Shown here: piece after piece, positions 1-28,556 of the stretch
Layout: each line of letters starts with the position of its first letter
How positions within the stretch are numbered: the first letter of the stretch is position 1
From: a virus
IMG/VR virus record: IMGVR_UViG_3300032132_000035
Span: 1-28,556 of that record
DNA: 28,556 bases
Reading direction: 5' to 3' (one strand)
Translations under genes and position numbers: made by a program
Notes under the pieces: generated by a model
What the model saw: only the letters and a program-made list of their open reading frames with translations
Database searches by the model: none
What the model was told of the DNA's origin: nothing

Positions 1-127
1 GGAAGCGAATACTGTATCTTCGGTGAATTGGATTGCGACAAAGACACCCGATCCCGCGCCACAAGTGACGGCAGTCGTACCCGTCACAAATATTGAACCG
101 GCTTGTCCCATTGCTAAATTTTGTGCT
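1..127. repeat. terminal direct repeat, left copy (circular overlap)
   Basis: These 127 bases are identical to 28430-28556. An exact terminal repeat of this size is typical of the k-mer overlap left when a circular or circularly permuted genome is assembled. The repeat lies inside one coding sequence that reads straight through the join, which supports circularity and argues against a true virion-end repeat. The unit genome is then 28,429 bp. Confidence 0.93.
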
Positions 128-156
128 TCAACAACTCCATATTCTCTCATTGACAT
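1..156 (-). CDS. decoration-like virion structural protein, N-terminal part (continues at 28429 to 28244)
   Basis: The gene starts at ATG 156, behind GGAGAAACAAT, and runs off the window start; its remainder is at 28244-28429. Joined across the circle it encodes 113 residues (MSMREYGVVEAQNLAMGQAG to ASGACLAYVG). A later in-frame ATG exists at residue 16, but the upstream start has the ribosome site and stays open. The product is small, rich in Gly, Ala and Thr, with no membrane segment, and ends in a pattern (FPQGMTIYGRWTGFTL, ACLAYVG) resembling small virion structural or head-decoration proteins of marine phages. It lies two genes after the major capsid protein, which fits a head-stabilising role. 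That role is inferred from position and style, not from a decisive motif. Confidence 0.8.
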   Translation of the reverse strand, partial: MSMREYGVVEAQNLAMGQAGSIFVTGTTAVTCGAGSGVFVAIQFTEDTVFAS

Positions 157-217
157 ATTGTTTCTCCTTTAATGCCTTACCGAGCCTGTCTGTCTCATGG
201 GCATTTTGGTTTAAATT

Positions 218-370
218 TTATTTTTTGTCTTTTTTAGCCTTCGGCTTTGGTTCGACTTTGCTTCCATCAGCATTACATTCTTCAAACCGGTCTTCAAGTG
301 ATTTAATGTCGTGATATTTTTCATCGTATTCGACAATCACACCGTTAGGCTTTTTAAAATATTTACTCAT
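218..370 (-). CDS. small charged protein after the capsid gene
   Basis: ATG at 370 preceded by AAAGGAGTAAAA gives a 50-residue protein, MSKYFKKPNGVIVEYDEKYH onward, ending in a lysine-rich tail (PKPKAKKDKK). An upstream extension to 412 is open but lacks a ribosome site and covers a GC-rich hairpin, so 370 is preferred. Small proteins with a short folded N-terminus and a basic tail are common directly after capsid genes, but I do not recognise a defined family. It sits between the major capsid protein and the decoration-like protein, so a virion or assembly role is likely. No membrane segment is visible. Confidence 0.75.
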   Translation of the reverse strand: MSKYFKKPNGVIVEYDEKYHDIKSLEDRFEECNADGSKVEPKPKAKKDKK

Positions 371-387
371 TTTTACTCCTTTGTAAC

Positions 388-407
388 GGGCGGGAGTTAC
401 CCCGCCC
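388..407 (-). promoter_or_regulatory. GC-rich hairpin downstream of the capsid gene
   Basis: A perfect 7-bp stem (GGGCGGG pairing with CCCGCCC) closes a short loop in the 58-base gap between the capsid stop codon and the next ribosome site. The minus-strand transcript has no U-tract after it, so it is not a standard terminator. TAACGG and CCGTTA at 384-389 and 412-417 form an alternative stem over the same bases. Likely roles are partial attenuation or protection of the capsid mRNA 3' end. Confidence 0.6.
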
Positions 408-428
408 ATCACCGTTAATCAATTAAGA

Positions 429-840
429 TTAAGAAACGTCGCTTAAGATATAGACACCGTAAGCATCTTTAATCTCAACTTCGCCCCAAAATCCTGTTGC
501 AACGTACTTCGTCATACGTTCTGATTCTTCTCGTTGTGTTGCGATCCGGAATAAACCTTCTGCGCCAACACCAAGACCAACAGCATTTTTGCTGAATGAA
601 AATCCGGCTGCATCCCCGCCAGAACCGACATTCTCATTGATTTGATCTGACCAATACACGTTGAATCCCGCGATACTCCCGACGTATCCCGTTTGAAAGG
701 CTTCTTCGCCTTTTGAACCGGCCAATCCAATAGGACGTGCGGTTGCTGTATCGGTTGTGCTTGAACCGGCAGTATCAATCGCCGTGTTATGTAGCAATGA
801 TATGATTCCTTTTCCGCCCCAAACTTGTTTGGGTGATAAC
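429..840 (-). CDS. major capsid protein, exon 2 (C-terminal part)
   Basis: This segment supplies the C-terminal 136 codons of the major capsid protein and the last base of the junction codon. Spliced to exon 1 it reads PYSLVLSPKQVWGGKGIISL, which restores a continuous fold where the unspliced frame hits a stop. The open frame extends upstream to 1076 through ribozyme sequence; that part (for example ISAKLSGKAKAKAM) is low-complexity shadow. Exon 2 has ordinary coat-like sequence rich in Gly, Ala and aromatics (GFNVYWSDQI, VATGFWGEVEI, DAYGVYIL) and stops with TAA at 429-431. No separate ribosome site or start for an independent C-terminal protein is evident. The 301-residue spliced length suits an HK97-fold coat protein. 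Confidence 0.85.
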
Positions 841-1095
841 CATTTGTATATCAAGTTTTTTATCTTGAATCTCCACTTTTCAATGGAGTATCGGCGTACC
901 TTTTCATCTCCTAAAGAGATGGTGCGGACTCTTGGATTGATTATATTCTGCATTGCAGTTTCACAATCTACGCTCTGCCCCTGGCTTGAGTTTTGTTTCA
1001 AGCCTTCGGTTCGGGTTAGCATGGCTTTTGCTTTAGCTTTCCCGCTTAATTTCGCACTAATAATCCCCATAATCACTTATGCGGACGGCATTTCT
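841..1095 (-). ncRNA. group I (IA-like) self-splicing intron in the major capsid gene
   Basis: The minus-strand RNA shows a full group I core. P1 is exon UGGU with GCCG (1089-1086), with the required U.G at the splice site, and AAU beside it can pair exon 2 GUU as P10. P2 is CAUAA/UUAUG with a GUGA tetraloop. P3 is GUGCG (1057-1053) with CGCAC (926-922). P4 is CGGG (1044-1041) with CCCG (1015-1012), after the family-typical AAUUAAGCGGGAAAGCU. P5 is AGC/GCU, and P6 has a 7-bp hairpin GGCUUGA/UCAAGCC. P7 is GCGUA (973-969) with UACGC (898-894). P8 is CAUCUC/GAGAUG (921-905), P9 CUCCA/UGGAG and P9.1 UCAAG/CUUGA. Extra hairpins between P7 and the P3 3' strand (CUGC-AAU-GCAG) are the mark of subgroup IA. 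The intron begins after exon U1096 and ends in G841; removal joins the exons in frame. No homing endonuclease is encoded. Confidence 0.88.
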
Positions 1096-1589
1096 ACCAA
1101 TGAATAAGGCATAGGCGCACCGGCTGCTCTCATTTGGCGCATTGCACCAAAGACATGAGATAAAGCCAAAGAACTACCCGCGCCACATTCAGTCTGTGAA
1201 AAGGATTCGCCCAAAGTTACCAGATCGTCGTCTAACTTCGCAGCAACGGCGTTTCCGAGAGCAGGTCCAGCCTGGTTTTGGACGTCATCGCCCGAACCCA
1301 TTAATACTAAATCCGAGACTTGAGACTCGATAACGTGTTCAGATATGGTTGCGGTTCTTGCTGCCGTTGTAATTGCGACTGCAGTTGTAGCAGTTGCCTG
1401 TGTTGCGGCAGTAACATTACTTGATGTTAGTTTTGTCCAATCCGAGAACTGAACGTGGTTTGATCCTTTTGCGGCCTGTTTTACGGTCACAAGTGGATAC
1501 ATTACGTTGCTATGGTTAAAAGCAACGACCGCATCGCCAATGGTTCTTCCGAGTCCACCGGCGGCGGTTGAGGTATTAGTTAAAGCCAT
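1096..1589 (-). CDS. major capsid protein, exon 1 (N-terminal part)
   Basis: ATG 1589 lies behind AAAAGGAGTTTAAGCAA, a strong ribosome site. Exon 1 carries 164 codons plus two bases (MALTNTSTAAGGLGRTIGDA to MPYSLV). The exon-2 base completes GTG (Val165), so the spliced protein is 301 residues. Without splicing, translation ends after residue 170 (EMPSA, stop at 1077-1079). The sequence is a coat-protein type: a switch from disordered N-terminus to beta-rich segments, an Ala/Thr-rich stretch, and a helix with DDDLVTLGESFSQT. Position after scaffold and portal agrees. No catalytic motif is expected. The fold assignment is by context and composition. Confidence 0.87.
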
Positions 1590-1621
1590 TTGCTTAAACT
1601 CCTTTTAAGGTAATTAAAAAT

Positions 1622-1858
1622 TCAGTCATCATACGGCTTCCTTAACGTCCCCGGTCCAAATCCACTAAACACACCAATACTGTCCGGCTTCTTGCCCTTC
1701 TGTACTCGCTCCCCACGTTCTTCGTGGATGTCAAGGTAATCGTCATAAGTGACCGAAGAACCTTTGTAAGTACATTCAATATCTTCGCCACTATCTACTT
1801 TCTTGTGACGTAGGTCATTGTCTGGATCAAGTGCTTTTTTGAATATATCAGTTGCCAT
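1622..1858 (-). CDS. small acidic protein between scaffold and capsid
   Basis: ATG 1858 lies inside the last codons of the scaffold gene (ATGGCAACTGA, 11-base overlap), giving 78 residues beginning MATDIFKKALDPDNDLRHKK. A longer reading to 1948 would run through the scaffold gene in another frame and is not favoured. The product is soluble, acidic and basic residues are mixed, and the C-terminus (VFSGFGPGTLRKPYDD) is Gly/Pro-rich. I do not recognise a family. Tight coupling to the scaffold and placement directly before the coat gene suggest a head-assembly or minor virion role; this is inference. Confidence 0.75.
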   Translation of the reverse strand: MATDIFKKALDPDNDLRHKKVDSGEDIECTYKGSSVTYDDYLDIHEERGERVQKGKKPDSIGVFSGFGPGTLRKPYDD

Positions 1859-2402
1859 AACCGATCTTAATATTGCCGGACGTTTGCGGGTTGTTGGCTT
1901 TCTTGTATCCATCTGGATCAACTGTTGCCCATTCTTCAAACGAAGCATAACCGCCCGTCGATGTTGGTTTAGAGTTATCTACCGAAGCCGGTGATGGAGT
2001 CGTAGAAACTTTTTCCACATGGGCTTCCAATTTCTCAAGTGAAAGTCCATCGTAAATTGCACGATCTTCTTCTGGTAACTTGGAGAGTAAAGACTCTCGC
2101 TTTGTCACATTGTAATCATCGAAGGCTTGGGCTTTCTTTTCGGCCACTTCAAGTTTGGAAGTCATATCTGCCATGATTTGATCGTATTCGCCTTTTGATT
2201 CCATTTCTTTCAGTTTCCGAGATTCTGCCTGTTCCCTTGCACTCTTTTTTATCGTGTCAAGTTCAATCTTCAATGTGTTTTTTTCGTCCACCAATTCACT
2301 AAACCGTGCGTAAGGAACTTGATTGACGGGCTGCTTTTCTTCACTTGCAGTTGTAGCGGTGTCCTGTTTTACGTCTGGGACTTCGACTTGTTGTTCACTC
2401 AT
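1848..2402 (-). CDS. capsid assembly scaffolding protein
   Basis: The 184-residue product is highly charged and helical: an acidic disordered N-terminus (MSEQQVEVPDVKQDTATT), the motif VPYARFSELVDEKNTL, then heptad-like helices across about residues 35-135 (LKIELDTIKKSAREQAESRK, MTSKLEVAEKKAQAF). The C-terminal tail is Ser/Thr/Gly-rich. The PYARFSELVDEKN element followed by a coiled coil is characteristic of phage scaffold proteins, which template procapsid shell growth and then leave or are degraded. The gene lies between the minor head proteins and the major capsid gene, the usual order. The start ATG 2402 follows AAACAAGAGGTTAAA. No protease domain is seen here or nearby. Confidence 0.88.
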   Translation of the reverse strand: MSEQQVEVPDVKQDTATTASEEKQPVNQVPYARFSELVDEKNTLKIELDTIKKSAREQAESRKLKEMESKGEYDQIMADMTSKLEVAEKKAQAFDDYNVTKRESLLSKLPEEDRAIYDGLSLEKLEAHVEKVSTTPSPASVDNSKPTSTGGYASFEEWATVDPDGYKKANNPQTSGNIKIGYGN

Positions 2403-2432
2403 TTTAACCTCTTGTTTGAGTTATGTAAATCT

Positions 2433-2894
2433 TTAACCAATGGTTATGTTGATTGGTTTTTTTGCGTACTTCTTGACATTCTTGCCAATATAGTTACTTA
2501 AATTCTTTACGATTTCATCTTCGTTTTGGTCATTAATACCAAAGATATTTCTTCCATTGTCTGCATTGCCTTTAACCTTTAAGCCATCGCGAAACACAAT
2601 GTCCACGCCCACATTCGTTGGCTTTTGTGCAGATATAGAACCAAGCATTGTTCCGACCAATCTTAAATTAGGTGGATTGGTTTGTTTGGATGTGCCGACA
2701 CCCTTCGGTCCGGCTTTCCCCATTGCTTTTTTTGCAGCATATTTAGATGTGTAACTTGGAAACTTATATCTTTTCCCGGTGTTTTCATTTGTGCCAAATC
2801 CTTTATCAGAATCATTAACGATCTTGGTTGCTGCTTTTCCACCAACTTTTGCCCACAATGAACGTGGCAGTTCTAACATATCTTCAGCCTTCAT
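2433..2894 (-). CDS. Mu gpG-like virion morphogenesis / tail completion protein
   Basis: ATG 2894 overlaps the upstream stop as ATGA and gives 153 residues starting MKAEDMLELPRSLWAKVGGK. A TTG at 2918 with AGAGGTGG ahead is an alternative that would add 8 residues, but those bases encode the conserved C-terminus of the minor head protein. The C-terminal segment GRNIFGINDQNEDEIVKNL resembles the ending of the phage virion morphogenesis family (Mu gpG/HK97 gp10-like), in which an Arg-x-phi-phi-Gly-phi motif precedes an acidic helix. Basic Lys/Gly stretches lie mid-protein (KYAAKKAMGKAGPKG). Such proteins complete heads or connect tail to head. Confidence 0.68.
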   Translation of the reverse strand: MKAEDMLELPRSLWAKVGGKAATKIVNDSDKGFGTNENTGKRYKFPSYTSKYAAKKAMGKAGPKGVGTSKQTNPPNLRLVGTMLGSISAQKPTNVGVDIVFRDGLKVKGNADNGRNIFGINDQNEDEIVKNLSNYIGKNVKKYAKKPINITIG

Positions 2895-3577
2895 TTGACC
2901 ATCCACGAATGTCTGCAATTAAATCCACCTCTTGAACCAAAAGGAGTTGCACTCGCATTGACTTGTGCTTCTGTATATCCTTTGGTCGGTTCACCGCTTA
3001 ATGTCGATTGACATTCTTCCCTGGTCGTTGCATCTAATGGTCCAACGTAAGTCCATCTCACATCTTCGCCTTCAAACACCTTATGTCTTGCAAGGTCATC
3101 AAACTGTTTGATCCCATCGTTTACAGATACATTCAATTGATGTGTTTTAAGATTAATGGTTTCAGCTAAACGTGCCACTATTTGTGAAGGACTTTCTCCC
3201 GATACGATTCCTTTGAACAATCCATCTTTTAAATCGTTAGCGTATGTTGCAGCCTTACCCAAAAGGTTCTCTGCTTCTAAATCCTGTAATAATTGAAGTT
3301 GTTCGACTGTCGCACCTCGTACTGTTTTGATTCCACGTCTGGCAGCTTCTTTAGCCACTTCTTCAACTTGTCCTTCGTAAGCATCCATCAATCCATTTAC
3401 AGCGTTCGTGTATCCTCTATCCAATAACTCTTGAAAGAAATCCAATTCTTTAGATATAGCCACAAGTGCTGAATCGGATAGGTTATCCATTCGCTTTGCT
3501 ATTATTTTCAAATCATCAAGAAGTTTTTTCTCGATGTTCTGGATTTGATTCATAAATCTATCTACGGGATCAGCCAC
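2891..3577 (-). CDS. minor head protein, Mu gpF/SPP1 gp7-like
   Basis: This 228-residue protein has a long helical N-terminal half (IEKKLLDDLKIIAKRMDNLS) and a compact C-terminal domain with the hallmark of the phage head morphogenesis family: WTYVGPLDATTREECQSTLS followed by GGFNCRHSW. The paired Cys (EEC and NCRH) and His match the pattern of Mu gpF and SPP1 gp7. These proteins bind the portal and enter the procapsid with it. It overlaps the portal end by 8 bases and the next gene by 4 bases, which is the usual portal to minor-head order. Confidence 0.9.
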   Translation of the reverse strand: MADPVDRFMNQIQNIEKKLLDDLKIIAKRMDNLSDSALVAISKELDFFQELLDRGYTNAVNGLMDAYEGQVEEVAKEAARRGIKTVRGATVEQLQLLQDLEAENLLGKAATYANDLKDGLFKGIVSGESPSQIVARLAETINLKTHQLNVSVNDGIKQFDDLARHKVFEGEDVRWTYVGPLDATTREECQSTLSGEPTKGYTEAQVNASATPFGSRGGFNCRHSWMVK

Positions 3578-4901
3578 CTAATATCCTCTGTATTGCGGTT
3601 GTTGGTTGTTCTGGCTTTTGTGCTTCTGCTTCTGCCTTCTTGTTCTCGTCCACTCTATCCATAAGCGTTGTCAAATCTTCGTCACTTATGTCTGGGTTGA
3701 AATGCCGAATCAAGTCCGTGCGGTCCATCAATCCTTTTGCCATCATAAACTCAAGACGTGCAAACTCCTGGGCTTGGTCTGTGGGGAACTCTATTTCGGC
3801 GAAATCCACCGAATAATTCTCGCCCATATCTTTACCCGTATGCACACGGATAATCTCTCGATCCACTTCATACCTTTCATGTTCCCAATCTCTCCATTTT
3901 GGTATATCTGATATTCTTGATTCTAAATTTTCCATCTCTAATAAACGCAATGCCGCACCGCTTGGTGCATTGCCTGATTCATCCCACTTGATTCGTAGAT
4001 GGTTGTTGATAGCCGTTTGATTGGCGAATGATTTACTCACTTCAATCATTTGACCAAGATTAGCGGGACTCGATACAAAAGAAAAGGAACTATCCGGTGG
4101 CATCAACAGTACTCGGTCAATACCAAGTTTCATTCGAGTCGCTTCTTCAATACCCGTTGCCACAGGCTGCCCAAACGCAAACCGGGTTGCCAATGCGATC
4201 TCTGTATTAGCTATGCCTATTTGTACGGCTGCTCTTATAACGTCTGAAGCACTTGTACTATAATCAACAAAGGTCACAGGCATCACAGAATATGGATTAA
4301 CATTGTCATCATTGACTTGAATAGTTCTTCCGGCTTGGTCGAACTTCAAGTGGATTCCAGGCACTCCATCTCTTGCTTCCGACCAGAATACGAATATGCG
4401 GTTGTTCTTTGCATCTCTGCCCACCTCATACGACACTCCAAAAGGACGAGACTCGCCTTCAAGGAAGTATCTTTTAAAGTAAGGGATTAGATCGTATTCC
4501 AATTGGTCACGTCCCCACTTACTTCTAAACGCCATCCCGCCTGTGAGCCACGATGTTTCGTTGAACTCTCTTGCAACTGTATCGAGGTGATGTGCAGAAT
4601 CCATATACTCGTCAGCTTGTTCGCCATTTACCATACGCTTCGGTGGATTCTTGTATATCATATTCCTTGCACGAGCGAAACGTGGAACGATCTTCTGTGG
4701 AAAAGGCGGCACTTGTTCTAATGTGGAAGGGGAGAACCATTGCTCAATGTGTTGATCTACGTTGGTGTGATAATAGAAATCCAACGCGGTTGCTCGTTCT
4801 GCATTTTCTTTTTCTTCAAATCCTTTTTGCGCCCGGCGAATAGATTCAAGGACTATCTGCTCGGAATAGTTTGGTAATACCACGTCGTTTACTGTCATCA
4901 T
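3570..4901 (-). CDS. portal protein
   Basis: The 443-residue product matches portal proteins in size, composition and position directly after the large terminase. The sequence includes an N-terminal helical region, a segment QKIVPRFARARNMIYKNPPK with the conserved run typical of portal clip/wing domains, a mid-protein APSGAALRLLEMENLESRIS (the well known SG-A-L-R segment of SPP1-type portals), and an acidic/Glu-rich C-terminal tail (DENKKAEAEAQKPEQPT). The dodecameric portal forms the DNA entry channel and docks the terminase. The start is the first of two consecutive ATGs (4901), just overlapping the end of the small membrane gene before it. Confidence 0.92.
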   Translation of the reverse strand: MMTVNDVVLPNYSEQIVLESIRRAQKGFEEKENAERATALDFYYHTNVDQHIEQWFSPSTLEQVPPFPQKIVPRFARARNMIYKNPPKRMVNGEQADEYMDSAHHLDTVAREFNETSWLTGGMAFRSKWGRDQLEYDLIPYFKRYFLEGESRPFGVSYEVGRDAKNNRIFVFWSEARDGVPGIHLKFDQAGRTIQVNDDNVNPYSVMPVTFVDYSTSASDVIRAAVQIGIANTEIALATRFAFGQPVATGIEEATRMKLGIDRVLLMPPDSSFSFVSSPANLGQMIEVSKSFANQTAINNHLRIKWDESGNAPSGAALRLLEMENLESRISDIPKWRDWEHERYEVDREIIRVHTGKDMGENYSVDFAEIEFPTDQAQEFARLEFMMAKGLMDRTDLIRHFNPDISDEDLTTLMDRVDENKKAEAEAQKPEQPTTAIQRILGG

Positions 4902-5068
4902 GCTTCAAACATCCAATTCTTATACATATCAGAACTCATTCTTTGAGTGTTATTTAATAAATCTTTTGCTTCCCTTTTAATCTTCTTATCAATATAAAGG
5001 CCGTAAATCCATAAGCCAACGAACAATGCGTTGAACGTCAATGATACTCCAATCAAGAAAGCTACCAT
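4898..5068 (-). CDS. small single-pass membrane protein between terminase and portal
   Basis: ATG 5068 starts a 56-residue gene that fills an otherwise empty 160-base gap between the large terminase and the portal. It overlaps the terminase end by 7 bases and the portal start by 4. The protein opens with a hydrophobic helix (MVAFLIGVSLTFNALFVGLW) followed by a basic turn (IDKKIKREAKDLL) and a polar tail ending MYKNWMFEA. This is the layout of an inner-membrane peptide with a cytoplasmic basic flank. I do not recognise a family. Its exact fit between two coupled genes makes it a likely real gene. Confidence 0.78.
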   Translation of the reverse strand: MVAFLIGVSLTFNALFVGLWIYGLYIDKKIKREAKDLLNNTQRMSSDMYKNWMFEA

Positions 5069-6264
5069 GCTTTAGATACTCCGATTCTTCTGGTAATAGG
5101 CCATTTGTATTCGATTGCATACGAACACGCATCCAGAGCATGAGTTAATTCTATATTAGATTTATCTATTCCGCCCTTCTTGTCCCGTTGCACTTGTTCT
5201 AAATCTTTAATCAGATACTTACATTTTGGATCAACTGTCATTCCTATATCTCCATTAGCATCAACTAACTTGCGATTCAATGCGTTCAATCTGTCTATGT
5301 GAGATGGGTGTGATTTCTTTGCCCATACTGTGTATCCATAGTCGCGAAGGATAGCATGGTCGGAACGATGTGAGGTTGTACTTCTGGCACTACCGGCGGG
5401 ATCGGGATATATCGTATTCACTTGTGGGTACTTGGCTTTCATTGCTTTTGCCATTGATTCCGTGTTTGAATTAGATTGTCTTATCTCGTCAAAGTAATGG
5501 ACAGTTCCATCGGTGTATTCACAAGCAAGAACGGCAGTCATATAATCAACGTTCTGGTCCATTCCCCACCATTTGTTTGTTGCAATGTCTTGTGCTTTCT
5601 TTAGATGTATTTCCCGGTCAAAGTTGTAGGCAGCACGATTGCCCGTTGTTTCAAACGATGCTTCCATTTCTTGACGATATAAGCGACCATCCATATTAGA
5701 CTTGATGCGCCTTACTTCATCGTCATCCACGAAACCACCTTCAATCGTCTTAAACTGCCACGACTTCCAATCAGAGTCGGATTGGCCTTTCATATAGAGG
5801 TCATACATGGCGTTGTATCCGGAAGGCGTTCCGATGAACATGGCTTGGCCTTTGGATGTGGCTAACATAGGCAGGATGATCTCCTCCCAGACGTGGGGCT
5901 TGAAGTAGGCATATTCATCCAGGATGACTTTTGAAATCCCTGCACCTCGAAGTGAGTCCTCATTGTCCGCACCCTTGATAGAAATTGTTGCCCCATTTGT
6001 CAAAGTAACCGATAATTCTGATTCGTTGATCTTCGCTTCCGTATGATGACGAAAGAGTTGTCTCAATACAGGCCACGCTATCATCTTCCCTTGCCTGTAC
6101 GTCGGTGCTATGTACCATCTCGTTTCGTTTTCGGTAACTTGTGGAGAAAGCAGCCACATTATAGCAAGGTGAGTCTTGCCCCATCTTCTTCCCGCCACGA
6201 TTACTTTGAATCGATGTTGGTCGTTGATTATCTCTTTGCGTACTTCGTTTCTTTGCCACTTCAA
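5062..6264 (-). CDS. terL: terminase large subunit
   Basis: The 400-residue protein is a complete large terminase, the ATPase-nuclease that packages DNA through the portal. The ATPase domain has Walker A GRRWGKT (about residues 25-31), Walker B VILDE (113-117) and the coupling motif GTPSG (145-149). The RNase H-like nuclease domain has its acidic residues at D236 (GMDQNVDY), D288 (YPDPAGSA) and D378 (THALDACSY). It follows the small terminase with a 4-base overlap. The lack of fixed genome ends in the assembly would suit headful packaging, but the sequence alone does not prove it. Confidence 0.95.
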   Translation of the reverse strand: MKWQRNEVRKEIINDQHRFKVIVAGRRWGKTHLAIMWLLSPQVTENETRWYIAPTYRQGKMIAWPVLRQLFRHHTEAKINESELSVTLTNGATISIKGADNEDSLRGAGISKVILDEYAYFKPHVWEEIILPMLATSKGQAMFIGTPSGYNAMYDLYMKGQSDSDWKSWQFKTIEGGFVDDDEVRRIKSNMDGRLYRQEMEASFETTGNRAAYNFDREIHLKKAQDIATNKWWGMDQNVDYMTAVLACEYTDGTVHYFDEIRQSNSNTESMAKAMKAKYPQVNTIYPDPAGSARSTTSHRSDHAILRDYGYTVWAKKSHPSHIDRLNALNRKLVDANGDIGMTVDPKCKYLIKDLEQVQRDKKGGIDKSNIELTHALDACSYAIEYKWPITRRIGVSKAW

Positions 6265-6587
6265 TCTTCAAAATCAAACACCTTGATAGGATCAGATTTA
6301 ACCGTTGTCTCCCTAAACTCGGTTGGTTTGCCTTCCACTCGGTTCATATATATTTCGGCAGCCTTTAGCGATCCGTTCTCTGCCATCTTTAAAATCTTAT
6401 CTAAAATCTTTTCTTTCCTCGTCTTGCCTTTAACATCTTTTGCTTTAGCAAGTTCTTTGAATAAGTCTGACATTGAACCATTACGCCCGTTTGGATTGCC
6501 GGATTGACCTTTTTCCCATGCAGTAGAAGGTTTATGTCCCGGTTTAAATTGACCGTTCGCCCTTCTGCTTACCTTCTGTTCAGCCAT
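6261..6587 (-). CDS. terS: probable terminase small subunit (DUF5681-type N-terminus)
   Basis: The 108-residue protein opens with RRANGQFKPGHKPS and GQSGNPNGR, the signature of the DUF5681 N-terminal domain often found at the head of phage small terminases. A basic helical region follows (FKELAKAKDVKGKTRKEKIL, then MAENGSLKAAEIYMNRVEGK), compatible with a DNA-binding and oligomerising small subunit. It lies immediately before the large terminase (4-base overlap). It is shorter than many small terminases, so the DNA-recognition domain is minimal. The start ATG 6587 overlaps the preceding gene end. Confidence 0.82.
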   Translation of the reverse strand: MAEQKVSRRANGQFKPGHKPSTAWEKGQSGNPNGRNGSMSDLFKELAKAKDVKGKTRKEKILDKILKMAENGSLKAAEIYMNRVEGKPTEFRETTVKSDPIKVFDFED

Positions 6588-6756
6588 TATCCACCAACGC
6601 CATCACTAAAGGCGTATCAACCTTGTCCATTAAGTCTTTTACTTTGTGAGAATCGATCTCATATACATCAAATTCCAACCGCCAGGTATGTGTTGTCTTT
6701 AAATTTTTGATACCAACCAACTCCACATTTAACGCAACGCCTTCATCTTTTGCCAT
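6580..6756 (-). CDS. small hypothetical protein
   Basis: ATG 6756 gives 58 residues (MAKDEGVALNVELVGIKNLK to MALVDNG). A GTG at 6795 would extend it by 13 residues, but that extension lies in the upstream gene and adds low-complexity residues. The protein is small, soluble and predicted to be mixed beta/alpha (alternating hydrophobics in VALNVELVGI and WRLEFDVYEI). I do not recognise a family. It overlaps the small terminase start by 8 bases, so it is part of the packaging transcript. Confidence 0.65.
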   Translation of the reverse strand: MAKDEGVALNVELVGIKNLKTTHTWRLEFDVYEIDSHKVKDLMDKVDTPLVMALVDNG

Positions 6757-6889
6757 ATTTTGCTTTTGAAGTTGCGCTTTTGACTTGTCTCTCACGTCGT
6801 ATTGCAGCCGCGCGGGTTGAAAATGTACCTAATCGGCGATTGCCGGTTTTAGAGTAAAGGATATATTTGTTTCCTTGTTTTCGTATCAT
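6743..6889 (-). CDS. small basic phage protein
   Basis: ATG 6889 preceded directly by CCGGAAAG gives 48 residues (MIRKQGNKYILYSKTGNRRL...). The pattern of a short beta hairpin (KYILYSKTGNRRLGTFSTRA) followed by a basic helix (AAIRRERQVKSATSKAKYGK) is recurrent among very small phage proteins encoded near packaging genes. Its role is unknown. A GTG at 6934 is an in-frame alternative but lacks a good ribosome site. The gene overlaps its downstream neighbour by 14 bases. Confidence 0.68.
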   Translation of the reverse strand: MIRKQGNKYILYSKTGNRRLGTFSTRAAAIRRERQVKSATSKAKYGKR

Positions 6890-7005
6890 CTTTCCGGAAA
6901 GAGTACGCCTGTTTTCCTGTCTGCCGCAAGACACCGTCTGATTTGCCAGAAATGCGGGTAGGGCAACAAGTTACCCCTCTATATATAAGGCAAAAGGTAA
7001 ACTTT
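6890..7005 (-). promoter_or_regulatory. gap before the packaging genes: AT-rich box and CUUG hairpin
   Basis: This gap of about 116 bases separates the regulatory-gene end from the packaging block. Reading on the minus strand it holds TATATATAG (about 6979-6987), then GGGTAACTTGTTGCCC (6976-6961). The latter can fold as a 6-bp stem capped by a CUUG loop. A late promoter here is possible because the functional class changes at this point, but I see no convincing -35 element. No U-tract follows the hairpin, so it is not a standard terminator. Confidence 0.35.
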
Positions 7006-7308
7006 TTACATTGTAGAATCCTCTAAAGCCTTGTCACCCTTGAGTTTACACCGTTTCCACGCCATCTTTAATGTGGCTTCGGACTTATTTAACAGTTCAG
7101 ACGTTTCCTTGAATGTGCATTTCCTTATTTGATGGTGATAATACACTTGTCGCTCAAGGTCTGTCATAAAAAAACCAAGACTAAATCCAAGATTTAAGAA
7201 CTTTAAATTATTAATAGCCTGTTCGGCAAGTTCCTGTATTTCATTAAAGCGTTCTTCTTCGTCTGATCTTCCGCACATCGGACAAGGTGTGTGGCTTGGT
7301 TCATTCAC
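7006..7308 (-). CDS. small regulator with sigma-70 region-4-like helix-turn-helix and CxxC motif
   Basis: The GTG start at 7308 overlaps the preceding stop as GTGA, giving 100 residues. The N-terminus has a CPMCG pair; no second pair is visible, so zinc binding might need a partner or dimer. The C-terminal half (about residues 50-95: LERQVYYHHQIRKCTFKETS then ELLNKSEATLKMAWKRCKLK) has the layout of sigma-factor region 4: a TD-L-ERQV helix, a turn (KCTFKETSELLNKS), and a basic recognition helix. A role in transcription of the late genes directly downstream is plausible. No region 2 is present, so it is not a complete sigma factor. Confidence 0.7.
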   Translation of the reverse strand: MNEPSHTPCPMCGRSDEEERFNEIQELAEQAINNLKFLNLGFSLGFFMTDLERQVYYHHQIRKCTFKETSELLNKSEATLKMAWKRCKLKGDKALEDSTM

Positions 7309-7433
7309 TTAAAATATCTGTCATAAATTTCAGAGCAGAAGGAACTTAACGTCACTAATCCAAAGGCAAATAACGCCAATCCTACACCCAAGCACAAGAC
7401 TGATCCGGCTATCTTTACTATTCCGTCAATCAA
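7305..7433 (-). CDS. small membrane peptide (TTG start)
   Basis: TTG at 7433 overlaps the upstream stop as TTGA, after GAAGAAGGG, and opens a 42-residue frame that ends in a GTGA overlap with the next gene. It fills the gap between two coupled genes exactly. The sequence is one hydrophobic helix (about residues 6-30, IAGSVLCLGVGLALFAFGLV) with a short charged tail (EIYDRYFK). No ATG is present. A membrane peptide of unknown role is the safest call. Confidence 0.6.
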   Translation of the reverse strand: MIDGIVKIAGSVLCLGVGLALFAFGLVTLSSFCSEIYDRYFK

Positions 7434-7666
7434 AACGGCAACCCTTCTTCTTCTGTTTTAGGTTTGAACTCATTTTTATAGGCATAATGTGTCGCACCTT
7501 TTTCAGAAGGCTCACGACGTTTGGCAATCGTAAGGTTTATCCATCCGTTTGGATCAGCTATTTCAACCAACTCGTCCACATTTATAGACACGTTTAATAG
7601 GCTTCCGCCGTCATCAAACGTCTTTTCAACTATCTTGCACTTCTGTATGTATTGTCTCTCTGGCAT
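7430..7666 (-). CDS. small protein with SSB-like C-terminal tail
   Basis: ATG 7666 preceded by GGGAGCGCAAGG gives 78 residues. The body is predicted beta-rich (KCKIVEKTF, LLNVSINVDELVEI, WINLTIAKRREPSEKG) and the C-terminus is KPKTEEEGLPF. An acidic tail ending in a hydrophobic-Pro-Phe tripeptide is the way bacterial single-strand DNA-binding proteins recruit partners (DDDIPF). The body is too short for a canonical SSB OB-fold, but small phage replication-associated proteins of this style occur. It lies among replication genes. An SSB-related or SSB-partner role is a hypothesis. Confidence 0.68.
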   Translation of the reverse strand: MPERQYIQKCKIVEKTFDDGGSLLNVSINVDELVEIADPNGWINLTIAKRREPSEKGATHYAYKNEFKPKTEEEGLPF

Positions 7667-7763
7667 CCTTGCGCTCCCTTCTTTTCTTTGATTTGTATTC
7701 AGCAATGCTTTTTCGTTTTAGCATCTTTGCTCTTTTTCTTTGTTTTGCTCTCTTGTTTGGCAT
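7626..7763 (-). CDS. very small arginine/lysine-rich protein
   Basis: ATG 7763 (a GTG two codons upstream is also possible) gives 45 residues (MPNKRAKQRKRAKMLKRKS...), of which more than a third are Lys or Arg, ending IHTEVQDS. It overlaps the next gene by 41 bases in another frame. Short strongly basic proteins are common in phage early regions as nucleic-acid binders, but base composition alone could also keep such a frame open. The start is preceded by AAAGTGAAG, a weak ribosome site. Confidence 0.55.
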   Translation of the reverse strand: MPNKRAKQRKRAKMLKRKSIAEYKSKKRRERKDARETIHTEVQDS

Positions 7764-7889
7764 CTTCACTTTCTAATTTTTTGAGGTCATGGCAGCCTTC
7801 TCCGCATCACTTTTTCGATTATTACCTACCCCGACGGTGGCAATAATAATTGGCACTTTTGACCTCAAGTTTCAGAGGGGCAGTCCCCA
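7764..7889 (-). other. noncoding stretch with three inverted repeats
   Basis: This 126-base gap between two minus-strand genes is unusual in a genome where most genes overlap. It holds a perfect 9-bp inverted repeat, TTGAGGTCA (7781-7789) with TGACCTCAA (7860-7868). Inside that lies an imperfect palindrome GTGGCAATAATAATTGGCAC (7836-7855). Beside it, GGGG-CAGT-CCCC (7877-7888) forms a short hairpin. No U-tract follows on either strand. It could be a structured RNA, an operator or a replication origin. Confidence 0.6.
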
Positions 7890-8090
7890 CTACCCCCCAT
7901 TATTGGACTCGCCGCTTTCGCGCCCATTATAAATACTTTCTAACAATTCCCTCACATCTTCAACGTGTTTTGAACAGGAATAAGCAAGTGTAATCGTCTT
8001 TCCGTCCTTCACGTCTGTAAATTCATAATCAGCAAGGTCAAGGCACGATCCGTGCTTACATATATTCGGGTAAAGTTTATCCACCTTCAT
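7890..8090 (-). CDS. small putative zinc-binding protein
   Basis: ATG 8090 overlaps the exonuclease stop as ATGA, giving 66 residues (MKVDKLYPNICKHGSCLDLA to GESNNGG). Two clusters, CKHGSC and YSCSKHVEDV, provide Cys/His ligands for one zinc site with a beta-hairpin between (YEFTDVKDGKTITLAY). No recognised catalytic motif is present. Coupling to the exonuclease gene suggests a DNA-metabolism partner. Confidence 0.72.
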   Translation of the reverse strand: MKVDKLYPNICKHGSCLDLADYEFTDVKDGKTITLAYSCSKHVEDVRELLESIYNGRESGESNNGG

Positions 8091-9022
8091 TTCGGTACGC
8101 TTCTCATATTGGTTTGGACATAATTGGAGTTTTTCTTGTGCCGGATGTATGGAGTCTTGCATCCTTGACAACGATATACCGGGAATTGATTAGCAGAAGT
8201 GAAATATGTGGCTTCTGTTTCGTCCAAGTGTTCGCATCCACAATTCGGGCAAACATCCATATCCATCAATACACCCAGATTCGGGTGGTTCTTGATATAA
8301 GGGCGTAGTTTTAAATAGACTTCTTCCAATCCCATTACGTCATGGCGGTTATATTCAGCCATTTCATCGAGTCTTTTCTGATCCCCGGCCATACAATCAA
8401 CCCACAACTGAAATTCTGTCGATAGTTTCTGCTCAAGTTTGAAGTGTTTTGTGAGAAAGTCTTGTTTATAGCTAACAAAGGCAAACTCTTTACGGGCAAT
8501 TTTAAGCGTATCAATGGTCCGAAACGGTGACGGGGGATTTATATCGTTATCTATAAACCGTGCGTTCAATTTCCTTATGTCAAATCTGTCTCCATTATGA
8601 GCGATAACAATATCCGCTTTGTCAAGTAGTTCCCAGATTGATTTAAGTATTCGTTTGTCGTTTCTTGCCCTTGCTTCGTGTGGAAGAACAATATCCGAAA
8701 GAATTGTGTCATCATATAACCATTTAGCCGCCCAGGACAAACAGAACCACGATTTTTCCTGTCCATTCTCGTCTTTGATTATATTGGTATGTGGAATGAA
8801 TTGTTTATATAGTCCCCAGACATAAACTTCCATCAATGATGTTTCGATGTCGAACAATAGAATCTTCGGCAAATCCATCTTTGGTGAATCCATTGGAGTT
8901 TGAAAATTTTTATTACAGGATAAACAGATAAACCTTTGCATATTGCACTCAAAGGACGGTGAATATCTGATACCCTTTTTTCGGGCGTGTGTTGCGCTAC
9001 ATTTCGGGCAGACTGCTTTCAT
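8087..9022 (-). CDS. DEDDy 3'-5' exonuclease flanked by zinc ribbons
   Basis: ATG 9022, with AAAGGAAAACT ahead, gives 311 residues. The core is an RNase H-like exonuclease: motif I FDIET (D58, E60), motif II AHNGDRFD (D145) and motif III YNRHD (Y224, D228), the DEDDy type shared with polymerase B proofreading domains and related nucleases. The N-terminus carries a zinc ribbon (C5-x2-C8 and C33-x2-C36) and the C-terminus a second one (CPNC, CQGC). No polymerase domain follows and no polymerase is encoded elsewhere in the window, so this is a free-standing nuclease for replication or recombination. It overlaps the genes on both sides. Confidence 0.9.
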   Translation of the reverse strand: MKAVCPKCSATHARKKGIRYSPSFECNMQRFICLSCNKNFQTPMDSPKMDLPKILLFDIETSLMEVYVWGLYKQFIPHTNIIKDENGQEKSWFCLSWAAKWLYDDTILSDIVLPHEARARNDKRILKSIWELLDKADIVIAHNGDRFDIRKLNARFIDNDINPPSPFRTIDTLKIARKEFAFVSYKQDFLTKHFKLEQKLSTEFQLWVDCMAGDQKRLDEMAEYNRHDVMGLEEVYLKLRPYIKNHPNLGVLMDMDVCPNCGCEHLDETEATYFTSANQFPVYRCQGCKTPYIRHKKNSNYVQTNMRSVPK

Positions 9023-9374
9023 AGTTTTCCTTTGGTATGTGATCAAAGTTTAAGTGATAATTATATTCTTCTATTTCTGAATATTTTTCAGTCAATAAAT
9101 TCAAGTTCAAAAAATGTGCTGCTCCCATAAAATAATAAATCCATCTTTTTTGTTTTCTTATATGAATAAAATGCGCCAATGCTTTTTTCCCGGTTGTCTT
9201 TTTATATACAACCATCGCCGATTGCGCGGACAATGGATGGATTTCATGCACCCAAAATGTTTCCCCGTTAAAATTGTTATCCCTGTTTTTGTTTGAGAAT
9301 TTTTTGGCGGTTATTTCCGCTTCACGTTTTAGACTTATTGCTACTTGTTTATCCATAGATTCGTATTCCTTCAT
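8997..9374 (-). CDS. hypothetical protein
   Basis: A 125-residue soluble protein (MKEYESMDKQVAISLKREAE...). The N-terminal third is helical and charged; the centre is aromatic and beta-rich (GETFWVHEIHPLSAQSAMVV, KRWIYYFMGAAHFLN). I recognise no family. The start codon overlaps the methyltransferase stop (TAATG) and the end overlaps the exonuclease gene by 26 bases, so it is translated within the DNA-metabolism block. Confidence 0.78.
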   Translation of the reverse strand: MKEYESMDKQVAISLKREAEITAKKFSNKNRDNNFNGETFWVHEIHPLSAQSAMVVYKKTTGKKALAHFIHIRKQKRWIYYFMGAAHFLNLNLLTEKYSEIEEYNYHLNFDHIPKENYESSLPEM

Positions 9375-10531
9375 TATACAAATAAATCCTGTTGTATAAA
9401 TCTTTTTTCTGCAATCTTTATATATTCTGGATTTAATTCAATACCAAGCCACGCACGGCCTAATCTTTGAGCCACCCACCCTGTTGTTCCAGAACCGAAA
9501 AAGGGATCAAGAATAACATCGCCCTCTTTGCTTCCGGCCTTAATACATAGTGTCGGCAATTCTTCTGGGAATACGGCAAAATGCGCTTCCTTGTATGGCT
9601 TTGTGTTTATACGCCAAACGGAACGCTTGTTTCTGGTTTCTCTTACTGCTCTAAAGGCTTTGTCTCCGTGTTTCCCTTTAAAATATCCTTTTGGTCTTTC
9701 TGTTGATAAATAAGTTTTCGGATTGTTGTTTCTTTTGCTCTCGTAATTATATTCTCTTTCTCTAACAACTCCATTTGGTCTGTTTTCTTGGGTGACACTT
9801 TCTTCTGCAATAGCATCTGCATCATAGAAATATTTTGCTGATTTACTTAATAAGAAAATGTATTCGTGTGCTTTAGTACATCTGTCCGTTACTGATTCCG
9901 GCATAGGATTAGGCTTATGCCATATTATGTCTTGCCTTAAATACCATCCATCAGATTGTAAGGCGAAAGCGACTCTCCACGGGATTCCAACAAGGTCTTT
10001 TGTTTTTATGATTGGATGTTTTGGATCGTGTTTTATGTTTTCCCCGCAATGTGTTCCTTTATGTGCCTTTTGTATATCACCGCTATTTTCATTTAAAGCA
10101 GCACCTTTCCATCCTCCGCCATAATAACTATCCCCCAAATTCAGCCACACCGTTCCATCGTCTTTAAGCACTCTTTTGACCTCACGGAAAACTTTGACTA
10201 AATTTTCAACAAATTCTTCTGGTGTTTCTTCAAGTCCAAGTTGATTGTCTTTTCTAATTGCACCACATTTCGGACAGCTATTTCCATCGCTAATAAATTC
10301 ACCAGAAACACTATTTTGCTTATTTTGATTAATATTTGTTTTTTTTGTTACTTTTCTGTTTGCCCTATCAATTCTATGATCACAATTTTTATCGCCGCCT
10401 TCCCATGTAGCAGTACCATAATCTCTTAATCCCCAATAAGGCGGAGAAGTAACCACGCATTGAATTGACCGGTCCGGCAAATCCTTCAGACGATCTAAAA
10501 CATTACCTTGATGTATGCGATTTAATTTCAT
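9374..10531 (-). CDS. orphan DNA methyltransferase (N4-cytosine/N6-adenine, beta class)
   Basis: The 385-residue protein has the catalytic motif TSPPYWGLRDYG near the N-terminus (about residues 28-39) and the S-adenosylmethionine-binding motif DPFFGSGTTG near the C-terminus (about 342-351), followed by WLGIELNPEYIKIAEKR. This order (catalytic motif first) marks the beta-class amino-methyltransferases. The TSPPY form allows either N4-cytosine or N6-adenine. A cysteine cluster (CDH and CPKCGAIR) after the catalytic motif probably binds zinc. No restriction endonuclease lies nearby, so it is likely a protective or regulatory phage methylase. Confidence 0.93.
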   Translation of the reverse strand: MKLNRIHQGNVLDRLKDLPDRSIQCVVTSPPYWGLRDYGTATWEGGDKNCDHRIDRANRKVTKKTNINQNKQNSVSGEFISDGNSCPKCGAIRKDNQLGLEETPEEFVENLVKVFREVKRVLKDDGTVWLNLGDSYYGGGWKGAALNENSGDIQKAHKGTHCGENIKHDPKHPIIKTKDLVGIPWRVAFALQSDGWYLRQDIIWHKPNPMPESVTDRCTKAHEYIFLLSKSAKYFYDADAIAEESVTQENRPNGVVREREYNYESKRNNNPKTYLSTERPKGYFKGKHGDKAFRAVRETRNKRSVWRINTKPYKEAHFAVFPEELPTLCIKAGSKEGDVILDPFFGSGTTGWVAQRLGRAWLGIELNPEYIKIAEKRFIQQDLFV

Positions 10532-10874
10532 CTAACAATTCTTCCAGGTCATAGTTTTTAAATTTTTGCACGGTCTTATGCCGCCTTCGTAATTCGTCAA
10601 ATTTTTCTTGACCGAATTTGTCGATGTACCATCTGAAGTAAGGCCATTGGTCGAAACCGTGTTTAAAATTGCACGACCAACATTGCGTGTGACAATTACC
10701 GTCATCGGATATGTCGAACCGTGTTGAATAGTTCTTCCGCGTGAAGATATGACCATTCGTGAGATTTTCAGAAGTCCCACATTGGACACACCATTTGTCT
10801 CTTTGTCTAATATATTCCGAAACTGCTTTATCAAGGTTTCTTACGAGGGTTTTTCGGCTTGGTTTCTTCGGCAT
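10503..10874 (-). CDS. NinG-like recombination/HNH-type protein
   Basis: The 123-residue protein carries CVQCG (C29, C32), NGHIFTR (G41-H42), STRFD, then CHTQCWSCNFKHG (C61, C65, C68) and a conserved-looking tail FRWYIDKFGQEKFDELRRR. This order and spacing match the NinG (Rap) family, Holliday-junction nucleases of lambdoid phages with a zinc-bound HNH-like fold. The start ATG 10874 follows GGAAAAAT. It overlaps both neighbours: the methyltransferase start by 29 bases and the small helical gene by 44 bases. A structure-specific nuclease in replication/recombination is the likely role. Confidence 0.85.
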   Translation of the reverse strand: MPKKPSRKTLVRNLDKAVSEYIRQRDKWCVQCGTSENLTNGHIFTRKNYSTRFDISDDGNCHTQCWSCNFKHGFDQWPYFRWYIDKFGQEKFDELRRRHKTVQKFKNYDLEELLDEIKSHTSR

Positions 10875-11001
10875 ATTTTTCCAATGCTTTTATATATTCT
10901 GTTTTATATTGTCTTATTTCTGATTCTGGCCGTCCGTCAAGAATGGCGTTGATCCATCGGCGGTCCAAATCATCTACTTTTTCTTTTTGCACTTCGGACA
11001 T
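10831..11001 (-). CDS. small helical charged protein
   Basis: ATG 11001 gives 56 residues: MSEVQKEKVDDLDRRWINAI, then LDGRPESEIRQYKTEYIKAL and a Lys/Pro tail. It covers the only coding gap between a zinc-ribbon gene and the NinG-like gene, overlapping them by 28 and 44 bases. The amphipathic helix pattern and strong charge indicate a real small protein. I recognise no family. Confidence 0.65.
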   Translation of the reverse strand: MSEVQKEKVDDLDRRWINAILDGRPESEIRQYKTEYIKALEKYAEETKPKNPRKKP

Positions 11002-11225
11002 TTTTTTCTTTTCTTTCCTATGGTTGGAAAATCGTCGTAATAGTTAAAATTCTTATTTTCTCCGCCAGAGATAGGACGTTGCCAGACAACCAAACATTGA
11101 TTACAAACAAACATCAATCCATCAACATTGACGTTTCGAGTTGGGGAAGTTTTGTTTGAATAAACTTTTGGCAATCCGGTTGTATTTGTATCGTAACCAG
11201 ATATGATTGCTTCAAGAATATTCAC
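10974..11225 (-). CDS. small zinc-ribbon protein
   Basis: A GTG start at 11225 overlaps the replication-gene stop as GTGA. The 83 residues carry two Cys pairs, CNQC mid-protein and CPKC near the C-terminus, the spacing of a zinc ribbon with a long insert, and end in a run of lysines (CKKKK). The body between the pairs is aromatic (NFNYYDDFP). A nucleic-acid-binding accessory of replication is plausible; no specific family is recognised. Confidence 0.76.
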   Translation of the reverse strand: MNILEAIISGYDTNTTGLPKVYSNKTSPTRNVNVDGLMFVCNQCLVVWQRPISGGENKNFNYYDDFPTIGKKRKKCPKCKKKK

Positions 11226-11998
11226 GCCATTGCCCTTTTAAGTTGTATTTCTTCATTTGGAAGTAGTTGTTCGTGACATTTAGGGCAAACACCGCGCACA
11301 CCTTTTGATACTTTTCTTGAATAATGTCCATCCGGACAGGCAATTAAAATATCGTTGGATTTTATTTGGTCGGATTTAGATGAACCTGGTCGATCCTTGT
11401 ACCACTCGGACCGGCAACAATTATTGAAAGCGGATTCATACTTTTTATATTTCTTTCCGGTAGCATCCAACCAATCCACAAAGGAATCGTAATAGAATTG
11501 AATATTTAATGTGGGATATTTTTTAGAATAGTCTGATAGATTTGATTTGATTAACTCTAATTGGTCCGAACGGGTATGTTTCTTTTCATTCTTAACATTC
11601 TTTAATTCTTTAGGTGTTGCGTTAGACTTGCGTTCAGTTTGCGTTACATTTGCGTTAGATTTGCGTTCAGTTTGTGTTGAATCTTGGTAAGTGTCGTAAT
11701 TACAGATAGTTAGGTGTGTGAAACCTTGTGCCGTTTTTCGTACAATCATGGAATCTTTTTCAAGCAACTTTAAAAAGTGCCTTGTTTTATGAATTGTCAT
11801 TTTCCAACGGTTTGACAACATATTTAGGCTGCTTACAATTTCTCCCCGTTTAATTGTCACAAGCGATTCGTTGTATATTCTGGTTTTGTTTTCATGGTTG
11901 GCTTCCATTAACAAATCGGACCAAGCACGATAATAGTTTTCATTTTGCCATATCCAATGGTGTCGAATGTCTCGATGCAGTTTGATCCACCCGGTCAA
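11222..11998 (-). CDS. replication initiator-like winged-helix protein
   Basis: The 258-residue protein begins WIKLHRDIRHHWIWQNENYY and continues with LLMEANHENK and IKRGEIVSSLNMLSNRWKMT, the pattern of the N-terminal winged-helix domain of phage replisome-organiser/DnaD-type proteins (W-hydrophobic-K-hydrophobic-hydrophobic, then a helix with the recognition segment RWKMTIHKTRHFLKLLEKDS). A short repeated linker (TQTERKSNA occurs twice) separates a DnaD-like helical middle (YKKYESAFNNCCRSEWYKDR). A zinc knuckle follows at the C-terminus (CPDGHYS, CPKCHEQL). It probably binds the phage origin and loads host helicase. Confidence 0.82.
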   Translation of the reverse strand: MTGWIKLHRDIRHHWIWQNENYYRAWSDLLMEANHENKTRIYNESLVTIKRGEIVSSLNMLSNRWKMTIHKTRHFLKLLEKDSMIVRKTAQGFTHLTICNYDTYQDSTQTERKSNANVTQTERKSNATPKELKNVKNEKKHTRSDQLELIKSNLSDYSKKYPTLNIQFYYDSFVDWLDATGKKYKKYESAFNNCCRSEWYKDRPGSSKSDQIKSNDILIACPDGHYSRKVSKGVRGVCPKCHEQLLPNEEIQLKRAMA

Positions 11999-12138
11999 AC
12001 AATATATCCTTTAGCTAACAATCTGATAAATTGGAACAACATGAACCAACCAAACAGTTTCACAAAATTAATTATGAATCGGTCAAACGACTTTTCAAAC
12101 GACTTGTCCCGTGAGCGGGTGTATCTGTGAGTCCTCAC
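11995..12138 (-). CDS. small membrane-anchored basic peptide (GTG start)
   Basis: The frame is open further upstream to 12249, but the best start is GTG 12138, behind AAAAGGAGAAGCCAA with 7-base spacing. This gives 47 residues: a basic N-terminus (RTHRYTRSRDKSFEKSFDRF) and one hydrophobic helix (FVKLFGWFMLFQFIRLLAKG). The N-terminus has a short repeat (DKSFEKSFD) from a near-tandem TCAAACGACTT. It ends in an ATGA overlap with the replication gene. Confidence 0.7.
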   Translation of the reverse strand: MRTHRYTRSRDKSFEKSFDRFIINFVKLFGWFMLFQFIRLLAKGYIV

Positions 12139-12307
12139 TTGGCTTCTCCTTTTGTTTAATTTCTTGAACGTCCCAATTCTTTGCTTCATATCGGCGAATT
12201 GTTTTGGTGAAATGACCATCTTGATATTCAACTTGGTCTTCTGGGACAATTATTGACATCGGTTCACCTTTAAACGGTGGGTAGAAATAAAAAATTCTAT
12301 ACTTCAT
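12095..12307 (-). CDS. hypothetical small protein
   Basis: The 70-residue protein MKYRIFYFYPPFKGEPMSII... has a beta-rich aromatic N-terminus (RIFYFYPPF), then a charged middle (EDQVEYQDGHFTKTIRRYEA) and a polar tail (IHPLTGQVV). I recognise no family. It overlaps the start of the GTG-initiated membrane gene by 44 bases, and its 3' part carries that gene's AAGGAG site, so expression of the two is coupled. Composition is consistent with a true gene over its whole length. Confidence 0.7.
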   Translation of the reverse strand: MKYRIFYFYPPFKGEPMSIIVPEDQVEYQDGHFTKTIRRYEAKNWDVQEIKQKEKPSEDSQIHPLTGQVV

Positions 12308-12339
12308 AAGGCTTGATTTTATGGTATGCGAAGTTCATT

Positions 12340-12465
12340 CTATCTCAAACTTTCTCGAAGTTTTTCAAAACTTTTATTTAGTGCTTTGGTTAAGCCTTCC
12401 ATATTTTCTAATGTTGTTGTCATTTTGGATTGATTTTCTTGGAGTCTTTTTGTTTTTTGTTCCAT
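12340..12465 (-). CDS. short coiled-coil peptide (start uncertain)
   Basis: From ATG 12465, 41 residues (MEQKTKRLQENQSKMTTTLE...) form a regular amphipathic helix ending LRESLR. The frame is open upstream to 12621 but that part overlaps a better gene and is Ser/Thr-rich shadow. No strong ribosome site is seen at 12465 or at the next ATG. The heptad character supports it, but at this length it may be chance. Confidence 0.45.
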   Translation of the reverse strand: MEQKTKRLQENQSKMTTTLENMEGLTKALNKSFEKLRESLR

Positions 12466-12641
12466 ATCTTTCGCAATTCGTGTAATAGTCGGCGAAGTTG
12501 TGCTACCGATAAATGATTCAGTTTCGGACGATCCCCGAAAAGTCTCCACTTGATCTGAAGTGTCTTTTGCCAACCCATCAGACTTTGTGCCTTTGCGAAG
12601 TTTTGAATTAGGTCGTACCATTCTTTATTTCTCCAATCCAT
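12420..12641 (-). CDS. small helical protein
   Basis: ATG 12641, overlapping the end of the preceding gene by 17 bases, gives 73 residues (MDWRNKEWYDLIQNFAKAQS...). The body is strongly helical and basic (WRLFGDRPKLNHLSVAQLRR, LLHELRKIWNKKQKD), with an interior VAQLRRLLHEL segment of the type seen in small phage DNA-associated proteins such as the GemA family. I cannot confirm that link. Composition here is far more protein-like than the alternative frame. Confidence 0.65.
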   Translation of the reverse strand: MDWRNKEWYDLIQNFAKAQSLMGWQKTLQIKWRLFGDRPKLNHLSVAQLRRLLHELRKIWNKKQKDSKKINPK

Positions 12642-13167
12642 TCGCTTTTTCTATCTTTTTGGTAAGCATATCAATTGTTGTGGTTGCGGCTTCTTTGGTG
12701 TGACCTTTTGGATCTGACAACCATCCTGTTGCTGACAAGCGTTCCGTCGAGGTTACATGATGGGATTCAATCAGTTCACGAATTTTCTTTTCCTGGGGAC
12801 CCGTCATCATTGGCTTTTGCTTGTGGATCGCGTTTTCAACTTCATTGGCAGAAGCATATTCATTCCCGCCACCAAATCCGGCAGCACTCAAAGCACGTCC
12901 AATTGCTGAAGTCTCGCAATTCTCCAAAGCACTTGTTTTGTTGATCTGGCTCGAATCTTCTTTTTCGTAAGCGTGTCCGGTGTAGGTTAAAACAGATTCG
13001 TCGTTAATTAGTGTTAAGGTGGCTTTCATAATTACGATGCCGTTTTCCCAACTGATTAATTCGGTGTTTAGCGAATAATCTTTTTCTTGTTTTCCAAGAA
13101 ATTCAACCATTAGGTGTATTCTTTCAGCCACCGTGTAATAGTCTTTATTATGTATTTTTACAGGCAT
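12625..13167 (-). CDS. probable phage recombination / single-strand annealing-type protein
   Basis: The 180-residue protein has a beta-rich first half (ELISWENGIVIMKATLTLIN, LTYTGHAYEKED) followed by the diagnostic segment NKTSALENCETSAIGRALSA and GFGGGNEYASANEVENA. This E-x-ETSAIGRAL plus a Gly-rich SA(S/D)EV segment recurs in a phage protein family that I associate with Erf/Sak-like annealing or ssDNA-binding proteins. The exact family needs a profile search. The C-terminal region is helical (PQEKKIRELIESHH...). Its start ATG 13167 sits behind AAAGAGGAATAAT, a ribosome-site element repeated elsewhere in this region. Confidence 0.7.
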   Translation of the reverse strand: MPVKIHNKDYYTVAERIHLMVEFLGKQEKDYSLNTELISWENGIVIMKATLTLINDESVLTYTGHAYEKEDSSQINKTSALENCETSAIGRALSAAGFGGGNEYASANEVENAIHKQKPMMTGPQEKKIRELIESHHVTSTERLSATGWLSDPKGHTKEAATTTIDMLTKKIEKANGLEK

Positions 13168-13168
13168 A

Positions 13169-13420
13169 TTATTCCTCTTTGTTTAGTCGTTTAAGTTCAA
13201 CGGTGGAACGTACTATATCCGTAACCGATACCACCTTTTTGAAATCGCCATTCTTATATGGCGGATAACATTTGTGCGCGTGATTTATTGTCCATCCATC
13301 ACCCGCTTTAATAATTTCATCAACTAATTCATCAATCGAAAATTCTATCACGTTTTTGCCCTTAACATCGCCCTCGTAAGTATCGTGTTCGATGATGGCT
13401 CTATATGTAACTTTAGCCAA
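13169..13420 (-). CDS. hypothetical small protein (TTG start)
   Basis: TTG 13420 behind AGGTGAAGTAA opens 83 residues (MAKVTYRAIIEHDTYEGDVK...). Beta strands at the N-terminus (KVTYRAIIEH, NVIEFSIDELV) precede a short aromatic/Cys segment (INHAHKCYPPYKNG) and a C-terminal strand-helix (VVSVTDIVRSTVELKRLNKEE). The stop codon is part of the AAAGAGGAATAA element that serves as ribosome site for the next gene. No family recognised. Confidence 0.7.
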   Translation of the reverse strand: MAKVTYRAIIEHDTYEGDVKGKNVIEFSIDELVDEIIKAGDGWTINHAHKCYPPYKNGDFKKVVSVTDIVRSTVELKRLNKEE

Positions 13421-13649
13421 TTACTTCACCTGGTACATCTTCGCCACAATCCACGCAAATTTGAGATACAACACATCCATCTTCCGTTAAAGCAAAAGCA
13501 AGTATTTGTTTGTGATGACATTTGATTTTGGGTTTTTCTGGCGGTGTTTCTGGTCCGTTTGCTTCTTCCCATATATAAATATGCTTTTTGCCGTGTTGCT
13601 TTTTAAATTCATCCGCGCTCAATATGGTAGCATCTTCTTCCATATCCAT
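13413..13649 (-). CDS. small putative zinc-binding protein
   Basis: ATG 13649 gives 78 residues; a TTG just upstream is possible. Features are an acidic N-terminus (MDMEEDATILSADEFKKQHG), a Pro-rich stretch (GPETPPEKPKIK), then CHHK and CVDCG, which together could bind one zinc. It overlaps the next gene by 8 bases. Several zinc-knuckle-type small proteins lie in this early region; this is one of them. Function unknown. Confidence 0.68.
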   Translation of the reverse strand: MDMEEDATILSADEFKKQHGKKHIYIWEEANGPETPPEKPKIKCHHKQILAFALTEDGCVVSQICVDCGEDVPGEVIG

Positions 13650-13665
13650 CAACTATGCTTTTACT

Positions 13666-13938
13666 CTACCCATTTTTTAAAATTCTTGATTCATTATTTC
13701 TGTCTATATTGAAGGCATCTGTTTTGGCAAGTATTTTGTAAATCTTTTTTGCCATTTTAACACACTCGCCACTACCACTTATTTTGTATTTTCTGTGACC
13801 AATACTTTCAATCTTTTTTCTCGTTTCGTATTTACCTTTCGCCTGTTCTTCCCACTTGTGACAATCCGCAACAATAAAAAGACCGACATCTTTTAAAATG
13901 GTAAGTATTTCCAATTCTATTTGATTCATTTTATCCAT
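13666..13938 (-). CDS. hypothetical small protein
   Basis: The 90-residue product MDKMNQIELEILTILKDVGL... is soluble, helical, basic and has two isolated Cys (ADCHKW, GECVKM). The start overlaps the upstream stop as TAATG. I recognise no family; a small DNA- or host-protein-binding factor is possible. Confidence 0.7.
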   Translation of the reverse strand: MDKMNQIELEILTILKDVGLFIVADCHKWEEQAKGKYETRKKIESIGHRKYKISGSGECVKMAKKIYKILAKTDAFNIDRNNESRILKNG

Positions 13939-14573
13939 TATTTACACCAATAGCGATTGTAAATATTGTTAAATTGAAGCGCATTTTCATTTCGATTGAT
14001 GTCAATTCCAACTCCGCAGATTCTTAACTCAAACCACGATACATTTATACTTTTATTTCTCCCTAAATCAAGGTCAATCACGACGTAATCCATGAAATAT
14101 AGAGCAAATCTAAATTTTTGAATTGTTGCACCTTTTTTAAATAGTGTGTTTTTAAATATCTTTTTCATTTTATTATTCCTCTTTAATGAAACCGCCTTGA
14201 CCGAAGATTCGGCAATAGGCGAGGAATTTGCCTCAAGACGGTTATATTTTGTTATTCCTCTTTGCATTTGGTTATTTACTTCTGCTTTGGCAATCGCCTT
14301 TTCACATACTTTTGTAAGATGCTTATTATACTCATATTCTGAAAGACTTATCCATTTGTGTACTTCCTTCAACGCTTCAAGCATATCCGGTGCAGATGCG
14401 ATTAGATTTGAATTGGCTCTTGTTTCTGATTTATCAAAAGCACCATCTTCCCAAACCTTTTTATCTTCATTCCTTTTATCTTGACTATGAATTCCCGCAA
14501 TAAACACATCGCCACTTTTGATATGAATACCGATTGTTTCAGTTACTTCCCATTTACCTGATGTATGTTTCAT
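13938..14573 (-). CDS. first early gene: probable fusion of two small proteins across a leader-like segment
   Basis: ATG 14573, behind AAAGAGGAATAACAAA, opens 211 residues. Residues 1 to about 100 (MKHTSGKWEVTETIGIHIKS, then NSNLIASAPDMLEALKEV and KAIAKAE) look like a widespread small phage protein family with ANARLIAAAPDLLEAL-type sequence, which normally stops shortly after AIAKAE. Here the frame continues through leader-like sequence (a stem at 14190-14243 and two more copies of the ribosome-site element) into a second domain beginning MKKIFKNTLFKKGATIQKFR at ATG 14168. That ATG has its own AAAGAGGAATAATAAA. The second part is beta-rich (YVVIDLDLGRNKSINVSWFE). Either one fused protein, or two products with the second from the internal start. 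An extension to 14690 is rejected because it would run through the structured leader. Confidence 0.7.
   Translation of the reverse strand: MKHTSGKWEVTETIGIHIKSGDVFIAGIHSQDKRNEDKKVWEDGAFDKSETRANSNLIASAPDMLEALKEVHKWISLSEYEYNKHLTKVCEKAIAKAEVNNQMQRGITKYNRLEANSSPIAESSVKAVSLKRNNKMKKIFKNTLFKKGATIQKFRFALYFMDYVVIDLDLGRNKSINVSWFELRICGVGIDINRNENALQFNNIYNRYWCK
14168..14183 (-). promoter_or_regulatory. internal ribosome site and start for the second early product
   Basis: AAAGAGGAATAATAAA lies directly before ATG 14168, nearly identical to the site before ATG 14573. A third copy without a usable start lies at about 14247-14264 and a fourth before ATG 13167. Translation from 14168 would yield a 76-residue protein in frame with the upstream gene. 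Confidence 0.55.
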
Positions 14574-14597
14574 TTTGTTATTCCTCTTTAAAATGAT

Positions 14598-14689
14598 ACC
14601 GGGACAAGAATCGGTGCTTAAATCGATCACAGGCTTTTGCCCGTTGTGAGAATGTCCCGGTGAAATGTTTGATTGTATCGACTTAAGCA
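14598..14689 (-). promoter_or_regulatory. 5' leader with interleaved inverted repeats (pseudoknot or switch)
   Basis: Two inverted repeats alternate in the leader of the first early gene. GCTTAAGTCGAT (minus strand, 14688-14677) pairs with ATCGATTTAAGC (14627-14616) over 12 bp, with one G.U and one extra flanking pair. ACCGGGACA (14661-14653) pairs perfectly with TGTCCCGGT (14606-14598) over 9 bp. The order is A, B, A', B', so both can form only as a pseudoknot, or alternate as a switch. The single mismatch is a wobble only in minus-strand RNA, which favours an RNA element. It ends 9 bases before the AAAGAGGAATAAC ribosome site. Confidence 0.72.
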
Positions 14690-14760
14690 TACAAGAATAT
14701 AAACAAAAAAAGTTATAGTATGGTGATTTTTTTTATTTCCCATATTAATCCAATCTGTAC
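14690..14760 (-). promoter_or_regulatory. candidate early promoter region
   Basis: Upstream of the structured leader the minus strand has a T-rich tract with TATATT (within TTTGTTTATATTCTTG) and TATAAC. Either could serve as a -10 element placing transcription start close to the first base of the leader structure (about 14690). No convincing -35 hexamer is seen. The call rests mostly on position: it lies between the terminator of the preceding unit and the first gene of the next. Confidence 0.4.
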
Positions 14761-14786
14761 GAAGGCACACACATACCCAATATAAA

Positions 14787-14823
14787 CAAAAAACCCCCGT
14801 ATTCGGCGAATATGAGGGTTTTA
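14787..14823 (-). terminator. rho-independent terminator at the end of the right-arm operon
   Basis: On the minus strand, 22 bases after the last gene stop, CCCTC-a-TATTC pairs with GAATA-c-GGGGG around a GCC loop, followed at once by TTTTTTG. AAAA before the stem can extend it with the U-tract. This is the only standard terminator I find in the window, and it divides the end of the circular transcription unit from its beginning. Confidence 0.85.
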
Positions 14824-14844
14824 GAGGTATTCTGGCGTGGTAGG

Positions 14845-15147
14845 CTATTGTTTACTATTAATTCTGCCTTTCAAATATGAGAGGTCATCGGTCACATCAT
14901 TTAATTCTTTAACAATATCTTCGCGGTGTCTTGCGGAAGTTTCATCGGATCGATTCCATCTTTCAATCAGTTTTATTACAATGCCTTCCACGTTTTCGAT
15001 TGTTGCTTCCATTTTGGCAATGGCTTGGCGTATCTGATCCAAGTCATCGGTTTGGTCTTTTTGGCTTTTGATTAAACTTGTAATCATATAAGCAAACAAT
15101 GAACAAATAAGTCCGATTGCGCCATATTCGGCATAAATTTTCATCAT
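14845..15147 (-). CDS. membrane-anchored coiled-coil protein (last gene of operon)
   Basis: The 100-residue product has an N-terminal membrane helix (about residues 6-24, AEYGAIGLICSLFAYMITSL) and then a charged coiled coil (DQIRQAIAKMEATIENVEGI, RHREDIVKELNDVTDDLSYL). The layout is like XhlA/Rz-type lysis accessories and the three other TM/coiled-coil genes just upstream. Overlap with its neighbour is ATGA. A terminator follows. Confidence 0.75.
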   Translation of the reverse strand: MMKIYAEYGAIGLICSLFAYMITSLIKSQKDQTDDLDQIRQAIAKMEATIENVEGIVIKLIERWNRSDETSARHREDIVKELNDVTDDLSYLKGRINSKQ

Positions 15148-15410
15148 GGCTTGTCTCTCAATCTATCTAATTCTTTTTCGAGATATTTAATTCGTTCGAA
15201 TTGTATATGGTCCGAACTAATTGGTCTGTCTTGCAGCGAAAGAAGTGATTCGACGTTTTTATTTAGCATTTGTATTTCTTTTTCTACAAAAGATAAGCGA
15301 CTGTCTAACTGCGAATAAATCCAGATCAAACTTGAAATCCCAACAACCGCCTGGATTAACATTGGTAATGATATATTTAATGAACTTTTATCTGAAATCG
15401 GTTCGCTCAA
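15144..15410 (-). CDS. membrane-anchored coiled-coil protein
   Basis: TTG 15410 (TTGA overlap) gives 88 residues: a short polar start (MSEPISDKSSLNISL), one membrane helix (PMLIQAVVGISSLIWIYSQL), then a coiled coil (RLSFVEKEIQMLNKNVESLL, IKYLEKELDRLRDK). The N-terminal pattern I-S-D/N-x-x-S-L-x-I-S is shared with the gene at 15407-15700, so the two are probably paralogues. Confidence 0.74.
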   Translation of the reverse strand: MSEPISDKSSLNISLPMLIQAVVGISSLIWIYSQLDSRLSFVEKEIQMLNKNVESLLSLQDRPISSDHIQFERIKYLEKELDRLRDKP

Positions 15411-15700
15411 GGCTTTTTAAGTCCCATTTTTTGCAAAAGGCTTCGTTGCGCTTGTACTTCTACTTTCAATTCTTCGTTGTGATGTTCCAATTCTAAAATG
15501 TGTTCGGCTTCCATATCCGCCATTTTGGAGTTTAATACGGTGACTTCTGTATGTATTTCTGAAATCGTGCGCTCCATATCGCTCATTTTCGAGGTTGTTT
15601 GGTAATATGTTCCCACGACAACGGCAGTCACTACCAAGATTTTAAGCAAAAACGATATTGAAATCTGCAAAGATAATTGGTCATTGATCGTTTTGCTCAT
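15407..15700 (-). CDS. membrane-anchored coiled-coil protein
   Basis: The 97-residue product repeats the architecture of its downstream neighbour: MSKTINDQLSLQISISFLLK, a membrane helix (ILVVTAVVVGTYYQ), then heptads (MSDMERTISEIHTEVTVLNS, LELEHHNEELKVEVQAQRSL). ATGA overlaps at start and TTGA at end show tight coupling. The likely topology is N-in, with the coiled coil in the periplasm or cytoplasm; this cannot be fixed from sequence alone. No lipobox is present. Confidence 0.74.
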   Translation of the reverse strand: MSKTINDQLSLQISISFLLKILVVTAVVVGTYYQTTSKMSDMERTISEIHTEVTVLNSKMADMEAEHILELEHHNEELKVEVQAQRSLLQKMGLKKP

Positions 15701-15906
15701 CTTCTATTATTAAAGGTGTCTTGTTCCGGCTCATCTTGTATTGGGTATGGCTCACTAATTTCTGTTTCCATTGAATCATTAGGCGCATAATGAACCGGTA
15801 TTCCCAATTTCTGCTCCCATTTCTTTATTGTAGGCTCAAGAGTTCCCCTTGCATCCGCAATCATAATAATAATTGCAACTATGCAATGAAGATAAAAATT
15901 TATCAT
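15697..15906 (-). CDS. small membrane protein
   Basis: ATG 15906 overlaps the stop of the thioredoxin-like gene as ATGA (a TTG four codons upstream is an alternative). The 69 residues start with a hydrophobic helix (MINFYLHCIVAIIIMIADAR) and continue with a polar, acidic, Pro-rich tail (NDSMETEISEPYPIQDEPEQ). This could be a signal-anchored periplasmic tail. No family recognised. Confidence 0.7.
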   Translation of the reverse strand: MINFYLHCIVAIIIMIADARGTLEPTIKKWEQKLGIPVHYAPNDSMETEISEPYPIQDEPEQDTFNNRR

Positions 15907-16274
15907 CGTGAGTGCCAATTAATAGCTTTTATAACATCATCTCTTGTTAGTTCTAAATTACCATCAAAATCTGCTTTCCACATCTTTACTTTCTTGCCGT
16001 TTTTAAACAAAACTACACTTGGAAAATTTCTCAATCTTAATTTTCTAACAACTTGAGGAACTTTTTTTGAAGGTAATATCATCATTTGTGTTCCCATGTG
16101 CGCACTATCACCATCTACAATAAACTTTCCTTGATAAAAATTCTGTTTATTATCATCGGACCATTCAGAGGTAAACCGTACTAAATGCATCCCCGAAAAA
16201 ATTGCTCCGTAGAAATTGTCATCGTTCACGACTTGTTGTCCAAAAGCTAATGTTAGTAATAATAACCACCTCAT
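15903..16274 (-). CDS. secreted thioredoxin-fold protein lacking the CxxC site
   Basis: The 123-residue protein has a short signal peptide (MRWLLLLTLAFGQQ) and a thioredoxin-like body. HLVRFTSEWSDDNK occupies the place of the strand-WCGPCK segment: both active-site Cys are replaced (WSDDNK, about residues 38-43). The cis-proline segment is intact (LRNFPSVVLFKNGKK, P85), with a final helix (TRDDVIKAINWH). Without cysteines it cannot act as a thiol oxidoreductase; it may bind or chaperone peptides or interfere with host exported proteins. It is coupled by 4-base overlaps to genes on both sides. A phage-encoded exported thioredoxin fold is uncommon. Confidence 0.82.
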   Translation of the reverse strand: MRWLLLLTLAFGQQVVNDDNFYGAIFSGMHLVRFTSEWSDDNKQNFYQGKFIVDGDSAHMGTQMMILPSKKVPQVVRKLRLRNFPSVVLFKNGKKVKMWKADFDGNLELTRDDVIKAINWHSR

Positions 16275-16609
16275 TGTACTGCAATCCTTAAATTAATAAC
16301 TTGTTGAGTTAGTTCTTTAACTTCCTCTTGAAGACCTTCAATAATCTCATAAATATCATCTTGATTTTCTTGAAGGTTGCCCACTTGAGATTTATATTGT
16401 TCGTACGAAGCTGGGTGGTTATAGCCTTGCGGTTTGCTTGGATATTCGCTCTCATATAAAGATTCTAAAGATGGTAATTCTTTGGCTTCTTGAATATCGG
16501 CTTGTAGCATATACCACATCCCTACAAGTGAAGCAATTCCCATTCCTGCCCCAATCATTGTTTGAATTGAAAGAGTAAATTTTGTGTTTTGTGACAATTC
16601 TTTAGACAT
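16271..16609 (-). CDS. membrane protein with C-terminal coiled coil
   Basis: ATG 16609 behind GGAGATAAAAAACTA gives 112 residues (MSKELSQNTKFTLSIQTMIG...). A membrane helix (IGAGMGIASLVGMWYML) is followed by a polar linker with PSKPQGYNHPASYEQYKS and a long helix (QENQDDIYEIIEGLQEEVKE). The N-terminus (TKFTLSIQTMI) resembles the SLxIS segment of the coiled-coil genes further on. The ribosome site overlaps the stop codon of the HMA gene. Confidence 0.75.
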   Translation of the reverse strand: MSKELSQNTKFTLSIQTMIGAGMGIASLVGMWYMLQADIQEAKELPSLESLYESEYPSKPQGYNHPASYEQYKSQVGNLQENQDDIYEIIEGLQEEVKELTQQVINLRIAVQ

Positions 16610-16616
16610 TAGTTTT

Positions 16617-16931
16617 TTATCTCCAAACTTCCTTCCCATTTAAAAATACTTTATCCACATCATATCCGGTGTTTTTTATTAATTCTACTGCCTGTTTTAA
16701 ATGAAGATCAGATTTATAAGTTTTATTAATAGCGACCTTTACCGTTTGATTTTTAATGTTTATTAACACGTCTTTTTCATTTGTAAACGGCAGCTTCCCG
16801 ATCCCCTTGTTTAATCCATGAGCGCAAAAACTACAAACCAAACCCTTGACCTTGAATGTTAGCGTGTCAGCTTGACCAGACAAAGCACCAATCATTAATA
16901 AGATTAAAAATATCGTATATAATTTCTTCAA
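16617..16931 (-). CDS. secreted heavy-metal-associated (HMA) domain protein
   Basis: A TTG at 16931 (TTGA overlap, AGGA ahead) gives 104 residues: a signal peptide (MKKLYTIFLILLMIGALSGQ) and one ferredoxin-like HMA domain. The metal site is KGLVCSFCAHGLNK (C33, C36), the usual GMxCxxC position with Leu-Val in place of Met-x, followed by strand/helix elements (DVLINIKNQTVKVAI, LKQAVELIKNTGYDVDKV). This matches MerP/CopZ-type copper or mercury carriers and exported CxxC proteins. It would act in the periplasm. Such genes are rarely described in phages. Its neighbours are a membrane protein and a thioredoxin-fold protein, as in bacterial metal/thiol modules. Confidence 0.83.
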   Translation of the reverse strand: MKKLYTIFLILLMIGALSGQADTLTFKVKGLVCSFCAHGLNKGIGKLPFTNEKDVLINIKNQTVKVAINKTYKSDLHLKQAVELIKNTGYDVDKVFLNGKEVWR

Positions 16932-17227
16932 TTCTTTTTCCTATCATTTACTTCAATTGTTCTGCCGTGATTCTCTCCGCGTTCTGTATCTTTTCCGCCA
17001 CGTCTGCCTTCATCGGTCTTTGTGTTGGACCTACTATGTCCACCGCTACGATATTCTAAAGGTCTGAAATAATAATCATATCCGTAAGGATAGAATGGTG
17101 GATACCTATATCCTAATCTGTATGTATCGTGAATAATAATCGGACTCACGGGTTTAGCATCTTTCATTAAAACAGAAATCGTCAATCCTGTAAAGATTCC
17201 GATAATAAAAAACCCGAATGATTTCAT
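16928..17227 (-). CDS. membrane-anchored tyrosine/arginine-rich protein
   Basis: The 99 residues begin with a membrane anchor (MKSFGFFIIGIFTGLTISVL), then a Tyr/Pro-rich segment (YRLGYRYPPFYPYGYDYYFR), then a highly charged Arg/Gly/Glu/Lys tail (GRRGGKDTERGENHGRT). Low complexity suggests a disordered exported domain. The start overlaps the previous stop as TAATG and the end overlaps the HMA gene as TTGA. No family recognised; a surface or cell-envelope role is possible. Confidence 0.72.
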   Translation of the reverse strand: MKSFGFFIIGIFTGLTISVLMKDAKPVSPIIIHDTYRLGYRYPPFYPYGYDYYFRPLEYRSGGHSRSNTKTDEGRRGGKDTERGENHGRTIEVNDRKKN

Positions 17228-18246
17228 TAAAATTCTTCTTCCACCGTTAAAGATACATTAAAAACATTCGGAGCGACTTGTGCCATGTCTAAACTATTAT
17301 TGGCGAACCGGCCAAAGATATGTTCCGACTCCGCATTGTCCCCTTCCGAACTTTTATCGATTGAAAAAATAAAGGGGATGTGATTGCCGTTAGTCTTATT
17401 CCAAACGTCATCCACAAAATTGTCATCGTCTGCAATTATATCATATTCGTCCGGCATAAGATCGGTGGAATTAATAAAGCTGAAATTCATGTCATAAATC
17501 AATCGTCCGCCTTGACTGTCATAACCATTTGAAGCCGTCGTAAACGGCGATTTGGACGTACTCCCCGCCGTTCTGCCGTATGATTTAAGGTTGCTGAATC
17601 GTTGTCCGCCGTGAGATTCTTGCAAGTCATTCAGACGGTTGTAAGAAATCATTCTGGTCACATTCAAATCCGGTGCGTGGGGCATATCGTAATATTCACC
17701 AATTAAGATACATCCAACGAATAGATCAGTTGAACTAAATGTGTTTGAAGAATTGCCTTCAAATTGGATTCCCCAATATCTTAATGCGGATTCGTCAAAT
17801 CTGACAATCGTACTTCCATCTGTTTCCGGTGCAATATGGTTTGTACTAATATCACCATTTACAACGTCGGCAGTATTGCTCATCGCCGTTGCGCTTCCCA
17901 TATTAACTGCTTGAACGTGGCTTTCCGTGTTACTTGCTTTTATTAATACTTTTGCATCCGCCGAAGCCATATTGTGATTTAGAATTGCCACGAACGACTT
18001 TTTAGTTGATGTGCTTTGCGTGTCTATATTAACAAGGACGTGATCCGAGGTTGCCGCGCTTGTATTAAAATCAACTTTATTTAATGGGCGCATATCAAAA
18101 AGTTCCGCTTCCGAGCCTGTTTGCACTCCAATTAGATTTGAGCCTGTAATTACATCAAAGTTTCCATCCTGTCCAAGACCTCTGCTCATCAAGAAATTCA
18201 CTATGTCTGTGTAAAAACGTGGCGTTGATATGTTCATGTTTGCCAT
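17227..18246 (-). CDS. minor tail / virion structural protein
   Basis: The 339-residue protein (MANMNISTPRFYTDIVNFLM...) is soluble and beta-rich, with Asn/Ser/Asp/Gly abundance like virion proteins and segments such as FRYDESALRYWG-type aromatic strands (DESALRYWGIQFEG) and LNVTRMISYNRLNDLQESHG. It directly follows the tail hub-like gene with a one-base overlap, the position of distal tail or baseplate components. I do not identify a catalytic or carbohydrate-binding motif. Confidence 0.72.
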   Translation of the reverse strand: MANMNISTPRFYTDIVNFLMSRGLGQDGNFDVITGSNLIGVQTGSEAELFDMRPLNKVDFNTSAATSDHVLVNIDTQSTSTKKSFVAILNHNMASADAKVLIKASNTESHVQAVNMGSATAMSNTADVVNGDISTNHIAPETDGSTIVRFDESALRYWGIQFEGNSSNTFSSTDLFVGCILIGEYYDMPHAPDLNVTRMISYNRLNDLQESHGGQRFSNLKSYGRTAGSTSKSPFTTASNGYDSQGGRLIYDMNFSFINSTDLMPDEYDIIADDDNFVDDVWNKTNGNHIPFIFSIDKSSEGDNAESEHIFGRFANNSLDMAQVAPNVFNVSLTVEEEF

Positions 18247-20804
18247 TATGATACCTTTATCGCTTTAATTGAGCAGCCATTGACCGTCTTGGTAATGTCT
18301 GCAACTATAAAATAACCGGCAGCCATGTTATCCCAGGTCGTTGTAACCGAAGAAAATGTGTCCGTTGTGGAATCCCACGAACCGCCCATTGTTTGACCGT
18401 AAATTTTTAAGTCTGAAGGCCAATTACTGAAATTTATTATGTCACCGATTTCGAGGTGATTATATTTTGGACGAACACAACTAAAATTCACCGTGTCGTG
18501 CCTGTCTTTCATAATCTCTAAATATGCTTCTGCCAATTTTGTTGCCGTTGTCGAATCCAATACTTCATTTGCATCCAATTCGAGTTTCATCGTTTGATTG
18601 TATCCGCTTACCGTAGTTCCTTGTGAGGTTGAATCGGTTGCGGTGGCTTCTGATTTGTTTTGCTTTGCCCCGTAATCGTGATTGTATTTAATTAAAATAG
18701 AATTTTTTACTGTATTGAGTGCGGTCTTTCCAACCTTGTCCAATGTAATATCGTGAAAATTAACACTTTGGTCGGCAGACGAATAATCATCGGTGCGCCT
18801 TAATGTTTTAATTTTGAACTTTCCATCTCCACCAATAAAGACATAAGACAAACACAACTGTCCAAGCCTTTCGACTAACGACTTTGAATTAATAAACTTA
18901 TATTGAGAAAATGCGAACTTTACATCACCAACGGCATCTTCATATATGTCACCCAAGTATCCACTACTTGTATTCCCGGAAGTATCAAAAGTGGCATGAT
19001 CGATTTCGTCTGAAGTCAATCCGCCAATAAGATAACTTTCTCCACTTGCCATAATATTCGCATCAATACTCAATGTCGTTGCACTATCTCTTGCCGTGAC
19101 CATTGCGCTTGTTTTGTCTTTAAGATTGTAAAGCGTTTGTCCAACAATGCTTGTGGCAAAAGCAGCGTTAGAATCCACTAATTTATTTGAAGTCGTGGAT
19201 GTTCCCGATCCGCTATAAAGAACACCTAATTCAGATCGTAAAATACTTTCAATAATAAAAATCGGGTTTTCAATTAAGGCATCCTTATTATATCCTTGAT
19301 TCCTTGAGTCGGCATCTATGTATGCGCCGTATTGTCTGCCTTTGCCCGAATAGTAAACATAGTCAATCTTTGCCGGTGTTAGTTTTGATACAGTTCTGGA
19401 AACAATCCTTTTATATTCTCCAAATTGAAGGGTTTCTGGCGGTCCGATATTGTGATCGAGAGTCATCGTTAGTGGCAACCATTCTTCCACTAATTCTTCA
19501 ACCTCGTGGGAATCAATATCTTCAATCGTAAAATCAATCTGCATCCCAGATTCGTATATTTCGGCTGATTCATTTGAAGTTGTTGATTCTAAAGTATAAA
19601 TCATATCGCCTTCAAAATCCCACGCATCCCTTGTTGCAGTATATCCAGAAGCCAAAGATGTTTTTGTTTCGGAATCGCTTGATATGCTATCAAGACTGAC
19701 ACCGCCACCAGATTTTGTTGTAATTGAAAAAACATCACCGCTTCCACTTAAATTTGTAACCGTTCCCCATTTTATTAATGCGGAAATATCACTATAAACG
19801 CCCAATTTATTGATTTTTGGCAAAGCAAAAGTAAGTGTCGCATCTGAATTATTAGTTTCTGCACCATTTGCCGCCCAACTTGCTACCGCCGAAAAGTCAC
19901 CATCACTAATTCTTGCCGCATTTGAAACAGAATAGTCATTTGAACCGGTGGCGGCTGCAATGTTCGATGTACTTATTGGCAAATAAACCGATGCCGTGCT
20001 TCCGCGATACTCTATTTGGGGATTGTTGCTTACTGAATTACTCGCGTTTGTAAGTGTGGGATAATAACCGCCTTTAAAGATATAAATATTTTCAGCATCT
20101 AAAGTATTAAGGGCTTGACTGTCCACCTTTGCTTCTGATTCTTCTCCTTGCACATCCCATTCATCAGTAATAATTGCAGGGAACGCATTTTTGTAGAAAT
20201 TATAAAAACGATCAAAGTTTGTGGTCGGAATGGTCCCAATGTCTGTTTTTTCATAAAAATCTCCGTAAGCCATTGGAATTGGTTTGCCGACATTGTTTAC
20301 AGGAGCGTTTGTATATGTGGAAGAATCAACCGTATTGATTGGAATGACCTTATGGTATTTTGGCGTATTATCGAAAAGTGTCAAGGTCGTATTGTTTTCG
20401 TCGTATGATATTTCGCCAGAGATAACGCCGGTGGCAATCATTCGGGCGGCGGTATCAAGTGTGGAAGTTTCGTTTGTGTTTAAAAACAACTCCCACTTAC
20501 GATTTGCAAAGTTGTAATCAGCAAGAAGATCAGAGAATCGTTTGCCCTGGATGGACTTTTCAGCGTTAATAAGCGTTACGCTCATATTGCCGATTGAGGT
20601 TGTAAAATTAAAGAAGTCTAATGATTGGCGATATGTTCCCCAAGATGCGACCAATCCATAATATATATCCGATCCGTCTTGGCGGTGTTGGTCACTTACG
20701 CCTATAAAAGCCGACTCATCGTTATAATAAAGTTTGAGTACCCAGAACGCCGTTGTGTTTGAATTTTTGAGGGCGTTGGTAAGACCAGAATCGAATGATA
20801 ACAT
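18246..20804 (-). CDS. large tail hub / baseplate-like protein
   Basis: The 852-residue product follows the tape measure at once, as the central tail proteins of siphoviruses do. The N-terminal 200 residues are distal-tail-like (LDFFNFTTSIGNMSVTLINA, MIATGVISGEISYDENNTTL, FDNTPKYHKVIPI), followed by an insert with Asn/Ser/Thr-rich beta structure (SVSNNPQIEYRGSTASVYLP) and a C-terminal hub-like region (TKLAEAYLEIMKDRHDTVNF, YNHLEIGDIINFSNWPS), reminiscent of phage tail hub (gp27-like) domains. It probably builds the tail tip and carries fibres. No peptidase or lysozyme domain is visible. Confidence 0.82.
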   Translation of the reverse strand: MLSFDSGLTNALKNSNTTAFWVLKLYYNDESAFIGVSDQHRQDGSDIYYGLVASWGTYRQSLDFFNFTTSIGNMSVTLINAEKSIQGKRFSDLLADYNFANRKWELFLNTNETSTLDTAARMIATGVISGEISYDENNTTLTLFDNTPKYHKVIPINTVDSSTYTNAPVNNVGKPIPMAYGDFYEKTDIGTIPTTNFDRFYNFYKNAFPAIITDEWDVQGEESEAKVDSQALNTLDAENIYIFKGGYYPTLTNASNSVSNNPQIEYRGSTASVYLPISTSNIAAATGSNDYSVSNAARISDGDFSAVASWAANGAETNNSDATLTFALPKINKLGVYSDISALIKWGTVTNLSGSGDVFSITTKSGGGVSLDSISSDSETKTSLASGYTATRDAWDFEGDMIYTLESTTSNESAEIYESGMQIDFTIEDIDSHEVEELVEEWLPLTMTLDHNIGPPETLQFGEYKRIVSRTVSKLTPAKIDYVYYSGKGRQYGAYIDADSRNQGYNKDALIENPIFIIESILRSELGVLYSGSGTSTTSNKLVDSNAAFATSIVGQTLYNLKDKTSAMVTARDSATTLSIDANIMASGESYLIGGLTSDEIDHATFDTSGNTSSGYLGDIYEDAVGDVKFAFSQYKFINSKSLVERLGQLCLSYVFIGGDGKFKIKTLRRTDDYSSADQSVNFHDITLDKVGKTALNTVKNSILIKYNHDYGAKQNKSEATATDSTSQGTTVSGYNQTMKLELDANEVLDSTTATKLAEAYLEIMKDRHDTVNFSCVRPKYNHLEIGDIINFSNWPSDLKIYGQTMGGSWDSTTDTFSSVTTTWDNMAAGYFIVADITKTVNGCSIKAIKVS

Positions 20805-22037
20805 CTACCCAATCCTCGCCTGTCCCGTATTTATGGCTTTATTTATAGCCGGTATAATACTATTGGCAGCGAAATTGTGATCGATAACACCCATACCCCC
20901 GAAATTCTGGTTAATTGTAATTTTTGAACCACCGCCGGTTGGAGATGGGAATGATTGTGTTGGTGATTTGCCAAACAGAAAACTTGCAACGCCACCAAGA
21001 AGTCCACCGCCAAATAATCCGCCACTTGCGGACATAATTACGGAATAAAGTTTTGCTTGTGCGACCATAATTCCCAATTGAATCACGGCACGTTTTAAAG
21101 ATTCGCCAACATTGTCACCCATTAATGCCGAAGTCATTAAACTTGATGCGGTTTGTGCCGTCCACTCTGCTGCTTTTTTGCTTTCCTCTCCTATTTTAAT
21201 GACCGGAACAGTTTGCAGTTTCATTAATTCAAATTCTTGCCTTCTAATTTCAAGGGTTTTCGCTTTTGTTGCCAAAATTTGTTCTTCAATTGACACTTCA
21301 TCTTCACCACCAAAAAAGCCTTTTATTGCTTTAAGAGCGGTGGAAGCCGCATTTGCAGCATCTTTTAAAAGCCCTGTCACTTTAATAATTGCGGGTGCAA
21401 ATAAATTACCCAACGCTTCTCCCGCATCGCCCCAAGCGTTTTTCATTTGTTGAATAGAACCACTCATTGTTTGTGTTTGACCTTCAGCTTGTCCTTCAAA
21501 CAAATCAGACATTAATTTGACTGCATCACCGGCTTTCATTTGTTCGGCGGTTAAACCTCTCAATTGTGGTATTAATTCACCAAGTTCACCCGATAATCCA
21601 CTAAAAGTCTTTGCGGTATTTCTTACTGCAGATTCAAGTGACATTCCCGTTGCCGAAGCCAAATCCATTGCGACAGGAATAATCTTTTTAATTTGTGCTT
21701 CTGAAAATTCAAGCGAAGCAAGAAACGCTTGTTGCCCGATAATTGCTTCATCGCCAAAAGTTGAAACTTGTTGCAAGGCTCTCGCTTGTTCTAATAAATC
21801 TTGTGATGTTTTGCCCAATGCGATTGATAATTTTCTTTCAGCAAGTTCTTGTTCACCGGCTAAAGTTATAATTTTTTGAAACCCGGCGATAAGCATTTTA
21901 GCACCAAAAAAGGCAGCACTTGCCTTTGCTGCAGCTTTACCCATACTCGCCATTCCCTTTTCAATACCTTTTAGTTCTTTTTTGGCTCGTTTTGCGCCGT
22001 CGGCTCTGACTTTAATATTTAATTTTTTATCAGCCAT
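20805..22037 (-). CDS. tail tape measure protein
   Basis: The 410-residue protein has a basic N-terminus (MADKKLNIKVRADGAKRAKK), a long helical section (QELAERKLSIALGKTSQDLL, ATGMSLESAVRNTAKTFSGL) with the phage tail tape measure motif region, a Trp-anchored helix (QMKNAWGDAGEALGNLFAPA), and a Gly/Ala hydrophobic segment near the C-terminus (SASGGLFGGGLLGGVASFLF). By the usual rule of about 0.15 nm per residue the tail would be near 60 nm, short for a siphovirus. It overlaps the second chaperone frame by 8 bases. Confidence 0.9.
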   Translation of the reverse strand: MADKKLNIKVRADGAKRAKKELKGIEKGMASMGKAAAKASAAFFGAKMLIAGFQKIITLAGEQELAERKLSIALGKTSQDLLEQARALQQVSTFGDEAIIGQQAFLASLEFSEAQIKKIIPVAMDLASATGMSLESAVRNTAKTFSGLSGELGELIPQLRGLTAEQMKAGDAVKLMSDLFEGQAEGQTQTMSGSIQQMKNAWGDAGEALGNLFAPAIIKVTGLLKDAANAASTALKAIKGFFGGEDEVSIEEQILATKAKTLEIRRQEFELMKLQTVPVIKIGEESKKAAEWTAQTASSLMTSALMGDNVGESLKRAVIQLGIMVAQAKLYSVIMSASGGLFGGGLLGGVASFLFGKSPTQSFPSPTGGGSKITINQNFGGMGVIDHNFAANSIIPAINKAINTGQARIG

Positions 22038-22437
22038 TTTCTTTCTTTGCTTTTTCTTGCATACAAACGTTCATTTCCTTGTCTATAATTGAGAAACAAT
22101 CCAATCGATGCGCTGAAATATTGTCAAGTTCACCAAGAGATACGTTGAATCTGGTTGTGTAGTTATATTCGTTTATCATTTCCATCATCCAGGGTTCGAC
22201 GATTTGTGAGCAATCCGCAAAGAACGGAACGGAATGGTACAGGATTTGACCATCTGTAAATTCTTCGCTTGGTTCACATATTTCATCTATTATGTTCCAT
22301 ATATCTTCAACTGTCTGCACTCGCACCGGACTATGTTTGTAAGTAACCGGGAGTTTCGCCACCGTATAGGGGAGGCTTCTATATATGTCACGCGGTTCGG
22401 GAAAGCCAAGTTGCCAACACCAAACCGCAAGGCTCAA
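22030..22437 (-). CDS. tail assembly chaperone, T-like frame (expressed by -1 frameshift)
   Basis: The frame is open from the slippery site at 22455 and reads RFRGLSLAVWCWQLGFPEPR after the shift. An independent start would have to be the TTG at 22437, which has no proper ribosome site; this and the -1 phase to the preceding gene point to production as a G-T fusion. The 135 residues include QIVEPWMMEMINEYNYTTRF and a conserved-looking region (EDIWNIIDEICEPSEEFTDG) seen in tail chaperone C-terminal parts. It lies between the G-like gene and the tape measure, the lambda order. Confidence 0.75.
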   Translation of the reverse strand: MSLAVWCWQLGFPEPRDIYRSLPYTVAKLPVTYKHSPVRVQTVEDIWNIIDEICEPSEEFTDGQILYHSVPFFADCSQIVEPWMMEMINEYNYTTRFNVSLGELDNISAHRLDCFSIIDKEMNVCMQEKAKKENG

Positions 22438-22706
22438 CCCCCGGAATCTTTTTTTGCCGGTTCAATCCCCAAGTATTCCAAGAATATCGCTTGAAGAACT
22501 TCATCGACTTTAGGCATCTCCATATCCTTAAAGTCGTTTTCACCTAACCCGGCGATTGTACCCACCTTTTCAAGAACTTCGTAATATGACTCCACATCCA
22601 TTTTGCCATCCCACCAAACCTTTGCATTGAGTTTGTGAAGTTCACGCCTTTCAGCGTATGTGCAATCATTTATGTCCCATTCTTTTTTCCCAACTTTAAT
22701 AATCAT
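22434..22706 (-). CDS. tail assembly chaperone, G-like frame
   Basis: The 90-residue protein MIIKVGKKEWDINDCTYAER... follows the tail tube gene and precedes the tape measure, the position of the tail assembly chaperones. Helical and acidic segments (YYEVLEKVGTIAGLGENDFK, EVLQAIFLEYLGIEPAKKDS) fit. Its end contains seven A residues in phase A_AAA_AAA just before the stop, the -1 slippery pattern, which would extend it into the following frame. Confidence 0.82.
   Translation of the reverse strand: MIIKVGKKEWDINDCTYAERRELHKLNAKVWWDGKMDVESYYEVLEKVGTIAGLGENDFKDMEMPKVDEVLQAIFLEYLGIEPAKKDSGG
22449..22455 (-). promoter_or_regulatory. -1 programmed ribosomal frameshift site A_AAA_AAA
   Basis: In the zero frame the codons are GCA AAA AAA GAT; the heptamer A AAA AAA allows both tRNAs to slip back one base. 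Slippage continues into the second chaperone frame without a stop. About 20 bases downstream GCGGUUUGG can pair with CCGAACCGC (9 bp with one G-U), a possible stimulatory stem-loop. The spacing is longer than usual (5-9). Confidence 0.72.
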
Positions 22707-22724
22707 TTAGACCTCCCTAATTTA

Positions 22725-23714
22725 TCAAGTCGCTATTATCGTAATTAATGCACCCGATCCGTCTGCCGTTGCTTTAAACGGTAAATCAATAAATACCCCA
22801 CTATCTGTATTCGTGTGGGTGTATCCCGTATATTTTGCCGTCGGTATATCAAAATCAATCGCTGCCCCGTCACCAATGCTAATGTTTACAGAAGTTCCGG
22901 CTCTGAAGTCTTGTATTGTATCAGTCACGTTATCATCCAATTTCGCACTTACATTACCGGTCACGTCAATCATTCCGCCCCTCATATAAGACGAAGGCTC
23001 TGCTTCAATTGAATTAACTGTTTCGTATCCGACTCTTGTTGCGGGATTTGAAATTGTGACATCAAAATTATTCAATACGACATTATCTCCACCAATCGTC
23101 ATGGTCGTACAATCAAAAAATCCTTGTGTATAATCAACCGCCGTTGCATCTGCGGACGTTCCTTCTGTACCGATTACAGGTTGGTATCCAGACCAAAATC
23201 GTCCCGCCGCGGTCATTCTTCCGCCGTTTACAGTTGGGTTAAGCGTTAATTGCAATTCTTCTAATATTGAAGAAAACATCAATTTATCCTCATCTGCATC
23301 CGGCGAATGTATAACGACACAAGCATATTCGCCCGTTGTTGCACCTTCTTCATAAGCGACTGTGCCTTGATTCCCTGTTATTTGTGCCGAAACCGCCGGA
23401 CTCGCATCTTCTGATACTAATTGAAGAAGCATTTGTAAGGCTGCTTCATTTTCAATCACATAGTCACTAAAGGACCATGTAAACGTCCCGCCTTTGTAAA
23501 TCGCAATGTGATCTGTTGGTCTTTGAACTCTCTGCCCCGACCTAACCGCATCCGCAAAGGTTGAACCGGCAGAGAAATCAATATCATTCACTTCCGGTGT
23601 TCTTATTTTATACAGCGTACCCGATACATCATTTGTTCCTAAAGCATCCGATTGAATCGATACATAAGATTCAAATTGCTTACCGGAATAAACTGTTTTG
23701 TCTAAACTTGCCAT
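22725..23714 (-). CDS. major tail tube protein
   Basis: The 329-residue protein matches the phage tail tube family (Phage_tube_2-like) by the N-terminal SGKQFESYVSIQSDAL-type start with EVNDIDFSAGS and AVRSGQRVQRPTDHI, the repeated beta structure (TFTWSFSDYVI; ILEELQLTLNP) and the C-terminal domain (TISNPATRVGYETVN, RGGMIDVTGNVSAKL). Its place between the neck protein and the chaperones is the usual one. The protein is expected to be the most abundant tail component. The N-terminal half is very Thr/Ala/Asp-rich. Confidence 0.88.
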   Translation of the reverse strand: MASLDKTVYSGKQFESYVSIQSDALGTNDVSGTLYKIRTPEVNDIDFSAGSTFADAVRSGQRVQRPTDHIAIYKGGTFTWSFSDYVIENEAALQMLLQLVSEDASPAVSAQITGNQGTVAYEEGATTGEYACVVIHSPDADEDKLMFSSILEELQLTLNPTVNGGRMTAAGRFWSGYQPVIGTEGTSADATAVDYTQGFFDCTTMTIGGDNVVLNNFDVTISNPATRVGYETVNSIEAEPSSYMRGGMIDVTGNVSAKLDDNVTDTIQDFRAGTSVNISIGDGAAIDFDIPTAKYTGYTHTNTDSGVFIDLPFKATADGSGALITIIAT

Positions 23715-23755
23715 TATCTATTTCCTTTTTTGTGTTTATGATGTATCATCATCTT

Positions 23756-24268
23756 TTATGTAAATATTTCCGTTACCGTACAGTTGAAAGACAAATTCGC
23801 TCTCCATAAATCAAGATCATCTTCGTCTTGTTCGTAAGTAACTGTTTCAATTCGTCCATCGTGATATTTATAAACACCCGACGGCGAATAACTTGTATTA
23901 TTGTGTATTAACCTTTTCAAATGTTCGGCGGTGCTTGTTAATTGTGTTTTAACGGTTCTAAATCCGCCACCTTTTATTAAGGTATAAACAATATCAACTT
24001 CATAATTTCTCGATTGACCAGACGAAATCATTTCAATTAGCGTATCTTCTTGCGGATCAATAACAAACGATTGATTGCCGCGATGTTCGTCAATTACAGG
24101 AACTTGAAACTCTGTATTGATTATATCTTGTAGCGATTCGATAACATTTTCATAAACAACGTTCGCATAACTATCCGCATCACTTGAACCAAAATCCCAA
24201 TCGTTAGATTCGGCAGTCCATAGATTATGATTTTCCGCCCATAAAACTGATTGAATATTTGAAGCCAT
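23756..24268 (-). CDS. tail terminator / neck protein
   Basis: The 170-residue product has a central segment (YENVIESLQDIINTEFQVPV, ISSGQSRNYEVDIVYTLI, TVKTQLTSTAEHLKRLIHN) of the alpha/beta pattern of phage tail terminator or tail-completion proteins (lambda gpU/HK97 gp9-10-like). Position between the head-tail connector-like gene and the tail tube supports this. It starts at ATG 24268, one base overlap with the gene before it. Confidence 0.7.
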   Translation of the reverse strand: MASNIQSVLWAENHNLWTAESNDWDFGSSDADSYANVVYENVIESLQDIINTEFQVPVIDEHRGNQSFVIDPQEDTLIEMISSGQSRNYEVDIVYTLIKGGGFRTVKTQLTSTAEHLKRLIHNNTSYSPSGVYKYHDGRIETVTYEQDEDDLDLWRANLSFNCTVTEIFT

Positions 24269-25251
24269 TAAATTCTTTCCGCCGTTGCGTATTTAATTGC
24301 CATCGTTCTTGAATCAACCACACCCGATATTTCCAATTCCCATTCGTCATTGATAGTGTAAACGCCAGGAGAGAATCGAACTTGCATCCCGTGTCCTACA
24401 TCTTGGAATCCGCCATCGATTGTTTCTGCATCACTTGATTTGTCAATCTTTAATCCTGTATCGTCTGCCACATAAGTATCGTATTTCACACCCGAAGCCG
24501 ATCCCGAAGTGAACGTCCCCGCCGTACTAATGATAATTTTAATCACATCCCATTCAGCCGTTGGCGTACCGCGCACATCAATCACGCTTCCCGTACTATT
24601 CGCATTTATTGAAATTTCTCTAATAATACCAGAGTGCTTTGCTAATCCTTCATCTTGAGATAGAGCGATTTGTCCGGTCCGAACCATATCAAGGTATCCC
24701 GTACCTTCTGGATTCATCGCCATTGCCATTAGTTCATCGCCTTTTTCTTTATCATAAGGACGGATTAAATCAGCACAAGCAATAATCGCCGTGCTTCTTA
24801 CAATGATTTCGGGCCAATCGTTTCCGGTGGCACTTGCCATCCCAACGCCTTTGCGTGGGTATATCGGAACAGGAAGGACATTTCTGCATAGGTCACTTGC
24901 CTTTGCCACCGCTTCAACTTTCGTATCATACCAATCGCGACCTGATTCAATCACCGCACTATTCAAAAGCGATGTGGATGAATTTGTATAAAAGAAACTC
25001 AATAGGCCTGTTCCTGTTGCGTAATTAAATTCTTTATTTGCGTTTGGTGTGTCTGTGACCGAAGTCATTTCTTCACCGTTATAAAATAGTTGTGTCACAT
25101 ATCCCGCCGAATAAAGATAATATAAATTAGTTGTGCCGGATGCAACCCAATCACCGGGCAACACCCTTCTTAAATTATAGTTGTTGATATTCGGTTCAAT
25201 AAATTGAAGATCAGTATTTGTGTCACAATAGGTGGCTTCGTATGTACTCAT
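24268..25251 (-). CDS. head-tail connector / neck structural protein
   Basis: A 327-residue protein whose N-terminus (MSTYEATYCDTNTDLQFIEP) resembles gp6-like head-tail connectors of marine phages; a helical segment (YDTKVEAVAKASDLCRNVLP, EIIVRSTAIIACADLIRPYD, GDELMAMAMNPEGTGYLDMV) is typical of adaptor proteins that dock the portal. The C-terminal part is a beta-rich extension (SGVVDSRTMAIKYATAER). It is longer than usual adaptors (about 100-150 residues), so it may be a fusion with a second domain. Confidence 0.65.
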   Translation of the reverse strand: MSTYEATYCDTNTDLQFIEPNINNYNLRRVLPGDWVASGTTNLYYLYSAGYVTQLFYNGEEMTSVTDTPNANKEFNYATGTGLLSFFYTNSSTSLLNSAVIESGRDWYDTKVEAVAKASDLCRNVLPVPIYPRKGVGMASATGNDWPEIIVRSTAIIACADLIRPYDKEKGDELMAMAMNPEGTGYLDMVRTGQIALSQDEGLAKHSGIIREISINANSTGSVIDVRGTPTAEWDVIKIIISTAGTFTSGSASGVKYDTYVADDTGLKIDKSSDAETIDGGFQDVGHGMQVRFSPGVYTINDEWELEISGVVDSRTMAIKYATAERI

Positions 25252-25433
25252 GCTTGATGCACCTTATTCTTTAAATCTTTTAAGTTAATTCTTGTCGGTT
25301 CTTCCATCTCTCTAATGGCAGATAATAATTCCACCAAGTCGTTAAAATAGACTTCCGGGTTTTCGTAAAGCGTATTCAAATCAATGTTCGAAGCTTTATC
25401 TTTAATGTTATTAATGGACTTGCCTAATGTCAT
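25248..25433 (-). CDS. small helical protein between endolysin and neck genes
   Basis: ATG 25433 overlaps the endolysin stop as ATGA and the end overlaps the next gene as ATGA. The 61 residues (MTLGKSINNIKDKASNIDLN...) are helical, acidic, without membrane segments. No family recognised. Confidence 0.68.
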   Translation of the reverse strand: MTLGKSINNIKDKASNIDLNTLYENPEVYFNDLVELLSAIREMEEPTRINLKDLKNKVHQA

Positions 25434-25903
25434 ACTCTGATTGCCCTTCTAAACCATCCAAACCAAAACTTCTCTTGTGTTGGTTTTTTAATAATAATCT
25501 TTGCAAACTTCAACACTCGATATGCCCTCAATCTGTCTGGCTCTAAATTCTTTGATGCGCTTATTGTTGCCGTTCCGACTATTCCATCCTCTTTGATTTT
25601 GTATGTGTTCTTTCCATTACAGGCTTGTTGTAATACTTTTGCCGCCCCTCGCCTTCCAAAGTTCACAACCATATCAAAATAAACTTCTCGCAGTTGGGTT
25701 GGCAATTGGTCGGCTTTTGAAGGTGTCCAATAATCTTCATAGTAAAGTTGCTTTGCTTCTTTTCTCGTTAAGTTTTTAATGTCTAAATCTGGGTACGCCC
25801 TCTTGGAAATCCCCATATTTGTTTCACCGCCGGCATCATCTTTGTCATTGACATATCCGCCTTCGGATTCTAAAACATTGTCGATTATTTCATCGAATGT
25901 CAT
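25430..25903 (-). CDS. endolysin, GH108-type muramidase with peptidoglycan-binding domain
   Basis: From ATG 25903 the protein is 157 residues. Its N-terminus has the GH108 signature: LESEGGYVNDKDDAGGETNM (catalytic Glu about residue 14, EGGY) and GISKRAYPDLDI, followed by YYEDYWTPSKADQLPTQLRE and VYFDMVVNFGRRGAAKVLQQ, where the C-terminal peptidoglycan-binding 3 region begins (EDGIVGTATISAS). No signal peptide is present, so release needs a holin. It sits beside two holin candidates. A frame extension upstream to 25963 overlaps the previous gene and is not favoured. Confidence 0.9.
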   Translation of the reverse strand: MTFDEIIDNVLESEGGYVNDKDDAGGETNMGISKRAYPDLDIKNLTRKEAKQLYYEDYWTPSKADQLPTQLREVYFDMVVNFGRRGAAKVLQQACNGKNTYKIKEDGIVGTATISASKNLEPDRLRAYRVLKFAKIIIKKPTQEKFWFGWFRRAIRV

Positions 25904-25922
25904 TGTTTCTGATCCAATGTTT

Positions 25923-26159
25923 TTATTTCCAAGCGATTTTAAGCAACGCACCAAAAACATCAAGGATTTCTTTCATTATCTTTTTGCGTTCTTCATTGTC
26001 AAGTTTACCGTCATCGGCATACGCTTCTTGAAGTGCCTTGAAAACCTCTTTCATTTCATCGACTAACTTCTTATACCTCAAACCGACAAACGTCGCGCCA
26101 CCGGCAAGGATTAATCCCGCCAGGTAAAAGAAATTCGTCCAACTAAACCAATCACTCAT
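25923..26159 (-). CDS. holin candidate with EF-hand-like segment
   Basis: ATG 26159 behind TAGGAGATAAT gives 78 residues: a membrane helix (FFYLAGLILAGGATFVGLRY) and a helical C-terminus with DDGKLDNEERKKI, an EF-hand-like loop seen in some phage holin-type proteins (DDGKLSKEE). It lies directly before the endolysin gene. A single clear transmembrane helix would make it a class III-like holin or holin accessory. Confidence 0.75.
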   Translation of the reverse strand: MSDWFSWTNFFYLAGLILAGGATFVGLRYKKLVDEMKEVFKALQEAYADDGKLDNEERKKIMKEILDVFGALLKIAWK

Positions 26160-26160
26160 A

Positions 26161-26391
26161 TTATCTCCTAAATAAATACGCGATGAACCCACCAAATACG
26201 ATGCTGATTACCGATCCAATACCTTGAATCGCTGCCATCCCACCTTCCAATCTTCGTACCCGTCCATTCTGCATTTGAATCTCAAGTTTTGTATCTCGTG
26301 ATTCTTTGTGTACTGATTGCAACGTGGATTCAATTCGAGCCAGACGATCAACTATATCCAGACGGTATTCATCAATCTGTGGTTTGTTCAT
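26161..26391 (-). CDS. XhlA-like membrane protein, lysis accessory
   Basis: ATG 26391 gives 76 residues. A long amphipathic helix (VDRLARIESTLQSVHKESRD, LEIQMQNGRVRRLEGGMAAI) is followed by a C-terminal membrane helix (GIGSVISIVFGGFIAYLF) and two Arg. This coiled coil plus C-terminal anchor is the layout of haemolysin XhlA/phage holin accessories that help the endolysin reach the wall. It is in the lysis block. Confidence 0.78.
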   Translation of the reverse strand: MNKPQIDEYRLDIVDRLARIESTLQSVHKESRDTKLEIQMQNGRVRRLEGGMAAIQGIGSVISIVFGGFIAYLFRR

Positions 26392-26515
26392 CCTTTTTTT
26401 CTTCCGCTTCTTTGATTGCAGTTTCATATCCATTAATTAAGAAATTGATTTCCGCAATTCTCATATTAAGGTTTTGCAGTTCTGCCTTCAGTTGTTTAAG
26501 TCGTTCTTCAAACAT
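26372..26515 (-). CDS. short coiled-coil protein
   Basis: ATG 26515 behind GGGAGGCGAA, a strong ribosome site, gives 47 residues (MFEERLKQLKAELQNLNMRI...), a perfect heptad-type helix. It overlaps the XhlA-like gene by 20 bases in another frame and fills the gap before it. Likely a partner of the adjacent membrane protein, or a fibre-assembly helper. Confidence 0.75.
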   Translation of the reverse strand: MFEERLKQLKAELQNLNMRIAEINFLINGYETAIKEAEEKKDEQTTD

Positions 26516-26531
26516 TTCGCCTCCCTATTTG

Positions 26532-26738
26532 TTATGATGGATCGAATGTGGAATAGCTAATTTCCTGTTTGGCTTCGTCATAGTTTCTGACTTTAGACTT
26601 TAAGGATTTAATTAGCCGCGTTTTTACATAAGCCACATCAACATCAGCTTTTTCAACTGTATTGTCGTCTTTTGCGTAGGCTTCTTGCAGACTTTCAAAC
26701 TGCGAATCTTCCATACTTATTATTATTTCTTTTGCCAT
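26532..26738 (-). CDS. hypothetical small protein
   Basis: ATG 26738 behind AATTAGGAGAAAAAA gives 68 residues (MAKEIIISMEDSQFESLQEA...). Acidic/basic helical composition; no membrane segment. It follows the fibre-like gene with a 9-base gap, so it may assist fibre assembly. No family recognised. Confidence 0.72.
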   Translation of the reverse strand: MAKEIIISMEDSQFESLQEAYAKDDNTVEKADVDVAYVKTRLIKSLKSKVRNYDEAKQEISYSTFDPS

Positions 26739-26747
26739 TTTTTTCTC

Positions 26748-28100
26748 CTAATTAAGCAAGGTTTTGTTATCAAGTAATTTCACATCGTGATCCGTTAGTT
26801 TTTGATCTGCTTTTTCTTTGCCAAGCATTTCAACCATCGTATCATACATCAACTCTTTCATCTTCTGCATTTCGGTGTATTGCTGCCAAATTGCCCCATT
26901 GTGAAGGTGTTGCATCCCTGTGACATTTATCATTCGATTGGGTGTTCCATCTTCATCTCGACCAACAAGTTTTAAATCGGCAAGTGTTTCATGATTATAA
27001 TTAATAAACTCATCAAACTTTGACTCTATCATACCTTTTCCATGTGAGAGATCATAAGCTCGGACAAGGTGTGCATCGTTGTAAGCATCATATGTCGTAC
27101 TTTCTACATCTGCATGGAATGAACCTTCAACATCAAAAAGAAATCGTGTATTAGTATTATCTCTAATCGATACCAAATTCCCATCTGAAGCAAGACTTTG
27201 TAATCCTGTTCCATCTGCTCTTGCACACCTAATATCAAGTGTTCCCGCGCCCCCTGTTCCTTTTGTTGTATTTGTACCACCTGCATAAGATTGTATAATA
27301 AATGGATTAACTACTTCATCATCCAAAACAGTCAATTCACATCCTCCACTTCCCGCTGCCTTTTTTATCATAGTAAATGTATCTGTTTCTGCAATTGTTG
27401 TCATTCCGTGTGCGCAATCACTTGATTTCAAAGCAAGTATTTCATTATCAGCCGCACCTTGATTGATGGTAAGGCCTTGAGTCATGTTGGCGTTTGCGGT
27501 GTCGCCGATAAAAACTTGTCCGGCAGAGTCAATTGTCATCGCTTGAGAACTATTTGTAAATAGTCTCATACTGTTATCTGAATGTAAATAATCAATTCGC
27601 CCAATGGTAGAACTATCTGCATTTCCAAAATATAAATGATTCCCACCTGATCCAAAGAATTGAATACCGGTTTGTGCGGTGTCTGTTGAACCAACAACTA
27701 AATCATCTGCTTCGCCATCAGGTGTTCCAGCTGGAGTTGTGTCGTCTTTTGAAAACAAACCCTGTAAACCGGTTATATTCCCTGCAAATGTGGTGTTGCC
27801 AGATATCTCCACCGCACCATTAATATCAATTGTGGTTGCGTTTATTTCAATTTCTGTATCAGAAACCAAATCAAGTACACCATCTGCCGATTGATGTATA
27901 TAAGTTCCTGTGTCACCAAACTCTAATCGGTTGGTGCTTGACATCATCAACGCATCCGATGCGATAGTGAATCCAAAAGTTGTTCCATTGTCACCGTCCT
28001 TTACGCTGACGTGTGTTGTTGAGTTACCGCCACCATCCGCATCAACGTGTAAAAGTTGCTCGTACGAGGAAGCGATACTTTGTGAGCCTAAAGCTGCCAT
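26748..28100 (-). CDS. tail fibre / receptor-binding-like protein
   Basis: The 450-residue product is very rich in Asp, Thr, Gly, Asn and Ser with short beta-strand periodicity (IHQSADGVLDLVSDTEIEIN, IDINGAVEISGNTTFAGNIT), typical of marine-phage fibre and appendage proteins that form trimeric beta-helices. The C-terminal 100 residues (KFDEFINYNHETLADLKLVG, QQYTEMQKMKELMYDTMVEM) are helical, as in C-terminal trimerisation or chaperone regions. The start ATG 28100 has AAGGAGATATTAAA. Its place just after the head genes is unusual. Confidence 0.75.
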   Translation of the reverse strand: MAALGSQSIASSYEQLLHVDADGGGNSTTHVSVKDGDNGTTFGFTIASDALMMSSTNRLEFGDTGTYIHQSADGVLDLVSDTEIEINATTIDINGAVEISGNTTFAGNITGLQGLFSKDDTTPAGTPDGEADDLVVGSTDTAQTGIQFFGSGGNHLYFGNADSSTIGRIDYLHSDNSMRLFTNSSQAMTIDSAGQVFIGDTANANMTQGLTINQGAADNEILALKSSDCAHGMTTIAETDTFTMIKKAAGSGGCELTVLDDEVVNPFIIQSYAGGTNTTKGTGGAGTLDIRCARADGTGLQSLASDGNLVSIRDNTNTRFLFDVEGSFHADVESTTYDAYNDAHLVRAYDLSHGKGMIESKFDEFINYNHETLADLKLVGRDEDGTPNRMINVTGMQHLHNGAIWQQYTEMQKMKELMYDTMVEMLGKEKADQKLTDHDVKLLDNKTLLN

Positions 28101-28118
28101 TTTAATATCTCCTTAATT

Positions 28119-28244
28119 TTAAACAATGTTTTGCCACTTGCGTTCTTCGTTGGTCCAAGTGTCATTTATACTTCGCCATAAATCCCGAACCAAACGAGCC
28201 GTTTGACTTGGAATAGTGACGAATTTTAATCCTAATTTTAACAT
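28119..28244 (-). CDS. small basic protein between decoration and fibre genes
   Basis: ATG 28244 overlaps the upstream stop as TAATG and gives 41 residues: MLKLGLKFVTIPSQTARLVR, then DLWRSINDTWTNEERKWQNI. The frame fills a 126-base gap that is otherwise unexplained. Basic N-terminus, tryptophan-rich helix, no ribosome site but direct translational coupling. Family unknown. Confidence 0.65.
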   Translation of the reverse strand: MLKLGLKFVTIPSQTARLVRDLWRSINDTWTNEERKWQNIV

Positions 28245-28556
28245 TAGCCGACGTATGCGAGACACGCACCCGAAGCTAATGTAAATCCTGTCCACCTACC
28301 GTAGATGGTCATTCCCTGGGGAAATGTTTCGCCATCTATTGCAGCACCGCCATCCGCATCGATTAGTGTTCCCGCGCCTGTATCGTCTGGAAAGAGTTGT
28401 TCCGTTTCCGCGATTAGTCCCCCGCTACCGGAAGCGAATACTGTATCTTCGGTGAATTGGATTGCGACAAAGACACCCGATCCCGCGCCACAAGTGACGG
28501 CAGTCGTACCCGTCACAAATATTGAACCGGCTTGTCCCATTGCTAAATTTTGTGCT
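28244..28556 (-). CDS. decoration-like virion structural protein, C-terminal part (same gene as 1-156)
   Basis: This is the remainder of the gene at 1-156 on the circular genome; bases 28430-28556 duplicate 1-127. On the linear window it appears 5'-truncated, and an in-frame ATG at 28540 is not the true start. Stop TAA is at 28244-28246, overlapping the next start. The C-terminal sequence (GETFPQGMTIYGRWTGFTLA, then GACLAYVG) is the most conserved-looking part of the product. Confidence 0.8.
   Translation of the reverse strand, partial: AQNLAMGQAGSIFVTGTTAVTCGAGSGVFVAIQFTEDTVFASGSGGLIAETEQLFPDDTGAGTLIDADGGAAIDGETFPQGMTIYGRWTGFTLASGACLAYVG
28430..28556. repeat. terminal direct repeat, right copy (circular overlap)
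   Basis: Identical over 127 bases to 1-127. Count it once when computing genome length or gene number. Confidence 0.93.

Follow-up and report, generated by a model that had tools for sequence, protein, structure and literature searches.

A covariation-supported three-helix pseudoknot, apparently undescribed so far, heading the main transcription unit in a group of uncultured phages

Just ahead of the first gene of a long one-way transcription unit in an uncultured phage, two inverted repeats are interleaved, and the question that this locus raises is whether they fold as RNA and what such an RNA might do for the transcript that it heads. The window, that is, the whole stretch of DNA analysed here, is the 28,556-base IMG/VR record IMGVR_UViG_3300032132_000035. 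It carries a 127-nt terminal direct repeat (1-127 = 28430-28556) and is therefore probably the complete genome of a phage, circular or circularly permuted. Nearly all of its plausible genes are held by the minus strand, and its main non-coding gap (14574-14844) separates the end of the late genes from the first gene of the next unit. Along the minus strand, this gap contains an intrinsic terminator, a promoter-like region, the knot, a Shine-Dalgarno (SD) box and the first start codon, in this order. The terminator, an inverted repeat at 14790-14822 on the minus strand (AAAACCCTCATATTCGCCGAATACGGGGGTTTTTT), ends the upstream (late) unit, and a homologue was found at the same place in the leader-bearing relatives, L535 included. 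An exact 15-nt repeat on the minus strand, TTTTTTGTTTATATT, is present both directly behind the terminator stem (14793-14779) and in the leader promoter, where it forms the -10-like region (14710-14696). Elsewhere in the window, tandem 11-nt units resembling TTGCGTTAGAC occupy 11617-11682, within the frame 11222-11998.

The original prediction described repeats alternating as A-B-A'-B' on the minus strand at 14689-14598, ahead of the SD box of gene 1, and they are present as claimed; with an inner hairpin included, the order is A-B-C-A'-B'. Helix A is formed by TGCTTAAGTCGAT (14677-14689) and its 3' strand A', ATCGATTTAAGCA (14615-14627), and comprises 13 bp including one G.U; as had been noticed, this sole non-Watson-Crick position is a G.U when the minus strand is read as RNA and would be an A.C on the opposite strand. 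Loop 1, which follows the 5' strand of helix A, is an A-rich stretch of 15 nt (ACAATCAAACATTTC, 14662-14676) whose unpaired columns are partly conserved. The 5' strand of helix B (ACCGGGACA, 14653-14661) pairs over 9 bp, Watson-Crick throughout, with B' (TGTCCCGGT, 14598-14606). Hairpin C (ACGGGC-AAAA-GCCTGT, 14629-14644) lies in the middle loop, where its GGGC-AAAA-GCC core had already been reported; the full stem has 6 bp. The loops of 15 and 8 nt look long enough to span the helices, and A and B could thus be formed together. An alternative helix D suggested by RNAalifold (66-70/81-85), which would compete with A, was rejected, its support being no better than that of shuffles.

Interleaved helix pairs are common as such: with G.U allowed, each strand of the window contains some 60 whose helices reach 9 bp or more. 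Ranked by the energy of the weaker helix, A/B is the top interleaved pair of the whole window, at -15.9 compared to -11.4 for the next pair on the minus strand and -11.8 on the other strand, and an equally good pair was obtained in 2 of 300 Markov-shuffled windows. When both strands of 503 kb of related phage genomes were scanned within strict energy and loop limits, 27 interleaved pairs were detected, 25 of them corresponding to the knot leader, to its complement or to an analogue in the genomes G006 and G007 that is described below. In a structural scan of 5.0 Mb of other contigs, the leader family tops the matches of moderate G+C content.

Twelve distinct homologues, the window included, were collected, all of them from IMG/VR contigs and with one sense copy of the leader per record. 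The first, L084, was reached via a neighbouring gene and has the same layout with an altered helix A (GGTTAATACGA/TCGTATTAACC); pattern scans of IMG/VR added L236, L155, L144, L232, L226, L163, L123, L131 and L150. L428 and L448 share their core with L236, and L455 is a truncated copy. The twelfth member, L535 (contig G017), was matched at 62.9 bits (E ~5e-13) by R1, a covariance model with the pairs of A and C and none of B; its contig had come in through a second structured element (element 2, below) and not through the leader patterns. No leader match was obtained by DNA similarity in 50,697 records of cultured phages, and patterns relaxed to admit B variants yielded no further members among the matches listed. 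Matches to leader-type patterns in bacterial genome contigs were also followed, and those examined among the matches listed were non-members. The Rfam search proposed with the original prediction returned no family either at gathering or at permissive thresholds, all matches in E-value mode being far below the gathering scores, and a limited search of the open-access literature found no paper on such a leader. The genome G001 and the corresponding place in G007 carry no such element at that point; therefore, the knot is not essential in the wider group, being absent there from some near relatives.

Pairing was then compared across the homologues. Over all 28 pairs of the 12 sequences, 97.9% of the cells are paired (97.4% in A, 100% in B and 95.7% in C), falling to 29-45% when the partners were slid as a control. 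Two-sided changes were found at 13 of the 28 pairs, distributed over all three helices (4/13 in A, 4/9 in B and 5/6 in C). The covariation score of 0.378 was reached by 0 of 500 shuffles (0.171 +/- 0.018), a control that ignores relatedness in a set of 12 sequences representing few clades. In the alignment of 11 sequences, 97.7% of the cells are paired, with eight two-sided pairs, and sliding by 1-3 columns again lowers pairing to 29-45%; here helix B is near-invariant. The 12-sequence alignment was fitted to A and C and not to B. Helix B was independently tested in L535, matched by a model without B pairs, in which its strands (ACGAGGGCA/TGCCCTCGT) show full pairing with three positions changed on both sides; covariation in B comes from one clade plus L535. 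The fold persists in related phages even where nearly all letters of the paired strands have been replaced, the opposite of the outcome named beforehand as a refutation, namely sequence kept with pairing lost. The wobble cells comprise 26 G.U and 0 A.C, and selection therefore acts on the strand of transcript sense. Both the proposed selection on the transcript and the proposed RNA-level pseudoknot in the early leader are thus borne out, by this asymmetry and by compensatory changes in A, B and C. On these sequence comparisons, the leader is an H-type three-stemmed pseudoknot whose interleaved helices are kept by covariation; it belongs to a known kind, the structured cis-acting phage leader, as a new RNA family of that kind, and is a real RNA control element, apparently undescribed so far.

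The place of the knot within the transcript was deduced from its surroundings. In the window, a -10-like hexamer (TATATT, 14696-14701, minus strand) lies 5 nt before A4 (14690), the putative +1, and in 12/12 members the invariant A follows, at a distance of 5-6 nt, a hexamer of this kind that agrees with TATAAT at 3-5 of 6 positions. The -35 region varies from a perfect TTGACA to nothing recognisable; a TTGACA promoter is present in L144 and L084 and none is recognisable in the window. At about -35, a block resembling AATCCCCACATATTACTTTTTT replaces TTGACA in the window, L150, L226, L232 and L535, and is possibly an activator site or a phage-specific promoter site. Because the position of the -10-like box is fixed, we infer that the transcript starts at about the first base of the invariant AUG adjoining helix A, near 14690 in the window. 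With a terminator just upstream and a -10-like box in all members, this agrees with the predicted place at the head of a one-way transcription unit, and it is possible that the knot controls the whole one-way transcription circle, as originally proposed.

Behind the knot, the SD box of gene 1 (AAAGAGG, 14589-14583) and its ATG (14573-14571) lie within AAAGAGGAATAACAAAATG (14571-14589, minus strand), and similar SD boxes follow most of the homologous leaders. Gene 1 (13938-14573, minus strand; PHROG 1273, function unknown) continues through element 2 into the next gene, and its 211-aa frame passes the point where homologues such as L155 stop, reflecting either a true fusion or an error of assembly. 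Different genes follow the leader within the family: they are MKHTSGKW-like, MKNHKYKKYY-like, MNEHEEKID-like or of other types, and G018 carries a different leader in front of a homologue of one such gene. L428 and L448 lack the first gene together with its SD box but have an unaltered leader core. The gene-1 product is therefore unlikely to exert control, and autoregulation by gene 1 was rejected on the same ground; since the following gene varies or is lost, the knot more likely serves the transcript than one gene product.

In these two contigs, the place of the first gene and SD box is taken by a perfect palindrome, TGTTTCACGTGAAACA, located directly behind B' (L448:4450-4465 and L428:852-867). 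We take this palindrome to be identical to the bacterial parS consensus; it is absent from the other loci of the 574 and from the window. Element 2 (14267-14173, minus strand), between gene 1 and gene 2, is a structured three-way junction with a loop, AUUCCUC, whose complement GAGGAAU is contained in the SD-like boxes on either side; judged from this complementarity, the loop could pair with an upstream decoy or with the real SD. Element 2 recurs before different genes in L155, L084, L226, L232, L535, L545 and, diverged, L150. The same gene is preceded by element 2 in L545 and lacks it in L123, so that the element looks mobile.

Two small proteins encoded further along the minus strand were followed across the records. 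A 93-aa protein (12340-12621) occurs in 10 of the 13 records that bear the leader and in 0 of 9 without a leader match, and is a candidate trans-acting partner. The product of 11995-12249, in which a basic stretch (NKRRSQVRTHRYTRSRDKS) is followed by a hydrophobic segment, is present in most leader-bearing records and in one of the nine without a leader match (G014).

A possible leaderless upstream ORF also runs through the leader (14574-14690, minus strand), with its AUG at the putative +1 and in frame with gene 1. Starting at this invariant AUG, some 38-40 codons can be read without a stop in 12/12 homologues and in the G006/G007 analogue, and the frame then closes on or close to the following start codon or enters the next gene in frame. 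A4-T5-G6 is invariant in 12/12, T5 being kept even where its helix A partner is not, and changes in length offset one another and bring the frame back into register, both in L535 (-2/+2) and between G006 and G007. The coding signal is weak, with a pN/pS of 0.72, no third-position bias (15, 16 and 19 variable columns), column-shuffle P values of 0.05 for similarity and 0.01 for lack of stops, and 22% peptide identity between the window and L535; a random leader of such composition is open in about 16-22% of cases. Protein coding as the sole cause was rejected, as it leaves the compensatory changes unexplained and the peptide diverges.

In the near relatives G006 and G007, where the leader models give no match, an analogous structure precedes a homologue of the window gene 13169-13420. 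It starts with TATATT-AGAAT-ATG and continues with GATTTTAGGAGG (A), TTGGCGGGG (B), a 7-bp hairpin, CCTCCTAAAATC (A') and CCCCGCCAA (B'), followed by an SD and ATG. The analogue agrees with the leader in helix order, in -10 spacing and in the SD behind, and the loop sizes from the scan are similar (13, 36 and 4, against 15, 25 and 8), whereas its sequence differs. Because no sequence is shared, a physical role is favoured over specific recognition. A speculative generalisation, doubtful at present, is a class of phage leaders conserved in architecture and free in sequence, in which the mRNA would start with an AUG on a three-helix pseudoknot and an always-open leaderless ORF would lead to the next start, the fate of the early transcript being decided by a race between the first ribosome and folding or by a pseudoknot-based antiterminator; G006/G007 would then be a second case, independently evolved or completely drifted.

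Our preferred explanation, held tentatively and at a little under an even chance, is that the leader is the 5'-terminal three-helix pseudoknot of an early polycistronic mRNA and acts in cis on the whole transcript, by protection of the 5' end and timing of translation. Transcription would begin at 14690 or within a few bases, and the RNA would fold into an H-type pseudoknot of helices A and B with the inner hairpin C, with its 5' end buried. The knot would hide the 5' end and the AUG and leave the next SD site single-stranded; the buried end might be shielded from end-dependent decay, as its position suggests, and the knot might set the moment at which ribosomes can use the 5' AUG. The action would be on the transcript as a whole and not on the first gene specifically. 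Within the main family, the sequences of helix B and loop 1 are conserved, and this could indicate a specific binding partner, which the protection-and-timing explanation does not need.

Among the alternatives, a put-like antitermination and a leaderless leader ORF are serious rivals. A processive antitermination of the put type, where RNA polymerase would become resistant to pausing and termination by binding the nascent leader and a single early promoter could thus serve a long unit, would fit the place of the knot, since HK022 putL is likewise a structured RNA from the first bases of an early transcript (PMC9378689); the independence from the following gene and the location of nearly all genes on one strand point the same way. 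Nevertheless, put consists of two stem-loops with a triplex and without a pseudoknot (PMC9378689), internal terminators in the unit are not beyond chance, and the specific contacts would be expected to keep some sequence, of which the G006/G007 analogue shares none, so we consider this mechanism somewhat unlikely. The analogue also lowers the probability of a protein operator and of a riboswitch, being unrelated in sequence. Reading by an early ribosome is also unlikely in our estimation: it would translate the peptide of about 38-40 codons, melt the knot and arrive at gene 1 through a stop near its start or an in-frame fusion, the knot otherwise hiding the AUG. The AUG invariant even without the T5 partner, the frame open in every homologue and both analogues, its restoration after length changes and its end at or within gene 1 argue for such a race, whereas the divergent peptide, the pN/pS without third-position bias and the appreciable frequency of open frames by chance argue against it.

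That a phage RNA-binding protein recognises the knot so as to repress or activate the early transcript is improbable, despite the precedent of a pseudoknot 5' of the SD in T4 gene 32 (PMC535899), whose product gp32 acts on its own message, the conserved sequence of B and loop 1, the tracking of leader presence by the 12340-12621 product and the basic nature of that of 11995-12249. The varying first gene makes control by its product unlikely, no known RNA-binding family was found among the proteins searched, which included some of the small ones, and nothing directly connects the candidate protein with the knot RNA. A metabolite bound by the three-stemmed pseudoknot is very improbable. The preQ1-II and fluoride riboswitches do contain such pseudoknots (PMC11262651) and the A-rich loop 1 is conserved, but the leader has no Rfam match, the following genes vary and none is known as metabolic, a fixed binding pocket is unlikely given the unrelated analogue, and helix D fails against shuffles, with no alternative fold sequestering the SD or forming a terminator found for the leader. 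The ligand-responsive leader of the original prediction is thus left unsupported, and so is its protein-binding alternative. We give as little credence to the repeats working at the DNA level, as sites for an operator or for recombination, without any role for RNA: they adjoin a promoter-like region, and single-stranded DNA of this sense would also tolerate a G.T wobble, but the compensatory changes leave no fixed DNA half-site, G.U outnumbers A.C by 26 to 0, and the repeats keep a fixed place, with the -10-like box on one side and the SD box on the other.

A covariation-supported structured RNA without an Rfam entry thus heads the main transcription unit in a group of uncultured phages, and its architecture recurs in near relatives with a sequence unrelated to it. 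If action on the whole transcript is true, the leader would represent a new way to protect or time phage early mRNA, or a pseudoknot-based antiterminator, in a knot of about 100 nt for whose folding no known phage protein is required. HDV-like ribozymes have the same strand order as the leader (P1-P2-P3 hairpin-P1'-P2'), and their helix matching A has about 7 bp; this assignment was rejected, as helix A with its 13 bp is too long and no Rfam HDV match was obtained.

Other three-stemmed pseudoknots, found in coronavirus frameshift signals and in preQ1-II and fluoride riboswitches (PMC11262651), have in common with the leader two interleaved helices plus an extra hairpin, whereas in the leader this hairpin lies between B and A', without an Rfam match or a metabolic gene behind. 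The stabilising stems at the 5' end of E. coli papA and other mRNAs, as far as the account that cites them describes them (PMC3997798), resemble the leader in a 5' end paired within a few nucleotides of +1, which in the leader is putative, but are simple hairpins rather than a pseudoknot. The closest phage pseudoknot is the T4 gene 32 operator, in which a folded component of about 28 nt is followed by several UUAAA/UAAA repeats and tied to the SSB gene (PMC535899). Both are pseudoknots of phage mRNA located 5' of the SD region; the leader differs in its length of about 92 nt, its three helices, its place at the inferred transcript start and a first gene that varies between homologues, so that it is not tied to a gene whose product binds it. 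Unlike in T4, at most one or two UUAAA/UAAA words were seen by eye between B' and the start codon. By position, although not by fold, the closest functional precedent is, by analogy, HK022 put, which lacks a pseudoknot and consists of two stem-loops, the first with an RNA triplex, starts pairing at nt 3 and, as putL, acts over at least 10 kb (PMC9378689). The leader differs from it in its pseudoknot topology; like put, it is a structured RNA that does not depend on the gene behind it and would begin in the first few bases of an early phage transcript.
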